Program-made: the position numbers and the translations under genes
Assembly (NCBI RefSeq): GCF_000447795.1
Contig: NZ_AUNI01000014.1
Location: 186,001-250,000, forward strand
Direction of reading: 5' to 3'
From: Bacteriovorax sp. Seq25_V
GTDB lineage: Bacteria; Bdellovibrionota; Bacteriovoracia; Bacteriovoracales; Bacteriovoracaceae
Length of the DNA: 64,000 bases
The notes under the pieces: generated by a model
What the model was told of the DNA's origin: nothing
Database searches by the model: none
What the model saw: only the letters and a program-made list of their open reading frames with translations
Part shown: positions 1 to 64,000 of the stretch, piece by piece
Layout of the letters: every line of letters starts with the position of its first letter
Numbering within the stretch: position 1 is the first letter of the stretch

Positions 1-2485
1 AAGCAACCTGAGGGTTAATTTTATCAACTTCCTTAATTTGAGAAGCAACAAACTTAATCCCTCTTCCACTTTCATGATTAAACTGAGCTTTATTACCTGC
101 AAAAGTACCAACAAGTGCCCTTACAAGATTAGGAACTGTCTTATCATAAACATCACTTTCAAGAAGCTTAAGTACTGTTTCATAAGTTGAATCATCTTCG
201 CTTCCAGCTTGAACGCCAAGCCACTTTTGCATAACAAGAGTCTGGTCTTTAAATCTGCTATAAAATGACTCAAGACATTCTGCTTTAGAAGCTAAATTAT
301 TGTGTACAATAACTTTTAAAGCTCCTAGTAAGTCTGTCATATTCGTTGCAGCCTTGAATTGCTTCGAAGCAAATTCATTTGCCTTAGAAGATTCACCAAG
401 ATAAGTTAGACAAAGATTTTTAAGCTTTCTTTGCCCCATCGATTTAGCATCAACCTTAAACTCCCCTTCATTACTTACAATTGAATTATAAATTTTAATA
501 AATTCATCTTCATATCGAAGAGCGAGGTTCTTAGTCATTGCATCGATTGCTTTCTTTGATTCCGTATAAGCATGAATTTCTTGATCTTGTACAAGATCAC
601 TTATGCTTGGTAGAGTTAAACAGAGAGACTTAAAGTCATCATCAATTTTATCATCCGTAATAATTTTACCAAACGCTAACGCAAATTTTTCTTCAACGTT
701 AGTAGAGCCTGTCTTCACCATCTCTTGCAGAAGTTCTTTTGCATAAGTCATAAATGATTCATAACGATTAAATTCATTTGAATCATTTGACATCAAGAAA
801 GCTAAATCTTCTTTTGTCGTATTTGACTTGATCTTAACAGGAGCAGAAAAATCTCTATTAAATGATGGTACGACCTTTTCGGCCACCTCTGTAAAAATAA
901 ACTCTTCTACTTCATTTTTAAGGTGAACAATCCCTCTACTGATATCTCTTTGATCTGCACGATCTTTAAGTGTTAAGAAATGATCTTCTCCATTCGCTTT
1001 AACAAGCCCAAGCTTGATTGGCATATGAAATGGTTTTTTCTCAATCGTTTCACCACCTACTTTTTCACATGACTGCTTCACTGATATTTTAAACTCTCCA
1101 GTGGAAATATCATGAGAAAAGTTAACATCCAGTTTTGGAGTTCCGGCCTGGTCATACCATAGTTTGAATTGTGAAAAGTCATAATTTCCATTTGCCACAC
1201 TCATTGCGTGTACAAAGTCTTCTGTTGTCACAGCACTTCCATCAAAAAGTTCAAAATACTTATCCATCCCCTTTCTAAATCCTTCAGGACCAAGGATTGT
1301 ATATATCATACGAATGACTTCCGAACCTTTTTCATAAATTGTACTTGTATAGAAGTTATTCATCTCAATATAAGATTTTGGTTTAATAGGGTGTGCAGTA
1401 GGCCCAGCATCTTCCGCGAATTGGAATCCACGTAGTCCATTAACATCATTTATACGACAAACGGCTCTCGAGTTTAGATCTGCCGAGAACTCTTGGTCTC
1501 TAAATACGGTTAGACCTTCTTTAAGTGTTAACTGGAACCAGTCACGACAGGTTACTCTATTTCCTGTCCAGTTATGGAAGTATTCATGTCCAATTACCGA
1601 CTCTATCCCGTAGAAATTGTCATCTGTTGCTGTTTCTTTATCAGCAAGAACATAAGCAGAGTTAAAGATGTTTAGACCTTTATTCTCCATCGCACCCATA
1701 TTGAATGAATCGACTGCAACAACCATGTAAATATCAAGATCATATTCTAAACCAAAACGGTCTTCATCCCACTTCATCGATTTCTTTAAACTCTCCATTG
1801 CGTGGTGACATTTACTCTCATTTCCCTTATCGACATAAATTCTAAGATCAATCACTCTTCCAGACATAGTCGTGAACGAATCTTGAACCAGGCCAAGATC
1901 CCCCGCAACCAATGCATAGAGATAAGCAGGTTTCGGGAATGGATCATTCCATACTGCGAAGTGCTTTCCATTATCTAGTTCTCCACTCTCAATAAGATTT
2001 CCATTTGAAAGAAGAATAGGACATTGTTTTTTATCTGCAATGATTTTAGTTGTATAAACTGAAAGGTTATCTGGTCGATCAATGAAATAAGTAATACGTC
2101 TAAAACCTTCTGGTTCGTTTTGAGTACAAAAAATTCCACTTGACTTATATAGGCCATCCAAAGCCGTGTTAGCTTTTGGGTTAACTCTATTTTGAATCTC
2201 AAGTACAAAGTCAGTTGTTGGTAGATTGGAAATAGTCAGTGTTTCATTAGTAAAGACTAAGCTATCTTTTGCTAGTTCTTCTCCATTAATTTTTGCACTA
2301 ATAAAAATTAATTCTTCACCATCAAGAACCAGTTTCTCTCCCGCATTCTTAACCTTTACATCCATTGTTGATTTAACAAGCGTATCCTCATCAGCAAGAG
2401 AAAATTCTAGATAGATTTTCTCAATTAAATAATGCGGCGCTTGATAATCTTTTAGATATTTTATTAATGGTGCTTCATTTTTCAT
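1..2485 (-). CDS. pepN: Aminopeptidase N (M1 family), 3' end beyond the window
   Basis: Zinc metallo-aminopeptidase that removes N-terminal residues from peptides in the cytoplasm. About 828 residues lie in the window. They include the M1 exopeptidase motif GAMEN (about residue 262) and the zinc site HEYFH followed by NWTGNR (about residue 298), the same spacing as in the roughly 870-residue E. coli PepN. The last visible residues, INPQVA, match the start of the final 50 or so residues of PepN, so only the extreme C-terminus is missing. The ATG at 2485 follows a clear AGGAG (2490-2494). It is divergent from the PilZ gene. Family assignment is very secure; predators are expected to need strong peptide digestion, which is inference. 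Confidence 0.95.
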   Translation of the reverse strand, partial: MKNEAPLIKYLKDYQAPHYLIEKIYLEFSLADEDTLVKSTMDVKVKNAGEKLVLDGEELIFISAKINGEELAKDSLVFTNETLTISNLPTTDFVLEIQNRVNPKANTALDGLYKSSGIFCTQNEPEGFRRITYFIDRPDNLSVYTTKIIADKKQCPILLSNGNLIESGELDNGKHFAVWNDPFPKPAYLYALVAGDLGLVQDSFTTMSGRVIDLRIYVDKGNESKCHHAMESLKKSMKWDEDRFGLEYDLDIYMVVAVDSFNMGAMENKGLNIFNSAYVLADKETATDDNFYGIESVIGHEYFHNWTGNRVTCRDWFQLTLKEGLTVFRDQEFSADLNSRAVCRINDVNGLRGFQFAEDAGPTAHPIKPKSYIEMNNFYTSTIYEKGSEVIRMIYTILGPEGFRKGMDKYFELFDGSAVTTEDFVHAMSVANGNYDFSQFKLWYDQAGTPKLDVNFSHDISTGEFKISVKQSCEKVGGETIEKKPFHMPIKLGLVKANGEDHFLTLKDRADQRDISRGIVHLKNEVEEFIFTEVAEKVVPSFNRDFSAPVKIKSNTTKEDLAFLMSNDSNEFNRYESFMTYAKELLQEMVKTGSTNVEEKFALAFGKIITDDKIDDDFKSLCLTLPSISDLVQDQEIHAYTESKKAIDAMTKNLALRYEDEFIKIYNSIVSNEGEFKVDAKSMGQRKLKNLCLTYLGESSKANEFASKQFKAATNMTDLLGALKVIVHNNLASKAECLESFYSRFKDQTLVMQKWLGVQAGSEDDSTYETVLKLLESDVYDKTVPNLVRALVGTFAGNKAQFNHESGRGIKFVASQIKEVDKINPQVA

Positions 2486-2586
2486 TTTATCTCCTCAGTA
2501 TGCCGGATTTATACATAATTTGAGCAAATTTGTCACAACTTGATACTAAAAAAAAATGGTATATCATATTAATTGAAGGATTATTT

Positions 2587-3336
2587 ATGAGTGATGCTAA
2601 TAAAAAGTACTATTTCACGCAGATTGATCAGGAGGAAGTGAAAAGCTTTCTCTCAAAAGCCGTTAAAGATAAGCAAGTTGCTGCGATTTGGCAAAAAGGT
2701 CAAGACAAGGACGCGGTAGAAGAATTCGAAATATTAGGATTCGACGAAGTATCGATGCGTCTTGATCTAGGATTTAAAGCAAGCCTACTGGCTAAGATTA
2801 CTGGTTCAAAGAACAAGGATTCAGAGATTCTTTTAAAAATTACATTTGGCTCACTCTATATTTTTACAACTTCAATTCTAAAGTTTGATAAAGAAAAAGA
2901 CTATTATACAGCTATTATCGATCGCGACATTTTCAAGTCTCAACAACGTTCCAACTATCGTCTTATGGCAAATCGCTTTATTAAAATTCAATTTAAAATT
3001 GATAATGAAGTTTTTGATGCTCTCGACATCTCTGCAGGTGGAACGAGCTTCATCGTCCCAACTGAAATGAAAGAGCGCTTCCCAAAAGAACAAATATTTC
3101 AAGGATGCGTTCTTAGACTAGCAGGTGTGAACTACACCATCCCAGAAGCAAAAATTGCGGGAACTTGGGATAGCGAATTTAAAGATGGAAGTGGAAATAT
3201 AGTTGCTGGATTAAAAATTGGTATCTCATTTGTAGACCTCCCAAAAAAGATTGAAGAGGACCTTTTCCTTTCTATTAACACTGAAGCCCGTGGAGAAGAA
3301 TTAAGAAAGAAAGCAGCTGCCGCGAAACAAGGTTAG
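2587..3336 (+). CDS. PilZ-domain c-di-GMP receptor protein
   Basis: A 249-residue protein with an N-terminal domain of about 110 residues and a C-terminal PilZ domain. The c-di-GMP signature is complete: RSNYR (RxxxR) followed by DISAGG (D/NxSxxG). The order resembles YcgR-like flagellar brake proteins, although the N-terminal half is not clearly YcgR-N. The reading frame is open 57 bases further upstream, but GAAGGA (2575-2580) six bases before the ATG at 2587 fixes the start there. Cytoplasmic, no membrane segment. Its stop overlaps the stop of the convergent gene by four bases. Output partner unknown. Confidence 0.85.
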   Translation: MSDANKKYYFTQIDQEEVKSFLSKAVKDKQVAAIWQKGQDKDAVEEFEILGFDEVSMRLDLGFKASLLAKITGSKNKDSEILLKITFGSLYIFTTSILKFDKEKDYYTAIIDRDIFKSQQRSNYRLMANRFIKIQFKIDNEVFDALDISAGGTSFIVPTEMKERFPKEQIFQGCVLRLAGVNYTIPEAKIAGTWDSEFKDGSGNIVAGLKIGISFVDLPKKIEEDLFLSINTEARGEELRKKAAAAKQG

Positions 3337-4298
3337 ATTTCTTCAAAAGGCCTGTGACATTTTGAATCACTTACAAATTTTAATGGATCAAGGTTTAGCT
3401 TCTTAGCAAGAGAGTCTGTTGCGTTTAAAAGGTAATACGCTTCTTCTTTAGCGAGTGCTTGGGACTGCTTAGAAAGCTTTTCAATCCCAGAGTAAATATC
3501 ATTTAAACGGCTTGGGCAATCAATTTTCATCGTTGTGATATAAGCATCAATATGCGCGAGAAGACCGGAATTTAAAATCTCTTTATAGGTCCTATCGTGC
3601 CAACCTGGATTATAACGAGAGAGATGAACTGCTGCCCTATCAATATTTTTTTGCCCAATAAGATAAAGGTAGTACTTCTCTAAAAACTTTCGAAGCCTTG
3701 GATGATTGGGAATAAATTCAATTAAACTAACGGCCAAGGAATACTCTTGCTCCTTTTCGATAATCTCAAGTAATCTATCGAGATACCTATTCTTTAACTC
3801 CCAAGAATCATCTGATTTAATTTTTAAAAGAAGAAATGTTCTTTCACTTAAAATCTCTTTAAGCGAAGCTTCATAGGCTACGACGTAGTCGCGACAATCT
3901 CTTGAATTACAATGATAGAGCCCAAGTCCAAAGGCATGAAGATTTTTACTTGAAAGACTCTTTAAAAACAATTTCTCTTCATCTTCGTTTTTACTTACCT
4001 TTGAAAGTTGGCCAAGTAGATGAAAAGTATTAAAACCATCATAAGAATAAAGACTTTCAAAATGTTTTTTGAGATATGCACGCGTTTCATTGACACGAGA
4101 ACTTTCTAAAAAAATTGGATTTGAAAGATCTAAGGCAGTACATGTCTCAAGTTTCATACACTCAAGACCAGTTCCAAGACCACTGTTAATTTTATTAACT
4201 GCCTTGCCCGCCTCCAAGCGCTTTAAAGAAGGCACGACAATCCATCGACCAAAGAGGCCTATAACAAGGAGAACAAAAAAGAGATTTTTATTGATCAT
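3333..4298 (-). CDS. Unknown protein with N-terminal membrane anchor
   Basis: A 321-residue protein that I do not recognise. Residues about 5-23 form a single hydrophobic segment (NLFFVLLVIGLFG) followed by basic residues, so it is probably anchored in the inner membrane with the rest in the periplasm. The remainder is rich in Leu, Lys and Tyr and looks all-helical, possibly TPR-like. Paired cysteines occur early (CMKLETC) and mid-protein (CNSRDC), which could form disulfides outside the cytoplasm. It ends tail-to-tail on the PilZ gene with a four-base overlap and no visible terminator. Confidence 0.6.
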   Translation of the reverse strand: MINKNLFFVLLVIGLFGRWIVVPSLKRLEAGKAVNKINSGLGTGLECMKLETCTALDLSNPIFLESSRVNETRAYLKKHFESLYSYDGFNTFHLLGQLSKVSKNEDEEKLFLKSLSSKNLHAFGLGLYHCNSRDCRDYVVAYEASLKEILSERTFLLLKIKSDDSWELKNRYLDRLLEIIEKEQEYSLAVSLIEFIPNHPRLRKFLEKYYLYLIGQKNIDRAAVHLSRYNPGWHDRTYKEILNSGLLAHIDAYITTMKIDCPSRLNDIYSGIEKLSKQSQALAKEEAYYLLNATDSLAKKLNLDPLKFVSDSKCHRPFEEI

Positions 4299-4416
4299 AA
4301 TTCACTAGATAAATGTTTCAATGCCTCTTTAAATTGTTGACTACTTCCTGTCAAATGAGTAATTTTAACAATCTGCCCAAATAGCAAATATTAACATAAT
4401 AAAATCGAGTGGTTAC

Positions 4417-5625
4417 ATGACTTTAGAATTTAGTGGTGCTGGAAGTAAAATATTAGATACTGCAAACATGCTTAAAGAAAAGGATCTTTATCCGTTTTTT
4501 AGAGCAATTGAAGACTCAGAAGGTACAGTCGTTAAGATTGGTGGTAAAGATCAGATCATGATCGGTTCAAATAACTACCTAGGTCTAACTCACCACCCAC
4601 ATGTTAAAGAAGCAGCTATTAAGGCAATCGAGAAATTTGGAACAGGTTGTACTGGATCAAGATTTCTTAATGGTAACCTTAATATCCACGAAGAACTCGA
4701 AGAAAAACTTGCAAAATACTTAGGGCATGAAAAAGCGATCTGTTTCTCGACAGGGATGCAAACAAACCTAGGTGCTCTATCGGCAGTATGTGGACCTAAA
4801 GACTGTATGCTTTTTGACTCAGAAAACCACGCTTCAATTATCGATGCTTCAAGATTAGCTCTTGGACCAACGTTTAAATATAAGCATAATGATATGGAGT
4901 CTCTAGAAGAAGCTCTTATTTCAAATATTAATAGATTCAAAAAAGTATTCATCGTTGCTGACGGTGTTTTCTCAATGACTGGTGATATCGCAAAACTTCC
5001 AGAGATGGTTGCTCTTGCTGAAAAATATGGTGCTTATATCTACGTCGACGATGCTCACGGTATCGGTGTGATGGGAGAAAAAGGTAGAGGAACAATGCAC
5101 CACTTTGGTGTAACTGATAAAGTTGATCTTAACATGGGAACTTTCTCAAAATCTTTTGCTTCAATTGGTGGAGTTCTTTCGGGTTCTGCGGAAGCGATTG
5201 ACTACATCAAGCACATGGCAAGATCATTTATGTTCTCTGCTTCAATGCCACCTTCTGCAGTTGCGACAGTAAGCGCGTGTCTTGACGTAATCAATAGTGA
5301 TGACACAATTCACCAAAGACTATGGAGAAACGTTGAATTCATGAGAAATGGATTTAAAGAAATTGGTTTCTATACATATAATTCACAAACACCTATACTA
5401 CCAATATTCATTGGCGATGACGTGAAGGCCATGATCGTAACGAAGTTCCTAGCTGATAACGGGGTATTTGCAACTCCTGTTATTCCACCTGCGGTACCAA
5501 AGGGTGAAGCGCTTATTAGAACAAGTTATATGGCATCTCATAGTATTGAAGAACTTACTAAAGTTCTTGATATTTTCGCCCTTGCGAAGAAGGAATTTGA
5601 TATCCCATCACATATTGGAGAATAA
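4417..5625 (+). CDS. spt: Serine palmitoyltransferase (alpha-oxoamine synthase family)
   Basis: PLP enzyme of 402 residues that condenses an amino acid with an acyl-CoA or acyl-ACP. As serine palmitoyltransferase it makes 3-ketosphinganine, the first step of sphingolipid synthesis. Visible family residues are NHAS (H138, stacking on PLP), DDAHG (D211, H214) and TFSKSF (K245, the Schiff-base lysine). By sequence alone it could also be BioF or Kbl. The next two genes, a GNAT acyltransferase and an NAD-dependent reductase, match the bacterial ceramide pathway and decide for Spt, and the length fits soluble bacterial Spt. It is the first gene of a three-gene operon; the ATG of the next gene abuts its stop codon. 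Cytoplasmic. Confidence 0.85.
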   Translation: MTLEFSGAGSKILDTANMLKEKDLYPFFRAIEDSEGTVVKIGGKDQIMIGSNNYLGLTHHPHVKEAAIKAIEKFGTGCTGSRFLNGNLNIHEELEEKLAKYLGHEKAICFSTGMQTNLGALSAVCGPKDCMLFDSENHASIIDASRLALGPTFKYKHNDMESLEEALISNINRFKKVFIVADGVFSMTGDIAKLPEMVALAEKYGAYIYVDDAHGIGVMGEKGRGTMHHFGVTDKVDLNMGTFSKSFASIGGVLSGSAEAIDYIKHMARSFMFSASMPPSAVATVSACLDVINSDDTIHQRLWRNVEFMRNGFKEIGFYTYNSQTPILPIFIGDDVKAMIVTKFLADNGVFATPVIPPAVPKGEALIRTSYMASHSIEELTKVLDIFALAKKEFDIPSHIGE

Positions 5626-6753
5626 ATGACGATCATTGTAGAGAAAGTTGACGTATTAAATAATAAGCAACACAAGAAAAGGTTTATCGACCTCCCTTTT
5701 ACTCTCTACAAAGAAGACAAGAATTGGGTTCCACTTTTAAAAATGGAATCCAATAAAATGTTCTCTGCAAAACATCCGTTCTATCAAACAGCGGATGTTA
5801 GTTTCTGGATCGCTATCAAGGACGGTGTTGATGTTGGTCGTATTATGGCCATAGTTAACAAGAACTATCTTGAATTCCATCAAGATGAAACTGGTCACTA
5901 TGGATTCTTTGAAGCCATCGATGATAGTGAAGTTTTCAATTCTCTTTTTAAGGCATCGAGCGAGTGGTTAAAGTCCCAGGGACTTTCCAAAATGCAAGGA
6001 CCATTTAATCCATCAACAAATTATGAAAGTGGAAATCTAGTTCGTGGTAATAATGAACGTCCAGTATTAATGATGCCATATAACCCAAGCTTCTATGAAA
6101 AGCATATTGAAGCACTAGGATTCTCAAAAGTTAAAGACCTTCTTGCATACCATATCGACAGCCAATTCCAAATGCCAGAGATCATCACAAAGATCGCTGA
6201 TCGAGCAGAGAGTAAGAATAAGATTACTTACAGAACAATTTCAAAGAAAAATTGGGCACAGGAAGCTGAACTGATGTTTGAAATTTATAATGATGCTTGG
6301 GAAAAGAACTGGGGATTTATTCCAATGACTCGTGAAGAGTTCATGGCCATGGCGATGGACCTTAAAACAGTAGCAGATGAAAAGCTGATCCTCTTCTCTC
6401 TAGTTGATGGAGTTGCAGCAGGTTTCATCGTCGCTCTTCCAGACTTCAATCAAGTTCTGCATAAGATCCCTAATGGAAAACTGCTACCAACAGGTATTTT
6501 TAAAGTAATCAATGCTAAGAAATACATGACAGGAGTTAGAGTAATTACAATGGGAGTAAAGAAAGAATTTAGAAAGCTTGGACTTGAAACAATTCTTTAT
6601 CACCGTTGCCACGAAAATATTAAATCTTATAAGCAATATAAAGATATCGAAATGAGTTGGATTCTTGAGGACAACCTCAACATGAACAAGCCACTTATCC
6701 GCATGGGCGCAAAACCATATCGTACATACAGAATTTTTGAAAAGGATCTTTAG
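5626..6753 (+). CDS. bcerS: GNAT-type acyltransferase, probable bacterial ceramide synthase
   Basis: A 375-residue protein of the large GNAT-like family found beside spt in sphingolipid-producing bacteria. Its member in Caulobacter is the N-acylating (ceramide) synthase bCerS. The N-terminal portion has the conserved run ending GPFNPSTNYESG (about residues 125-136). The C-terminal half (about 255-370) is the GNAT fold, with ITMGVKKEFRKLG as the probable acyl-CoA/ACP-binding motif A. Predicted role: transfer of a fatty acyl chain onto the amine of the long-chain base. The start is directly after the spt stop, using GGAG inside the end of spt, so translation is probably coupled. The function comes from family and context. 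Confidence 0.75.
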   Translation: MTIIVEKVDVLNNKQHKKRFIDLPFTLYKEDKNWVPLLKMESNKMFSAKHPFYQTADVSFWIAIKDGVDVGRIMAIVNKNYLEFHQDETGHYGFFEAIDDSEVFNSLFKASSEWLKSQGLSKMQGPFNPSTNYESGNLVRGNNERPVLMMPYNPSFYEKHIEALGFSKVKDLLAYHIDSQFQMPEIITKIADRAESKNKITYRTISKKNWAQEAELMFEIYNDAWEKNWGFIPMTREEFMAMAMDLKTVADEKLILFSLVDGVAAGFIVALPDFNQVLHKIPNGKLLPTGIFKVINAKKYMTGVRVITMGVKKEFRKLGLETILYHRCHENIKSYKQYKDIEMSWILEDNLNMNKPLIRMGAKPYRTYRIFEKDL

Positions 6754-7721
6754 TGAAGATTCTCGTTACTGGGGCCACAGGTTTTGTAGGCTCCCACCTC
6801 ACAGATCTTCTGACATCAGAAGGTCATGAAGTATACTCTCTCGTTAGAAATCCTAAGAAAGCGGCAGAATTTCAAACCCAAGGTCATATTGTAGTAGGAA
6901 ATCTCGATGCGACAAACACTCTTGAATGGATTGATGTTCTACCCGAAAATCTAGATGCTGTTATTCACACGGCCGGAGTTGTTCACTCTGTGAACCCAGA
7001 TGACTTCTTTATCCATAACACTAAAACTACGAATAACCTTATAAACCAACTTCATAAGAAATATGCTCACCTACATTTCACATATATCTCTTCCCTCGCT
7101 GCAGCTGGGCCATCAACAGGAGAAGAAAAATGCGAAGAGCATGATAAGAGACCTGTATCAAGCTATGGACGCTCGAAGCTTGAAAGCGAATATCATCTCA
7201 AAGAGCTTTCAGGATGGACATATACAATCATAATGCCGCCAATGGTGATTGGTCCAAGGGATACAGCTGTTCTAGATATTTTCAAAATGGTTAAGTCTCG
7301 CTTCGTTATTGGACCAGGGATTAACTTTAAGAATAAAAAATATAGCTTTATTAATGTCTTTGATCTAGTTGATGCCATAAAATATCTTACCATTGAAAAA
7401 GGCTCTGGTAGTTACTTCATCTCTCATCCAAGAAGTATTACATTTGTCGAGCTTATCAATGCGATTAATAAGAATATGGGGATGAAGAGATTATTCTTTA
7501 TTCCTATTCCACACCCTTTGCTAAGAATCGTTGGTAGAATTTTGACGATTTTTCCTGTCGCCTCAAGACTGACTTCGGATAAAGTTCATGAGCTTGTACA
7601 AGAAAACTGGATCTGTTCACCGAAACGTTATTTGGAAACAACAAATCAAGTCATTAAATTTGACCTTGAAAACACAGTGAAGATGACACAGGAAGATTAC
7701 GAAGCACGCAAGTGGTTATGA
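6753..7721 (+). CDS. cerR: NAD(P)-dependent epimerase/dehydratase-fold reductase, probable CerR
   Basis: A 322-residue extended short-chain dehydrogenase. Residues 6-13 show the Rossmann motif TGATGFVG, and YGRSK provides the catalytic Tyr and Lys (about residue 143). In the bacterial ceramide pathway a protein of this class (CerR) reduces the 3-keto group of the sphingoid intermediate; position three of the spt-bcerS-reductase operon supports that role. The start is GTG overlapping the upstream TAG by one base, with AAGGA seven bases before it. The 3' end overlaps the convergent histidine kinase gene by six bases. Another epimerase substrate cannot be excluded from sequence alone. Confidence 0.75.
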   Translation: MKILVTGATGFVGSHLTDLLTSEGHEVYSLVRNPKKAAEFQTQGHIVVGNLDATNTLEWIDVLPENLDAVIHTAGVVHSVNPDDFFIHNTKTTNNLINQLHKKYAHLHFTYISSLAAAGPSTGEEKCEEHDKRPVSSYGRSKLESEYHLKELSGWTYTIIMPPMVIGPRDTAVLDIFKMVKSRFVIGPGINFKNKKYSFINVFDLVDAIKYLTIEKGSGSYFISHPRSITFVELINAINKNMGMKRLFFIPIPHPLLRIVGRILTIFPVASRLTSDKVHELVQENWICSPKRYLETTNQVIKFDLENTVKMTQEDYEARKWL

Positions 7722-10298
7722 CTTCTTAAAAAGTCTCTTCAATACATACTCTAGGTCTTTTCTCTTCAAGGGTTTCGAGAGAACTTCATCAAATTTTTCA
7801 TGAAAGATCTTTAAGTCTTCTATAGTTGTAGATGCCGATAAAGATATTACAGGAGGAAGTTTATCAAACTCTTTACGAAGCTCGGTCACGACTTCAGTCC
7901 CATTCATCTGTGGCATAAGTTGATCCATAAAGATAATATCAAACTGATTATCAGATATCAGCTTTTCTGTATTGAGAGGATTTTGTTCAAGGACAACATC
8001 AATACCGACTTTTTCTAGTGTTGCTCTCATCATCTTTAAGTTTATCATATTATCGTCGACAACTAAGGCCTTCTTACCTTTCACGATAGAGATATCAAAT
8101 TCTTCGACCACCTTTATATCTTCATCTGCACTAAGTTTTACATTTTTAAACTTAAGTTTAAAAGTTGTCCCATGCTCGACTCTCGAGTCGAGCACAATAC
8201 TTCCACCAAGAATTTTAGTATAGCTATCAACGATCGCAAGTCCAAGACCTACTCCCGACTCTGTCATCACGTCTTCATCTTCAACTTGCTTAAATGGATT
8301 GAATATAGTGAAAAGTTTGTCCTCAGGAATCCCCCTTCCTGTATCGGATATAGTAATTTCCAAGTCACAGTAGTAAGCATCCTGAATCGTCTGATCAATT
8401 TTAATCTCTACTGTACCCCTTGGAGTAAACTTAAAAGCATTACCAACAATATTAGATATAATTTGTCTTAGTTTTACACGGTCAAAAAGAACTGTTCGAT
8501 GCTGAAGGTTGGTAGTTAAGATAAGCTTTACGTATTCAGTCTCTTTAATCTTATAAAGTCTATAGATATCTTGGATCATATGTTCAAGATCTGTTTTAAT
8601 CTGAACAACTTTAACTTCTCCTTCTTCAATTCGAGAAAAGTCGAGAATATCATTAATAATTTCTAAAAGGTTTTCACTTGCATCACATACGGTTTGGACC
8701 TGTTCAAGAATCTGTGGTTCTTTGACTCCTTCTTTAATTATATTGAGAAAACCAATAATGGCATTCAAAGGTGTTCGAAGCTCATGTGACACGTTGGCAA
8801 TGAAGTTTGAGCGCATTTTTGCTAGCCTCTCAGCATCTCTCTTTGCTTTCTTTAAAGCTTGCTCAATCTCTTTTGTATTAGTGACATCAGTTCTTACAGA
8901 GATAAATTCTTTTATTTTCCCATGATCATCAAGAATTGGGGTGATTGTAGTATCAACCCAGTAGTGACTTTCATCCTTTGCCTTATTCATAATAATTCCA
9001 TGCCAAACTTTCTTGGACTTTAGGGTGTCCCACATCTCTTTAAAAAAATCTTTCCCATGGAAATCAGAGCGGACAATATTATGATTTTTTCCAATTAGTT
9101 CACTTTCTTTAAACTTACTTGCTTTCTCAAAATTTTCATTCGCATAAGTAATTACCCCGCGAGTATCAGTTTTTGAAATAAGTACGTGTTTACTCACTGT
9201 TTTAAAGAACTGTTCAATTTCAAGATTCTTTTGCTTCAATAATTTATTCGTTGCTTCGATACTTTCTCTAAGTTTACTTTCTTCATAATTGTAGAAAATA
9301 TAGAGCAAAATAAAAACACCTAGCAGTAAAAATATCTTCGTAAAATTTTCATTCAAGAGGTTCTTACCTCGATAGGCCTCATCAACATCTACTTCAGCAG
9401 CAATCCCAATCCCATAACGATCAAGCCACCTCCAAGCTCCAACAACAGGAACTCCTCTATAATCTCGATACCCCTCAAAGTTTTCTCCATTACCAAAATT
9501 AAGAGCACTTCTCACCATAAGTGTAAATTCTGTTTTTTTAAATTCACGATTTTGTTCTTCAATTAAATTTTTTCCAGGATCAAATAGACGAAGTTTCAAA
9601 CCAGATGATTCGTTCATGCCAATTAACTTAATATCTCTGAGGTGATCATCAAATCGAGAATCATTTAAGATGAGGCCACTTCCATCAAATGCATAAACCT
9701 CTCCACTCTCACCCATTTTTGCATAATCAAAGATTTCTCGTAACACACGAGTAGGATCGTAAACGAGTACAACTAGTCCACTAAATGTTGATGTTTCATC
9801 ATAAATCGGAGCTGCAATAAACATCTGTTTATAGCTACCACCAACATCAATAGTATTGATAAATGGTTTTTGCAAGAATGGTGTTTTTGTTGATCGAGCA
9901 TTATTCCAAAAATCAATGGAAGATGCATATAATTCTTGTCCAAGTGCGTTTTCATCCGAAGAGAAAATGATTTCTCCATTGTCATTTAGCACTATGACAT
10001 CAAGAAGATACTCACCTATCGTAGCTCTAGAAATCTTGCTTTTAATCAATGCTTTAGGATTAGCAACAATTTCGTAAATATACTCAGAACTAGCAATGGA
10101 TTGAGCTTGAAAGTATGACTTCTTTACCCAGATATCTAACGCCGCAATTGTTGATTCGAGCTTCGAAATAGTACTCGTTCTTAACTGATAGGTTGAACTC
10201 TCATGAACAAGCTTAATAGTTGATGTTGAGATACTTACAATCAACGAAATTAAAACAAGTGGTAATATATAATTGAATATAGCCTTCTTATATTTCAC
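7716..10298 (-). CDS. Hybrid sensor histidine kinase (Cache-PAS-HisKA-HATPase-REC)
   Basis: An 860-residue membrane sensor. It has a transmembrane segment near residues 10-28, a long periplasmic Cache-like sensory region with a PIYDE motif, and a second membrane segment at about 330-348. A PAS domain follows (KTDTRGVITYANENF), then a HisKA H-box (NVSHELRTPLNAIIGF, about 500), HATPase_c N- and G-boxes (NIVGNAFKFT, DTGRGIPED, GVGLGLAIV) and a C-terminal receiver domain (VVDDN, phosphoacceptor in MDQLMP, SKPLKRKD). All catalytic residues appear intact. GTG start with AGGA five bases upstream. No partner regulator is adjacent. It is convergent with the sphingolipid operon, and the stimulus is unknown. 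Confidence 0.9.
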   Translation of the reverse strand: MKYKKAIFNYILPLVLISLIVSISTSTIKLVHESSTYQLRTSTISKLESTIAALDIWVKKSYFQAQSIASSEYIYEIVANPKALIKSKISRATIGEYLLDVIVLNDNGEIIFSSDENALGQELYASSIDFWNNARSTKTPFLQKPFINTIDVGGSYKQMFIAAPIYDETSTFSGLVVLVYDPTRVLREIFDYAKMGESGEVYAFDGSGLILNDSRFDDHLRDIKLIGMNESSGLKLRLFDPGKNLIEEQNREFKKTEFTLMVRSALNFGNGENFEGYRDYRGVPVVGAWRWLDRYGIGIAAEVDVDEAYRGKNLLNENFTKIFLLLGVFILLYIFYNYEESKLRESIEATNKLLKQKNLEIEQFFKTVSKHVLISKTDTRGVITYANENFEKASKFKESELIGKNHNIVRSDFHGKDFFKEMWDTLKSKKVWHGIIMNKAKDESHYWVDTTITPILDDHGKIKEFISVRTDVTNTKEIEQALKKAKRDAERLAKMRSNFIANVSHELRTPLNAIIGFLNIIKEGVKEPQILEQVQTVCDASENLLEIINDILDFSRIEEGEVKVVQIKTDLEHMIQDIYRLYKIKETEYVKLILTTNLQHRTVLFDRVKLRQIISNIVGNAFKFTPRGTVEIKIDQTIQDAYYCDLEITISDTGRGIPEDKLFTIFNPFKQVEDEDVMTESGVGLGLAIVDSYTKILGGSIVLDSRVEHGTTFKLKFKNVKLSADEDIKVVEEFDISIVKGKKALVVDDNMINLKMMRATLEKVGIDVVLEQNPLNTEKLISDNQFDIIFMDQLMPQMNGTEVVTELRKEFDKLPPVISLSASTTIEDLKIFHEKFDEVLSKPLKRKDLEYVLKRLFKKS

Positions 10299-10362
10299 GA
10301 TAATCCTAGCAGTTTTTAATAACTACGTATCGGAGAATCATTCTTTGGCATAAATAAAATGA

Positions 10363-11151
10363 CTAGAAATTAAAAGAAATTGCAGGACCAATTACACCAC
10401 GGTAGTTAATAACCGAGAATTTTGCTTCCCTTTCGAAGATAAATTTATAGAACGGGTGATTGTGCTTATGCTTGCCTGCTGCTCTTACGCCTTCACTGGC
10501 AAAGGCCGACAGCCAAAATGCTCCAACAACATCAGAAATGTAGTGTCTTCCTTCTCGAACTCTTTGCATGGAAGCAAAGTACGTTAGTACTGCAGGAATC
10601 GTTGCCCAGTATGGACCGTAAAACTGAAGTGTTTTAAAAAATAATGTACTGTAAGGGACGATATGACCACTTGGAAAAGAGTTCTTTCCTCGAAAAGCAG
10701 TTTCCCAAAAGCTTTGTTCTTCTTTATATGGTCTTTCATGACTTGGAATATAGCTAATTAGTCCAGTTTCAAGAAGTGTAAGGTACATTGTGGCCAGGTA
10801 TTCTTTAGCAAATTGAACTGTCTTAGTTCCACTTACACTCTCTTGAGATTTTCCAATATAGTAGATACTAATTGGAACAATTGGAAAGTTAAAGGCAATA
10901 CCAAGATCTCCTGTGACATCATAAATTTTTCTTAATTTTTTTGCACGTTGATTATCACTTAATCTCTGATCATGCTCAAAAGAATAAGCTGTAGTCGCCA
11001 CAGCTGGAAGTAAATAAAAAGCATTATTCACTTCTCCAAACTGCATATAAGAGCCTTGATAAAGTAATTTGATACTTTCCTTAAGATCTTCATACTCTCC
11101 CTTAGCAAAACAGAGAGATGAAATAAGAACTAGCAACAAGTACTTCTTCAT
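10363..11151 (-). CDS. Secreted/envelope PAP2-family phosphatase
   Basis: A 262-residue type 2 phosphatidic acid phosphatase (PAP2) with a short N-terminal signal sequence (cleavage after about residue 16). The three PAP2 motifs are visible: ERPYKEE, NSFPSGH with the catalytic His, and REGRHYISDVVG. Hydrophobic stretches around the motifs suggest membrane association with an active site facing the periplasm. It starts on the base directly after the stop of the fatty acid hydroxylase gene, so the two form an operon. The likely substrate is a lipid phosphate or pyrophosphate; the neighbourhood suggests a sphingolipid or its 2-hydroxy form, which is inference. Confidence 0.8.
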   Translation of the reverse strand: MKKYLLLVLISSLCFAKGEYEDLKESIKLLYQGSYMQFGEVNNAFYLLPAVATTAYSFEHDQRLSDNQRAKKLRKIYDVTGDLGIAFNFPIVPISIYYIGKSQESVSGTKTVQFAKEYLATMYLTLLETGLISYIPSHERPYKEEQSFWETAFRGKNSFPSGHIVPYSTLFFKTLQFYGPYWATIPAVLTYFASMQRVREGRHYISDVVGAFWLSAFASEGVRAAGKHKHNHPFYKFIFEREAKFSVINYRGVIGPAISFNF

Positions 11152-11766
11152 TTAGTAACCGGCCTCTTTTTCTCCAGAGACTGTTCTAAAAATATAATCC
11201 CAAAGAGGAGAACTTACACCATACTTAGCTTTCTCATGTCTAAAATGATGTTGTAAGTGATACTTCTTTAAGTAGCGCCCTACCCTGCCAGTCATTTTAA
11301 AATGATGAGTGGCATAGTGAATATAATCATAACAAAGGTAACCAACAATGAAGAAGGCCATGAAACTTTGGTGATATCTTTCAGGAGTAAACATTCCAAA
11401 GAAGTAGTAAAGTAGACCAACAATTAAAATTGCTGGAACAGGTGGCATCACAAGTCTTGTCGGATCATTTGGGTCGTCATGGTGAAGACCGTGGAAAAGA
11501 AAAACAAATCTTTCAGTTAAAGGACCAATTGTTGGCATGTGAAAAACAAAGCGGTGAAGAACATATTCAGTCAATGTCCAAATTACAATCCCAGTAACGA
11601 AAGTTAAAAGAAACTCAAGTCCAGTTAAACCGTAATTAACGTGAGACATATACAACCAGTAACCTGTTACGGGAGTCCAAAGTAATAGTGGAACTATTGG
11701 ATGCACATGAGTCATGGCCTCCAGAATAGGATTCTTAAAAATTCTAATTGATTCATATTTTTTCAT
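11152..11766 (-). CDS. Fatty acid hydroxylase superfamily membrane di-iron enzyme (FA2H/Scs7-like)
   Basis: A 204-residue integral membrane oxygenase with the histidine clusters of the fatty acid hydroxylase family: HRFVFH, HGLHHDDP, HYATHH and HLQHH. Between them are about four hydrophobic segments. The closest architecture is fatty acid 2-hydroxylase (FA2H/Scs7), which hydroxylates the acyl chain of ceramides in eukaryotes. 2-hydroxy-acyl sphingolipids are known from Bacteriovorax, and the ceramide operon is 3.5 kb away. The ATG at 11766 has AAGGTG upstream; the frame is open to 11826 but lacks a better start. First gene of an operon with the PAP2 phosphatase. Enzyme class is secure, substrate is inferred. 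Confidence 0.8.
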   Translation of the reverse strand: MKKYESIRIFKNPILEAMTHVHPIVPLLLWTPVTGYWLYMSHVNYGLTGLEFLLTFVTGIVIWTLTEYVLHRFVFHMPTIGPLTERFVFLFHGLHHDDPNDPTRLVMPPVPAILIVGLLYYFFGMFTPERYHQSFMAFFIVGYLCYDYIHYATHHFKMTGRVGRYLKKYHLQHHFRHEKAKYGVSSPLWDYIFRTVSGEKEAGY

Positions 11767-11894
11767 CGATTTCACCTTGTATGTGAAGGAAATTAATATA
11801 AAAAGCACCCGTTGTAAACGAATCAAAATCAGTTAGTAAAATGAGTGAAATTAATATATAAAAATGCCAAACTCAAATTATTAGGAACTGCTAA

Positions 11895-12584
11895 ATGCCA
11901 AAATATATTATCACACTTCTTCTTTTTTCCTTTTTAACGCACTCCGCAGAAAACATTAAAATTAGTTCATTACTTAATCAATCAGAGCTTTCTCAAATCA
12001 AAAGTGGTGAAATGATTATTAAAAAGAAAGAAATAAAAGGTCTTGTTTGGCCAGAAATCACATTCTATTCTTATATTCCTGCAACAGCACTCGAGTCAGT
12101 GGCCATCTTCTACGCTCTAGATCATCAGCGCAATTATATTCCAAACCTTATCAAGTCAGAGGTTATATCTGAAGAGTCTCCTACCCGCGTAATTGTGGAC
12201 TATGAGCTCAAGCTGCCTTGGCCACTAAGCAACAGCAAGTATAGACACGGACACGACCTAGAGGCCTCTAAAGACCTCTCACAATACAAAGTAAATTGGT
12301 GGATGATAAAGTCCAGCAATACAGAGAAAGTTGAAGGCGATGCTACCTTTGAAAGTTTTGAAGGTGGAACAATCATGAGATACAGATCTCTAGTTGTGCC
12401 AAAGTCAATTTTTGCCAATTTTGTTGAGTCTAAAATGGTTGATGATGTTAAAAGTTCACTTATGGCGACAAGTAAAGAGATCTCAAGAGTGAAAAAGCAG
12501 GACAGAAGCCTCCTTTTTAAATACGTTTCATTTATTGAGAACGCTCTCAGCGGTAAGTTTTCTTACTTTGTGAAAAAAAAATAA
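11895..12584 (+). CDS. Secreted START/SRPBCC-like lipid-binding protein
   Basis: A 229-residue protein with a signal peptide ending around residue 18 (FLTHSAEN). The mature part has the pattern of the START/SRPBCC (polyketide cyclase-like) fold: an early region IPATALESVAIFYALDHQRNY, a central strand WWMIKSSNTEKVEGDATFE, and a long C-terminal helix. Such proteins bind hydrophobic ligands in an internal cavity. It is divergent from the fatty acid hydroxylase/PAP2 operon across a 128-base shared promoter region, so a role in moving lipid across the periplasm is attractive but inferred. Start ATG with AGGA nine bases upstream. Confidence 0.65.
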   Translation: MPKYIITLLLFSFLTHSAENIKISSLLNQSELSQIKSGEMIIKKKEIKGLVWPEITFYSYIPATALESVAIFYALDHQRNYIPNLIKSEVISEESPTRVIVDYELKLPWPLSNSKYRHGHDLEASKDLSQYKVNWWMIKSSNTEKVEGDATFESFEGGTIMRYRSLVVPKSIFANFVESKMVDDVKSSLMATSKEISRVKKQDRSLLFKYVSFIENALSGKFSYFVKKK

Positions 12585-12908
12585 TTTTTTTTAATAGTTG
12601 AGCGATTTTTGCACACCCTTTAAATACTCACTTTTTTGAGTATCCGACAAATTGTCTCAACGGACTGATAGCAGCTGTAAGAAAATTATTCTTTTATATT
12701 TTCGAAACATACCTTATGATTAATTTAAGCAGAGACACAGAGAACACAGTCGGCGTTCAGGGAAAAGGATTTTTCAAGGACGTCGTTTTTTTTTAACTAC
12801 TTAGCTCATATTTCCGCAATAGAATCACAAAAATAGCTTCTCAACTTAAAATCAAGACTTCTTAATAACAAAATATTTTAACGGTGTAAGAATAAAAAAT
12901 ATTTCGGT
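12585..12908. other. 324-base intergenic region with two hairpins
   Basis: No coding sequence is visible. It holds a perfect six-base inverted repeat, ATACTC/GAGTAT (12625-12644), and further downstream a strong terminator hairpin (separate entry) about 170 bases after the START-like gene. That leaves either an unusually long 3' UTR or a small independent transcript. A TATGAT hexamer at 12715-12720 could be a -10 box for such a transcript, without a convincing -35. Confidence 0.5.
12751..12794 (+). terminator. Rho-independent terminator, possibly of a small RNA
   Basis: The arms CGGCGTTC (12751-12758) and GGACGTCG (12778-12785) pair over eight base pairs including G-U pairs. An inner GAAAA/TTTTC stem sits within the loop, and nine T residues follow (12786-12794). 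It reads on the plus strand only. It lies far from the upstream stop codon, which is why a small RNA ending here is worth considering. Confidence 0.75.
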
Positions 12909-13988
12909 CTAATTAGTCCCAATATCTTCAACAAATGGCTTCCACTGGCCCTTCCATTCATTCACAGATGCATAGACAAGGGCATTAGAATCTGGATGTA
13001 CATCAATCGCACAATAGGTCAGATGTTTTGTATCCTGGTGCATTCCCGCATCGATTGAAGGGATTGTATTCCAAGTACCTGTATTGAAGTAATACTTACC
13101 TTCAGGAAAACGTCTCCATTCTTGTAAGTGGGTATGTCCCATGACAACAGTATGAATTGTAGAGTCTCGTTTCAATATACGACGGGCCATCTTTTCATAA
13201 CGAGGATAAATTGTGATTTGTTTTAAGATTTTTAATGAGGTCTTAAAGTTCTTATTTTGTTTTGTATAGTAATCACCATAAGTCGTTAAAACATAATTCA
13301 CACATGTCGTAAGAATTTTCCAGAAGAATGCTGTATCGTGAAAAAGACACCACTTTATATAAGAGGTCATAGGTCTTACTTTATCAATATATGGTCTTTC
13401 TTTTTTTAGCTTTGGAAGAACATTGATACAAAATAATGATCCCCAGGGGAAATTTAGAATTTGCTTTCCTTGTGGTCCACGTAGAAAAAAGTGACTCATT
13501 GGAACAGTATTTATGGCCTCAAAACGATGACCATGTTCGATGTGAATTCCATGTCTTTTAAATGTATGACAAAAGTGAACATCACCATCAACAAGCTCAG
13601 AAAAGCGTTTTTGCGCGCCTTCAAATGCCATTCCTGAATCATGATTTCCAATAACAAAGATTACTTCTTTATTTGGTGCCTTGAGAAATTTCTTAAGACC
13701 CTTAAAGAACCGAGGATGACCAATGGCCACAGTATTAATTTGTTCGACGGTCATATCTTCTGTAACAATATGAGTGAAAACACCTTTGGTATCAATTTGA
13801 ATGAGGTTTAAAATATCCCCATTTAAAACAAGAGTCACTGGCTCTAAAAAATACTTATCGCTGGAAAAGTAATCACAAAACTCATAAAGACGATCATCCT
13901 CAAAAAAATCTTCAAGAATATTGAATTGACCGTTTTGGAGAAACTTTCCTTTACCTAAATGTAAATCAGAGATAACCAGATACTTCAT
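12909..13988 (-). CDS. Calcineurin-like metallophosphoesterase
   Basis: A 359-residue enzyme with all metal-binding blocks of the calcineurin-like superfamily: DLHLG at residues 8-12, GDILN, GNHD, HGHRFE and GHTHLQEW. This arrangement resembles LpxH-type and related UDP-diacylglucosamine hydrolases, but it is about 100 residues longer and lacks an obvious lipid-binding insertion I can identify. Predicted to be cytoplasmic. It overlaps the diguanylate cyclase gene by four bases (ATGA type) as the last gene of a three-gene operon. Coupling to the cyclase raises the possibility of nucleotide hydrolysis, but the substrate is unknown. Confidence 0.85.
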   Translation of the reverse strand: MKYLVISDLHLGKGKFLQNGQFNILEDFFEDDRLYEFCDYFSSDKYFLEPVTLVLNGDILNLIQIDTKGVFTHIVTEDMTVEQINTVAIGHPRFFKGLKKFLKAPNKEVIFVIGNHDSGMAFEGAQKRFSELVDGDVHFCHTFKRHGIHIEHGHRFEAINTVPMSHFFLRGPQGKQILNFPWGSLFCINVLPKLKKERPYIDKVRPMTSYIKWCLFHDTAFFWKILTTCVNYVLTTYGDYYTKQNKNFKTSLKILKQITIYPRYEKMARRILKRDSTIHTVVMGHTHLQEWRRFPEGKYYFNTGTWNTIPSIDAGMHQDTKHLTYCAIDVHPDSNALVYASVNEWKGQWKPFVEDIGTN

Positions 13989-14986
13989 TGAGTAAGCTCT
14001 TCATCAGAAAATAACTCACCTGCGTGACAGACTTTACCACGACCAGATTGCTTGGCTTTGTACATCATCTTGTCGGCCATATTAACGATATCTGTTTTAG
14101 TCTTGGCATCGTGAGGAAAACTTGCAATACCTACAGAAACACTAAGCTTAAATTCGCACGAGCCATTTATCCCATCGTTAACAAAGAAAGTTTCTTCTTT
14201 GATATTTTTTAAAACACGGGCCCCAACAATTTTAGCTTCTTTATAAGTGGAAAGAGGAATAATAAGAACAAACTCATCTCCCCCATAGCGGTAACAAAGA
14301 TCTTCATCACGAACCGTGTCTTTGATAATTCTAGAGACATCTTTTAACAGTTGCGTCCCTACCAAGTGTCCATGGCCATCGTTTACTTGCTTAAAGTGAT
14401 CGATATCTATAAAAATCACTGAGAATGGCTTCATAAATTTATCATACTCTTCAATCGAAGAGTCGATATCGAGTACAAATTTACGCTGATTATAAAGACC
14501 TGTAACATCATCAATGTGGACAAGTGACTTTAAGGTATCTGCTTCTTTATAACGGCTAATCTTTGTTAGTGTCGTCTTTAAAAACTGAATTAGATAATTA
14601 ATGATGTGGGCGGTAATCTCTTCAGAGATTTTAAAACAGACAAAGAAGTCTTGTCCTTTAAACTCTCCACAGTTTAAAACATAATAAAGGTTTTCACCTT
14701 CTTTTTGAAAGATAAATCCTTCTTCATCCTTTGCGGCCAGCACAAGAGAAGAAAAAAGAGAAAGTTCTCCTTTATCGTAGAAGATCTCTTCCTTGCCTTT
14801 ATTCCAGTAGTCTCTAAGCTGTGATTTTTTCTTTTTATTACGAGAATATATTAGAACAGGAGTCGTTCCAAATTGAGTTTGCCAAAAGTTATCGAGGTAC
14901 TCAAACAAATGAGCGAGATCATCTACATCTTCAAGTTTGCAGATAAATTCAAGTACTTTCTCGTAATGAACTGTAATATTTGTCAC
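13985..14986 (-). CDS. Diguanylate cyclase with intact GGDEF and inhibitory site
   Basis: A 333-residue protein that makes cyclic di-GMP from two GTP. The N-terminal half (about 1-160) has no clear membrane segment and may be a GAF-like sensor. The C-terminal half is a GGDEF domain (DDVTGLYNQRKF, then YGGDEFVLIIPLS). RDED lies five residues before GGDEF, the RxxD allosteric I-site, so product inhibition is expected. GTG start with AGGTAG upstream. It lies between the Asp-rich coiled-coil gene (10-base gap) and the metallophosphoesterase gene, all on one strand. Confidence 0.92.
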   Translation of the reverse strand: MTNITVHYEKVLEFICKLEDVDDLAHLFEYLDNFWQTQFGTTPVLIYSRNKKKKSQLRDYWNKGKEEIFYDKGELSLFSSLVLAAKDEEGFIFQKEGENLYYVLNCGEFKGQDFFVCFKISEEITAHIINYLIQFLKTTLTKISRYKEADTLKSLVHIDDVTGLYNQRKFVLDIDSSIEEYDKFMKPFSVIFIDIDHFKQVNDGHGHLVGTQLLKDVSRIIKDTVRDEDLCYRYGGDEFVLIIPLSTYKEAKIVGARVLKNIKEETFFVNDGINGSCEFKLSVSVGIASFPHDAKTKTDIVNMADKMMYKAKQSGRGKVCHAGELFSDEELTQ

Positions 14987-14996
14987 AGGCTACCTA

Positions 14997-16940
14997 TTAT
15001 ACATCGATATCTTTTGTCAGATCATCGATATCTATTTCTTCTTCTAAGAAATTTAGTGAATTGCGAAGTGTTCCAACAACCTTGTTAAGTTTATCTTCCA
15101 AAGCTGTTCTATCATTCATCGATTGTCTCTCTCGAATCGTGATATTCTCCATATTAAATTCTAAAGCATCAATTTTTCTCTTAAGCTCAAGAATCTTGAG
15201 ATCCCTACTCTTCACTTTAGAATCAGCATCCATCGTCGCCAACTCAAGTTGACTTTCAAGCTCTTTTTCACGCTGTTTAATTTGATTAAAGTCGATTCTA
15301 ACTTTATTTCCAAGTCTTTCAATTTCTCTTTGAAGGCTCTTGTTCTTTGCTTCTAATACTTCACGTTTTTGTAAAAGAAGTTGGTTTTGATGCTTAAGTT
15401 CTTCAAGCTCTCCAAGATGTCTTTTCTTAAGGATTGAAACTTCAATTCTTAATTCATCAATATCGGATTTCAATGAAAGATTCGTTCTAGTTAAATTATC
15501 TTTCTCTTCCTCAAGTGAATGGATTTCATCAAGTAAGTTTTTACGATCATCTTTTAATTCATGAATCGTCACTCTTAAATCTAAAAGATCTGAAGAGTTC
15601 AACGATGACAAAGATGCTTGCACATTTTCATCTTCAACGCGAACACGTGCAGGCGATTGCTTCTCAGTAATGACTGTTTTATCTGAGTCTGAGCTTCCTA
15701 TTAGCTCACTGACATCATACTCACCTGTTGAGCTATCATCAGAGGCCAATGGCTCAGGTCTCTTTACTCCAAGTAGTGTATTGATTGAATGATTAAAAGT
15801 ATCCGTTCCAATTCTTCCTAATGATTCCTCCCCAAGGTCTTCATCATCAAGTTCTCCCATAATATCTTCTTCAGGAATATCTTCAGATAGATTTAGAGAA
15901 TCCAGCGACTGAAGAATTGTCTTCTCTGTCGACTCCCCAATATCATCACCTGTCTCATCATCGAGATCATCTAATTCATTATCAGCATCAAGAGACATAT
16001 CTCCAAGATCATCAAGATCATCAAGATCATCCAGATCATCGAGCTCACCGAGGTCACCTAAATCACCATCGAGATCGTCGAGTTCCTCCAGATCATCAAG
16101 GTTATCGAGGTCATCAGAAGATGCTTCTAAAGAGTCCTCTTCCTGGGACTGAGTTTGTGCAGGCTCTGTGGTAACGTCTTCCTCAATTGAGATATTCTCA
16201 ATTTCTGAAGCATCTTTTACAAAATCAAATCCAGAGTTGGAAACATCTTCGAGATCGAGATCACCTGCGCTTGACGCCTCTGCTGCGGCATTTTCAATAG
16301 TATCCCCGTCTGAACTTAAAGACAGTGAAGCTGCATCGAGCTCTCCGAAATCAAGACCTGAATCGTCTGCAGCCGCTGCTGGTTGACTTTCGTTTGGTGT
16401 ATCATCGTCTTGAAGCTCTATACTTATATTCAATGAAGGCTCAGTGCCAAGATCAATATCTCCATCTCCAGATGGAACGTTGATTTTTAATCCATCATTT
16501 TCATCGTCACTCATGGCCAATTCCTCTGATCCAAAAACTCTATCAACTGCTTCTTGAAGTCTCTTGTTTTCAGCAGTATTAAAATTTACTTTTTCACCTA
16601 ATAAAACATTTCGATTGATTAAAGCTGTACTCTCGCTAGCACTCTTCATATTGACGAGTTCTTCTACTTTAGAATAACTCTTTACAAATGTATCTTTTGA
16701 CCAAGCTTCTACTGGAAAGTCTTTATAATGATCTTCGTGAATAAATACTTTCCAAATATTGTGGGCAATAAAATCTTCAAGGTCGTCGAGATTATCTCCA
16801 TGGCCTTCAGTAAGAATTAAAACATCAATATTATCGGGGTTCAAGGCAAGCAAGGCCTCAATATTATCGACGCAAGTCAGCTCGTACGATAATTCGTACT
16901 CCTTCAAAACTTGCTGTGCGTCAACCATGACAACATTCAT
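14997..16940 (-). CDS. Asp-rich, receiver-like and coiled-coil protein
   Basis: A 647-residue protein in three parts. Residues 1-110 look like a divergent response-regulator receiver fold (NVVMVDAQQV, DVLILTEG, KVFIHEDH), without a fully conserved acidic pocket. Residues about 140-400 are very acidic and low-complexity, centred on repeated Asp-Asp-Leu units. Residues about 460-630 form a long heptad coiled coil rich in Glu, Leu and Lys. I know no named family with this order. It heads an operon with a diguanylate cyclase, suggesting a scaffold for local c-di-GMP signalling (inference). ATG start with AGGAG upstream. Confidence 0.7.
   Translation of the reverse strand: MNVVMVDAQQVLKEYELSYELTCVDNIEALLALNPDNIDVLILTEGHGDNLDDLEDFIAHNIWKVFIHEDHYKDFPVEAWSKDTFVKSYSKVEELVNMKSASESTALINRNVLLGEKVNFNTAENKRLQEAVDRVFGSEELAMSDDENDGLKINVPSGDGDIDLGTEPSLNISIELQDDDTPNESQPAAAADDSGLDFGELDAASLSLSSDGDTIENAAAEASSAGDLDLEDVSNSGFDFVKDASEIENISIEEDVTTEPAQTQSQEEDSLEASSDDLDNLDDLEELDDLDGDLGDLGELDDLDDLDDLDDLGDMSLDADNELDDLDDETGDDIGESTEKTILQSLDSLNLSEDIPEEDIMGELDDEDLGEESLGRIGTDTFNHSINTLLGVKRPEPLASDDSSTGEYDVSELIGSSDSDKTVITEKQSPARVRVEDENVQASLSSLNSSDLLDLRVTIHELKDDRKNLLDEIHSLEEEKDNLTRTNLSLKSDIDELRIEVSILKKRHLGELEELKHQNQLLLQKREVLEAKNKSLQREIERLGNKVRIDFNQIKQREKELESQLELATMDADSKVKSRDLKILELKRKIDALEFNMENITIRERQSMNDRTALEDKLNKVVGTLRNSLNFLEEEIDIDDLTKDIDV
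15960..16111. repeat. Degenerate trinucleotide-type repeat coding for Asp-Asp-Leu units
   Basis: On the plus strand this is a run of ATC/GTC/GAG-type units (for example aagatcatc repeated) that encodes the DDL repeats of the Asp-rich protein on the minus strand. Such runs are prone to length change by slippage. Confidence 0.7.
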
Positions 16941-17088
16941 TATGTCCTCTCCTGTCAGCTATAATGATACATTAACTCAGAAAAACAGCCAAGTATGGGA
17001 AATCGTGTCTATATAATTAATTTCTTCCCTTGAAGAGTTATGAGAAAATAGTCTAAAATAGGATTGGACTAATAATTAGGGATTTAAT

Positions 17089-18135
17089 ATGAAACTTTTA
17101 ACAACAATATCACTGACATTACTAACACTTAGCTCAAGGGCCGAGGAATATTATCCAAAACCTTTATTGCGACTTGGGACACATTTTTCACACCACGTCC
17201 TAATTGCTGAAAAGTCGACACATTCACTCTACCTTTATGAGAATAAAGATGGACTACCTCATCTTTTACAAAAATACCAAATGGCGACAGGAAAGAAAGC
17301 TGGGGATAAAAGCTTTCAAGGTGATCACCGAACTCCAGAAGGAATCTACCACTTCACTGAGTTTTTAACTCACCAAGAACTTCTCCAAAGAAATGGAACA
17401 CAAGGAGAGATCTACGGAGTAGGTGCTTTCGTTATGAACTACCCTAACCCAATTGATGTTTATGATGGAAAAACTGGTGGCGGTATTTGGTTACACAGTA
17501 CAAATGACGAAACAAGAATCGACAAGGGCCTAGACTCGCGTGGCTGTATAGTTGCTCACAATCAAAACTTAATTAAGATTTCAAACTATATCGAACTAGA
17601 TAAGACAAATATCGTTGTTGTTCACGATCTTCACTACCTTTCAAAGCAGACTTGGCTAGCTGAAAAGCAAAAACTTGAAACAGCAGTTTCTGACTGGCTA
17701 GATGCATGGACAACAGAAGATTTTGATCGCTATATTTCACACTATTCGCCAAGTCAGTTCAAAGATCCGACGAGGGGAACTTATAGTAACTACAAAAACT
17801 ACAAGAGAGCTGTTTTCGCAAATCCAGGAACTCCAACAATAAAAATGAAAGAGCTATCAATTCTTCAAACAAACGACTATGCAATTGCGACTTTCATCCA
17901 AGATTATACTTCAAATACAATTCAAGATATTGGAAAGAAAATTCTCTACCTAAAAAAAGACCAGTACTATAACTGGAAAATTGTTGCAGAGAGATGGAGT
18001 AAAGTTAACGATTTCGCACCTAATGAAGTTGCTTTTGAACCTTCAAAAAGATTCTTTGAATCTGAAGATCCAAAACAAATTTTTACAAAGGCCTTGAATT
18101 TGACTCAAGATCAAAGTAACCACACTAAGAACTAA
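17089..18135 (+). CDS. L,D-transpeptidase (YkuD) with C-terminal NTF2-like domain
   Basis: A 348-residue periplasmic enzyme with a signal peptide ending near residue 18. The YkuD catalytic site is present as IWLHST (His136) and SRGC (Cys153), matching HxT...SxGC. Residues about 190-310 form an NTF2-like domain (DWLDAWTTEDFDRYISHY...YYNWKIVAERW), as seen in YafK-type and scaffold-carrying L,D-transpeptidases. It would make or exchange 3-3 peptide cross-links in peptidoglycan. It leads an operon with a membrane coiled-coil protein and a bactofilin, which suggests localised wall synthesis. AGGGA precedes the start. Confidence 0.88.
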   Translation: MKLLTTISLTLLTLSSRAEEYYPKPLLRLGTHFSHHVLIAEKSTHSLYLYENKDGLPHLLQKYQMATGKKAGDKSFQGDHRTPEGIYHFTEFLTHQELLQRNGTQGEIYGVGAFVMNYPNPIDVYDGKTGGGIWLHSTNDETRIDKGLDSRGCIVAHNQNLIKISNYIELDKTNIVVVHDLHYLSKQTWLAEKQKLETAVSDWLDAWTTEDFDRYISHYSPSQFKDPTRGTYSNYKNYKRAVFANPGTPTIKMKELSILQTNDYAIATFIQDYTSNTIQDIGKKILYLKKDQYYNWKIVAERWSKVNDFAPNEVAFEPSKRFFESEDPKQIFTKALNLTQDQSNHTKN

Positions 18136-18145
18136 GAGTTAAATA

Positions 18146-18877
18146 ATGTCACAAAAAGACCAGGCCATTAAAGACGACAAGATTTCATTTATTGTCTACG
18201 AAGAAAATACTATTCCTTACTTCAAGCAAGTAACACCAAAAGTATACAAGTTCTTCGTTTACGCTCCGACAATCTTAACTTTCTTTGCGATAGCAGTTGT
18301 TATCGCATCTTTCTTTTACACAAAGAATGTTGAACATTTTATCCGCTCTAAAGAACCTGAGATAATTAAATCCCTAAGAACGGAAAATAGTCTTCTTGCT
18401 GAAAAAGGACAAGAGCTTACTATTCTTAATAAACAATTAACAAAGAAACTTGCTCAAGGGGTTTCAGATACTCCCCTAGCTGGTCAGTTTCTAATTTCTC
18501 CAGTGGCAGGACAACAAGACCTAACGAGTCCAGCGAAAGTGAATATTCAAGATATTAAAGTTGAAGTGAATAATGATAAAGTTTTCTTTCGCTTCAATAT
18601 TGTTAACGTAACTCAAGATGGATCAAAGCTTTCTGGTTACATTCACATATTTACAACAGATGGAAATACTTATCAGAAATACCCAACAGCACAGGAAGAG
18701 CTAGATAATTTTTCTCTCAAATATAACGAGGGTGAATCATTTGCAACTTCAAGATTTAGACCAGTTGAAGCAATCTTTAAGAAAATGGATCGAAGTACTC
18801 TTATTTTTAAAATTGTTATCTTCAACAGAATTGGAGACCTGATTCATCAACAACAATACAAAGAGGTTGCAAACTAA
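18146..18877 (+). CDS. Single-pass membrane protein with short coiled coil
   Basis: A 243-residue protein with one membrane segment (about residues 36-58, IAVVIASFFY), a heptad-like stretch (about 70-100) and a periplasmic C-terminal domain of about 120 residues that looks mainly beta. No family recognised. It lies 10 bases after the L,D-transpeptidase gene and its stop overlaps the bactofilin start by one base (TAATG). It could therefore link a cytoplasmic bactofilin scaffold to the periplasmic wall enzyme (inference from order and topology). Confidence 0.65.
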   Translation: MSQKDQAIKDDKISFIVYEENTIPYFKQVTPKVYKFFVYAPTILTFFAIAVVIASFFYTKNVEHFIRSKEPEIIKSLRTENSLLAEKGQELTILNKQLTKKLAQGVSDTPLAGQFLISPVAGQQDLTSPAKVNIQDIKVEVNNDKVFFRFNIVNVTQDGSKLSGYIHIFTTDGNTYQKYPTAQEELDNFSLKYNEGESFATSRFRPVEAIFKKMDRSTLIFKIVIFNRIGDLIHQQQYKEVAN

Positions 18878-19218
18878 TGAATATCAATGAACAAACATTT
18901 TGCTTCCTCGGTAAAGATTCAGTTATCAGAGGAGAATTAATTCTCTCGGGAGAAGTTCACCTCAGCTCTACAGTTGAAGGTGATCTCACACTCAAAACAA
19001 ACCACACCCTCTCAATTGAGCCTCATGGAAAAGTTATAGGGACTGTGACAGGAATCAATATTGATATTTATGGAACAGTTACAGGCGATATCAATGCTTC
19101 TGGGACGCTTCGCATTTTTCCATCTGCAAAAGTCGAGGGCAAAATCTCCGCAAAAGCGTTGATTATTAGACCAGGTGCCGTAGTTAATATGACGGGGCAC
19201 ACTGTTATTACAGAATAA
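18877..19218 (+). CDS. Bactofilin
   Basis: A 113-residue bactofilin: almost the whole protein is a repeated beta-helix pattern (G-x-hydrophobic-x-G-x-hydrophobic-x-hydrophobic), for example VIRGELILSGEVHLSSTVEGD and DIYGTVTGDINASGTL. Bactofilins polymerise without nucleotide at the inner membrane and position peptidoglycan enzymes. The length is typical, with very short tails. Last gene of the L,D-transpeptidase operon, followed directly by a terminator. Confidence 0.92.
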   Translation: MNINEQTFCFLGKDSVIRGELILSGEVHLSSTVEGDLTLKTNHTLSIEPHGKVIGTVTGINIDIYGTVTGDINASGTLRIFPSAKVEGKISAKALIIRPGAVVNMTGHTVITE

Positions 19219-19221
19219 AAA

Positions 19222-19246
19222 AAAGACATGCATTTAGCATGTCTTT
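19222..19246. terminator. Bidirectional terminator between bactofilin and M16 genes
   Basis: A perfect ten-base-pair stem, AAAGACATGC / GCATGTCTTT, with loop ATTTA. An A-run precedes it and a T-rich stretch follows, so it can serve the bactofilin operon on the plus strand and the M16 peptidase operon on the minus strand. Confidence 0.85.
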
Positions 19247-19271
19247 GTTATTTCCATTAAAATTTTAATAC

Positions 19272-20612
19272 TTAGAGAAAATCTTTATAATCATGAACTT
19301 TAACAGTCCCAAGCTTTTTAAGGTCCTTTAAGAGCTTCTTCTCACCCAGAACTAAGATATCCATCTCTCCAACAGGGAAAACTTTTGAAATTGTGTCCTT
19401 AACATCTTGTGCCGATATAGGGTCAATATTCTTATTAAAATTAAAAAGGCGATTATAACCACTACCTAAGTGATCAAGAAAAAGGATTTCAGACAGAAAA
19501 CGTGAACTGCTTTCAAATTGAAAGGGATAAGCTCCCTTCATACTATTTTTTACACGCGTAACTTCAGCGTCAGTAATATCTAGATTAGTTAGTAAATCGT
19601 TCACCACTTTAATCAGTTCAGTAGCAGTCTCTTCCTTAGTAAATGTTCTAATGAGAGAACGTCCATAATCTTTTTGCCCACCAGCAAAAGCACTTACAGT
19701 ATATGTAAGGCCTCTCTTCACTCTTAATTCATTCATCAAAAGAGATGTAAAACCACCACCAAGAAGGTCACTTGAGACACTTAATTTTTCAAACTCTTCA
19801 AACTCTCCACGTCCAAGAAACTTACCAAATACCACTTGAGCTTGATTTGCTTTTGGAACAGTTACTAAATGAATTGTTCCCTTTTTCTTTGGTGACTCAT
19901 AATTAACTTCACGTACAAATTTCGCCTCATTATTCCATCCACACTCATTCAAAATAATATTTTTTATATTAAGTGTAGTTTCTGGACCAGTAATATAAAT
20001 TTTCTTTTTAACTTCTTTATTAAAGTAAGTAAGTTTGTTTCTAAAATCATTTCGATGAAGTTTAGATATCGTCTTCATTTTTCCTTCTACAGGATAAACA
20101 AACGGTGTTCCCGCAAGACTAATTTCTCTAAAGGCCAGGCCAGCAAGGGCTCCGTGATTATTAGTTACGTTCTTCATACCTGTAAGAATACTTTTCTTGG
20201 CCTTATTGATTTCAGCTTCAGGAAATGTCGAGTCATTAAAAAGATGACACACTTTTTTAATCGTAGGCACGAGATCTTTCGTTAAGCCAGAAATCGAAAA
20301 AGTAGAATACTCATGAACAACGCGTGCAGACGTTGAGACACCATAGTATTCGAGATTATCGACGATCTCTTGTTTAGAAAATCTATTTGTTCCAGCATCC
20401 ATAAGATTAAACATTAAAGATGTTAAACCTTTCTTTGTTCCGTCAGAAAGTGCACCATCAGCAAAATAAAAAGTAATGTCATAAGTTGGAAAACGATCAT
20501 CTTTTAAGAGTGTTACATCAATATTATCCCACTTATATTTGTGAATTTGATCCTGAATATCAGAAGCGAAAGCAAATTTTGATAGTAGTAATAGTAAAAA
20601 TATTTTTTTCAT
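19272..20612 (-). CDS. M16 peptidase family protein lacking the zinc motif
   Basis: A 446-residue secreted M16 (insulinase/MPP-type) homologue with a signal peptide (cleavage near residue 16). The fold markers are present (YFADGALSDGTKKGL, later NELRVKRGLTYTVSAF), but where active members have HxxEH this protein reads GLTSLMFNLMDAG. It should not bind zinc. The gene follows that of an active M16 protein with a 14-base gap, the arrangement of two-chain M16 proteases in which the inactive chain builds the cavity. The RGLTYTV motif of the substrate-binding side is retained. Confidence 0.85.
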   Translation of the reverse strand: MKKIFLLLLLSKFAFASDIQDQIHKYKWDNIDVTLLKDDRFPTYDITFYFADGALSDGTKKGLTSLMFNLMDAGTNRFSKQEIVDNLEYYGVSTSARVVHEYSTFSISGLTKDLVPTIKKVCHLFNDSTFPEAEINKAKKSILTGMKNVTNNHGALAGLAFREISLAGTPFVYPVEGKMKTISKLHRNDFRNKLTYFNKEVKKKIYITGPETTLNIKNIILNECGWNNEAKFVREVNYESPKKKGTIHLVTVPKANQAQVVFGKFLGRGEFEEFEKLSVSSDLLGGGFTSLLMNELRVKRGLTYTVSAFAGGQKDYGRSLIRTFTKEETATELIKVVNDLLTNLDITDAEVTRVKNSMKGAYPFQFESSSRFLSEILFLDHLGSGYNRLFNFNKNIDPISAQDVKDTISKVFPVGEMDILVLGEKKLLKDLKKLGTVKVHDYKDFL

Positions 20613-20626
20613 TTAAATTCCTTTAG

Positions 20627-22024
20627 TTACTTTCTGTGTTTTTTCCACACTGAGATAAATAATGATTTATTCCCATCGATATATTTCTTACAAGTCTCTT
20701 TCACCTTGTCAGCTGTTAGAGAGCTATAAATTTCAAGCTCTCTTTTATAACCATTATAATCGCCGTAATAAAATTGCTGATTCCCTATAAATCCCGCAAG
20801 CCCATCATTCGTCTCAAGGCCACTGTATAGTTCGATAAGAATATTATTCTTAGTTTTTTGAACAGATCTTTCAGTAACAGCTTTATCACAGATATGTCTT
20901 ACTTCTCTCATTAAGCTATTTTTAAAGCTATTTAGGCTAACCTTATCAAGTAGGCTTCCACCGATATAAAAAACACCAGATTCTTTAAGACTATAATTTG
21001 CAGCAGAAATAGAAGATAACTTCGGCTTCTTACTGATCACAAATTCTTTAGATAGGTATGAGCTGTCTCCAGAACCAATTATTTTGGAAAGTATATCTAG
21101 AGCATAGCCATCTTCTTCCCCGGCCTTTAAAGATGGGAATGCCATCATAAACATTGGAGTTACACTCTCTCCATGAAGACTTACAGTTTTAGGTAGTTTC
21201 GCACGATGCTTAAATCTTTCAGGGCTTGAGAATTCTTTTTGTAATTCTTCAAGGCCCTCACCACGAGGAATTGCACCATACTTTTCTTCTACCATTTTAA
21301 AAAGTTTATCAGCTTCAACATCACCAACAACAACAAGAACCGCATTATTTGGACGATAGAACTTATGATAGAACTCAAGCATCTTTTCACGGGATAGGTT
21401 CTTTACATCTGAGGCATCTCCAATAACTGAACCTCCATATGGAGTCCCTACGAAAATTTCTTTCATCATTCTTAAAAAGAGTTGTCCACCGGCCTTATTT
21501 TCATAACGCATCTTACGCTCTTCAAGAACTACTTGACGCTCTTTTTCAAATGGTTCTTCTTCAAGTTCTAAATTAGACAAACGCTCAGCCTCAAGATGTA
21601 AAATCTCATCTAAAGAATCTACCGGGATATTTTCGTAGTAAACAGTATTGTCAAAAGTAGTATAGGCATTTGAGTTTCCACCATTATTTTCAATTACTTT
21701 TGAGAAATGTTCTGCTGGAAAATTCTTAGTTTTCTTAAACATCATGTGCTCAAGAAAGTGTGTTGACCCAGTAACTCCTGGAGTTTCAGACTTTCCTCCA
21801 ACATCAAAGAAAGTATAGACAGAAACAATTGGTAGTTTCTTATTCTCAAGGTGTAGAATAGTTAAACCATTAGATAAAACCTTCTTATTAATTTTAAGAT
21901 TAAGATCTACATCTGCAAGGTTCTTATTTGTATGGTGTGTATGATTTTCTGATTGCTGAAGAGAACAGCCAGAGAAAAGTAAATTAGCACCAACTAGTGC
22001 CGCTAGACTATATTTTTTTAACAT
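20627..22024 (-). CDS. M16 zinc peptidase, lipoprotein
   Basis: A 465-residue M16 protease. The lipobox is LLFSGC (Cys20), so the mature enzyme is lipid-anchored in the envelope. The zinc site HFLEH is at residues 89-93, with the downstream Glu expected in the EERKMRYEN region (about 155-163). The first gene of the pair with the inactive M16 protein; together they probably form one peptidase. The substrate is unknown; in the two-chain family these act on extended peptides. Confidence 0.9.
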   Translation of the reverse strand: MLKKYSLAALVGANLLFSGCSLQQSENHTHHTNKNLADVDLNLKINKKVLSNGLTILHLENKKLPIVSVYTFFDVGGKSETPGVTGSTHFLEHMMFKKTKNFPAEHFSKVIENNGGNSNAYTTFDNTVYYENIPVDSLDEILHLEAERLSNLELEEEPFEKERQVVLEERKMRYENKAGGQLFLRMMKEIFVGTPYGGSVIGDASDVKNLSREKMLEFYHKFYRPNNAVLVVVGDVEADKLFKMVEEKYGAIPRGEGLEELQKEFSSPERFKHRAKLPKTVSLHGESVTPMFMMAFPSLKAGEEDGYALDILSKIIGSGDSSYLSKEFVISKKPKLSSISAANYSLKESGVFYIGGSLLDKVSLNSFKNSLMREVRHICDKAVTERSVQKTKNNILIELYSGLETNDGLAGFIGNQQFYYGDYNGYKRELEIYSSLTADKVKETCKKYIDGNKSLFISVWKKHRK

Positions 22025-22128
22025 TTAAAAACTCCCATGTTTGCTAATAATTATACTGTCTGGGAGCTTAAATTCAAGTGATTACGTATTTGATCCTTCT
22101 ATAAATAAAAATGGAGTATAATAAGTTT

Positions 22129-22956
22129 ATGACTACTACAAATGCAAAGCTAACAATTTTAGGATCAGGTACCAGCACCGGTATACCGATGGTTGGTTGT
22201 AACTGCGAAGTTTGTCTTTCGAAGGAAGAAAAAAATAAGAGGCTTCGCACGAGTTTCTATCTCGAAACAAAGAACGGAAATAAAGTTGTGATTGACACGA
22301 CACCCGACCTTAGAACTCAAGCATTAAGAGCAAATATCAATCATGTTGATTATTGTATCATTACCCATGATCACGCCGATCATCTTCATGGTATTGATGA
22401 CCTTCGTCCATTTTGCTTTGGTCCTCCTCCGAAATCGATCCCAGTATATACTCATCGTGATTGTATGATTCAAATGGAGGGAAGATTTCCTTATATTTTT
22501 CAAAAAGATTTTTTCAACGAAAAAAGACCGGTTTTAGGTGGTGGAGTTCCAAGACTAGAACTTCAAGAAATAAAAGTATTTGAAAAAGAAATTACAATTG
22601 AAAATGACTCCTATACATTCTTCTTGTTGCCTCACGGTCATGGTCAAACACTTGGACTTTATCATGACAAACTGGCCATCTTAATAGACTGTAATGCTAT
22701 CCCCGACAGTGTGATAAAATACCTTAAAGCAAAAAAGCTCGAACACCTTTTCATTGACTGCGTAAAAATTGGTGAGCACAAGACTCACCTAACACTTGAT
22801 AAAAGTCTCGAGTATATCAAGGCCATTGGGCCAAAGAGCTCCTATTTGATCCATATGGGCCATGGTCTCGAGCACTTTCAGCTTGAAAAACTGTGCAAGG
22901 AAAGTGGGATTTCTAACTGCCAACCAGCTTTTGACACAATGCACATATATTTTTAA
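22129..22956 (+). CDS. MBL-fold metallo-hydrolase (PhnP-like)
   Basis: A metallo-beta-lactamase-fold hydrolase of 275 residues. The early GSGTSTGIPMVGCNCEVC is typical of the PhnP/COG1235 branch, with Cys residues that may bind structural zinc. The metal motif is THDHADHLHG, followed by LPHGHGQ, IDCNA and HMGHGLEH. The branch includes cyclic phosphodiesterases, but the substrate here is unknown. The frame is open from an ATG at 22111, but no ribosome site precedes it. GGAG lies 12 bases before 22129. A TATAAT at 22117-22122 ends six bases before this ATG, so a leaderless message is possible. Confidence 0.82.
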   Translation: MTTTNAKLTILGSGTSTGIPMVGCNCEVCLSKEEKNKRLRTSFYLETKNGNKVVIDTTPDLRTQALRANINHVDYCIITHDHADHLHGIDDLRPFCFGPPPKSIPVYTHRDCMIQMEGRFPYIFQKDFFNEKRPVLGGGVPRLELQEIKVFEKEITIENDSYTFFLLPHGHGQTLGLYHDKLAILIDCNAIPDSVIKYLKAKKLEHLFIDCVKIGEHKTHLTLDKSLEYIKAIGPKSSYLIHMGHGLEHFQLEKLCKESGISNCQPAFDTMHIYF

Positions 22957-23027
22957 CTTTTTGCTTTTAAAGTAGAATTAAAATGATTATATTGTCCTCA
23001 ATTTCACAAAATTTGCAGGAGAATGTT

Positions 23028-24134
23028 ATGAAAATTGGTGTTCCTAAGGAAATCAAGAACAATGAAAATCGTGTTGGTTTAGTTCCAGGTGGAGTTAGAC
23101 AATTGGTTCACGATGGTCACGAAGTATATGTTGAAACAAACGCAGGATCTGGGATTGGTATTTCAGATGAGCAATATATTCAAGCTGGAGCAAAAATTCT
23201 TCCAAGCCTTGAAGCTGTTTTCGAAACGGCAACAATGATCATCAAGGTTAAAGAGCCACAACCAAGAGAGATCGCTCAATTAAAACCTCACCATATTCTT
23301 TACACATATCTTCACCTTGCAGCTGATCTTCCACAAACAAAAGGTCTAATGGAATCAGGTGCTACTTGTATTGCATATGAAACAATTCAATTACCAGATG
23401 GATCACTTCCACTTCTAACTCCAATGTCTGAGGTAGCAGGTAGAATGGCAACTCAAATTGGTGCAAGCTATCTACAATTAGATCACGGAGGAAAAGGTGT
23501 TCTTCTAGGTGGTGTACCTGGTACAAGAAGAGCAAAAGTAACTGTTATCGGTTGTGGTGTTGCAGGTACAAATGCAATTAAAATGGCAATGGGAATGGGA
23601 GCTGATGTAACAGCGATCGACCTTTCAACAAAGAGACTTGCAGAACTAGACGACCTATTTGATAACAGAATCACGACTCTATTCTCAAATATTGAAAATA
23701 TTGAAAACTCAGTTGTAACTTCTGACCTTGTTGTTGGTGCCGTACTGGTTCCAGGTGCAAAAGCTCCAAAACTAGTAACAAGAGAAATGATCTCTAAAAT
23801 GGAAAATGGTTCAGTTGTAGTTGATATCGCTGTTGACCAAGGTGGATGTATTGAAACTTGTAAGCCAACAACTCACGAAGATCCAACTTTCCTAGTTGAT
23901 GGTGTTGTTCACTATTGTGTAGCTAACATGCCAGGTGCTGTTGCAAGAACTTCAACTTATGCCCTTACAAACGTTACTTTAAAGTATGCAAGAATGATCG
24001 CTAAGTTTGGTGTTGAAGAAGCAGCAAAAATGGATGAGCCATTCAAAAAAGGTATCAACATCTATAAAGGTGGACTTGTTTACGAGCAAGTTGCTACAGA
24101 TCTTGACCTACCATACACTCCACTTAGTATCTAA
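23028..24134 (+). CDS. ald: Alanine dehydrogenase
   Basis: NAD-dependent enzyme converting L-alanine to pyruvate and ammonia. The 368 residues fit the family. The N-terminus (MKIGVPKEIKNNENRVGLVP) is diagnostic, with IIKVKEPQ carrying the substrate lysine, HLAADLPQT the catalytic histidine, and GCGVAGTNA the NAD-binding loop. The ATG at 23028 has AGGAG five bases upstream; an in-frame start at 22983 has none. It stands alone between an MBL hydrolase gene and a hairpin. Alanine use as a carbon source fits a protein-eating lifestyle. Confidence 0.96.
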   Translation: MKIGVPKEIKNNENRVGLVPGGVRQLVHDGHEVYVETNAGSGIGISDEQYIQAGAKILPSLEAVFETATMIIKVKEPQPREIAQLKPHHILYTYLHLAADLPQTKGLMESGATCIAYETIQLPDGSLPLLTPMSEVAGRMATQIGASYLQLDHGGKGVLLGGVPGTRRAKVTVIGCGVAGTNAIKMAMGMGADVTAIDLSTKRLAELDDLFDNRITTLFSNIENIENSVVTSDLVVGAVLVPGAKAPKLVTREMISKMENGSVVVDIAVDQGGCIETCKPTTHEDPTFLVDGVVHYCVANMPGAVARTSTYALTNVTLKYARMIAKFGVEEAAKMDEPFKKGINIYKGGLVYEQVATDLDLPYTPLSI

Positions 24135-24144
24135 TTTAAATGAT

Positions 24145-24170
24145 CCCTCTCTTAAATACTTAAGAGAGGG
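24145..24170 (+). terminator. Hairpin downstream of ald
   Basis: A perfect eleven-base-pair stem, CCCTCTCTTAA / TTAAGAGAGGG, with loop ATAC, eight bases after the ald stop codon. The following sequence is only partly T-rich, so it is a strong hairpin but a less canonical terminator. Confidence 0.7.
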
Positions 24171-24206
24171 CTATACCTTCCTTCCGATTCAATGTAGACT
24201 AAGGAA

Positions 24207-25190
24207 ATGAAATTTTTACTTCTTATTTTTTTCATTCTTTCTTCTTGTGCACTCTATACAGATAAATCATATAAGAACTCACCAGTATTAACTGCAAATT
24301 ACTTTACTGAGAAGAAGCTCATTATTGATGCGAAGAACTCTGTTGAAAGCTTCATCGCTTCGTGGAGGCAAGAGAATGGAATAAAAGAAGATATTCTATC
24401 TTCCAGGCAAATACGCACTGAAGCTTACGAGATCGAGAGAATTTTTAATGGTCTTCCTCTCGATTTGAAACGCTTTCTTGAGTTGAAAGTCGAAAAGTTC
24501 ATCATAGTAGATAAACTTGGAGTATCTCAATTTGTTCACCAATTAAAAAACAAGAAATTCTTGGTCTTCATCGACTCTAGAATTAACTCTCTTGGCATAA
24601 ATGACTGGTATAAGCATAGAGAATACTCGGCTCTCAATAAAACAAAATCTGATATCACAATGGAGCCATACCTTGGACATGGAAATTTAAAAACTGATAC
24701 AATTCAATTTGTTTTGGCCCAAACAATTGCACTGATTATCTCAACAGACGAGAGATTCTTTCCTCAGAACTTTGAAACAATTGAGAGTTTTCAAAAAGAT
24801 AGTTTTATCAGTGAAAGTTGGATAATTAATAATGGAATCATCTCTTCGAAGTGGCAAAAGTATCTTTCAGAAATTAAGTTCATCTCTTTCTATGGACAAT
24901 CAAGTAGGACAATTAACTTCGACAAAGTATACGAATTCTATCAACTTTTAGAGCGAACTAACTTTGTTAATCTTTACGCGAGTAGCTCTCCTCTAAGAGA
25001 TTTTGTTGAATCAATTGCTGGTTATATCCACTACAAGTATTTTAAAAAGCCATTTCATATCGAATTTTATGAAAAAGAAATCCTACTCGACTCTTTTTCA
25101 AGCTGTATTGTAAATGAAAGATGTATTGGCAAAAGACAAAAAATTGAGAAAATGCTTAAGAGCAGCCTCTTCCCGCTTGTAACTAATTAA
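24207..25190 (+). CDS. Unknown lipoprotein
   Basis: A 327-residue protein with a short signal sequence and lipobox ILSSC (Cys14), so it is anchored in the envelope. I do not recognise the mature part. It is basic, with many aromatic residues, and carries a Cys pair near the C-terminus (SSCIVNERC). AAGGA precedes the ATG. It is followed after 21 bases by a FliL-like gene and then another lipoprotein gene, probably one transcript. No motif suggests an enzyme. Confidence 0.65.
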   Translation: MKFLLLIFFILSSCALYTDKSYKNSPVLTANYFTEKKLIIDAKNSVESFIASWRQENGIKEDILSSRQIRTEAYEIERIFNGLPLDLKRFLELKVEKFIIVDKLGVSQFVHQLKNKKFLVFIDSRINSLGINDWYKHREYSALNKTKSDITMEPYLGHGNLKTDTIQFVLAQTIALIISTDERFFPQNFETIESFQKDSFISESWIINNGIISSKWQKYLSEIKFISFYGQSSRTINFDKVYEFYQLLERTNFVNLYASSSPLRDFVESIAGYIHYKYFKKPFHIEFYEKEILLDSFSSCIVNERCIGKRQKIEKMLKSSLFPLVTN

Positions 25191-25211
25191 GTCACACTCT
25201 AAAATACTAAT

Positions 25212-25682
25212 ATGACTGGTAACAAATCACTTGATAAAATTATACTTCTTTTAACACTGATCACTTCAATAGCGACAGCAGGTGTGTTTGTTTATACGGA
25301 AATGATTTATAAACGCCCTCTTCCAAAAGATGAGGTAGAACTTTCAAGACTGAAGGAAGAAACAAAGAATAACTTCTTACCTGAATCCTTCAAGCTCGAT
25401 AAAATTATTGTAAACCTTCCCTCTAATACGACAAGACTGCGTTTCCTTGATGCTGAAATTCACCTCGTGATCTTCGATAAAAATGACTCCGCGATACTTG
25501 AAGAGAACAAGGCAAAAATAAACGACATCATCATTGAAGTTGCCTCCGCAATGGAGCCAGATGAGCTGAACTCAATTTCAGGAAAACTGATTTTTGAAAA
25601 TCGTGTAAAGTCTCGTATTAATAGCTACCTTAGCAAGGTAATTATCAAAGAGTTATTCTATACTAAATTTGTCGTACAATAA
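25212..25682 (+). CDS. FliL-like flagellar basal body-associated protein
   Basis: A 156-residue inner-membrane protein with one membrane segment (about residues 9-30) and a periplasmic domain matching FliL: an early IIVNLPSN, the central LRFLDAEIHLVIFD, a long helix, and the terminal LFYTKFVVQ that closes FliL proteins (commonly YFTxFVVQ). FliL surrounds the stator and supports motor torque. No other flagellar gene is adjacent; the neighbours are lipoproteins, so this may be one of several FliL paralogues. Confidence 0.78.
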   Translation: MTGNKSLDKIILLLTLITSIATAGVFVYTEMIYKRPLPKDEVELSRLKEETKNNFLPESFKLDKIIVNLPSNTTRLRFLDAEIHLVIFDKNDSAILEENKAKINDIIIEVASAMEPDELNSISGKLIFENRVKSRINSYLSKVIIKELFYTKFVVQ

Positions 25683-25743
25683 TTTGTAAAATTTCAGCTG
25701 ATCTTTCCGAGAAGATTTTCAATATCTATTATTCGGAGAGCTA

Positions 25744-27099
25744 ATGAAATTTCTTACGCCACTTTTAATTACAACACTACTTCTATCATCGTGTTCTAAT
25801 AATATCATAAGAAAGCTAACCTCAGCTGGTCAAACCCCTTACGCAGTTGAACAACTCGTTACTTGGGAAACTAAGGCCAATGGTGTTGCCGTTAGATCAA
25901 ATCAAATTTTTGATCTAAACCACTATGAGATTCCACTGGACCTACTCTCTTCTGAGTTTGCCTCTGATCTTTCTCAAGATATTAAGGACTCGCTTATATT
26001 CGAAAAAAATGGTGAGGCATATGTGAGATGGCTTATCAATCCTGAGGATACCAAGTGGCACTTGGAAGTAAAGAAGATGCTTGATGAAGCAGGATTGGAC
26101 TCAACAGTTCATAGCTATCTTAAAGGTTACCTAACGGCCTCGAGATCAATGATTGCATTCAACCCAGAAAATGGCTCAGCTTTTTCTGTAAAAGTATCAA
26201 CAAATAATACTGGTGGGTACTGGAACGATAAGAAACAAACTTGGGATGATGCTAACCAAATTAGAAAGATTTCAGATTGGGTTAAGGATACACTTTCTAA
26301 GATGGATACAAAAAGTCTCGTTATTCAAGATGAACCTCTAGGGCTTGGAATTGAATCCCTCGATCAGGGTTTAATCGTTAGAAATTTAAATGATGTCCCT
26401 ACTGGAAAGCACTACTACCTTCCAGGCTTTTCTGCACTTCACGAAACAGAAGGAAAGTTACTTGCACAGCTTAATGGAAGTACAGATGTTGTAAAGTTTT
26501 GGGAAGATAATTACGTAAGACCGTTAGCGAAGGCAATGGCAGAGTTTTCAGCTCTTACAGGAGTTTATTACGACTCTCCTCACTCACAAAACTTTATGAT
26601 CGAACTCGATGAAAATAAAAAACCAACAGGAAGAGTTGTCCTCAGAGATTTTGGTGACTCATACCTAAACAGGGATTTTGTTTCACAAACTGCTCATGCT
26701 TCAATTCTTAATATTTGGGAGAAAGATAATATTGTATCTGGAAAATTTCCAACTGCCGTGGGACTTCTCCACGGGAACAGTGCTCCTAGTTGGTTAACTC
26801 TAAATGACTACAAACGATATGGTGAAACTTTTTATAAAGAGTATGAAAAGAAATTCTCTGAAATAAGTGGAATTCCTTTAACGAAACTACAACAAAGACC
26901 AATAGCAGGAGCAAGAGCATTCTCTTATTTATCTAAAGCATATCCAACAGAAGGTGATGACTGGAAAAGATTCTTTGATCACGCCAACTGTCTTGGAGGA
27001 GCTGAAACAACTCTGTCAGGTCAAGACTGTGGTGAGTTTTTTACAAAATTTCAAAAACAAGATAACTGCTTTGGTGCTGTTCAATCATTCGCTCAATAG
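25744..27099 (+). CDS. Lipoprotein with an IucA/IucC (siderophore synthetase)-like C-terminal region
   Basis: A 451-residue protein with lipobox LLSSC (Cys17). The mature part follows the pattern of NIS siderophore synthetases. SRSMIAFNPENGSAFSVKVS corresponds to their ATP/substrate region, QGLIVRNLND to the FREN block, and YYDSPHSQNFMIEL...RVVLRDFGD to the EAHxQN...LRDF block. I know of no established lipid-anchored member, and ATP should be absent outside the cytoplasm, so the biochemical role is open. A Cys-rich C-terminus (CLGGAETTLSGQDC) may be disulfide-bonded. GGAGAG precedes the start. The motif match is my reading; no structure comparison was made. Confidence 0.6.
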   Translation: MKFLTPLLITTLLLSSCSNNIIRKLTSAGQTPYAVEQLVTWETKANGVAVRSNQIFDLNHYEIPLDLLSSEFASDLSQDIKDSLIFEKNGEAYVRWLINPEDTKWHLEVKKMLDEAGLDSTVHSYLKGYLTASRSMIAFNPENGSAFSVKVSTNNTGGYWNDKKQTWDDANQIRKISDWVKDTLSKMDTKSLVIQDEPLGLGIESLDQGLIVRNLNDVPTGKHYYLPGFSALHETEGKLLAQLNGSTDVVKFWEDNYVRPLAKAMAEFSALTGVYYDSPHSQNFMIELDENKKPTGRVVLRDFGDSYLNRDFVSQTAHASILNIWEKDNIVSGKFPTAVGLLHGNSAPSWLTLNDYKRYGETFYKEYEKKFSEISGIPLTKLQQRPIAGARAFSYLSKAYPTEGDDWKRFFDHANCLGGAETTLSGQDCGEFFTKFQKQDNCFGAVQSFAQ

Positions 27100-27100
27100 C

Positions 27101-27128
27101 AAAAAAAAGGCCTAGATTTCTCTAGGCC
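27101..27128 (-). terminator. Terminator for the Kazal-like gene
   Basis: GGCCTAGA / TCTAGGCC with loop TTTC. Read on the minus strand, the stem is followed by eight T residues (plus-strand A-run 27101-27108), so it ends the minus-strand gene. It sits only a few bases after the stop of the plus-strand lipoprotein gene and may serve both. Confidence 0.8.
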
Positions 27129-27177
27129 CTTTCCACACAATTTCAAAGACACAACACTTTATTTTGGGAATAAAGAA

Positions 27178-27615
27178 TTAGATTTTACACATACCTTGAT
27201 TTACGAAAGCAGCTTTTGCTCTGTAAAGTTCACAACCATTTGGAAAAGTTACTAGTTGTGGAAGAGACTTAGCATCAAAACCATCAGTAGCGATTTCTCC
27301 ACATACAGGCATGAAGTTTTCTGGACAATGAGTTACTTCTTTTGTTGAATCATAGAACTGGTCACAATCAACAATTGCTTTAAGTTCAAAAATTCCTTCA
27401 GCAACTTCAACTACTTCGAATTTTCCATTCTTACAGCTTTCTGCCTCAATATATTCATTTACTAATTTAATAACTTCTTTATTTGAAGTAAGGATTTTTT
27501 TAGTGATCTCACCAGAGATATTTAAATCATCAGATAAACGACCTTCAACCACGAAATCTGCTTTTACATTTGCTAGTACTAAAAGAGCTAAAATTGTTAA
27601 AACTGCATTCTTCAT
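27178..27615 (-). CDS. Secreted protein with C-terminal Kazal-type inhibitor-like domain
   Basis: A 145-residue protein with a signal peptide (cleavage near residue 19). The last 50 or so residues carry a Kazal-type pattern: CPENFMPVCGE, then a spacer, TFPNGCELYRAKA and GMC. This corresponds to the Kazal order C-x-PVCG-x-TxxNxC-x-A-x-GxC, with an enlarged loop. Kazal domains inhibit serine proteases and are rare in bacteria. The N-terminal half is unrecognised. Divergent from a LysR regulator whose operator lies in the shared region, so co-regulation is likely. Inhibitor activity is inferred from motif only. Confidence 0.6.
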   Translation of the reverse strand: MKNAVLTILALLVLANVKADFVVEGRLSDDLNISGEITKKILTSNKEVIKLVNEYIEAESCKNGKFEVVEVAEGIFELKAIVDCDQFYDSTKEVTHCPENFMPVCGEIATDGFDAKSLPQLVTFPNGCELYRAKAAFVNQGMCKI

Positions 27616-27700
27616 ATAAAACCCACTGTTTAATTATTTGATGTGTGGTTTATACATAATTTATTTCATCAGTAAAAATTATATTATATAATAGATATTA

Positions 27701-27729
27701 ATAAGTATTACTTATGGATGTGATATAAT
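27701..27729. promoter_or_regulatory. LysR-type operator overlapping the lysR promoter
   Basis: ATAAGTATTACTTAT (27701-27715) is a perfect 15-base palindrome and contains the T-N11-A core of LysR boxes. A consensus TATAAT (27724-27729) lies just downstream and points at lysR, placing the palindrome over the -35 region. This fits negative autoregulation and control of the divergent Kazal-like gene. Confidence 0.65.
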
Positions 27730-27749
27730 ACACATAAGGTGTTGAAATT

Positions 27750-28673
27750 ATGTTAATCGATCAAATCACATTATCCGGGCTTCGAATATTTGAGAGCGTT
27801 TACCGCTTAGGAAGCATGTCAGAAGCTGCGAAAGAGCTATTTTTGACCCAACCAGGGGTTAGTCAGCACATTAAGCAGATCGAACTCACACTCAATGCTA
27901 AACTCTTTGACAGGCTAGCAAAAAAGCTTATTCCCACAAGTGAGGCCAAGGCTCTCTACTCTCAAATCTCCCCAATTCTTTACCAGCTTGAAAACTCACT
28001 TAGTGAAGTCAATCGCTCACAAAGAAGTATCAAAGGTAAAATATCTTTTGGGATGCCAATTGAATTTGGAAATAATATTATTCTTCCACTACTCAGCACT
28101 TGGGCCAAGGCCAATCACGATGTTTATTTTCACATCAACTACGACCACGCCCAAAGGCAGCTGGCAGGACTCCTTGATGGTTCACTTGATTTTGCAATTA
28201 CCGACTCCTTTGCCTTTCCTGATCAAATTGAGACCATTAATCTCGCCCGCGAAAATTTAGTTCTGTGTGCAAGTAAAGAATATGCAAAAGAAAATAACTT
28301 GAATGAAAGTTCGAAATATAAACAATTAAAAGATCTCGATTATATCACCTATCTTGAAGATGCAACGATCGTGAAGCAATGGTTTAACTTTCATTTTGAA
28401 AAATCTATTGAACCCAATAAAAGGGTTTCACTCATGGATGTCCAAGGGGTTTCTCGCTTTATTGTTCAAGGGCTAGGAGTTGGAGTGCTGCCTATGCACA
28501 TTGTCCGCGAGAAAGGACTTGAAAAAGACCTCATCATTTTCAATGGAAAATCTCAGCCTCTTTATAATGAAATCAATCTTTCAACAGTAAAAGGTAAAAC
28601 CATGTCGATGGCATGCCAGACATTTTTAAGAGACTTGAATGAGAGTTTAAAATTAAGGTTTGGAAAAAAATAA
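27750..28673 (+). CDS. LysR-family transcriptional regulator
   Basis: A 307-residue LysR-type regulator. Residues 9-60 are the winged helix (GSMSEAAKELFLTQPGVSQHIKQIE, then LFDRLAKKLIPT), and about 90-295 are the effector-binding domain. The full length and reading frame are intact. AAGGTG precedes the ATG at 27750. Divergent gene: the secreted Kazal-like protein. A palindromic T-N11-A site lies in its own promoter. Effector unknown. Confidence 0.95.
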   Translation: MLIDQITLSGLRIFESVYRLGSMSEAAKELFLTQPGVSQHIKQIELTLNAKLFDRLAKKLIPTSEAKALYSQISPILYQLENSLSEVNRSQRSIKGKISFGMPIEFGNNIILPLLSTWAKANHDVYFHINYDHAQRQLAGLLDGSLDFAITDSFAFPDQIETINLARENLVLCASKEYAKENNLNESSKYKQLKDLDYITYLEDATIVKQWFNFHFEKSIEPNKRVSLMDVQGVSRFIVQGLGVGVLPMHIVREKGLEKDLIIFNGKSQPLYNEINLSTVKGKTMSMACQTFLRDLNESLKLRFGKK

Positions 28674-28692
28674 GGCCACAGAAAGTGGCCTT
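28672..28692. terminator. Bidirectional terminator between lysR and the 56-residue gene
   Basis: AAGGCCAC / GTGGCCTT with loop AGAAA, overlapping the lysR stop region. On the minus strand the stem runs into ATTTTTTTCC, which suits the small gene; on the plus strand it is followed by GGTATTT. Confidence 0.75.
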
Positions 28693-28705
28693 GGTATTTA
28701 AAGAA

Positions 28706-28876
28706 TTAGTTTCTTTGTCTTTGAGCGATCTCAGTCATTTCTGAGTTATCTTCATCGTCAGTTAGAGAGTTTAGGTACTCTTCAACTTGTGCTTTAGTTA
28801 CTTTACCTTCAGCGATAAGTTTATCTCTAAGTCTTAGGTCTAATAATTTTTCTTCTAAAGCTCTAGCTAATCTCAT
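28706..28876 (-). CDS. Small 56-residue acidic/helical protein
   Basis: A short reading frame of 57 codons starting MRLARALEEKLLDLRLRDKL and ending ...EIAQRQRN. AAGGA sits eight bases before its ATG at 28876 and a terminator lies immediately after its stop, so it has a complete gene layout. The sequence is helical and charged (KVTKAQVEEYLNSLTDDED) with no signal peptide or cysteines, and could be a small adaptor. I do not recognise a family. Short genes like this are easily missed by gene callers. Confidence 0.7.
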   Translation of the reverse strand: MRLARALEEKLLDLRLRDKLIAEGKVTKAQVEEYLNSLTDDEDNSEMTEIAQRQRN

Positions 28877-28915
28877 GGCACATCCTTTATATATTAAAAA
28901 ACTAAAATTTATATT

Positions 28916-28948
28916 GAATTAACAAAGATTTATAGCACGTGTTAATTC
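28916..28948. repeat. Inverted repeat upstream of the 56-residue gene
   Basis: A perfect nine-base repeat, GAATTAACA (28916-28924) and TGTTAATTC (28940-28948), spaced by 15 bases with CACGTG at the edge. It lies 40-72 bases upstream of the small gene's ATG, in a position that could be an operator. Confidence 0.45.
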
Positions 28949-28994
28949 ATAGTGTAAAGAGTCTGGCGCTAAAAAGCAAAAAAAGCAACCTAAC

Positions 28995-29708
28995 CTATTG
29001 AAAATACCTCGGTGGCTTCTTTTCTTCATCCTCAACAATTCTCAAGTTAGCCTTCCCCTTTGGTGCTTTCGTTGCTCTCCCCTTAGAGATTATCTTCTTA
29101 AAAAGGTCGAGGTGCTCGATCTTGAAGAAGACAAGGCCAAAGCCCATAGCGAAAAGATTACCAAAGGCCATTGCTCCACTCGGAGTAAATAACCCAGAAT
29201 ATAAGCTCATTCCGGCCAGGATCATACAAAAGTACTTGGCCTTAATTGGGATAAGCATAAAGAATTGAAAAACTCTATCTGGAAATAAAACTGCGTAAGA
29301 CACACACATTGCGGAACTTAAAACATTCATTCCATGAAATGGAAATCCAGTCACTGCGCCACCAAGAGCAACACTAAAAACTAAATAAGCAAGTCCTGAG
29401 AAAATAACAGTCATGAGCAAATAGGCCAAGTACTTTCTCTCTCCCCAAATTCCTTCAAGCTCACTTCCAAGAAACCAAAGCAATAGCCCAGAGAAGACAA
29501 CTTCCATCAAACCAACATTCGCAAATGGATATGTGATAATTTGAAAGATAAATCCAGATGAGAAGCTTGCAAAGCTTAGTCCCAGAAAATTTACAAGTGG
29601 AACGTGAAGCACATTGATAGCAATAGAATTTAGAACAAAAGAAACACCAAGAATAATAAGAAGAATCTTATTAACCTTAGATAAATTTGGCATATATATT
29701 TGTTGCAC
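28995..29708 (-). CDS. Rhomboid-like membrane protein, probably inactive
   Basis: A 237-residue protein with about six membrane segments. GSELEGIWGERKYLAYLL is the conserved rhomboid L1 block, and FPDRVFQFFMLIPIKAKY is typical of the stretch after the catalytic segment. The catalytic GxSG is replaced by HGMNVLSSA, and no His is seen in the last core helix (GAMAFGNLFAMGFG), so it is predicted to be a rhomboid pseudoprotease, possibly with a chaperone or quality-control role. GTG start with AGGAG six bases upstream. Next gene downstream of methylmalonyl-CoA epimerase on the same strand. Confidence 0.75.
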   Translation of the reverse strand: MQQIYMPNLSKVNKILLIILGVSFVLNSIAINVLHVPLVNFLGLSFASFSSGFIFQIITYPFANVGLMEVVFSGLLLWFLGSELEGIWGERKYLAYLLMTVIFSGLAYLVFSVALGGAVTGFPFHGMNVLSSAMCVSYAVLFPDRVFQFFMLIPIKAKYFCMILAGMSLYSGLFTPSGAMAFGNLFAMGFGLVFFKIEHLDLFKKIISKGRATKAPKGKANLRIVEDEEKKPPRYFQ

Positions 29709-29722
29709 GACAAACTCCTAAA

Positions 29723-30133
29723 TTACATCTTCTGTGAAATTTCGATTAAAACTCCACCCGTTGATTTTGGATGAATGAAATTTACAAGACAATTATTTGC
29801 TCCACTTCTCGGAGTTTCATAAAGAAGTTTGTAGCCTAATGCTGTTAATTCTTCTGATTTTTTTACAACGTCCGGGACACGGTAACACATATGATGAATA
29901 CCTGGACCTTTCTTCTCAAGAAATGCTTGAATTGGACCTTTTTTATCAATTGGCATTAATAATTCAATATGTGCATTTTCATCAATATGTGCAAATGATG
30001 TTTCAACTTGTTGATCAAGTACAGTCTCTCTCTTATCAAAAGTTAGACCTAGATCCTGATATACCTTTTCTGCAACATCCAAGTTTTCAACCGCAACTGC
30101 AATATGATCAAGAAAACAATCTTTATTAAACAT
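29723..30133 (-). CDS. mce: Methylmalonyl-CoA epimerase (VOC family)
   Basis: A 136-residue VOC-fold enzyme that interconverts (R)- and (S)-methylmalonyl-CoA, linking propionyl-CoA to succinyl-CoA. The N-terminal DHIAVAVENLD carries the first metal His, GPGIHHMCYRVPD the second, and GVLIEISQ the metal Glu; the length matches. The mutase genes are not in this window. Lies between the rhomboid-like gene and a small secreted protein gene. Confidence 0.9.
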   Translation of the reverse strand: MFNKDCFLDHIAVAVENLDVAEKVYQDLGLTFDKRETVLDQQVETSFAHIDENAHIELLMPIDKKGPIQAFLEKKGPGIHHMCYRVPDVVKKSEELTALGYKLLYETPRSGANNCLVNFIHPKSTGGVLIEISQKM

Positions 30134-30147
30134 AGAATACTCCTTAT

Positions 30148-30426
30148 TTATTTTGAAAATAACTCTAGCGCACTTTTATCCAATTGGCGATTATCAAGAG
30201 CGTCGTAGAAATCTCGATCTGAGGACTGATGCTTCAATTTCACGTGCATCCTCTCATTATTGATAATGATCTTAAAGAACTCAGTTGCCTGCATACGCAA
30301 TGCTTCACTTCTTTTTTCGATTAAATACTCTTCGGACTTAAGTTTTGAAACGATCCTAAGCTCAGAAGGAGAGAATAACATCTCCCCTGCATAAGTCATA
30401 CTTGTAAGAATTAATAACGATAACAT
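30148..30426 (-). CDS. Small secreted protein of unknown function
   Basis: A 92-residue protein with a signal sequence ending near residue 13 (LTSMTYAGE). The mature portion of about 78 residues is charged and helical, with no cysteine. Not recognised. It sits 22 bases after the large Cys-rich lipoprotein gene and before mce on the same strand. Reality as a gene is supported by the signal sequence and the tight gaps. Confidence 0.55.
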   Translation of the reverse strand: MLSLLILTSMTYAGEMLFSPSELRIVSKLKSEEYLIEKRSEALRMQATEFFKIIINNERMHVKLKHQSSDRDFYDALDNRQLDKSALELFSK

Positions 30427-30448
30427 GAACCTATAATAACTTATTTTC

Positions 30449-32329
30449 TTATAAAGTCACAGGTGGCGAATCGTACGCATCATCACAACGATTTGGATCA
30501 GTTAAATCAAATACAGGATCACTCGAAGATGTTGGCGCCGCACAGAAACCATTTACACAATCACCATTTTTTGGAACTGAGTAACAACGCTTTTCACATG
30601 AGTCATTTCCATTCGCATCTTTTGTCTTAATGATATAACACTCACGAACATTTTCCACACGACAGAATTCTTTACTCACGCAAGTTTGACTTGGAACTTT
30701 TGAACAAAGAACAGCATTTAAATCATCTGGAAAGTGATCCGCACAAACTCCAGATCTACAGCAAAGCGAAGAACACTCAAAATCAGAAGAACAAGTTAGC
30801 CCTGTACCAAGATTTCCTGTTGAGAGACTATCGTCCTTACATTGAGCAACGATATCTTTTGAAAAACATCTACTATTAAAGCAACACTCACCTGTTCCAC
30901 AAGAACGATTATCTGTACAAGTTTTCATTGCATTAAACTCTAGCCCTTGAGAAACTCCCAGCCCAGCTTTTAATAGTTGAATCTTTACATCTTTAGAAGT
31001 TGCTAAAACTTCTTCGATCCCGTCATTATAAGTAACAATCTCAATCGTAGCTGTAACATTACAACTAGAGATTGTCTCTTTTGAATAGGAGTCGAAGTTT
31101 TTAGCTCTAATATTACAACCGTCCATCCACTTAGTGTCTCCAGCAGTAGGTAGAGTTAAAAGTGATTTTGAATTAAATGGATAAGTAGCTCCGTAATACT
31201 GAACCCCAGATTGAGAGTAATTAATCTTCCCTGCACGTGGAAATAAGAATGATTTAAACCCAGTTGTCGCCCCTCCAGTAAAAGAGTATTGGAAAATTCC
31301 AGTTGGAACATCATCGGCTACTGTTATTGGAGAGAATATCGCATCACTTGAGATTTCCCATGTGCTTTCAGTTCCAAAAGTTTGATAAGGCCCCATGTAT
31401 AAGTAATTTGTCCCACCAAAATCAGTAAGACCTGAAATCCCCCAAGGAACAACCTGACGGCCAAGTGCTGCTTCAGTATCAGACTCTAATCCTGAATCAG
31501 GCATACATTTTTTCAAAGTATACTCACTTGTATCACCAGTATAACCGGCGCCAAGTACATCATACATTTCATAAGTAGGAATATTTTGAACTAAAACAGG
31601 TGTACCGTCTTGAAGTACAGATTGGCCTAATGTCGAATCTGCAATTTTTGCATAAGCATAGAGACAAGTTTCACCGGCAGCATCGCAAGAACTATTGGCC
31701 TGAGACCATTCAAATGTTGGGTCATCTTCGATATTTAATCCTCGACAATAAAGACCAGCATTAGTTGGATCAGTTGTTGGATCTGTAGCAGTTAAAGGAT
31801 TCTCTTCACCATAGTCGTTATAATCAAATAGATCATAAAGAAGTCTTAAATTCTTAAAAGGCTTACTATCCATATCGAGAATAATTACGTCGATATTTGT
31901 TCCATTTTGAAGACCTCCTGGCACTCGTCCAATAACAGCAGGAACAATTATTTCACTCTTCTCTCTTCCAAATGAAAATTTAACAGAAATAATTTTATCG
32001 TCTTTATTAAGCGACGAAATATTAAGACCTGAAAGATAGAGATAACCTTCAAAGTCTTTTGGAATTGATACTTTCTTTCTAAAAGTTCCAGAGTTTGGAT
32101 CTACAATTTGAGTTAGTTCAACAATTGAAACAGCACTAGATTCACCGTCGGAAATATCACCATCAGTATCGGTCGTGGCCCCATCTCCAGGATTTGTTTT
32201 ATCACCATTCTTGGCCTCTCCAGTCGATGCAGTCGAACGAGTTGAACGAGGATTTTGAGGTGACATACAACTTGAAAATCCAAGAAGGATAGCGATCATT
32301 AATGTGATTATTTTATTCTTTTTTACCAT
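30449..32329 (-). CDS. Large Cys-rich lipoprotein
   Basis: A 626-residue lipoprotein with signal and lipobox LLGFSSC. A Ser/Thr/Gly/Asp-rich linker (about 25-65) follows, as in surface-exposed proteins. The middle is probably beta-rich. The C-terminal 170 residues hold many cysteines in knottin-like groups (CTDNRSCGTGECCFNSRC; CSSDFECSSLCCRSGVC). No enzyme motif. Probably surface-exposed, perhaps for contact with prey or substrate (inference). The frame is open to a GTG at 32344, but GGAG places the start at the ATG at 32329. Confidence 0.65.
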   Translation of the reverse strand: MVKKNKIITLMIAILLGFSSCMSPQNPRSTRSTASTGEAKNGDKTNPGDGATTDTDGDISDGESSAVSIVELTQIVDPNSGTFRKKVSIPKDFEGYLYLSGLNISSLNKDDKIISVKFSFGREKSEIIVPAVIGRVPGGLQNGTNIDVIILDMDSKPFKNLRLLYDLFDYNDYGEENPLTATDPTTDPTNAGLYCRGLNIEDDPTFEWSQANSSCDAAGETCLYAYAKIADSTLGQSVLQDGTPVLVQNIPTYEMYDVLGAGYTGDTSEYTLKKCMPDSGLESDTEAALGRQVVPWGISGLTDFGGTNYLYMGPYQTFGTESTWEISSDAIFSPITVADDVPTGIFQYSFTGGATTGFKSFLFPRAGKINYSQSGVQYYGATYPFNSKSLLTLPTAGDTKWMDGCNIRAKNFDSYSKETISSCNVTATIEIVTYNDGIEEVLATSKDVKIQLLKAGLGVSQGLEFNAMKTCTDNRSCGTGECCFNSRCFSKDIVAQCKDDSLSTGNLGTGLTCSSDFECSSLCCRSGVCADHFPDDLNAVLCSKVPSQTCVSKEFCRVENVRECYIIKTKDANGNDSCEKRCYSVPKNGDCVNGFCAAPTSSSDPVFDLTDPNRCDDAYDSPPVTL

Positions 32330-32492
32330 TTCAATCTTCTCCACCTGTCTCTTCGGGACAATGGCTTCAAGTATTTACATTGTAACAGAGGACCGGCACT
32401 TCCTACCTCTTCGACAAGAGGATTGATATAAAATCAAACACTTATCGAGCACCCCTAAAAGAATATCAAATTTCCGATGCCAATATTCTTCA

Positions 32493-32999
32493 TCAAATCA
32501 ATGATTTTAATACATCAACATAACTAATAATTCCGGTTAGTTTTAATTCTGAGTCAACAACGGGCAGTGCACTGACATGTTCTTCACATAGAACATGTGC
32601 GATATAACGCACCGGTGTTTCCTCATCACAGCAAATAACAATTTTAGAGATGTAATCGCCAACGACGAGTTTTTCAAGAAAAGGCTTATCGATATGTGGA
32701 AGAATATCTTTTAAAGAGATAATCCCAATGAACCTATCCCCTTCAAGAACAGGTAAATGACGTAATTCGTGTTTTTGCATACGTCGAAAAACATCCGATA
32801 AATTATCACGACTTTGGCATGTCACCAGTTTACGAGAGCAGATATCAATACAAAAAACTTCATCAGCAGGCAGAGGTTTATCTTGAGTCTTTGTCTCCCC
32901 TTTTCTGATTGTAGGATCCAATCTTTTCTTAGATGGGTCGTAGTTAAGATAATCGAAGTGATGTTCGCGCATCTCTTTTCCAAAGAACATATAAAACAT
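32493..32999 (-). CDS. Tandem CBS-domain protein
   Basis: A 168-residue cytoplasmic protein. The first 50 residues are an unrecognised leader (MFYMFFGKEMREHHFDYLN). Two CBS domains follow (about 52-105: LSDVFRRMQKHELRHLPVLEGDRFIGIISLKDIL; about 112-165: HVSALPVVDSELKLTGIISYVDVL). CBS pairs bind adenine nucleotides and regulate partners. GGAGG five bases before the ATG. Divergent from a histidine phosphatase gene across about 50 bases. Confidence 0.85.
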   Translation of the reverse strand: MFYMFFGKEMREHHFDYLNYDPSKKRLDPTIRKGETKTQDKPLPADEVFCIDICSRKLVTCQSRDNLSDVFRRMQKHELRHLPVLEGDRFIGIISLKDILPHIDKPFLEKLVVGDYISKIVICCDEETPVRYIAHVLCEEHVSALPVVDSELKLTGIISYVDVLKSLI

Positions 33000-33048
33000 G
33001 ATTACCTCCCCTCTTTATGTTAAAGTATTCACTGTATCGGAGATTTTT

Positions 33049-33615
33049 ATGATTGAATTATATGTATTTAGACATGGTCAAACAGATTGGAACAAGGCCG
33101 GCAGGCTACAAGGGCACAGCGATATTGCGCTTAATGATACAGGTATATCGCAGGCAAAGAAGCTTGCCATGAAATTCGAAAAGATAAAAATTGATCATAT
33201 ATTTTCTAGTGACCTTATAAGGGCCAAAAGTACAGCAGAGCTTGCTCTTGGAGAACTAATCCCTATGACTCTCCATCCTGGTCTTCGAGAAGTTAATATT
33301 GGAGATTATGAGGGACTTGCAAAGGATGAACTCCCACAAACATTTAACCTTGATGCCTGGCTTGCTCGTGGTGAAAATTTAAAGTTTCCTAATGGAGAGA
33401 GTAAGGAAGAACATCGAGATCGCATCGTTCAAACGATAAAAGAAATTGTAGCCTCAACAGAACATAAGTCTATTGCCATCTCCACTCATGGGGGTTCAAT
33501 GGCACGACTCCTTGAGTACTGTGAAAATTATCACCAGGATATTATTTTGGAAAACTGCGCTCTAGCGAAAGTTACTCTTCAACAAGATCAGTTTCTATTT
33601 GAGTGTTTCCTTTAA
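33049..33615 (+). CDS. Histidine phosphatase family protein (phosphoglycerate mutase-like)
   Basis: A 188-residue enzyme of the histidine phosphatase superfamily. The catalytic RHG motif is FRHGQTDWN (residues 8-16), the second arginine is in SSDLIRAKSTAE, and the second His is in STHGGSMAR. This resembles CobC/GpmB-like phosphatases; the substrate is not defined by sequence. GGAG six bases before the ATG at 33049 decides the start over an upstream open frame at 32998. It overlaps the convergent membrane protein gene by 44 bases. Confidence 0.88.
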   Translation: MIELYVFRHGQTDWNKAGRLQGHSDIALNDTGISQAKKLAMKFEKIKIDHIFSSDLIRAKSTAELALGELIPMTLHPGLREVNIGDYEGLAKDELPQTFNLDAWLARGENLKFPNGESKEEHRDRIVQTIKEIVASTEHKSIAISTHGGSMARLLEYCENYHQDIILENCALAKVTLQQDQFLFECFL

Positions 33616-34255
33616 TCGAATCTGCAAGGAAAGAAATAATAATCCCTGTGTAAATACAGATAAAAATAGCTGTTAGCAGTGAGAATGCTCCAGCGACAGC
33701 GTAATTGTTTCCACTGATCAAAAATATCTTCTCTGTTGCCTGTCCTACGACTCCAAGGAAAATACCAACAACTAAAATTGCGATATATGCTCCCTTATTG
33801 GACATCACCGAACGCTTCGTCAAAGCAAAAACACCTTCATCATCCTTTTCATAATGATCAAAAGCGATGGCCACAACTGGCACCATCGCATAAAAGACGT
33901 AAACCAAAATACCAGGGACTATAAAAAGAAGAGCTCCTAAAAGCGCACATATTCCGAATGCCAATTCGTAAAATAAATATGTAGGAATATCCCAGAAGCA
34001 CTTAGCTAAAGAGAACGGAATCGTTGTTAACTTACTTAAAAATATATTAATCAGATAAACAGTAAGAATAACTTCAATAAATGCTTCAGCAATAGTGCTC
34101 ACAATATTATGGGCATCACTCTGATAACCTACGGTCATCATAGAGTAGAGATCAATGAGAACTAAAATGAGAATGACTGGGAAAATCATTTTAAAGTTAT
34201 TTTTAAACAACTCTACCGACTGATAGAAAAAATCAGAAAACTTCTTACCTTCCAT
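33572..34255 (-). CDS. Multi-pass membrane protein of unknown function
   Basis: A 227-residue inner membrane protein with about five or six hydrophobic segments, including a conserved-looking SLAKCFWDIPTYLFYELAFG and an IVPGILVYVFYAMVPVVAIAFD block. The pattern of an N-terminal amphipathic helix followed by membrane segments with a central PGI/L-W/Y turn recalls the YciC/DUF975 type of small membrane proteins. TTG at 34261 is possible, but the ATG at 34255 with AGGTAGG upstream is better. Downstream of the asparaginase-like gene (15-base gap). Its 3' end runs 44 bases into the histidine phosphatase gene. Confidence 0.6.
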   Translation of the reverse strand: MEGKKFSDFFYQSVELFKNNFKMIFPVILILVLIDLYSMMTVGYQSDAHNIVSTIAEAFIEVILTVYLINIFLSKLTTIPFSLAKCFWDIPTYLFYELAFGICALLGALLFIVPGILVYVFYAMVPVVAIAFDHYEKDDEGVFALTKRSVMSNKGAYIAILVVGIFLGVVGQATEKIFLISGNNYAVAGAFSLLTAIFICIYTGIIISFLADSIKGNTQIETDLVEE

Positions 34256-34270
34256 GGGCAAACCTACCTG

Positions 34271-34795
34271 CTAGTATTCTTCGAAAGTTCTTCTTTGAAG
34301 ATTTTTACGTACACCAGGAACAGAGAAAATCCTATTGTGGAATGAAATATAAATTCCCGGTGAAAGTATCTTACTGGCAATTAGTGCTTCTGTCACATTT
34401 TGAAAAGCATCACTATCAGTGAATCCCATTGGCTTCATGGCCCCAGTGAAAACAATGGCCGATCCCACTTCCCCTAAAGTTCGAAGACAGTACTCTGCAC
34501 TTTTTGCCATGGTATCCGTTCCATGAAGAACGATAATTGGACACTTCTTTTCAAGTTGGACGCTTAGTGTCTTAACAAGAATATTGCGATCATAATCCGT
34601 AAAATGAAGAGAATCTTTATTAATGATATTGAAAACGTGAACTTTAGTATAAGGAAGTCGAAGGTAACTTAGAATTTCTTTATTAAGAATTGATTCTTTA
34701 TTTGTAAGTGATCCATCTGATTCATCATAAGACTTATCAATTGTCCCACCAGTTGTAATCAAAATGATATCTTCACGATTTTCGATCTTGTTCAT
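34271..34795 (-). CDS. Half-length asparaginase-like protein (N-terminal domain only)
   Basis: A 174-residue protein with both active-site threonine motifs of bacterial L-asparaginase: TTGGTID (residues 14-20) and HGTDTM, followed by VFTGAMKPMGF. Classical asparaginases are about 330 residues; the whole C-terminal domain is absent. The reading frame and start (AAGGA upstream) look intact, and related single-domain proteins exist, so it is probably functional in its own class and not a fragment. Substrate uncertain: the missing domain normally helps bind the amino acid. Confidence 0.82.
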   Translation of the reverse strand: MNKIENREDIILITTGGTIDKSYDESDGSLTNKESILNKEILSYLRLPYTKVHVFNIINKDSLHFTDYDRNILVKTLSVQLEKKCPIIVLHGTDTMAKSAEYCLRTLGEVGSAIVFTGAMKPMGFTDSDAFQNVTEALIASKILSPGIYISFHNRIFSVPGVRKNLQRRTFEEY

Positions 34796-34874
34796 TACTA
34801 TCCTTCACTATGTCTGATTATAAGGCCTTATATCACTAAAGATAAAAAAAGCAAAAATGAAAAGCGTCCAAACC

Positions 34875-34902
34875 TTGACGTTTGAAAAATCTATACCATA
34901 TT
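34875..34902 (+). promoter_or_regulatory. Heat-shock-type (sigma32-like) promoter for htpG
   Basis: CTTGACG (34875-34881) and TACCATAT (34895-34902), separated by 13 bases, resemble the sigma32 elements CTTGAAA and CCCCATNT at their usual spacing. They sit about 45 bases before the htpG start, which has AAGGAG upstream. Confidence 0.45.
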
Positions 34903-34948
34903 GATAGTAGATTTATTTAAGTAAAAAATTTCAAGGAGTTAGGTAATC

Positions 34949-36880
34949 ATGACAACAAGAAAAGGTGAAATTTCGGTATCTACGAAAGATATTTTTCCAA
35001 TCATTAAGAAGTGGCTTTACTCAGAGCACGATATTTTCCTAAGAGAACTTATTGCTAACGCGAGTGACGCAATCACAAAGAGAGCAACAATGGCCAGAAC
35101 GACTGGCGCAGAGCTTCAAGATGGACAAATTCAGGTACGTGTAAATAAAGACGCTAAGACTGTACAGGTTATCGATAACGGAATCGGGATGACTGAAGCT
35201 GAGGTTGAAAAGTATATCGCTCAACTTGCTTTCTCAGGTGCTGCAGAGTTCGTAAAAAAACTCGAAGAAGCTGGGGGAGAAAAAAATAACGAGATCATCG
35301 GAAAATTTGGTCTAGGTTTCTACTCTGCTTTCATGGTTGCAAGCAAAGTTGAAGTTGATTCTCTATCGATGACAGAAGGTGCAAAGCCTGTTAAGTGGAC
35401 TTGTGAAGGTGACACAGAATATAGCTTTGAAGACGGTACTCAAACTGAAGTAGGTACAACAATTACACTTCACATTAATGAAGAGTCACTTGATTTCTTA
35501 AATAAATGGAAATTAAAAGAAACACTTTCTAACCACTGTGATTTCATGCCATACGCAATCACACTTGTTGATGTAAACGAAAAAGTTAAGCCAAAGAAAG
35601 AAGATGGAACAGTTGATACAGATGCACCAGAAGTCGCAGCTTCTCCAGAACTAATTAATGAGACAAAACCAATTTGGAAACGTGACCCGTCTGAGCTAAC
35701 AGATGAAGACTACAAAAACTTCTATCGAAAACTATACCCAATGGAAGGTGAACCATTATTTTGGATTCACTTAAAAGTAGATCACCCATTCACACTAGAT
35801 GGTGTTTTATTCTTCCCAAAATTCAATCCTACAAAACCGTTTACAGATAAGAACATAAGACTTTACTGTCGCCAAGTTTTTGTTTCTGATAACGTTAAAA
35901 ATATCATCCCAGACTTCTTAGGACTTCTTAAAGGAGCTATCGACTCAGTTGATATTCCATTAAACGTTTCAAGGTCATCTCTTCAAGGGGATCCAAATAT
36001 CAGCAAGATCTCTAACTATATTGTGAAAAAAGTTGCTGAGGCCCTTAAGAAACTAGCAAAGAAAGATAGAGAAAAATACGAATCAATCTGGAACGATATC
36101 GGACTATTCGTTAAGTATGGTTGCGTGAGCGATAATAAATTTGACGAACAAATGAGAGAGAGAGTTCTTTTCAAGACAAATGAAGGAAGCTTTGTAACTT
36201 TTGGAGAATACGAAGAGTCGATCCCAGCTGACTACAAAGAAAAAATGAAGAATAAAGTTCTCTACTTTGAAAAGGACAAAGCGGACGTAACTCTTTTAAA
36301 TAACTTAAAAGAAGCTGGAATTAAGGCCGTAGAAACTGATGATCACATCGATCCACACTTTATCCAGCATGCAGAGTCACATAAAATCGGTGACTCAGAG
36401 CTCGTAAAATTTACAAGTGTTGACTCAGAAATTGAAAATATTCTTGGAAGTGATAATACAACTGAAGACGATATCAAGGTAAAAGAGATGTTCTCGAAGT
36501 TCCTTGATATTAAGCTTGATGACCAAGATAGTATGGCACCAAAGGGAATTGAGATCGCAAAGATCAAAAATTCTACAACTGCCGCCTATATTAAAGTAGA
36601 CGAATCGATGAAGAGATTTGGACAAATGACAAAGTCGATGGGACAAGGAATGAGCTTCCCAGTTAAGAGAACTCTTGTTATTAACCCACAAAACCCACTG
36701 GTTCAAAACGCTTTAAAACTATCTGGAGACGCAAAGAATGAAGGACTGGCAAAGAAAATCTGTCTTCACGTAGAAGATCTTGCCAATATCTCTTCTGAGG
36801 GTCTAGGGGCAGAACAAAGAGAGCTTTTCGTGAAGAGATCTCAAGAGTTAATTGCTGAATTATCTAGTCTTGCTTTATAG
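34949..36880 (+). CDS. htpG: Chaperone HtpG (bacterial Hsp90)
   Basis: A 643-residue Hsp90. The GHKL ATPase motifs are complete: ELIANASDA, DNGIGMT and GKFGLGFYSAFMV. The middle domain has IPLNVSRSSLQGD with the catalytic arginine, and a C-terminal dimerisation domain follows. Slightly longer than E. coli HtpG (624), with an insertion around residues 215-235 (EDGTVDTDAPEV). Cytoplasmic chaperone, dimeric. A heat-shock-like promoter and a downstream terminator make it a single-gene unit. Confidence 0.98.
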   Translation: MTTRKGEISVSTKDIFPIIKKWLYSEHDIFLRELIANASDAITKRATMARTTGAELQDGQIQVRVNKDAKTVQVIDNGIGMTEAEVEKYIAQLAFSGAAEFVKKLEEAGGEKNNEIIGKFGLGFYSAFMVASKVEVDSLSMTEGAKPVKWTCEGDTEYSFEDGTQTEVGTTITLHINEESLDFLNKWKLKETLSNHCDFMPYAITLVDVNEKVKPKKEDGTVDTDAPEVAASPELINETKPIWKRDPSELTDEDYKNFYRKLYPMEGEPLFWIHLKVDHPFTLDGVLFFPKFNPTKPFTDKNIRLYCRQVFVSDNVKNIIPDFLGLLKGAIDSVDIPLNVSRSSLQGDPNISKISNYIVKKVAEALKKLAKKDREKYESIWNDIGLFVKYGCVSDNKFDEQMRERVLFKTNEGSFVTFGEYEESIPADYKEKMKNKVLYFEKDKADVTLLNNLKEAGIKAVETDDHIDPHFIQHAESHKIGDSELVKFTSVDSEIENILGSDNTTEDDIKVKEMFSKFLDIKLDDQDSMAPKGIEIAKIKNSTTAAYIKVDESMKRFGQMTKSMGQGMSFPVKRTLVINPQNPLVQNALKLSGDAKNEGLAKKICLHVEDLANISSEGLGAEQRELFVKRSQELIAELSSLAL

Positions 36881-36936
36881 GTTTTCCTAGGGCATCTTCC
36901 TGGTTTTTTCAATACGCTAATAAAATGTTCTAGGAG

Positions 36937-36963
36937 CCCCTCTCGTAAGAGAGGGGTTTTTTT
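36937..36963 (+). terminator. Rho-independent terminator after htpG
   Basis: CCCCTCTC / GAGAGGGG with loop GTAA and seven T residues: a textbook terminator 56 bases after the htpG stop codon. Confidence 0.92.
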
Positions 36964-37096
36964 ATCCCATATTCCCTGCCAATAAACTTTGCCCATTTTC
37001 AATAAATATATGAACACTACATAGCTGTAATCCTTTGAGATTAAGCATTATTTAAAATTACATTTATATTTATTCCCAAGCTCTATAGGAGGAAAT

Positions 37097-37753
37097 ATGA
37101 CGATGCACTACTCGCTTATAAAAAGTAAACCTACTGACCCCAAAGAAATTGAACTCTACAATCAGATCTACGAATTTTGGAAATCCCAATGGTCAGATGT
37201 TTTAGGAGATAAATTTTGTGGCGATGATTTTTTCAGACAAGAGTATATTTCTGTAATCACTGACGATGAGAAAATTGCGGCCATACACCTTTACACAAAT
37301 TTCAATTCTGCTTTCGAATCGAATCAAGATCATAGTTATTTTAAAGACTACCCAAAAGATTTTTTCAACAAGATGAGAGAATTGAATTACTTAAAATATA
37401 CAACATGTGAAAGCTTAACAGTACATCCAGACTTTAGGAAAACGAATTTATCTCGAGTTCTTTTTCAAATTTCTTTTTCACTTGCACCTTACTTTCACTC
37501 AGATGCTTTAATTGGCCCTACAATTATTAAAAATGGAGCATCAAAAACAGGACAGGAAGCGGGAGCTCAAGTAGCATTTTCCCAAATCAACTACAAAGGC
37601 TACGAATGTGACATTCTCTACTATCCAAAGACTTGTATTCTGATAAAACAAGATCAAATAGTAAATCACATGGTCGAAAGACTGTGGAAAAATAGAAGTG
37701 ACTATACTGGCCTTACATTAGATATAGATGCTAAAGAAAAGCTTGTCGCTTAA
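37097..37753 (+). CDS. GNAT-fold acyltransferase-like protein
   Basis: A 218-residue protein whose middle shows a GNAT-type pattern: strands before ESLTVHPDFRKTNLSRVLFQISFSL, where VHPDFRK resembles the acyl-CoA-binding loop. The overall length and the early IYEFWKSQW resemble FeeM/autoinducer-synthase-like GNATs that make N-acyl amino acids. That link is speculative. GGAGG lies before the start. Its 3' end overlaps the convergent histidine kinase gene by 23 bases. A haem-oxygenase-fold gene follows beyond the kinase, so the three may act together. Confidence 0.6.
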   Translation: MTMHYSLIKSKPTDPKEIELYNQIYEFWKSQWSDVLGDKFCGDDFFRQEYISVITDDEKIAAIHLYTNFNSAFESNQDHSYFKDYPKDFFNKMRELNYLKYTTCESLTVHPDFRKTNLSRVLFQISFSLAPYFHSDALIGPTIIKNGASKTGQEAGAQVAFSQINYKGYECDILYYPKTCILIKQDQIVNHMVERLWKNRSDYTGLTLDIDAKEKLVA

Positions 37754-39173
37754 TTCTTGTAGAGACAATCGGGAACGACAGTCTAAATGTCGTTCCTTTA
37801 TTCAATTCAGAAAAGACATCATACTCAGCATTAAAGCGGCTCAAGAAGTTACTCGCAATAGAGAGACCATAGCCAGTCCCCTTCTCTCCTTCTGTGCCAG
37901 GAGTTGTTGAAAGTTTTCCAGACTTTTTAACTTCCGCAAGACATTCCTCACTCATCCCAACACCTGTATCTTGAATCTCAAAAACAGCAACTTTATTATC
38001 ATTGAGAGTATTAAGTGATAATCTAACCTCTCCTCCGACAGGTGTGAACTTTATCGCATTTGAAATGAAGTTATTTAAAACAGAAGCGGATAGAAACTCA
38101 TTAGAGGCCTTAACAAAAATATCAAAATCAGGTTGTTCTACATATTTAAGATTTACACCTTTTTCTACAGCAATTAAATTCATCTGCTCCACAGAGTACT
38201 TAATCGCTTGATTCAGAGAAACATTCTCTAATTTTACTTCAGAATTTTCACTAGAGATGAAAATACGTGTTTCTTCAATCATATTAGAAATTCGTTTTGA
38301 TGAATTAGAAATCTTTTCTAGACTAGATAAAACTTGTTCAACATTTAGATTTTTTCTTCGCATAATTTGATTTACGCGACCATCGATAACAAGTAGAGGA
38401 TTACTAATATCATGAGAAAGAACTTTTAAAAGAACTGTGACCTTCTCTTTTTGTTCTTCAAGTTGTGAGTTCTTCAGCTTCACTTCTTCATTTAAATTAG
38501 CTTGAATGTCATATAGTCTCTCAAGCTCTGCTTTTTGTTCCTCGATAAGAAGAAGTTCTGAATAGGTATGTGAAAGTAACTTAGTTGCTCTTATGAATCC
38601 AAAAGGAAGCTTTAAAAATGATTTAAAGATAGAGCTTAACTTCAAACTAGTTGGAGGAGTGATTATGTATCTGACTTCGCTCTCTGATAACATTTCTGTT
38701 TGCACTAAGGAGTCCCCTCCTCCTAATTGTGTTGGAAAAATTTTAAATACTTCAGCATATACATCAAAAAAACCTAAGGTCGGTGCATTCCCACAAACTT
38801 TCATCGTGAGGACAACGTTTCCTATAGAGTCATTTGCATAGGTATATTTAATATTTTTAAAAAGATAATTTCCAATAAAGTTAGCTTGGCACCAATATAA
38901 GAAGCGATAAGAAACAATGCCTGAGAAAAGTCCCTGAAGGGTGCTATACTCTCTTGAGTTAACGGCAAACTTTGAAATTAGCGAATAATCATCACCGATA
39001 ATGCGAAAAACATTTTGTAGAGCAATATTATAGTCACTCCAACTTGAGCGCGCATTTGTTTTAGCTGCTTGCTCATAAGTAATAGTTGTTCCTTCAAATA
39101 GGAGATCGACACTAAGTCCGAGAGACTTAAGAGTGTTAATCATGCATACATAATTTATATTTAGTACTTCCAT
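37731..39173 (-). CDS. Sensor histidine kinase with unidentified N-terminal sensor domain
   Basis: A 480-residue kinase without clear membrane segments. Residues 1-190 form a compact sensor region that I cannot place; it contains NARSSWSDYN and LGLSVDLLFEG, a pattern reminiscent of the N-terminal sensory module of some AraC and cyclase proteins. A coiled coil follows (205-245). The H-box is SHDISNPLLVIDGRV, then HATPase_c (NNFISNAIKFTP, DTGVGMSEE, KGTGYGLSIA). The catalytic residues are intact. No receiver domain and no adjacent regulator. AGGA precedes the start. Divergent from the haem-oxygenase-fold gene. Confidence 0.88.
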   Translation of the reverse strand: MEVLNINYVCMINTLKSLGLSVDLLFEGTTITYEQAAKTNARSSWSDYNIALQNVFRIIGDDYSLISKFAVNSREYSTLQGLFSGIVSYRFLYWCQANFIGNYLFKNIKYTYANDSIGNVVLTMKVCGNAPTLGFFDVYAEVFKIFPTQLGGGDSLVQTEMLSESEVRYIITPPTSLKLSSIFKSFLKLPFGFIRATKLLSHTYSELLLIEEQKAELERLYDIQANLNEEVKLKNSQLEEQKEKVTVLLKVLSHDISNPLLVIDGRVNQIMRRKNLNVEQVLSSLEKISNSSKRISNMIEETRIFISSENSEVKLENVSLNQAIKYSVEQMNLIAVEKGVNLKYVEQPDFDIFVKASNEFLSASVLNNFISNAIKFTPVGGEVRLSLNTLNDNKVAVFEIQDTGVGMSEECLAEVKKSGKLSTTPGTEGEKGTGYGLSIASNFLSRFNAEYDVFSELNKGTTFRLSFPIVSTRIKRQAFL

Positions 39174-39358
39174 TGCTATTTCCTAGCCGAACTATAGACG
39201 TTTCCTTTGAAAGTTGGCAACAACAAAGACTAAATAGAATTATAACTAGTCTAAATTACATTGAGTTTTTTGGAAATTCATAAACTAGTTCACAATATTA
39301 TTCTAGGAAAATCTTTAAGATAAAGTTCAATTGTTCTAACTAGCCATGGGAGACATTC

Positions 39359-39994
39359 GTGAGAAATCAAGACTTAGAATTAGTTTTTAAAAATTGTATC
39401 AATGAACTATCTGAAGAGTTCAAAGAGATTAATCTCCTAGACAAACAAGTCTACCTAAGCTGGCTTGCACAAACTTATTTTTTTACATCTCATTCTGAAA
39501 AAACTCTGAAGTATATATCTTCAAAATCACAAAATAATGACGAGAGTCAAAGGTGGAGTGATCATGCCACCGAAGAGCAAGGGCATGAAAACCTGGCCCT
39601 AGGTGATTTGAAAAGATTGAATGGAAATATTTCTGACTATCAAGAATTTGAAGAGACAGCAATGCTTTACCGTGCCCAGTACTATTATTGCGCTATTAAT
39701 AAGTCACACGCATGCTTTGGCTGGATATTAGCTTTAGAGGGTCTTGCTGCTTTAATTGATAAGAATCATATTGCAAAGATCATTGAAACACATGGTAAAA
39801 GGGCATGTAAATTTATTGAAGTGCATACAAATGAAGACCCTGAGCATCTCGACAGCGCCTTTGAAGCGATAAGTAAAATTGCGGACAAAGAAATGATTAT
39901 TGAAAACTTGATAAGTTCAACATATTTCTATAAGCGTATGCTCCAGAGAGTAAAAGAAAAAGCAATTGAGGCAAAAGCACTAGAAGCTGCTTAA
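39359..39994 (+). CDS. Haem-oxygenase-fold (HDO/TenA-like) putative di-iron protein
   Basis: A 211-residue all-helical protein. Candidate metal ligands are spaced as in haem-oxygenase-like di-iron oxidases: E72/E73 and H76 (ATEEQGHE), E127 (LALEG), and H156, D160 and H163 (HTNEDPEH). Such enzymes perform N-oxygenation or C-C cleavage in natural product pathways; related folds include TenA and PqqC. GTG start with GGGAG upstream. It sits next to a histidine kinase gene and near a GNAT gene. The substrate cannot be named, and ligand assignment is by eye. Confidence 0.65.
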   Translation: MRNQDLELVFKNCINELSEEFKEINLLDKQVYLSWLAQTYFFTSHSEKTLKYISSKSQNNDESQRWSDHATEEQGHENLALGDLKRLNGNISDYQEFEETAMLYRAQYYYCAINKSHACFGWILALEGLAALIDKNHIAKIIETHGKRACKFIEVHTNEDPEHLDSAFEAISKIADKEMIIENLISSTYFYKRMLQRVKEKAIEAKALEAA

Positions 39995-40001
39995 AACTAA
40001 A

Positions 40002-40030
40002 AAAGAGACTCCTTTAAAAAGAGTCTCTTT
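40002..40030. terminator. Terminator between the HDO-like and DksA-like genes
   Basis: AAAGAGACTC / GAGTCTCTTT with a nine-base loop, flanked by A-rich sequence on the left. It lies eight bases after the plus-strand stop and before the convergent DksA-like gene, so it is probably used in both directions. Confidence 0.85.
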
Positions 40031-40053
40031 ATAGCTTTAAAGTTTTCATAATA

Positions 40054-40557
40054 TTAAGAAGTCATACTCTTTTCTTCAAAGTCACGACCAAAACTTGTGA
40101 TATTTACAACTCTATTGTCATTATCTGCAGAATCATTTGTTGCAAATGAAATAGTAGTCGAGTTAACAATCTCTCTACCATTAGTTTTCGATTTCTTAGA
40201 ATATAATAAGTGACCTTCTGCCCTTTCCATTTCCTCTTTACAGTTAATACAGTGAGTAGCAATAGGTCTTGCCATTAACCTCTTTGTTCCAATATTAGTG
40301 CCACAATCCTCGCACTCTCCGAAAGTTCCATTCTCGATTTTCTCAAGAGCGTGATCAATCTTCTTTAAGAATAACTGATCCCTTCCTTGTAATTTTAAGT
40401 TTAATTTTGCATCTCTTTCATTGTTGATCTGGTCAACGAGGTCACCAGAGTTTAAATTCTCTAGTCCATTCTCTGCCACCGATGATACCTTTGTTAGTAG
40501 TTGACCTTTAAGCGCTTCGAAAAGAATTTTAAAATGGTTAAGATCTAATTGGTTCAT
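40054..40557 (-). CDS. TraR/DksA-family zinc-finger protein
   Basis: A 167-residue protein with the C4 zinc finger of DksA/TraR: CEDCGTNIGTKRLMARPIATHCINC (residues about 90-115). A helical N-terminal region precedes it and a Ser/Asn-rich tail of about 40 residues follows. Members bind RNA polymerase in its secondary channel and alter promoter response, often with ppGpp. AGGAGG precedes the ATG. The N-terminal coiled coil is shorter than in E. coli DksA, so it may be a DksA-like paralogue. Confidence 0.88.
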   Translation of the reverse strand: MNQLDLNHFKILFEALKGQLLTKVSSVAENGLENLNSGDLVDQINNERDAKLNLKLQGRDQLFLKKIDHALEKIENGTFGECEDCGTNIGTKRLMARPIATHCINCKEEMERAEGHLLYSKKSKTNGREIVNSTTISFATNDSADNDNRVVNITSFGRDFEEKSMTS

Positions 40558-40937
40558 ATTTCCTCCTGGGCATTGTTAAGTTTTTGCTTCTTGCATCCTA
40601 TAGAACATCCTGTTCTCGAGTGATAAGCTTCCTGCCCTTCCCTCTTGCTGGAGTATAGAGCAATGCTCGTGCCAAGTTTTTGGACCTAAAAAGGGAGAAA
40701 TTAAATATAATTAATAGGAAGCGGTGCAGAAATGACCACATAAGGTAGACGCGAAACGCCTACCGGTGTCACTTTTAACTGCTACAGTTAAATGGGGATA
40801 ACTTTCTTTTGAATCTTTTCAAAATCTGTATTTATGAACAATTTTTTACGCAGCTAGAAATATCAGCTCCTAACCGTATAGAATGATTTATAAAGTTCCA
40901 AATCTTTCCCCATTTAAGTGGAGCAGTTTATATAGCA
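40558..40937. other. 380-base intergenic region with structured sequence
   Basis: No coding sequence. Besides the ribosome site of the DksA-like gene it contains a bulged hairpin at 40744-40764 (GGTAG..GCG AAA CGC CTACC) and a 152-base stretch bounded by 22-base inverted repeats (separate entry). This is the most structured untranslated region in the window. Confidence 0.6.
40777..40928. mobile_element. MITE-like element with 22-base terminal inverted repeats
   Basis: The left arm (40777-40798) and the right arm (40907-40928) are reverse complements at 20 of 22 positions; each ends AAATGGGGA towards the inside and begins AACTGCT at the outside. The 108 bases between encode nothing. The right arm lies nine bases from the stop codon of the SBP-like gene, so on that transcript the pair could form a long 3' hairpin. 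No target-site duplication is obvious, so it may be either a miniature transposable element or an RNA structure. Confidence 0.5.
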
Positions 40938-41789
40938 TTAATTTATCTTAATCCAATTAGTAGTTTTCTTATTTTGAAAACCTGACTCCCGTAAAGCCTT
41001 AGCAATTTCACCTTTATCTCGAAGAACTTTGAGCCCACGCTCTAAAGCATTATAGATAAATTCACTCTCTTTATGTTTCTTATTCACGATGAAATGCCTT
41101 GAGCCCTTAAGCCCTATCTTAATATTAGAAACAGGTGCAATAGCAACTCCATACTCCTCTCGTGAGAGATCGTCATTCGATGTAAACTCCAACAAAAGAA
41201 AGTCTGCTCTTCCGTGTTTAAGCATATACATCATTGACTCAAAGTGAGAAGTGGATTGTTTATTTACATCCATTAACTGAAGAGTTCTCCAGTCGACAGT
41301 CCAATCAAGAGATGAAATTGCTGTCAATTTTTTTAGGTCTGATAGATTTTCTATTTTATATAGACTCAGTTTCTCTTTCAAAACATAAACACCTTTTTCA
41401 TACTCACCATCAGAAATTATCGGTGTAGAGATATAAAAGTCCTCCTCTTCGACAGAAGACAGCCAGACTGTTTCAGTTGGCATTAGTATATTAATCTGTT
41501 TAGAGTATTTTATCGAACGTGTATGGTTTGGGACGATTACAAAATCAAATTTTATATTCAATCCTGAAACTTCAAAGGCCTTATGCAAAAGTAAGATTTC
41601 GACAACACCTCTATTCATAGAAGGATGAGTATACGTTTTCAACTCACTCCAACTCTTTCCCTCGAGAATTTTGTTATAGCTAGATAAAATACTATTTGTA
41701 ACCGCGAGTTTAATAATGATGGGAGTATCATTTTGCTTAGTTGCAAATAAATTGGCAGAGAATAGGAATAGCAGGATGATAAACTTCAT
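40938..41789 (-). CDS. Periplasmic substrate-binding-like protein (SBP family 3 type)
   Basis: A 283-residue protein with a signal peptide (cleavage near residue 16). The mature part follows the bilobed solute-binding family 3 pattern, including LSDLKKLTAISS, a hinge region, and the terminal GLKVLRDKGEIAKALRESGF that is typical of that family. No transporter genes are adjacent, so it may act as a stand-alone sensor or binding protein. Ligand unknown. Confidence 0.7.
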   Translation of the reverse strand: MKFIILLFLFSANLFATKQNDTPIIIKLAVTNSILSSYNKILEGKSWSELKTYTHPSMNRGVVEILLLHKAFEVSGLNIKFDFVIVPNHTRSIKYSKQINILMPTETVWLSSVEEEDFYISTPIISDGEYEKGVYVLKEKLSLYKIENLSDLKKLTAISSLDWTVDWRTLQLMDVNKQSTSHFESMMYMLKHGRADFLLLEFTSNDDLSREEYGVAIAPVSNIKIGLKGSRHFIVNKKHKESEFIYNALERGLKVLRDKGEIAKALRESGFQNKKTTNWIKIN

Positions 41790-41830
41790 TCACTAACTAT
41801 AACCTACTGACTGAAGTCAATAAAGAAAAA

Positions 41831-42253
41831 CTATAGGATTTTAAAGGAAACGATGAACTCGTTATCAAGAGAGTAGAACTTCATTTCTCCAGCTGGGCCC
41901 ATACATTTCATAACATTACTTTGTAGTGGTAGCTCAGAAGCAATAGATTCAAGGGCTGCATCAAAGTTAAATTCTTCATCCCCATAGTTAGCAAGATGAT
42001 TTTCTACGCCTTGCTCAAAGAGGTCAAGGATTTCAATACCTTTAACAATATTAAGACTTTCACAAGCTGCAGAAGATTTAGATTCTCTAACGTAGTCTTT
42101 CTCTTTAAGGTTAATCTTCATTCCATGGTCGTAGTCATATCTTGCCGAATATAGAATTTCGGCAAGATAATAGGCCTGATCATTAGAGAATAAACTAAGT
42201 CCAAATGAATTCATTCCAAAAATTAGCGAAAGAATAAGAATTAGTTTTTTCAT
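41831..42253 (-). CDS. Secreted protein of unknown function
   Basis: A 140-residue protein with a signal peptide (ILSLIFGMNSFG). The mature part has two Cys (ESLN region and MKCMGPAG) that could pair, and ends in a beta-rich stretch (MKFYSLDNEFIVSFKIL). Not recognised. It follows another short secreted protein gene after 16 bases; the two are about the same size and share the layout of an early Cys, a helical middle and a late Cys, so they may be distant paralogues. Confidence 0.55.
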   Translation of the reverse strand: MKKLILILSLIFGMNSFGLSLFSNDQAYYLAEILYSARYDYDHGMKINLKEKDYVRESKSSAACESLNIVKGIEILDLFEQGVENHLANYGDEEFNFDAALESIASELPLQSNVMKCMGPAGEMKFYSLDNEFIVSFKIL

Positions 42254-42269
42254 ATCAGTCCTCCCCCAC

Positions 42270-42671
42270 TTAGTCCCAGCGATTGTAATTTAAATCTAAA
42301 TTACCAAGCATGTCAGACTTCAAGAAGAAGTAACCAATTGGAGATTCCGCGAAACATACACGAGAGTGTGATTTCCCTGGAACGATCTCTTGGCATTTAA
42401 CACTTACAACATCGTCAGATTTCGCCATTGAAATATCTGCGGCAAGATCTTGGCAAGCGTTTACCCCTGAGATTACTTTCACAATTGCTTCTTTCATAAG
42501 AAGTTCTGGTGAGTTTTCAAAGTCAGCGTTCATATCAACGTCACTGAGTTCGAAGGATTTGTTATCAATAATGCTATTACTTTGAACAAATGAATCGTAG
42601 CAATCAAATGACGCAAATGCGAAAGGCTGAACTAAAATTAACATTAAGATGATTTTAATTAGTGCTTTCAT
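42270..42671 (-). CDS. Secreted protein of unknown function
   Basis: A 133-residue protein with a signal peptide (LMLILVQPFAFA) and four Cys in the mature part (FDCYD, NACQD, VKCQE, RVCFAE), suggesting two disulfides. Not recognised. GGAGG before the start. First gene of a probable two-gene unit with the next secreted protein. The palindrome CTAATAATTAG lies about 70 bases upstream. Confidence 0.55.
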   Translation of the reverse strand: MKALIKIILMLILVQPFAFASFDCYDSFVQSNSIIDNKSFELSDVDMNADFENSPELLMKEAIVKVISGVNACQDLAADISMAKSDDVVSVKCQEIVPGKSHSRVCFAESPIGYFFLKSDMLGNLDLNYNRWD

Positions 42672-42760
42672 ATTTACCTCCTAAATACGTTATACGCCCA
42701 AGGAGACAACTGTGAAATAATATTATTGACATAGGATTGATCTAATAATTAGATAGATAC

Positions 42761-43186
42761 TTAGACGAGCTTATCATCCTTACTGATAATGATTTTCCCC
42801 TCATCAATCATGCGTCGAAAGACCTCCATGATTAGTCCATGCTCTTCCTGGGCCTGACTCTTTGGGATTTTCTCTTGCTCACAGGCCTCTTTCATCTCTT
42901 GGCCCATAGAGTCGGAAACACGCATATAAAGGTGATTGCGAACATCCTCTGGGTAAAGCTTGAGAGCGTGACCAAGCTTTTTAAGATCAACCGCTCTTAA
43001 GAACTCTACCAACATTTTTGGCGAAATATAGCGAAGATCTTCAAGGGAATTTAGTTGTGATTTAATAATGTCGGCCAGGGCCTGATCTTTCAAAGCGAGA
43101 TTCTTTAGTAGTTTGTCTCTCTCATCTTTAGAAAGAAGAGATAGGGCCTTGATCATCTCGCCAAGGCCACCCTGAAACTTAGCCAT
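42761..43186 (-). CDS. Stand-alone FliG C-terminal-like domain protein
   Basis: A 141-residue protein resembling the C-terminal half of the flagellar switch protein FliG: YISPKMLVEFLRAVDLKKLGHALKLYPEDVRNHLYMRVSDSMGQEM, followed by AQEEHGLIMEVFRRMIDEGKIII. FliG itself is about 330 residues; here the N and middle domains are absent. It overlaps the 3' end of hldD by eight bases, far from other motor genes. It could be a motor-associated or chemosensory adaptor; the similarity is by reading. Confidence 0.65.
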   Translation of the reverse strand: MAKFQGGLGEMIKALSLLSKDERDKLLKNLALKDQALADIIKSQLNSLEDLRYISPKMLVEFLRAVDLKKLGHALKLYPEDVRNHLYMRVSDSMGQEMKEACEQEKIPKSQAQEEHGLIMEVFRRMIDEGKIIISKDDKLV

Positions 43187-44162
43187 TATAGTTTGGGTCT
43201 TCTTTTTGAAGGTACGAAGTCACATAATCAGTCACACCCTCCTCGAGAGTTGAAAATTTAAAGTCAGGTAAAAGCTTAAAAAACTTTTCCATATTTGCTT
43301 CAGTAAAATACTGATACTGATTGCGAATACTCATTGGCATATCAATGAATTCAACATTAACCTCTTTCCCCATGGCCTTAAATGTGGCGACCATAAGATC
43401 ATAGAAGCTGCGAGCTTTTCCTGCTCCAAGATTGTAAATACCACTCCCCTTAGCTGAGCTTGGCTTACCAAGTTCGATAATCGCACGTACAACATCTTTC
43501 ACATAGATAAAGTCTCTTAACTGCTCTCCGTCTTTAAAACCTTCTTTATGGGACTTAAAGAGTTTCACTTTTCCTGTTTCAAGAATTTGTCCATGGGCCT
43601 TGTGAACTAAACTTCTCATTTCTTCTTTGTGATATTCATTTGGTCCATATACGTTAAAGAACTTAAGTCCAAACCAGTGTGCAGGTGTGTTTTCTTGGTC
43701 AAGGACCCACTCATCAAAAAGTTGTTTTGAATAACCATAAGGATTTAATGGTTTGTATTTTGGAATTGATTCATGATCATCATTGTATCCAAACTCTCCG
43801 GCCCCATAAGTAGCGGCTGAAGAAGCATAGATAAATGGAATCTGTAATTCAGTTGCAAGATTAAAAAGATTTTTTGAATAGAGAACATTATTTCTCATTA
43901 AATAATCCATATCCATTTGTGTCGTCGCAGAACACGCACCAATGTGATAGATACAAGAGAGGTTATCGAGAATATCAGCATACTCAGGGAGAAAAAGGTC
44001 ATCAGCGTGAATATACTCTGCGTACTTTAGATTTCTAAGATTACGCCATTTTGTTGTGTCTCTTAAACGATCAACAATAACAATATTCTTATGACCAAGT
44101 TTATTCAATTCTCCAACAAGCACACTTCCAATAAAGCCTGCTCCACCTGTTACTAAAATCAT
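43179..44162 (-). CDS. hldD: ADP-L-glycero-D-manno-heptose 6-epimerase
   Basis: A 327-residue extended SDR enzyme that epimerises ADP-heptose for the lipopolysaccharide inner core. NAD motif GGAGFIG at residues 6-12, then IGACSATTQMD, catalytic SSAATYG and YGYSK, and NVYGPNEYHKEEMRS. This combination is characteristic of HldD (RfaD). It overlaps the upstream membrane protein gene by four bases and the downstream FliG-C-like gene by eight. Indicates heptose-containing LPS, that is, a Gram-negative outer membrane. Confidence 0.95.
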   Translation of the reverse strand: MILVTGGAGFIGSVLVGELNKLGHKNIVIVDRLRDTTKWRNLRNLKYAEYIHADDLFLPEYADILDNLSCIYHIGACSATTQMDMDYLMRNNVLYSKNLFNLATELQIPFIYASSAATYGAGEFGYNDDHESIPKYKPLNPYGYSKQLFDEWVLDQENTPAHWFGLKFFNVYGPNEYHKEEMRSLVHKAHGQILETGKVKLFKSHKEGFKDGEQLRDFIYVKDVVRAIIELGKPSSAKGSGIYNLGAGKARSFYDLMVATFKAMGKEVNVEFIDMPMSIRNQYQYFTEANMEKFFKLLPDFKFSTLEEGVTDYVTSYLQKEDPNYNG

Positions 44163-44638
44163 ATATCTTCCTTTCTAATTAAAATGACATTTGAATAGAT
44201 AATCACTGCAAGTAATAAAATTAACTTTACTGAATCAGCTTTCACATAGATGTGATGATAAAAATCTAGTTCGGCCTGTATAACTTCGCTGTACGGATCC
44301 TCTACCTTTAATCGATTATATTTTTTTATCTCTGGTGAAAGCTTAAGAGCATATGCCCCAGGAAATAAAATTAGAACTGTACAAAGAATCATAAGGGTCT
44401 TTTTAAATTTTTCTTTAAAAGCTAAAAAGAATGAAGAGAGGATCATCAGCATGGCGACGACTAATTCAATATAATTAAACTTTGTAAAAATAGAGATCCC
44501 AAGGGCCGCGGCTTCATTTCGAGAAGAGACTTGCTTAAACACTTCAGGCACAGCGAAGAAATCAATAAATACCGTTGCTGTAAACCAAGCAAATGATAAG
44601 CATAGTACCCAAATGGTATATAACTTGAACTTTTTCAT
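44159..44638 (-). CDS. Four-helix membrane protein (DUF4149-like)
   Basis: A 159-residue integral membrane protein with four hydrophobic segments (about 10-30, 47-67, 75-95, 130-150). The early FDFFAVPEVFK-like stretch (here DFFAVPEVFKQVSSR) and the size resemble the DUF4149/TMEM205-type family. No catalytic motif. It starts the hldD operon with a four-base overlap and may contribute to envelope assembly. Confidence 0.6.
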   Translation of the reverse strand: MKKFKLYTIWVLCLSFAWFTATVFIDFFAVPEVFKQVSSRNEAAALGISIFTKFNYIELVVAMLMILSSFFLAFKEKFKKTLMILCTVLILFPGAYALKLSPEIKKYNRLKVEDPYSEVIQAELDFYHHIYVKADSVKLILLLAVIIYSNVILIRKEDI

Positions 44639-44673
44639 GACTTAATTGTACAGATGAATAAAAGCGATGACAA

Positions 44674-45957
44674 TCACTCAAACTGAAACTCATGTTCACG
44701 AGCGATTTTTACCGCATTCACAACGGCCTTAAAGTTTCCTGAATCATATTTCTCAATAATATTTTCAATCACTTTATTAAATTTTTGAAAATTAAACGCT
44801 ACGCGATACATTCCAATCGCTAACTCATGGGAAATGATAAAGACACCGTCTAATTGTGTTAATGCGACAGGGGATTTTGACTTTGGGTACCCTTCCCCAT
44901 GACCCTCATGGTGATTTAGACAAAGTGATATAACTTCACTTGGGATCGAATCTTCACCCTCTAGAATTTTTACTATCTCACTTGAATGGTTCAAAATAGT
45001 TGAAGAGATATCCCTGTCCAGCTTTGCTAACTCTGACTTCCCTAAAGATTCATTCATCGCTAGTTTTGGATCCTTTATAGCAAGATCATGAAACATAGCG
45101 GCCATTGATATTTTCTTCCTGATGGCCTCACTCTCCCAGTTCATATGCTTACAAAGAATATTACTGAACGCAATCGTAAGAAAACTATGATCATAGATAA
45201 ATGTACCTTTTGATCTTTCAAACATTTTAAAAAGAGACTTTGTTTTTAGATTCTTCGTTGAGTTTGAAAAATCCTCAACAGATTTCTCAACAAGATTAAC
45301 AGTGTATTCGCTTACTCCAAAATTTCTCAAACATTCATGTAAGTGCGCATTTTCAATTCCCTTTCGTTGAACAGGACTGAGTTGCAGTTTTTGATCAATC
45401 AATTCTCTAGAGAAAAGATCATCTCCAAACCGTTCAAAGTCAGAATATAAAATGTAGATGTGTTTAACATTTCGCTCTTTATATTTGTTAATGAATTCCA
45501 CACTCACTAACTCTCCAGAATGAGCAATTTTTATATATTTACTCTCATTTATCTTTAAATAGATATCGCAGAGTAGTTTTTCGTTACGAAATAATACGGA
45601 AATATCAAAAGGAACATAAGAAGCGATATCTCCTTCGATTAATTTTGCTAATGAATTACAAATTTCCAAGATTTTTAAGCTTCTCCCAATGACTAGAAAA
45701 TCGCTTGGAATTGAAATAGCAGATGAGTTTTGGATGAATATAATTCTATTACCGAGTCTGGTAAATACCTCAGCAGCAATATCAGTTTCTGGATAACTTT
45801 GTGTATCAAAAAAGTATATAATATCATCATCAAAAAGATTAGAACTGATCTTACTAGCAGCAATCGTTTTAAAGTTAGAAACATTTTTAAAAGACACAAC
45901 GACACTTTGTAACTTTTCAGCAATAATTGGATCTTTAGTTATAACAGCAATATTCAT
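44674..45957 (-). CDS. HD-domain protein with degenerate HD-GYP motif
   Basis: A 427-residue protein. Residues 1-110 look like a receiver or PilZ-like sensor fold; an HD phosphohydrolase domain follows from about 250. The HD pair is MFHDLA, and the GYP signature appears as HHEGHGEGYP, one residue shorter than the HHExxDGxGYP consensus of c-di-GMP phosphodiesterases. Activity may be altered or lost. Its start overlaps the stop of the Hpt gene (TAATG). A phosphorelay partner is therefore encoded just upstream. Confidence 0.75.
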   Translation of the reverse strand: MNIAVITKDPIIAEKLQSVVVSFKNVSNFKTIAASKISSNLFDDDIIYFFDTQSYPETDIAAEVFTRLGNRIIFIQNSSAISIPSDFLVIGRSLKILEICNSLAKLIEGDIASYVPFDISVLFRNEKLLCDIYLKINESKYIKIAHSGELVSVEFINKYKERNVKHIYILYSDFERFGDDLFSRELIDQKLQLSPVQRKGIENAHLHECLRNFGVSEYTVNLVEKSVEDFSNSTKNLKTKSLFKMFERSKGTFIYDHSFLTIAFSNILCKHMNWESEAIRKKISMAAMFHDLAIKDPKLAMNESLGKSELAKLDRDISSTILNHSSEIVKILEGEDSIPSEVISLCLNHHEGHGEGYPKSKSPVALTQLDGVFIISHELAIGMYRVAFNFQKFNKVIENIIEKYDSGNFKAVVNAVKIAREHEFQFE

Positions 45958-46763
45958 TATTTCCCCACTCTCTGTTTGCTGCGAAAGCTTAAAATATCAC
46001 CAAGCTGCTTTTTTATGGTATTTAAAATTTCGACCTTCCCTTTTGTTGTCAAAAAGGTTTCGAGGTCACTCATTTGATATAAGAGAAGTACAATTGATTT
46101 ATTGAGATGTGTTTTGAGTTCAAGATTTTCAATCAGATAATCTCTGATTGTCATGTTAAAGCCAGACTCAAAGCGGTGAATAACATTTTTTGTCGTATCA
46201 ATATTCTTTTTGACTTCATCATAACTAAGTTCATCACAGAGGATTATACTATGAAAAATCTTTCTGGCATTATCCAAGAGTATTGTAGAATCTTGATAAT
46301 TGTAAAAATTATTTAAATCTAAGCTTTTTGAATCAGCGGCAATACCTATTCCATAGAAAGTAATCTCACTCTCAGAACTAAAAAAAAACTCAGTTTCAAA
46401 ACCAGTTGAAACAGGTATTTTTTCTTCATTTGTCTTAAAAGCATCTGTTAAATTTGAAGTTCCACCTTTTAAGATATCCCTTGCCCCATCTACTCCGAGA
46501 AGAAAAAAATCTACAAGCTTCAATAACTCAGAAGGATTCTTCGAAAATTGACTAAGTCTATCCTCGAGGAGATGGACATGCTCCTGAAGAGAGTTCATTC
46601 CCATCATTCCAGAGGAACCTTTTAAGCTATGAAAGTTACGGAAAATTAAAGTATACTTCTCTGCACTACTCTTAGAATCACTTTCAAAATTTAATAACTC
46701 GTCTTCAACTTCATCTAACAGTTCATTTGCTTCAATAATAAATTCGTCCAAAATATTGTTCAT
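45957..46763 (-). CDS. Stand-alone histidine phosphotransfer (Hpt) protein
   Basis: A 268-residue protein. Residues 1-105 form a CheA-P1-like Hpt domain with the phosphoacceptor in FHSLKGSSGMMG (His45). The rest (110-268) is unrecognised, helical, with no kinase or receiver. It must receive phosphate from a kinase elsewhere. Translationally coupled to the HD-GYP-like protein, suggesting that the two form a signal output pair controlling c-di-GMP or another nucleotide. Confidence 0.8.
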   Translation of the reverse strand: MNNILDEFIIEANELLDEVEDELLNFESDSKSSAEKYTLIFRNFHSLKGSSGMMGMNSLQEHVHLLEDRLSQFSKNPSELLKLVDFFLLGVDGARDILKGGTSNLTDAFKTNEEKIPVSTGFETEFFFSSESEITFYGIGIAADSKSLDLNNFYNYQDSTILLDNARKIFHSIILCDELSYDEVKKNIDTTKNVIHRFESGFNMTIRDYLIENLELKTHLNKSIVLLLYQMSDLETFLTTKGKVEILNTIKKQLGDILSFRSKQRVGK

Positions 46764-46840
46764 GCCAACATCTCGGCATTAAAATTCAAGTGCTTGAATG
46801 TGATTAAAATCACACAATTCAGGTTATTACTCTTAAAGTC

Positions 46841-47572
46841 TTAAGTGTGTTGCTTCGCGAGATATGGATGAACAATTAGGGCTACTGCAAGGATGCCAAC
46901 TTCAAAAAGGGCAATAAGTGGAAACCAGAGTCCAAGCATTGTCACAACATCAGGAGGCGTAATAAGGGCCGATAAGACTGCAAAGCCCACATAGATATAA
47001 CTTCTCATACTTCTCAAAGACTGCTTCGTCACAACACCCATAAAACCAAGAATGAGCATAATATTTGGAAGTTGAAAAACGAACCCAAGAAATACAAGAA
47101 CCTTTGTTGAAAGGATAAGGTAGTCTTTTAGTCCAATAGTGGCCTCAATACCAGAGACACCAAAGCTCATTAGTGTTTCGAAGGCTAAAGGAAAAACAAT
47201 AAAGTATCCAAAACCGATTCCTAAACAAAAAAGTACAAAGCCAATGAGAAGAAACGGCTTCACGGCCTTAACTTCGTAGTCATAAAGACCTGGCTTGATA
47301 AATTTCCATACAAAGTAGAACCATATTGGACTAGCAAGAATAACACTAGCGTAAAAGGAAACTTGGAACATCGAAAGAACTTTATCCAGTAAACCTAGAA
47401 AGACAACTTTCCCTTCCGCACCAAGTGCTTCACGAAGAGGCATCAGTAAAATCTCTTGAACTTTATCACCAAATGAATAGCAAATAATAAAGGAAACAAA
47501 AAGAGTTAGTACAACTCTAATCATAGTTGATCTTAGCTCTTCAAGATGCTCAACTAATGTCATTTGTTTCAC
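46841..47572 (-). CDS. tatC: Twin-arginine translocase subunit TatC
   Basis: A 243-residue inner membrane protein with six hydrophobic segments. Diagnostic TatC elements are the N-terminal HLEELRSTMIR, the F-x-V motif in VLSMFQVSFYAS, and LITPPDVVTML near the last segments. It binds twin-arginine signal peptides and exports folded proteins. The GTG at 47572 is preceded by GGAG at seven bases, while an ATG three codons later has poorer spacing. No tatA/B is adjacent. Confidence 0.95.
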   Translation of the reverse strand: MKQMTLVEHLEELRSTMIRVVLTLFVSFIICYSFGDKVQEILLMPLREALGAEGKVVFLGLLDKVLSMFQVSFYASVILASPIWFYFVWKFIKPGLYDYEVKAVKPFLLIGFVLFCLGIGFGYFIVFPLAFETLMSFGVSGIEATIGLKDYLILSTKVLVFLGFVFQLPNIMLILGFMGVVTKQSLRSMRSYIYVGFAVLSALITPPDVVTMLGLWFPLIALFEVGILAVALIVHPYLAKQHT

Positions 47573-47666
47573 TAAATTACTCCAGTATTAAAGTACTTAG
47601 ACCATTAAACCGATTTATATTACTATAATACTTGTATAAATTAAAAATCACTTGAAGTAAAAGAAA

Positions 47667-48221
47667 ATGAAAAAACTGCTTATCCCATTACTTATAATAT
47701 CGAACACATATGCGTCTTCACTGCTCCATTGCCTAGGCAGCGAAGAAAATTACTATGCTAAGAAAAAGTATACTGGTCCAGTCTACCGACTAAACCAGGA
47801 TATGATCGAAGAGATGACATCTATATCTAATCTTGAGGTGACTCCTGAGGCCTATAAGCGCATCTGCTCTTCATCAAAACGAAGTCCATCACTCCTACTC
47901 TTAAAAGAACTAATTATTAGAGACAGGAAAATATTTAAGAAAGAAGAAGGTTCAGACTTTCAATATGTCCACCTCAATGCTGTTCGAGACAGAGCTGGTA
48001 TTATGCTCGTGAAATTTCTAAGCTCAGTACAATCTCTCGCGAAAGATCCAAAGTGTATTGAAAAAAATATTCCGGGTGTTAAACCACTATTTCAGCGCTA
48101 CCTCTATCTAGAAGAGGAGCTTAGTTCAAAAAAAATTATCGGTGAAAAAGCTGATCTTGAAATTATCTTTGATAAGCTTGAAAGTATCGATGAAATTTTG
48201 AAAAAGTGTAATAATTATTAA
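47667..48221 (+). CDS. Secreted protein of unknown function
   Basis: A 184-residue protein with a signal peptide (cleavage near residue 17). The mature part is helical and basic with Cys at about 22, 67, 130 and 181 (CLG, CSSS, KCIE, KCNN), allowing two disulfides. No family recognised. Divergent from tatC; its end overlaps the BFD-type gene by four bases. Confidence 0.55.
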   Translation: MKKLLIPLLIISNTYASSLLHCLGSEENYYAKKKYTGPVYRLNQDMIEEMTSISNLEVTPEAYKRICSSSKRSPSLLLLKELIIRDRKIFKKEEGSDFQYVHLNAVRDRAGIMLVKFLSSVQSLAKDPKCIEKNIPGVKPLFQRYLYLEEELSSKKIIGEKADLEIIFDKLESIDEILKKCNNY

Positions 48222-48952
48222 GAGTAGAAAGTCGTTAACTTAAGATTATTCTCTTTTATAAACTCTTCAAGTCTAAGAACCATTGAGTCTGCTTTAATAT
48301 AGAGATTATTTTCAACTAAGCCTAATACTTCAAAATTTTCTTCCTTCCCCATTGGGAAGATATGAGTAGCAAGGAACTCAAGCGGAGTTAGTTCCATGAT
48401 TTTCTCTCGAGGGTATTTTGCCTTCTTGGTCGCACTAAATGCTTCTGCATCAATACCAAGTCCTTCGAGGTGTACTTCCGGGGAACGTAGCCCTCTTAAT
48501 GTCATCAGTTCAACAATATCACTCTTACAACTTCCACAGCCACCAGAGGCCTTCGTTAGATTTGTAATTGTTAATAGGTCTTGAGCACCTTCGTTAATCA
48601 CCTTTAAAACATCATTTTTCATCACGCCGAAACAACGACATAGAAGTTCATCCGTTGGTCTAAGAGAGCTATAACTTACAATAAATTCAAAGTTAAGACG
48701 TTCAATCATTGCCATCCAAAGAATTCCTTCCTCAAGAGGTAAGCCATTCAGTGATGCTGGCAGCTCACGACGCTGCTTCTTAGAGAAATTATTCAATGTT
48801 GTTTGAAATTTATTTTGGAGATCTAGTCTTTCTGGAAAAGAAATTGCACTTTCGACGATTCGGTCTCTAGCATCAATAATAAACTCGAAAGCAACTGGAC
48901 CAAAAGTTGAGATAATTTCAAACTCTAAAGTAGGTCCAGTTAGTATCGACAC
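48218..48952 (-). CDS. BFD-type [2Fe-2S] protein with unknown flanking domains
   Basis: A 244-residue protein. Residues about 104-150 match the bacterioferritin-associated ferredoxin (BFD) [2Fe-2S] domain: CRCFGV near 105 and GGCGSCKSDI near 135, giving four Cys in the expected C-x-C...CxxC order. The 100 residues before and the 75 after have no recognised family; the N-terminal part is reminiscent of SufE/NifU-associated modules. GTG start overlapping the map stop codon by one base (TAGTG), so it is translationally coupled to methionine aminopeptidase, whose metal centre may be relevant. Confidence 0.75.
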   Translation of the reverse strand: MSILTGPTLEFEIISTFGPVAFEFIIDARDRIVESAISFPERLDLQNKFQTTLNNFSKKQRRELPASLNGLPLEEGILWMAMIERLNFEFIVSYSSLRPTDELLCRCFGVMKNDVLKVINEGAQDLLTITNLTKASGGCGSCKSDIVELMTLRGLRSPEVHLEGLGIDAEAFSATKKAKYPREKIMELTPLEFLATHIFPMGKEENFEVLGLVENNLYIKADSMVLRLEEFIKENNLKLTTFYS

Positions 48953-49713
48953 TATTTCTCTTCTTCTCTAATAGTTAGGATTTCATATCCTGTATCTGTA
49001 ACTAGAATTGTGTGCTCAAACTGTGCCGAGAACTTTCCATCTTTTGTCAGAACTGTCCAACCATCCTTAAGCACTTTGCAGTGCTTAGTCCCAAGGTTAA
49101 TCATTGGCTCAATTGTGAATGTCATTCCTGGCTTCATTTGTGGACCAGTTCCACGCTTTCCAACATGAACAACCTGTGGATCTTCATGGAATTCACGACC
49201 AATTCCATGCCCACAGTAATCTTCAACCACTGAGTACCCCTCACGATGAGCGAGTTCTTCTATGACAGCACCGATATCACCGATAAAACCACCTGGTTTT
49301 ACTTGTTCAATTCCGGCCATCATACAACGATAAGTTACATCGACTAACTTCTTTACTTCATCAGAAACATTTCCAACAAGAAAAGTTTTGTTTGTGTCAC
49401 CATGAAACTTATTAAGGTAAGTTGTGACATCGATATTTAAAATATCACCATCTTTTAGAACATCTTTTTTACTTGGGATTCCATGACAGATAACTTCATT
49501 TAATGAAGTACAAACTGACTTTGGAAAGCCATGGTAGTTTAGAGGAGAAGGATAAGCCCCATGCTTGATAATATAATCGTGGCATAATTGGTTAAGCTCT
49601 TCAGTGCTTACACCTGGCTTAACAAATGGCTCAATATATTCGAGAGTTGCAGCAGCTAACTTTGAAGTTGCACGCATTAACTCTATTTCCCTACTCGACT
49701 TGATTGAAATCAT
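48952..49713 (-). CDS. map: Methionine aminopeptidase
   Basis: A 253-residue type I enzyme that removes the initiator methionine. All five metal ligands are visible: Asp in LNIDVTTYLN, Asp in FHGDTNK, His in GHGIGREFHEDP, Glu in FTIEPMIN and Glu in SAQFEHT. The length fits short type I enzymes without an N-terminal zinc finger. Cytoplasmic, normally essential. The BFD-type Fe-S gene is coupled to its 3' end. Confidence 0.97.
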   Translation of the reverse strand: MISIKSSREIELMRATSKLAAATLEYIEPFVKPGVSTEELNQLCHDYIIKHGAYPSPLNYHGFPKSVCTSLNEVICHGIPSKKDVLKDGDILNIDVTTYLNKFHGDTNKTFLVGNVSDEVKKLVDVTYRCMMAGIEQVKPGGFIGDIGAVIEELAHREGYSVVEDYCGHGIGREFHEDPQVVHVGKRGTGPQMKPGMTFTIEPMINLGTKHCKVLKDGWTVLTKDGKFSAQFEHTILVTDTGYEILTIREEEK

Positions 49714-49881
49714 AAAAACTCCATAAATGTTTAATCTCTTTTATGATTTTTTGGCCTTTTAGTCAAAGAGTTTCCAAATTTAGGGCACTTACGCATATAA
49801 TTAGATTGAAAATATTACAAAATTGTACAAATAGCTAACGCATTGCGCTAGAAGGGCATATCAAAGAATAAGGAGTCTGTT

Positions 49882-51615
49882 TTGAGAATGGTTAAGTATT
49901 TAATTCCACTTGTAATTGCGGCCAATAGTCTAGCATCTGCGGGAAGCACACAATCGATAAATTATCGCCTGATGGATATTACAGACCAAGTAAAGGGTTC
50001 CGCAACTAGTAAGGCAGCACATTTAAATAATTTAGAAGTACGCAAAGAAATGCTGCTTATGGATTTGGATACTAGTTCAGCTCACAACGATATCATAAAG
50101 CAAGAAATCATCAACAATACTGAAAACTTAAAGTCGCTAATTCAAAAAACTGATAAATTTTTAGCTATAAGCCAGGAGTTTTCGACTCGAGTTGTAGATC
50201 AATTAAGCTCAGATAATGTTCTTCGTGGTGATGATCTATCTACTATCGATAATCTTATTAGAACACTACTTATTATCGCTGATCTTAATATGGAAATGAT
50301 TAACTACTACCATACTGATTCGAATATCTCTGGTATCTTTAAAAGTTCAAATGAAGAAGCTATTGAGAAACACCTTATCAAGATGGGTGCTATCACTAAC
50401 CTATTCAATCTCTTTGATACAGCTTATAAGCAGTTCTTTACAAATAGTCGTTTAAGAAGAATTGTTATTGATATCTATAAAACCCAATCTAAGCAATATC
50501 CAAATATAACAAGAGTTCACGACTATATGAAAACTGTGAACACAGACAAGTATAGAGAAATGACAAAACAATATGCTGTAGAGTTTGCAAATTCTCGAAT
50601 CGATCTTCTTCATAAACTAAATCCTCTAATTACAAGACTGGTAGTGGTTAATGAGCAGCAGGCGATGACAAAGAGAATTGTTTCAGAAGAGTTTGATAAA
50701 TTTAAGTATATAAGAGGCTCCGATACTATTACAGCTATTTTTGGAAAATTCACAAACTTCGTAAGCGGACTTTTTGGGAATCTTGTTGGAAAAATTAGAT
50801 GGAGAAATGGTTACTTATTTAAGCATGAATGGGGAGAGAAGTTCATTGCAGGAAAGCTAAAGCCTCTCGATATTATCTCTGAGAAGACACCATTTGCTGC
50901 GACGGATTTATTTATCCCTGGTCACTTTGGACATATCGCTCTTTATCTTGGAACAGAAGCACAACTTAGAGAAGTAGGTCTTTGGAATGATCCAATTATA
51001 GCTCCATATCAGGAACAAATTAGAAATGGTAAAGTCATACTTGAGTCAATCAGACCAGGCTCACGTTTAACAACGATTGAAGACTTTATGCAGATCGATG
51101 AGATCACTCTAGTAAGACAGCCAAAGGTATTAGAGAACCTTGATCGTGCAAAACAAATTTACAAAGTTGCTTTTGAACAGCTTGGAAAAGATTATGATTT
51201 TAACTTTGATGTTCATACACTTGATAAAGTTGTGTGTTCAGAAGTTGTATACCATGCTTATGGCGATATCAAGTGGCCGACGGCCTATATCTTTGGAAGA
51301 TTCACAATCTCTCCTGATGATGTAGTGTCATTAAGCTTATGGGACAAGTCACCTGTAGGGCTAGATATATCGATAATCGGTAATAAAGAAAATGAAGTAA
51401 AACGTATTGATATTAAAGACATGGCAGAGAATCTATCTTTTAAGTATAATAAGAAAAGATCTAAGTCCCTGGGAAAACCAGCCTTCGATAAAGTAACTAA
51501 GAAGTGTTATATGAGACAAAGAAATGTTGGTAATGATGATCACAGAAATTTCGGGCGAAAACAATACGTAAAAGTCTGTAATAAGAGTTATACACAACTT
51601 GTCTATGGACAATAA
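49882..51615 (+). CDS. Secreted NlpC/P60-superfamily (YiiX-like) protein with long N-terminal region
   Basis: A 577-residue protein with a signal peptide (cleavage near residue 20). Residues 30-300 are a long helical region, with LFTNSRLRRIV. Residues about 325-500 match the permuted NlpC/P60 (YiiX) fold: PGHFGHIALYLG with the His and VCSEVVYHAY with the Cys. Predicted hydrolase of a peptide, amide or lipid in the envelope. The C-terminus (CYMRQRNVG...KVCNKSY) is basic. The TTG start has AGGAG six bases upstream; an ATG two codons later is also possible. A hairpin follows 13 bases after the stop. Confidence 0.7.
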   Translation: MRMVKYLIPLVIAANSLASAGSTQSINYRLMDITDQVKGSATSKAAHLNNLEVRKEMLLMDLDTSSAHNDIIKQEIINNTENLKSLIQKTDKFLAISQEFSTRVVDQLSSDNVLRGDDLSTIDNLIRTLLIIADLNMEMINYYHTDSNISGIFKSSNEEAIEKHLIKMGAITNLFNLFDTAYKQFFTNSRLRRIVIDIYKTQSKQYPNITRVHDYMKTVNTDKYREMTKQYAVEFANSRIDLLHKLNPLITRLVVVNEQQAMTKRIVSEEFDKFKYIRGSDTITAIFGKFTNFVSGLFGNLVGKIRWRNGYLFKHEWGEKFIAGKLKPLDIISEKTPFAATDLFIPGHFGHIALYLGTEAQLREVGLWNDPIIAPYQEQIRNGKVILESIRPGSRLTTIEDFMQIDEITLVRQPKVLENLDRAKQIYKVAFEQLGKDYDFNFDVHTLDKVVCSEVVYHAYGDIKWPTAYIFGRFTISPDDVVSLSLWDKSPVGLDISIIGNKENEVKRIDIKDMAENLSFKYNKKRSKSLGKPAFDKVTKKCYMRQRNVGNDDHRNFGRKQYVKVCNKSYTQLVYGQ

Positions 51616-51627
51616 ATAGTAAAAAGC

Positions 51628-51666
51628 GATAAATTGTCTACTATGAATACTAGTGGACAATTTATC
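51628..51666 (+). promoter_or_regulatory. 16-base-pair hairpin spanning a start codon
   Basis: The arms 51628-51643 (GATAAATTGTCTACTA) and 51651-51666 are reverse complements with one G-T wobble, separated by seven bases (TGAATAC). The start codon of the next gene (ATG 51643-51645) lies at the top of the stem. The RNA form could hide the start region, or the hairpin could end the upstream transcript, although no T-run follows. Confidence 0.7.
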
Positions 51667-52641
51667 ATATTTAGACCAGAAGTCTCATCTTACCAAGATC
51701 ATCATTTTAGAGAACAGGAAGAAAAAATTCTGCTTAGTTTGCCAGAATTAAAGAATTCCAAATATATTTCTGATTACAATATTGTACAAACTGAAATCAA
51801 ATCAAATCCTAATCTTCAAATTATTTTCATCTCGACAAGTTATACGAAAATTGATCTCTACCAAGAAATCAAAAATCACATTACTCTTTGGATTCACCCT
51901 AACTCTGGTTATGACAATCTTTCTAAAGAGTTTATTGAAGATGCAAAGTTTCCAATAATAAATGGAAACGTGATTCGTGCTGATGCCGTTTTTCAATATA
52001 TCATTGCATGTTTCCTTGATTCGCAAGGAGCTATTCCATTCTCTCCAAATTGGGATAAGAGTAGAACCTTTAAAAGGAGCTACATCTACAGGCACCACTC
52101 ACTGATAGTTGGCTTAGGACATATAGGATCAAAGCTTGCTTCATTCTTTAATCTTAGTGGAATAAGCTATGATATCTATGATCCCTACTTAGCCATAACG
52201 CCAGAGAATCAAGTACATGAAATAGAACTTTCAAAGTACGACTCGGTTATTTTATCTTGTGGGCTTAATAAAACCTCGGCCCATATTATAAATACGAACA
52301 AATTAAAGTCAGCAAAAGATAGCCTAGTCATTATCAATGCCGCACGAGGAGGACTCATTGCCGAGAGAGACCTCATCAACTTCCTTGCAAGAAATCAAGA
52401 AGCTAAGGCCTATCTTGATGTTTATGAGAATGAACCAAATGATCTTTCTCAGTTTAAAGGATTAGCAAATATTAAGCTAACCTCACACATTGCGGGTGTA
52501 TATGAAAATATTGATGAACAAATTATTGAATTTGAGAAAACCGCAATCAAAGATGGACTCACTTTAAAAAAAGCCGAGTTTGAATTAAAATATAAGAAAG
52601 CATTCCTCAAAAATAATATCATTGATGGAATACTTATCTAA
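51643..52641 (+). CDS. D-isomer-specific 2-hydroxyacid dehydrogenase (PdxB-like)
   Basis: A 332-residue NAD-dependent dehydrogenase. The NAD-binding motif is GLGHIGS; the catalytic residues are Arg in NAARGGL, Glu in VYENEPN and His in SHIAGVYE. SHIAG and the tail arrangement recall erythronate-4-phosphate dehydrogenase PdxB, but no serine or vitamin B6 neighbour supports that. The ATG at 51643 has no ribosome binding site and lies in a 16-bp hairpin; TTG at 51634 is an alternative. Ten bases before an arginase-family gene. Confidence 0.8.
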   Translation: MNTSGQFIIFRPEVSSYQDHHFREQEEKILLSLPELKNSKYISDYNIVQTEIKSNPNLQIIFISTSYTKIDLYQEIKNHITLWIHPNSGYDNLSKEFIEDAKFPIINGNVIRADAVFQYIIACFLDSQGAIPFSPNWDKSRTFKRSYIYRHHSLIVGLGHIGSKLASFFNLSGISYDIYDPYLAITPENQVHEIELSKYDSVILSCGLNKTSAHIINTNKLKSAKDSLVIINAARGGLIAERDLINFLARNQEAKAYLDVYENEPNDLSQFKGLANIKLTSHIAGVYENIDEQIIEFEKTAIKDGLTLKKAEFELKYKKAFLKNNIIDGILI

Positions 52642-52650
52642 GGTAACTTT

Positions 52651-53745
52651 ATGACAAATATATTAGAAAATTTTAAATCATATTTATGCCCTCCTGGTTC
52701 TGGTGTTTTCACAGTTAATACCGCTAAAGAGAAAAAAGACATGCTCTGGCATAAATTGTATAATACGACTGAAAACGTTCCAGCAATTTGGGAAGCCCAA
52801 CTTTCAGAGAAGGTAGAAAAAGATGGAGTTTTTCTAATTGGAGTATGCTCTGACTGCGGCGGAGGGATTCAAAGAGGAGCGAATTGGGGTCCATTATATC
52901 TAAGAAATACTCTTATCGAATCACATGCAGAACTAAAGTATGATGACCTAGGAGACATTAGAGTAATACCTCATCTCCTCCATGATAAGTATCTTAACAA
53001 TGAGACTATCGAAAGTTGTCGAGATGCGCTTTATCAAAATAATAAATCGCCCCTACCAATATCACCTTTGAGCATTACAGAGAAGTTCTGCGATGACTTC
53101 TACTCAATCAATGCAGACAAAAAGCTATTTGCAATTGGTGGTGATCATTCAGTAAGTTACCCACTTGTAAAATCTTACTTAAAAAGTAGGAAAGACCGTG
53201 GAATAAAAGCCGGTATACTTCACTTTGATGCGCATACAGATCTATTACATACAAGACTAGGAATTGATCTTTGTTTTGGTAGTTGGCTAACACATGTTCT
53301 CGACGGACTTGACTCAAGTAAAGACTGTTACCAATTTGGGATTCGCTCAAGCGGAAAGTCAAAAGAGTACTGGGAAAAAGAATTTGGACTTAATCAGTAC
53401 TGGACAAAAGAAGTAAAAGACATCGGTCCATATGAACTAGCTTTAAAAGTACGTGAAGAACTTCTAAAGTCTGGAGTTGAAGAATTATATGTAAGTTTTG
53501 ATATCGATGCTCTAGATGCAAGTGTCGCAAGTGCAACAGGAACTCCCGAGATCGATGGTCTTATGCCCCATGAATGTTTAATAATTTTAAAAACAATAAA
53601 TGAAAAAATAAAAATCACTGGTGCGGACATGGTAGAGATTGCTCCAAATGTTGGGAATGATCCAATGGCCGCCAAGAAAACACTTGAAGTTGGAGCTGTT
53701 ATTTCAAGCTTTTTGATTGAGGCACTGGCAAATGCCAATAATTGA
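52651..53745 (+). CDS. Arginase/agmatinase-family ureohydrolase
   Basis: A 364-residue ureohydrolase with the dimanganese motifs GGDHSVSYP, FDAHTDL and SFDIDALDA, followed by TGTPEIDG. It carries about 130 extra N-terminal residues compared with ordinary agmatinases. Arginase, agmatinase, guanidinobutyrase or formiminoglutamase activity cannot be distinguished by eye. It follows the hydroxyacid dehydrogenase gene and overlaps the aat start by 14 bases, which suggests one transcript. Confidence 0.88.
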   Translation: MTNILENFKSYLCPPGSGVFTVNTAKEKKDMLWHKLYNTTENVPAIWEAQLSEKVEKDGVFLIGVCSDCGGGIQRGANWGPLYLRNTLIESHAELKYDDLGDIRVIPHLLHDKYLNNETIESCRDALYQNNKSPLPISPLSITEKFCDDFYSINADKKLFAIGGDHSVSYPLVKSYLKSRKDRGIKAGILHFDAHTDLLHTRLGIDLCFGSWLTHVLDGLDSSKDCYQFGIRSSGKSKEYWEKEFGLNQYWTKEVKDIGPYELALKVREELLKSGVEELYVSFDIDALDASVASATGTPEIDGLMPHECLIILKTINEKIKITGADMVEIAPNVGNDPMAAKKTLEVGAVISSFLIEALANANN

Positions 53746-54436
53746 TTTTCCAAATATCGATACAGCAGATGAAAATGGACTTCTTGCTTTAGGAGGCGAT
53801 CTTCATCCAGACTCACTGCTACTCGCCTACGGCCGAGGCATTTATCCATGGCCAATTGGTAGAGACTTTCCTATGGCCTGGTTCTCTCCAAGTAAACGCG
53901 GAGTAATTTTTACCGAAGACCTTCATGTTTCTCGAAGCCTTTTAAAATTTATTAAAAAATGTGATTTTTCTGTGACCTTTAACACAGACTTCAAAGAAGT
54001 GATAAGTACTTGTGCCAAGGTTCACAACCAATCGCGAGAAGGAACATGGATCACAAAAGAGATTATTGACGGCTATACGGAATTTCACCATCATGAACAC
54101 GCCTATAGTATCGAAGTCAGAAACCCCAAAGGAGAACTTATTGGTGGTCTATACGGTGTTATCCTGGGCGGATTTATAAGTGGTGAGTCCATGTTTCATA
54201 AAGAAAAGAATGCATCAAAGGTTGCCCTCTTCGTCCTCTTATATAATCTCAGAAAGCTTGGTATTCCATACCTTGATACACAGATGATCACCAACACCAC
54301 AAAGAACTTCGGTGCGACCGAGATCTCTCGTGATAAATTCAAGCATCTACTTCAGATGTCTTTAGGGATGAAAAAAATTGATGTTAAGAATTTTAATCTC
54401 AACATCCATGAGATTGCGCAAAGCCTTACAAACTAA
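53732..54436 (+). CDS. aat: Leucyl/phenylalanyl-tRNA-protein transferase
   Basis: A 234-residue enzyme that adds Leu or Phe from tRNA to the N-terminus of proteins (N-degron tagging for ClpAP). Signatures: GLLALGGDLHPDSLLLAYGRGIYPWP near the start, WFSPSKRGVIF, and later GGLYGVILGGFISGESMF. The start ATG lies within the end of the arginase gene; GAGG precedes it. Its 3' end overlaps the convergent Cys-rich small gene by 11 bases. Confidence 0.95.
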   Translation: MPIIDFPNIDTADENGLLALGGDLHPDSLLLAYGRGIYPWPIGRDFPMAWFSPSKRGVIFTEDLHVSRSLLKFIKKCDFSVTFNTDFKEVISTCAKVHNQSREGTWITKEIIDGYTEFHHHEHAYSIEVRNPKGELIGGLYGVILGGFISGESMFHKEKNASKVALFVLLYNLRKLGIPYLDTQMITNTTKNFGATEISRDKFKHLLQMSLGMKKIDVKNFNLNIHEIAQSLTN

Positions 54437-54740
54437 CAATCTGCCCAGAAATCTTAACTGGTCTCATTTCCACTTTTTGGTGAAACGAACAGTCTCCACA
54501 AGAATTACATAGGGCTAGATTAAGTTTAGCTTCCTTTTCAAAGAGAAAAGCATTCGTGTGACATACTTCATTTAATTCAGAAATGTCACTTTCTGAAATC
54601 TTTGATTTTGCCACAGGAAAGAGTAACGAGTTAACAGTAACCTCAGATCGACTTACTCCATTTAATGAAAGTAAATTTAGACGCTTAAAAAAAGAATTAA
54701 TTGTACCTGATGACGAGTAAATTTTTTTATTAAAAATCAT
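54426..54740 (-). CDS. Small protein with a C-x2-C-x2-C cluster, in the NuoB/NuoCD-like operon
   Basis: A 104-residue protein. A CNSCGDC motif near residue 78 and a further Cys (EVCHTN, about 61) could bind an Fe-S cluster or zinc, but the spacing is not the full ferredoxin CxxCxxCxxxCP. No other motif. It overlaps the NuoCD-like gene by four bases and is the last gene of that operon. By analogy it could take the place of an electron-transfer subunit; that is inference. Confidence 0.6.
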   Translation of the reverse strand: MIFNKKIYSSSGTINSFFKRLNLLSLNGVSRSEVTVNSLLFPVAKSKISESDISELNEVCHTNAFLFEKEAKLNLALCNSCGDCSFHQKVEMRPVKISGQIVSL

Positions 54741-56260
54741 TTAACAACCTCTGAAATATTTAAACCGAGAGTCACCCAATCCATCGCGATCAAGTCTACA
54801 TTAGTATGCGAATAGAAGTTCTCAAAAGAATAGAGAAATCTAAGAGATGGATTAATTACGTGGAAACGACTCATCATATGCTGAGAAGGCAGTGAATGCA
54901 TAATAAAACTGATATCACCGTGAGCATTTTCTGTCGTCGCAAATAAGATTTCTTCTTCTTCAAAATGTGGAACAGAGAAATGAGCACTATCTGCCGAGAA
55001 TACCGGAAAGCCTTCGACTAGTCTTACAATATTTGAACTAACTTCAAGAACCTCTTCAAGTCTAATCAATAGACGATCATATGAAGACCCTGAAATCCCA
55101 AGCGGAACTTTCAATTCAAGCTGATCGTAGAGATAGAATGGTTGATTTTTTCTAATATCATAACTAACACCAAAGCTTCTTAGGCCCAGTCCACTTAGAC
55201 CAGCTTTTAATGGATGAATTGTCTTATTAGAAATCATCGTCTTCTTTACAATTCTATCTAGAGAAACAATTGAAGACTTTAATTTTTCAAGCAATGGACC
55301 ATACTTTTGAAGTAATTCGATACACTTTCTGAGCCAGCCTTCTGGAAGTCTCGATTCAAAATCATTAGTAATTATAGGATATGGTCGACCTGAATCGATC
55401 TGACAAAACAACATATAGAAATCATTTTGAATACTTTCACAGAGTTCATTCGCAGACTTTTCATCGATTAGTAAAAAACTTTCTTTCAAAGATTGAATAT
55501 GCTCATAGAGACGCGAAATTTCAAGAAAAAGCATTTTCTTGGCTTCAAGGTATTGAGTATAAGTGGTTCCTTTAAGATATGATTGGACTTCAAACCAAAG
55601 AAGCTGATACGAAAATGGGGTATAAATATTGAAATGACTAATATACTTTGGATAGTCGCTTATATTAATTTTTTCAAATCGTTTCTCTAGGCCTATAAAT
55701 GGAGAATCTTGAGAGACCTTCATCTTTTGAATGTTCTTACCGTTTGTTAAGAACTCAAAACTCACATCGCTTGACTCTACACCATACTCATGAAGATTCA
55801 CATTAAGATAATCATAGAGATCATTTTCTATTGAAGAATCACGAAGGACATCTCCCTTAACAAAATCTTTTTCGAGAAAGTGTGAATTATCCTTCTCAAG
55901 AATCTCATGTTGAATACGCTCATCGACATAGAAAGTGATACCAAAATTTTTGTATACTTCTTTTTCTTGATAGAAAAGAGAACTCCAAATTTGAGAGTAT
56001 GACTGCATTGTTTGACCAAATAAAAGAGGGCAACCAATATAACGAATCTGCTCTTTTTCAAGATCATGGAATATATAAATTAATAAGTAGCGGCTTTCAG
56101 TAATTCCGTACTTATTTTTTAAGTGAGAACTATTTAAAAGATCCAAGCAAGTGACACCTACGCATGAAATTGAACTTTTTGCACCAATTTCCGCAAATAA
56201 ATCGGCGAGTTCATCCTTACGATGGATCTTTAAAGAATCAGTTATCTTCTTTACAATCAT
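54737..56260 (-). CDS. NuoCD-like fusion protein (30 kDa + 49 kDa subunit homologue), divergent
   Basis: A 507-residue protein. Residues 1-150 resemble NuoC (HDLEKEQIRYIGCPL, QIWSSLFYQEKEVYKNFGI). Residues 160-507 resemble NuoD or the group 4 hydrogenase large subunit: IGLEKRFE, LEISRLYEHIQSL, LGLRSFGVSYDIRKNQPFYLYD, and SSYDRLLIRLEEVLE. The classical GPQHPxxHG and HRG motifs that hold the quinone-site residues are missing, and no Ni-Fe cysteine pairs are seen. It overlaps the NuoB-like gene by four bases. Function in electron transfer is likely but the acceptor is not. Confidence 0.7.
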   Translation of the reverse strand: MIVKKITDSLKIHRKDELADLFAEIGAKSSISCVGVTCLDLLNSSHLKNKYGITESRYLLIYIFHDLEKEQIRYIGCPLLFGQTMQSYSQIWSSLFYQEKEVYKNFGITFYVDERIQHEILEKDNSHFLEKDFVKGDVLRDSSIENDLYDYLNVNLHEYGVESSDVSFEFLTNGKNIQKMKVSQDSPFIGLEKRFEKINISDYPKYISHFNIYTPFSYQLLWFEVQSYLKGTTYTQYLEAKKMLFLEISRLYEHIQSLKESFLLIDEKSANELCESIQNDFYMLFCQIDSGRPYPIITNDFESRLPEGWLRKCIELLQKYGPLLEKLKSSIVSLDRIVKKTMISNKTIHPLKAGLSGLGLRSFGVSYDIRKNQPFYLYDQLELKVPLGISGSSYDRLLIRLEEVLEVSSNIVRLVEGFPVFSADSAHFSVPHFEEEEILFATTENAHGDISFIMHSLPSQHMMSRFHVINPSLRFLYSFENFYSHTNVDLIAMDWVTLGLNISEVVK

Positions 56261-56670
56261 TTCACTTCTCCACTGACTTCAGCTTCAAGAACGGAAGTGA
56301 AATTTTCAAAACGAGGAGGACAACCTGGTACGAAAGAAATCTCTCCCTTAAAATTAGTAATCTCATTTACTGTCTTTAGCATTCCCTGTGATTCGAAAAT
56401 ACCACCTGAAGTACTGCAAATACCAAAAGAAATAATTCTCTTTGTACTAATTCCTTCAATACTATTTAAAAACTCAATGTCTCGTGCACTTAACTTCTTC
56501 CCAATAACGATGATATCTGCATCATCAATATTTGTAGAAGAAGAGAAGTTACTAAAAGAAACTTTCTCATTAAATTTTGATATCTCTAGGCAGCAGCTCC
56601 CAAGGAACCAATGAAACTTTTTTCCAGTTCTTTTTGAATACGCATCACAGTACGTTTGATAATTATTCAC
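56257..56670 (-). CDS. NuoB-like Fe-S subunit
   Basis: A 137-residue protein with the NuoB/hydrogenase small-subunit core: SCCLEI (C26, C27), ADIIVIG, GICSTSGGIF (C85) and VPGCPPRFE (C117). All four cysteines that hold the N2 [4Fe-4S] cluster in complex I are present. It is shorter than most NuoB proteins at the C-terminus. GTG start with weak ribosome site. It sits between an unknown lipoprotein gene (nine-base gap) and the NuoCD-like gene (four-base overlap). No other complex I gene occurs in the window. Confidence 0.8.
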   Translation of the reverse strand: MNNYQTYCDAYSKRTGKKFHWFLGSCCLEISKFNEKVSFSNFSSSTNIDDADIIVIGKKLSARDIEFLNSIEGISTKRIISFGICSTSGGIFESQGMLKTVNEITNFKGEISFVPGCPPRFENFTSVLEAEVSGEVK

Positions 56671-56679
56671 TTTTCACCA

Positions 56680-58125
56680 TCATTTCTTTCTTTTAAAAAC
56701 TTGTACTTTCTCAGCACTTTCTTCCTTTACCCCTGTGATATAATTCCAACGAATATCTTCAGGGAAAATTGGTCGATCAATTACAACCTTATTACAAGTT
56801 TGAACCTTTCCAGTTCTTTTTACCCAATTATATATTTTTTCAGCTGTCCCATAGCTCCCACTATCGTATTCAATATACTCATAAAACTCGCTTCCCTTCG
56901 AACGATAAGTTGACAAGTAAGTAACGGCCTTTTCAAAGGCAACATTTAGTTGTGCTGAGGAACAATATGCTAGTTCTTTTTCCTGGTTATAAACAAGCTT
57001 TCCTTCTGGACCACGGTAGTTTCGCATCCACTCTCTCTTTGCACAATCATAGACGAGATTATCTTTATTTAAGAAAAAGAATGCTCTTAGATATTCATAG
57101 TACCAATGCGCATTTAAATCTGCTGTAATCTCATAACCTTTCACAAATTCCTGGCAAGCGTAGAATAAGTCTTTCTTCGTGCGGTAAAACTCTAAAAAAT
57201 ATGTTGGGAAATCCACCTCTAAATTTAGCATCTTCTTGCGACTTTCTTCTAACTCCGAATAAATTGATTCACAGCTGCGTCTTAAAGTTCTCAATTCTTT
57301 CGTCGAAAAAAGATGACCTTTTTCAACAGCAAACTTTAAAGCATTAGTTGGAAGAACTTGTCCGTAAATTTTATAAGCAGGAAAACTATTATCCTCTCCT
57401 AGAATACGGCCCCTACCATTTTCTAGAAAAGCCTTTGACTTTGGCCAGTCAATAACTTGCACAAGATCCTTGAATGATCTCACCTCTGCATACTTTGGAT
57501 CTGCCTGGGAAACCCCAATCAAAAGAATATTTGAATCCCATTTCGAAAAAGTATCACACGGATAAGTCTTACAGTACTGCTCTACAACCCCAGAGATAAT
57601 TCTAACTTTAACAATGTTAGAAAAGTGCTTTGGGTTTTGTTCAGCGATTGCCTTGTCAGCACCAAAGAAAATTACTCTTTGAGGCAACTTTGATTGATTT
57701 AAAAGTTTCGGAATAAATGCGTCATGATACGGAGGATACTCAATTGCATTTTTCTCTTTCGTCCAAACATTACTCTCTTTACAGTAAGCATGATTAAAAA
57801 CTTTTTGACCAGAAACCATATCCAACTCGTAATGATAAGGCGAATTGGCGGGAGTAGTTACTACGACGTCAACAAGGTTTTTATTAATATCGAAATCTAC
57901 TGGAGGGTCAAAAAATTGATGAATTGTGGTTCTCCCCTCATAGTCTACAGAGCTAAAGTTACGATCAGTATTGAACCACTCGGCCTCAGTGTCCTTAGTG
58001 TCAGTCAAAACAACATTTCTTGAGCAAGAATATGCGACAATAAGCATTAAAAATAAATTGAGTCCTCTTAACTTTTTAATTTGACAAATCCTCTGTAAAA
58101 GTTCAAAATTCTTTTCTGTATCCAC
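56680..58125 (-). CDS. Unknown lipoprotein heading the NuoB/NuoCD-like operon
   Basis: A 481-residue frame with a hydrophobic segment and lipobox VAYSC. The mature part, about 440 residues with many aromatic residues and scattered Cys (CKESNV, CKTYPC, CESIY, CAKREW), is unrecognised. The GTG at 58125 has no ribosome site; AGAGGA at 58089-58094 lies eight bases before an in-frame ATT at 58078-58080, which would give a normal short signal (KKLRGLNLFLMLIVAYSC). First gene of the operon. Confidence 0.6.
   Translation of the reverse strand: MDTEKNFELLQRICQIKKLRGLNLFLMLIVAYSCSRNVVLTDTKDTEAEWFNTDRNFSSVDYEGRTTIHQFFDPPVDFDINKNLVDVVVTTPANSPYHYELDMVSGQKVFNHAYCKESNVWTKEKNAIEYPPYHDAFIPKLLNQSKLPQRVIFFGADKAIAEQNPKHFSNIVKVRIISGVVEQYCKTYPCDTFSKWDSNILLIGVSQADPKYAEVRSFKDLVQVIDWPKSKAFLENGRGRILGEDNSFPAYKIYGQVLPTNALKFAVEKGHLFSTKELRTLRRSCESIYSELEESRKKMLNLEVDFPTYFLEFYRTKKDLFYACQEFVKGYEITADLNAHWYYEYLRAFFFLNKDNLVYDCAKREWMRNYRGPEGKLVYNQEKELAYCSSAQLNVAFEKAVTYLSTYRSKGSEFYEYIEYDSGSYGTAEKIYNWVKRTGKVQTCNKVVIDRPIFPEDIRWNYITGVKEESAEKVQVFKRKK
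58089..58094 (-). promoter_or_regulatory. Ribosome binding site pointing at a possible ATT start
   Basis: On the minus strand AGAGGA lies eight bases before ATT (58078-58080) in the frame of the lipoprotein gene. No ATG, GTG or TTG in frame fits the spacing. ATT is a rare start codon, known from infC. Confidence 0.4.
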
Positions 58126-58210
58126 AAGATTTTTGATACCAAAATAGTTGTAATTATTAATAATTTTAATATTTATATTACGAAAATGGTAGAAAGAATT
58201 TAATCTAAAT

Positions 58211-58299
58211 GCTCAGATGGTGGAATCGGTAGACACCCAGGATTTAAAATCCTGTGGGCTTCACGGCCCGTGCGAGTTCAAGTCTCGCTCTGAGCACCA
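58211..58299 (+). tRNA. tRNA-Leu (anticodon UAA)
   Basis: An 89-base tRNA with a long variable arm. The acceptor stem pairs GCTCAGA with TCTGAGC; the anticodon stem CAGGA/TCCTG closes the loop TTTAAAA, with anticodon TAA. The T arm contains GAGTTCAAGTCTC and CCA is encoded (58297-58299). The class II shape and anticodon assign leucine (UUA/UUG). A terminator-like hairpin follows at about 40 bases. Confidence 0.97.
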
Positions 58300-58318
58300 T
58301 GTTTTTCCAAGAAATTTG
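58290..58318 (+). repeat. 29-base direct repeat, copy 1, at the tRNA-Leu 3' end
   Basis: The sequence begins in the acceptor stem (CTGAGCACCATG) and continues past CCA. It is identical over 29 bases to copy 2, 136 bases downstream. It has the form of an attachment-site core for tRNA-targeting integrases. Confidence 0.8.
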
Positions 58319-58336
58319 ATTAAATAGACTGGTCTC

Positions 58337-58365
58337 AAAAAAAAGGCGCTAACGCTTATTTTTTT
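58337..58365 (+). terminator. Terminator-like hairpin after tRNA-Leu
   Basis: An A-run followed by GGCG, loop CTAA, CGCTT and a T-run (with one A), so that the A- and T-runs extend the stem. It ends the tRNA transcript about 40 bases after the CCA. It lies between the two copies of the direct repeat. Confidence 0.6.
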
Positions 58366-58425
58366 GAATTTATAATTAAGCATCTCAGCGCTAAAACCCT
58401 TCGGCTTTTATCGCAGGATGTGGCC

Positions 58426-58454
58426 CTGAGCACCATGTTTTTCCAAGAAATTTG
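58426..58454 (+). repeat. 29-base direct repeat, copy 2
   Basis: Identical to 58290-58318. The bases before it (GGATGTGGCC) do not form a tRNA, so this is a fragment of the tRNA 3' end plus its downstream flank, not a second gene. There are 107 bases between the copies. Confidence 0.8.
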
Positions 58455-58593
58455 CATGACTACTTACCTATAAGCATAAGTAAATATTAGATGATGTCCA
58501 AACTTTGATCACCCCCCTAACATAATTTCAAACTCCCCCTAAGCTAAACTCTCTCATGTCATACTGAGATATATTTAAATAAATGAGGGAAAG

Positions 58594-59055
58594 ATGAAGA
58601 AATTAGTCACATTCGCAGCTTTAGTTCTATCAATTAACTCTTTTGGAGCAGTAACAAAAGGGAAGAACTGGGTCATAGATAAACATGAAGTTCAAAATGA
58701 GCTTGTAAGAAATTTAACAGCGAACCAGGACTGTTTTCTTGAATCAATCAATGACAATAGTGGTGAAGTCTTATTAAAGATCAAACTCGAAGCTGATGAG
58801 TTTGATGCAAATAATGAATTTGTGGCAAAAACGACAAAAGCAACCGATAGAATTATCAAGCTTAAACTGTCCCAAGACTCAAAATCATCTGAATATACAA
58901 TTGACTTATATTACGAAAATATGTGGGATAGACACGACACGAGCCGTGCTATCTCATCTGACCTACAAGCATTCAAAGTAGGAGTTGAAAGTAGAAACTT
59001 CTCTGGTACAGGCTTTTTCTCTGAACCGGCACACACATTTTTTTACTGTAAATAA
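58594..59055 (+). CDS. Secreted protein of unknown function
   Basis: A 153-residue protein with a signal peptide (FAALVLSINSFGA) and two Cys (DCFLES and the terminal YCK) that may pair. The mature part alternates short strands and charged turns. Unrecognised. GAGGGA precedes the ATG. Similar in size and layout to the two secreted proteins at 41.8-42.7 kb, but no clear sequence match. Confidence 0.6.
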   Translation: MKKLVTFAALVLSINSFGAVTKGKNWVIDKHEVQNELVRNLTANQDCFLESINDNSGEVLLKIKLEADEFDANNEFVAKTTKATDRIIKLKLSQDSKSSEYTIDLYYENMWDRHDTSRAISSDLQAFKVGVESRNFSGTGFFSEPAHTFFYCK

Positions 59056-59079
59056 ATGAAACAAGCGGCTTGAGGAATC

Positions 59080-60324
59080 TTAGGCTGCAATTTTATTATT
59101 TGCATTGATTATTTTTGAAATCAATTTCCCTAGAATTTCTGTATTTTTTTGGGATACATTTATAAATGCGAATCCAATACCTTTTGGTCGACCATCGGCC
59201 ACACGCTTGATCTTGAAGTCACATGAAATAGATTCGCTAACAAGTCCTTCATTAAAAAATAATGTCCCGGATCTATCTTTAGTATGATCTACACCATCAA
59301 GTTTAACAAGTTCAATAAAGCCACCACTCAAACTAATATTAGTAAGATAGCCTTTATACTCATTATCTCGAATCATAAATGTAATGGCTTCACGAATATC
59401 TGCACGATACTCACCTCTTTGCACCAAATAGATTGATTTTTCTGAATTTGCTTTGTCTTCATAGTGAAGAGAGACTTCTGCGGAAAGCTCCAAGATATCT
59501 TGCATATCCTTCCACTGCAAATCACCACTACGCTTAATCTTAGAATCTTTTAGTTCACCGGACTCTTTCATATGAAGTAGTTCGTCAAATCGTAATGGCC
59601 CTTTATTTCCAGACTCACTTTTGATGAACCACACCTTACTATTTAAGAATTCAAATGTTTTTCCATTTCTTAAATCTTCTAGACCTAAGTCTTTATCGCT
59701 ATATATCTTAGCAACAGATGAATTTGTCTGATTATTTTCATTGATCCTATTTTGTAGAATCTCAATTTTAGTCATTGCCTTCTTAAGGTTATTTTTAAGG
59801 AGATCATTTTCAATAGTAATATTTTGAATTCTTAAGTTTGATTTTTCTAAGCGTTCTTCGAGTTCGATACGCTGCTTGTCATCTCTACTAAGCGTTGTGA
59901 TCATATCCCTAAGGGTATTTACTCTAGCAATAACCTCATCTTCCTTACTAATAACACGAGATGATAAATCGCTGATCTCTTTTTTAATATCTTCAAATTG
60001 TTCAAGGTGAGAATTATCAACTTCAATGACTTTCTCTTCCTCTATATCTCGTTGTAAAGTAACTTCATTAAAAGGCACAGGATGAAATAGTGGAACAGGA
60101 ATCTCTGCCTCACAAAAAGTAGCTGCAACTTTAATCTCATGAGGAATCTCAGGATGAGAAAGGAGTGGAACCCAGGCCCTATCTTCAGGAGCATAGACAA
60201 AACTGTTGATGAACACTTCTCTTTCCACCACTTCAACGTGGAGATCATTAAGATTTATAAACGCAAAAGTCCCCTTGCGTTTACAAATAAAAAAGTGTTT
60301 TTCTTTCAATTTTGTATCTATCAT
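59080..60324 (-). CDS. GYF-like, coiled-coil and PilZ-domain protein
   Basis: A 414-residue protein. A central coiled coil (about 115-205) follows an N-terminal region that I do not recognise. Then comes a GYF_2-type domain (about 225-275: VWFIKSESGNKGPLRFDELL...RSGDLQWKDM). A C-terminal PilZ domain (about 290-405) has QRGEYRADIR (RxxxR) and NISLSGGF (NxSxxG), the c-di-GMP site. GYF_2 plus PilZ is typical of predatory and delta-type bacteria. No membrane segment. Probably links c-di-GMP to a protein-protein contact. Confidence 0.8.
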   Translation of the reverse strand: MIDTKLKEKHFFICKRKGTFAFINLNDLHVEVVEREVFINSFVYAPEDRAWVPLLSHPEIPHEIKVAATFCEAEIPVPLFHPVPFNEVTLQRDIEEEKVIEVDNSHLEQFEDIKKEISDLSSRVISKEDEVIARVNTLRDMITTLSRDDKQRIELEERLEKSNLRIQNITIENDLLKNNLKKAMTKIEILQNRINENNQTNSSVAKIYSDKDLGLEDLRNGKTFEFLNSKVWFIKSESGNKGPLRFDELLHMKESGELKDSKIKRSGDLQWKDMQDILELSAEVSLHYEDKANSEKSIYLVQRGEYRADIREAITFMIRDNEYKGYLTNISLSGGFIELVKLDGVDHTKDRSGTLFFNEGLVSESISCDFKIKRVADGRPKGIGFAFINVSQKNTEILGKLISKIINANNKIAA

Positions 60325-60393
60325 AATAAACCTACTAAACTAATCGGATAACTAACTAAAAACCTTTAATTATATGAAAATATATTGATAAAT

Positions 60394-61434
60394 ATGAAAT
60401 TAAGTAACGAAGTGATAGCTAAAGCTATTGAAATTATTGAAGATATACTTGTACAAGAAGCTTTATCTGAAAAGCAAATTATTAACGCTCAGACCGAAGT
60501 TCTATCGCTCTTTAATGTTGATACAGTTGAGAATATTACAAATGAGGAACTCCAACTTGAAGACAGCAGTGAATTCTACCTGGGTGATATTCATCATCAC
60601 GCTTTGAATAATTCAATTTTTGACTTCTATAAAATATTAAAGAATTTAGAGGGTGAATCTACGATCTGTGATATTGGAAGTGCAGCTTCTCTTCTATCGA
60701 TTACTGCAAACCTTTTTTTTCCAAAAATCAAAGTTATCTCCGTTGAACCAATTGCCTCGAGAATGAAGGCAGCAATATCTTTAAACGAAAATCTCTCCTC
60801 TCACCATGAGTTTTATGAAACTATTTTCGATGAGAGATATAAGAAACTATATTATGACTATGCCTTACTCTACTTTCCTACAGGTAAGTCCTTAGAAAAT
60901 ATTTTAAAGTCTATCATGACTGACTCAAGTAGAGGTATCATTGCGATTGAATCTCATGGAGATCTCCTCACTAGACTAGATCAAGTCGGTAAATTAAATA
61001 ACAAGAAAATATTTATAAAAATGGTATCTCCAAGACATCATCCTTATGCTTATATTTATGAAGTTAACACAAAAGAAGAAGATAGCAGCAGTGATTTAAT
61101 TCTTAATAGAATATATAGCTCTGAGTATATTGCTCTTAAAATAGATGATTCAAGTGGCTCTTGGATAGGGCTAACTGAAGGTATTGAGATTTATTTCAAG
61201 GAAAGTAAAAATAACCTAATCACTCTTAAATATCCTCCACGTTCAATTTCCTTTGATGAAAACTTTCAATTTCTTCGTGAAGAAGATATCTCTTCAGAAA
61301 CAAAAGGAATTTTAAAACTCATGAAGGATAAAAACTCAAAAATAAGAAAAGTATATCCTGACCTCAAAAAAGTTGAGCTGGCGAATGGAATGCTTCTCTG
61401 CTTCGATGATCTAGGGAAAAATCTGATAGGCTAA
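60394..61434 (+). CDS. Probable SAM-dependent methyltransferase-fold protein
   Basis: A 346-residue protein. Residues 85-150 resemble motif I and II of class I methyltransferases: STICDIGSAASLLSITANLFFPKIKVISVEP. The rest is not recognised. TATATT at 60381-60386, seven bases before the ATG, suggests a leaderless message; a TTG nine bases upstream of the ATG is less likely. Its 3' end overlaps the convergent chalcone-isomerase-like gene by 24 bases. Substrate unknown. Confidence 0.5.
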   Translation: MKLSNEVIAKAIEIIEDILVQEALSEKQIINAQTEVLSLFNVDTVENITNEELQLEDSSEFYLGDIHHHALNNSIFDFYKILKNLEGESTICDIGSAASLLSITANLFFPKIKVISVEPIASRMKAAISLNENLSSHHEFYETIFDERYKKLYYDYALLYFPTGKSLENILKSIMTDSSRGIIAIESHGDLLTRLDQVGKLNNKKIFIKMVSPRHHPYAYIYEVNTKEEDSSSDLILNRIYSSEYIALKIDDSSGSWIGLTEGIEIYFKESKNNLITLKYPPRSISFDENFQFLREEDISSETKGILKLMKDKNSKIRKVYPDLKKVELANGMLLCFDDLGKNLIG

Positions 61435-61905
61435 TTTTTCTCCTACTTCATTATCTCCTAACCAAATCCACGGTAGAGTCTTTGCAAACTCAGCATTTTT
61501 CAACTCAACCTTCGATTTTGGAAAACTAAAAGTAACAGTATCTTTATTTTTAGTTACTCTAATTTTCTCACCTTCCCTCATCGCCGGTTGAATTTCCTCG
61601 ACTTCAGAAAAAAAAGGTTTAAGACTTGCTTGATTAATTTCTTTACTTGCATCACTCCAGGCCTGTTTTAAATGCTTGGCCTCCACATCTCGACGGAAAG
61701 TAAAGACTAACTCATATGACTCTTCTTTTTGTAGCTCCTCTAGAGAGCGGACCTGATTTTTAGCAAATAGCTCAAGCTCATAGACTTCAAATCTAAAGAA
61801 GGTAAAAGTTAATAGACCCTTTCCGACGAGGGAAAGGGCAAGGATCGAATGTGAAAATAAAAATAATAAGATTATTTTTCTAAAAGGAAGTGTCCTACAA
61901 ACCAT
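61411..61905 (-). CDS. Chalcone isomerase-like envelope protein
   Basis: A 164-residue protein with an N-terminal hydrophobic signal or anchor (ILLFLFSHSILA). The mature part fits the bacterial chalcone isomerase-like family: VGKGLLTFTFFRFEVYELELFAK, followed by YELVFTFRRDVEAKHLKQAWSD. In other proteobacteria this family occurs with Cfa-type methyltransferases and DUF1295 proteins. Here it overlaps the Cfa-like gene by 34 bases. A binding role for fatty acids is more likely than flavonoid chemistry. Confidence 0.75.
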   Translation of the reverse strand: MVCRTLPFRKIILLFLFSHSILALSLVGKGLLTFTFFRFEVYELELFAKNQVRSLEELQKEESYELVFTFRRDVEAKHLKQAWSDASKEINQASLKPFFSEVEEIQPAMREGEKIRVTKNKDTVTFSFPKSKVELKNAEFAKTLPWIWLGDNEVGEKLAYQIFP

Positions 61906-62918
61906 TGATCTCCCCCATCATATTTAAATAATTCAGAGCATGCGAGATAGAAAACTCTCCAGTAGTTAAACCACTTTTTAGCTTCTCCTGGCGGGTAAGC
62001 CTTTTCAAAGAGTGAAAAAACCTGCTCTTTATTTGCGTCCATATTTTTTAACCAATCTTCACATGTACGATGATAATGATAACCGTTGACCTTCCACTTT
62101 GAAGCAAGTTTCATATTTGATCCAACTTGCTCAAATATATCGTAGGAAGGCATGATACCTCCACTAAAGAAGTACTTTGCCATCCAATCGGTATCATCTT
62201 TTACTTCGTACGGATAACAAAATTCGCGGTGACAAAAAATATGAATAAATAGCTTACCATCTGAATTTAGCCAGCCGTGAATGCGATTTAAAAGTTCTTT
62301 ATAATTTCTCATATGCTCGAACATTTCAACAGAAACAATTCGATCAAAAGTCTCTTCTAATTCTAAGTTGGCAACATTCGCAGTACGGATCTCAAGGTTT
62401 TTAATTCCCTCTCTTTCACAAATTGAATCGATATAGATCTTTTGAGTTTTAGAATTTGAAATAGCTACAAATGTAGAATTTGGAAATTTTCTTGCGAGAT
62501 AGAGACAAAATGATCCCCAACCACAACCAAGCTCTAAAACTTTTTGTCCATCTTGCAGTCCAGCTCTTTCAATAACTTTTTCAAACATTCTATCTTCAGC
62601 ATTATTGAGATCATCACCAGTTTCGTAATAAGCACAACTATATTTGAGTCTTTTGCCAAGACACAGTTTAAAAAAATCTGTTGGAACTTCATAGTGTTGC
62701 ACATTAGCAAGCTCCTCCATTATAGCAACATGAGACTTTTTGAGTTCATTGATAAAGCCCATCTTCCCATCCATGCCAGAAGCTTCTAGTTCAGATAATC
62801 TCTCTTTTAATAAAGAGCGTATACCATAGCGAAGAACAAAGTCAGGAAGAACTCCTTTTTCAACCAGCGAGTCTAAAGTAACAAATGAAGGCAATGCTTT
62901 AGATATTGTAGCAATCAT
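61872..62918 (-). CDS. cfa: Cyclopropane-fatty-acid synthase-type methyltransferase
   Basis: A 348-residue SAM-dependent enzyme of the Cfa family that modifies double bonds of membrane phospholipid acyl chains. The N-terminal lipid-binding region is followed by the SAM motif VLELGCGWGSFCLYLA (about 130-145), SVEMFEHMRNY and FIHIFCHREF. The protein is shorter than E. coli Cfa (382). Operon with a DUF1295 reductase upstream (four-base overlap) and the chalcone isomerase-like gene downstream. A methyl- or furan-fatty-acid product is also possible. Confidence 0.88.
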   Translation of the reverse strand: MIATISKALPSFVTLDSLVEKGVLPDFVLRYGIRSLLKERLSELEASGMDGKMGFINELKKSHVAIMEELANVQHYEVPTDFFKLCLGKRLKYSCAYYETGDDLNNAEDRMFEKVIERAGLQDGQKVLELGCGWGSFCLYLARKFPNSTFVAISNSKTQKIYIDSICEREGIKNLEIRTANVANLELEETFDRIVSVEMFEHMRNYKELLNRIHGWLNSDGKLFIHIFCHREFCYPYEVKDDTDWMAKYFFSGGIMPSYDIFEQVGSNMKLASKWKVNGYHYHRTCEDWLKNMDANKEQVFSLFEKAYPPGEAKKWFNYWRVFYLACSELFKYDGGDQWFVGHFLLEK

Positions 62919-63703
62919 GACTTTCTCCTAGGTAACAATGGAAAGAAAACTGATGTACTTTCAAAATATTCTTTCTCTCCCTCTCGTTTAAAAACTCCAT
63001 TACGAGCGTCTCTTTCAATAATAGGAATACCTGAAACAAAGTTAAGTAGGTAAAAGATTATTGCAACACTAATAAATGAAAACCAACCTAAAGCTCCTTG
63101 TGATAGTGTCGTTAGAAATAATCCAACCCAAATCATCCATTCACTAAAATAATTCGGGTGACGAGAATACTTCCAAAGACCCACATTACATGTACGATTT
63201 TTATTCCTTGCCTTAAATTGAAACAACTGCCAATCAGCAACGGTCTCAAATACAGTAAATATGAAGACAAAAGAAATTCCAACAAAGAAAAGAGCTTCGT
63301 TAACAACTACTCCATGTGAAAATAAAAGAAGTGGGATACTAAGGAGAGAGGCCAGAAAGCCTTGTAAAATAAACATTCCGATAAAACCAACATTTGTCTT
63401 ATTCCAATTGGTTTTAATTTCAACATAACGACGATCCTCTCCTTCTACAGAGAAACGATAAGCAAGAAATAATCCAAGTCGAAAAGACCAAAGAAAAACA
63501 ACTGTAATAAAAATAATATCTAGCTGCCCGATAACTTTCCCAGACAAGTAGTAATAAAAAGCTGTCAGCAAAGAGAAAGAAAGTCCCCAGACCGAATCAA
63601 TGTGACTAGATTTTCCAAGCACAAGTGAAACAACCCAAGCAATGATAAAAAAGGCGATCCCTACACCAAATCCGTATAAATAATGTTCTAAGATTAAACT
63701 CAT
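62915..63703 (-). CDS. DUF1295 / steroid 5-alpha-reductase-like membrane protein
   Basis: A 262-residue protein with about seven hydrophobic segments. The C-terminal GLWKYSRHPNYFSEWMIWVGLFL is the conserved signature of DUF1295 and the steroid 5-alpha-reductase fold, which uses NADPH to reduce double bonds. First gene of the Cfa operon, overlapping cfa by four bases. The likely substrate is a modified fatty acid. Confidence 0.85.
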   Translation of the reverse strand: MSLILEHYLYGFGVGIAFFIIAWVVSLVLGKSSHIDSVWGLSFSLLTAFYYYLSGKVIGQLDIIFITVVFLWSFRLGLFLAYRFSVEGEDRRYVEIKTNWNKTNVGFIGMFILQGFLASLLSIPLLLFSHGVVVNEALFFVGISFVFIFTVFETVADWQLFQFKARNKNRTCNVGLWKYSRHPNYFSEWMIWVGLFLTTLSQGALGWFSFISVAIIFYLLNFVSGIPIIERDARNGVFKREGEKEYFESTSVFFPLLPRRKS

Positions 63704-63773
63704 TCCTACTCCTATACATTTTATTGTACACAGAATTAGAGAAAAAGCTCAATGGCCGTCTAGGTTTTGTAAA

Positions 63774-63797
63774 GGCCCAAAACGAGAGTCTTGGGCC
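63774..63797. terminator. Hairpin downstream of lpdA
   Basis: GGCCCAA / TTGGGCC with a ten-base loop, 16 bases after the lpdA stop (minus strand). T-richness follows on both sides (AATATTTTT on plus; TTTACAAAA on minus). Probable terminator for lpdA. Confidence 0.6.
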
Positions 63798-63812
63798 AAT
63801 ATTTTTAGATTA

Positions 63813-64000
<188 letters not shown>

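Follow-up and report, generated by a model that had tools for sequence, protein, structure and literature searches.

The window, a stretch of 64,000 nucleotides from Bacteriovorax sp. Seq25_V, contains a four-gene operon that we read as the retired peripheral arm of a second, 'type 2' complex I, kept together with a pseudo-pyrophosphatase lipoprotein. The identities of the genes, the loss of their motifs, the graded series of related operons and the purifying selection acting on them are all established from sequence. The present role is what we propose, and we consider the reading as a whole probable, with room for doubt. A literature search for the four-gene operon found nothing.

The operon and its Nuo-derived products

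The four genes share one strand and are separated by one gap of nine bases and two overlaps of four, in agreement with the coordinates, strands and spacing given in the first-pass annotation. The features are as follows.

58211..58299, plus strand: tRNA-Leu (UAA), divergent from the operon and marking its boundary, outside it
58081-58109, plus strand: promoter-like TTGACA-17-CAAAAT overlapping the 5' end of gene 1
56680..58125, minus strand: gene 1, lipoprotein of 481 aa from a putative GTG start, with a lipobox, a predicted pyrophosphatase (PPase) fold in the N-terminal domain and an unmatched C-terminal domain
57331..57888, minus strand: predicted sPPase-like domain, ∼residues 80-265 (Foldseek, profile matches, bridging relatives)
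56725..57324, minus strand: predicted C-terminal disulfide-type domain, ∼residues 268-467 (AF2 pLDDT 90.2)
56257..56670, minus strand: gene 2, NuoB-like protein of 137 aa (PF01058, E 1e-8, above the Pfam cut-off)
54737..56260, minus strand: gene 3, NuoC-NuoD fusion of 507 aa (PF00346, E 4.5e-19; PF00329, E 1e-4; both above the Pfam cut-offs)
54426..54740, minus strand: gene 4, NuoI remnant of 104 aa (alignment to the NuoI of the genome's own complex I and to relatives)
54380..54406, minus strand: terminator-like hairpin with T-tract just 3' of gene 4, a consensus match only

The operon is flanked on one side by genes for a C92 peptidase, a 2-hydroxyacid dehydrogenase, an arginase-family protein and Leu/Phe-tRNA-protein transferase (aat), and on the other by tRNA-Leu and a PilZ protein. 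Neighbour genes and Pfam matches revealed no membrane, NADH-input or hydrogenase gene beside it, which upholds the earlier statement that no complex I, hydrogenase or antiporter subunit is adjacent. Conservation of the gene order, a point that the first-pass annotation had raised, was found across the order Bacteriovoracales: the complete four-gene order recurs in most of the ∼70 loci read, far beyond what chance would give.

Gene 2 carries all four ligands of cluster N2, as had been noted, at C26, C27, C85 and C117 (codons 56590-56595, 56416-56418 and 56320-56322). It matches the nuoB_fam profile TIGR01957 (E 8e-9), yet falls far below the NCBIfam cut-off for genuine NuoB, and its match in the PDB is 2fug_6 (E 9e-7). 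Gene 3 similarly matches NuoCD/NDUFS2 in the PDB (E 1e-14), with a NuoD score far below the NCBIfam cut-off for genuine NuoD. Its conserved core, LRSFGVSYDIRK..PLGISGSSYDR, is still there. In an alignment that included the NuoD of the same genome, the quinone-site motifs GPxHPxxHG and LHR(G) were absent from their positions in gene 3, confirming the first description of a fusion without GPQHPxxHG and HRG. Translation and alignment gave no CxxC pairs at the Ni-Fe positions either; the profile matches are to NuoD rather than hydrogenase, and the protein is nearer the former. As a query for related loci, the window NuoCD returned one distant NuoD-like match only.

Gene 4 had been described as a small CxxCxxC protein belonging to no assignable family. 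The motif is present (C78xxC81xxC84), and alignment makes the protein assignable. C60 and the three cysteines of the motif correspond to Cys IV and Cys V-VII of NuoI; Cys I-III and VIII are lost. We take Cys IV-VII of NuoI to ligate N6b, the cluster adjoining N2 in complex I, from the structure of Thermus Nqo9. By alignment, gene 4 is thus a NuoI remnant with exactly the ligand set of N6b, the ligands of N6a being gone. Relatives at the same place in other operons are mostly two-cluster ferredoxins of the NuoI type (2x[4Fe-4S]; Fer4, E 4e-9 in L053). The NuoI remnants of genera g24 (L054:8298-8609) and g17 (L063:6744-7058) have CxxC...CxxC pairs and are zinc-ribbon-like.

The working complex I of the genome is split over two contigs, with nuoB-C-D-I on C11 (L037:7770-10583) and nuoA-H-J-K-L-M-N on C21 (L124:8975-16708). 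Since the real complex I sits elsewhere, the window edge has not simply cut through a standard nuo or hydrogenase operon. The whole genome has one NuoH and one NuoLMN set, both in the nuo operon on C21, and no match to NuoF (PF01512); with a single NuoH and no NuoF, NuoE or NuoG, the enzyme is of the 11-subunit type. The first-pass annotation had suggested a genome-wide look for such a separate nuo set. It had also held that peripheral modules are always encoded with membrane modules, a generalization at odds with nuoBCDI and nuoAHJKLMN lying on different contigs. No dedicated membrane arm (NuoAHJKLMN) for the operon was found in the genome.

The lipoprotein and its ancestry

The lipoprotein assignment of gene 1 stands: a lipobox is present, and the lipid-bearing Cys34 is conserved in all 72 aligned relatives, followed at +2 by S, A, T or G and never by Asp. 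By the E. coli rule this points to an outer membrane location, in which case direct contact with NuoCD would be excluded and a third partner needed. Eight further cysteines are invariant among the 72: C115, C185 and C190 in the sPPase-like domain, together with W196, and C285, C324, C361, C388 and C444 in the C-terminal domain. The open reading frame also begins, in many genomes, with a conserved peptide 'LNY...CQLK' (window region 58081-58125). We rejected it as genuine protein; it looks like the tRNA-Leu promoter read antisense (TTGACA backwards is TGTCAA, Cys-Gln), and annotated lipoprotein starts are therefore probably too early.

Although the first-pass annotation could assign the lipoprotein to no family, the structure prediction that it proposed for the flanking proteins points to an origin. 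The AlphaFold2 model (mean pLDDT 91.5) was compared with the PDB by Foldseek, and the best 50 matches listed were all inorganic pyrophosphatases (best E 6e-9, TMt up to 0.78). The C-terminal domain alone gave nothing better than E 1.7 in the same database. At the level of profiles the window lipoprotein itself has no Pfam match; PF00719 was detected in 8 of the 72 family members (best E 0.0058), the family profile hit PPases only in the PDB (E 0.01-0.06), and hhalign against the genome's own PPase, which is encoded by a normal gene, gave E 0.011 at a probability of 4%.

Homology is settled by three secreted relatives (L159, L182 and L183) that bridge the two families: their E values are 1e-29 to 1e-35 against the lipoprotein profile and 1e-21 to 1e-25 against PF00719. 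They keep DGDPxD and have the positions of C115, C185/C190 and W196 in common with the operon lipoprotein. In the window protein DGDPxD has become SKLPQR, and at the three catalytic Asp columns only 0, 22 and 5 of the 72 lipoproteins, respectively, still have D or E. Going by model and alignment, the N-terminal domain is a family I inorganic pyrophosphatase fold without the catalytic DxDPxD. The bridging proteins themselves (L159:899-1993, L182:1278-2393, L183:3-821) are exported, with an apparently intact PPase active site and disulfide-type cysteines; L159 and L183 have a lipobox. Secreted pyrophosphatases seem unusual.

A graded series of reduction across the order

Related operons were surveyed in 129 genomes of the order, about 109 of which are hit by the lipoprotein profile; the rest of a phylum sample of 369 genomes in all gave only two weak matches. 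At one end of the series, genera g4 and g28 have the full form lipoprotein-NuoB-NuoCD-NuoE-NuoF-NuoG-NuoI (NuoE/F/G Pfam-verified in g4 and read in g28; the g26 contig is partial), with N2, NuoI and the quinone motifs intact and a second, tandem membrane-arm operon (L155:2486-17381, L168:2-10294). In genome G004 of g4 the NuoF of the operon is the only one. The intact motifs, the second membrane arm and this sole NuoF make it very likely that the full-form operon of g4 and g28 encodes a true 14-subunit complex I. Genus g19 (L161:3728-16001) has lost EFG and keeps a second tandem membrane arm, more divergent; g42, g44 and g48 have degenerate remains of NuoE/F/G.

The window operon is mid-way in this reductive series, one of ∼13 genera with lipoprotein-NuoB-NuoCD-NuoI and an intact N2 set. 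N2 cysteines are lost or incomplete in g3, g5, g7, g11, g17, g18, g24, g35, g36, g38, g43, g44 and g46, and in part of the window's own genus. All four are present in 38 of 68 aligned NuoBs, a count that includes two from other complexes, and the first His of GPxHP is kept in only 27 of 79 NuoCDs, full forms included. Further along, G048, G022, g21 and g22 retain lipoprotein and NuoCD only, and G018, G107, G108, G110 and G111 have the lipoprotein without an adjacent Nuo-derived gene, usually directly before aat. One clear exception to the persistence of the lipoprotein is G071, with remnants of NuoB and NuoCD and no lipoprotein detected. As the operons line up, the order of the series is loss of EFG and the second membrane arm, repeated loss of the N2 cysteines, then of NuoB and NuoI, and then of NuoCD. 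Two further candidates, L084 and L118, were rejected as modules; both are other complex I operons.

In a NuoCD tree, read with L084 set aside as itself another complex, all modules fall on one side of a 100/100 branch from the order's two other complex I types. The full forms lie nearest to those types on short branches, and the degenerate forms have long ones. Loss is the sensible direction of change, since regaining four cluster ligands is unlikely. Mapped on an independent tree of lipoprotein and aat, the N2 state changed at least six times, with four changes forced by well-supported branches.

Reading frames are intact in nearly all genomes. The g36 genomes G080 and G086 have a NuoB that lacks all four cysteines; between them, dN/dS is 0.07 for NuoB, 0.08 for NuoCD and 0.09 for the lipoprotein, and NuoCD values are 0.03-0.10 wherever dS could be estimated, the cluster-less genus included. 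Such values in cluster-less NuoB and NuoCD are not those of decay, and pseudogene decay was rejected on this ground. In the full-form operons of g4 the lipoprotein has diverged more quickly than NuoCD (66-81% against 90-95% identity); in g47 the relation is reversed (88% and 75%).

Present role and comparison with known systems

In the model that we favour, the ancestor would have been lipoprotein-NuoB-NuoCD-NuoE-NuoF-NuoG-NuoI, paired with a dedicated membrane arm. Across most of the order, EFG for NADH input, the quinone site and the membrane arm would then have been lost, with NuoB-NuoCD-NuoI staying beside a lipoprotein that descends from a secreted inorganic pyrophosphatase and has lost its active site. 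The window genome would retain a two-cluster stub, N6b next to N2, on a NuoCD scaffold without quinone motifs or a membrane arm of its own, and quinone reduction by the module would have ceased. The NuoCD-based particle may now be mainly a cytoplasmic scaffold or regulator, functionally tied to the lipoprotein, probably through the membrane. Catalysis, we propose, has no need of the Nuo parts, and this is why they are being lost. NuoCD would be the last of them to go, and the lipoprotein the lasting core, binding a periplasmic ligand, perhaps (pyro/poly)phosphate.

Two things hint at a phosphate-type ligand: the PPase ancestry, which draws on the predicted fold, and gene neighbours in a few genomes. 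In g21 and g22 (L115:5323-6977, L116, L117) the lipoprotein-NuoCD pair lies beside a PiT phosphate transporter, a PhoU-like DUF47 protein and a phosphate-selective porin, and the neighbours at L182 are a CHAD protein and a metallophosphatase. The g21 locus is also near hydrogenase-maturation-like genes (hypA/B/F by eye). The model is weakest where it pairs an exported lipoprotein with a NuoCD that is not exported; for a lipoprotein of the outer membrane this would call for a third partner, and no connecting membrane protein between the two was found. Moreover, G071 indicates that the coupling of Nuo parts and lipoprotein is not absolute.

The first-pass annotation took the operon for a stripped-down module recruited to another redox task. 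That it is isolated, stripped down and retained for something else holds good; the redox task is unsupported, given that N2 is missing or incomplete in about 13 genera under purifying selection and that five genomes have the lipoprotein without a Nuo neighbour. A module still engaged in redox chemistry would have NuoI take electrons at N6b from a cytosolic donor and pass them to N2 in NuoB and on to some acceptor, with NuoCD holding N2 at the membrane and the losses in relatives being lineage-specific. All four N2 and four N6b ligands are indeed kept in the window genome and two congeners, so some redox chemistry may still matter there, and N2 survives together with both NuoI clusters in about a dozen genera whose operons showed no NuoEFG. 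However, the quinone-site motifs are gone from the window protein, N2 or the whole of NuoB is missing from the congeners G048, G051 and G052, and g36 combines an N6b-only NuoI with a cluster-less NuoB, so that the parts of the wire are not retained together. We regard this explanation as unlikely.

That the module assists or helps to assemble a working NADH dehydrogenase, be it the 11-subunit complex I or Na+-NQR, seems more improbable still. The genome's own complex I lacks NuoEFG, and nqr shares the window's contig at a distance of 22 kb from the operon and is adjacent or near in many genomes. Nevertheless, the module occurs in genomes without NuoH (G026, which is 99% complete, G028, G119 and G123) and in genera without Nqr (g4, g15, g21 and g22), and neither partner is thus obligatory. 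Nqr has been mentioned for Bacteriovorax marinus (PMC4014512). At one locus of genus g36 (G104, L156:387-17040), an ApbE-length gene separates nqr from the complete 14-subunit nuo operon that comes after it, ∼20 kb from the remnant, which places three generations of NADH dehydrogenase in one neighbourhood. Least credible of all is a relic in which decaying Nuo parts have no function and the lipoprotein alone matters. Stepwise loss down to the lipoprotein and the long NuoCD branches would be expected of it, but the intact frames and the low dN/dS of NuoCD, even in the cluster-less genus, argue against it.

Returning to the retired arm with its pseudo-pyrophosphatase lipoprotein, a bolder version, for which we claim no better than a tentative case, is that the complex I arm is redox-independent and that two dead enzymes flanking the inner membrane form an order-specific system for signalling or for sensing or uptake of a nutrient (phosphate). 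The operons are of interest because purifying selection still maintains their complex I subunits, although NADH input, quinone site and membrane arm are gone and often the terminal cluster as well. Nearly every intermediate exists in the order, which makes it a natural experiment in the value of individual complex I parts without electron transfer. The lipoproteins form a new family whose enzymatic ancestor is clear, whose C-terminal fold is apparently unmatched and whose set of partners can be tested directly.

The nearest known system is the Q-module of complex I (NDH-1) with NuoI: the subunits are homologous, NuoC and NuoD are fused, and the window proteins have the N2 and N6b ligands. Unlike complex I, the operon has no membrane arm, NuoE/F/G or quinone motifs, a lipoprotein is added, and its relatives lose clusters altogether. 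Of the eight cysteines for N6a and N6b expected of a complex I NuoI, gene 4 retains Cys IV and V-VII, one cluster. Complex I-like enzymes of 11 subunits without the NADH module are known, for example in Desulfitobacterium (PMC11238625). The real complex I of this genome (nuoBCDI and nuoAHJKLMN) is of the same type; such enzymes keep the whole membrane arm and the quinone site, whereas the operon has neither. Group 4 [NiFe] hydrogenases of the HycE/HycG type are alike in their NuoCD-type fusion and NuoB-type small subunit, but the operon is without the Ni-Fe CxxC pairs and a membrane subunit. It is not part of the nqr operon of Na+-NQR, which lies at a distance of 22 kb and is missing from several genera with the module. 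With the soluble family I pyrophosphatases (PF00719) the lipoprotein shares the fold of its N-terminal domain, homology being traced through the active-looking secreted relatives; in contrast to them, it is an exported lipoprotein that has lost the catalytic Asp and has extra invariant Cys and Trp and an additional C-terminal domain. Judged by these sequence features, the operon fails what defines complex I (quinone site, NuoI clusters, membrane arm) and pyrophosphatase (active site), and descends from both.
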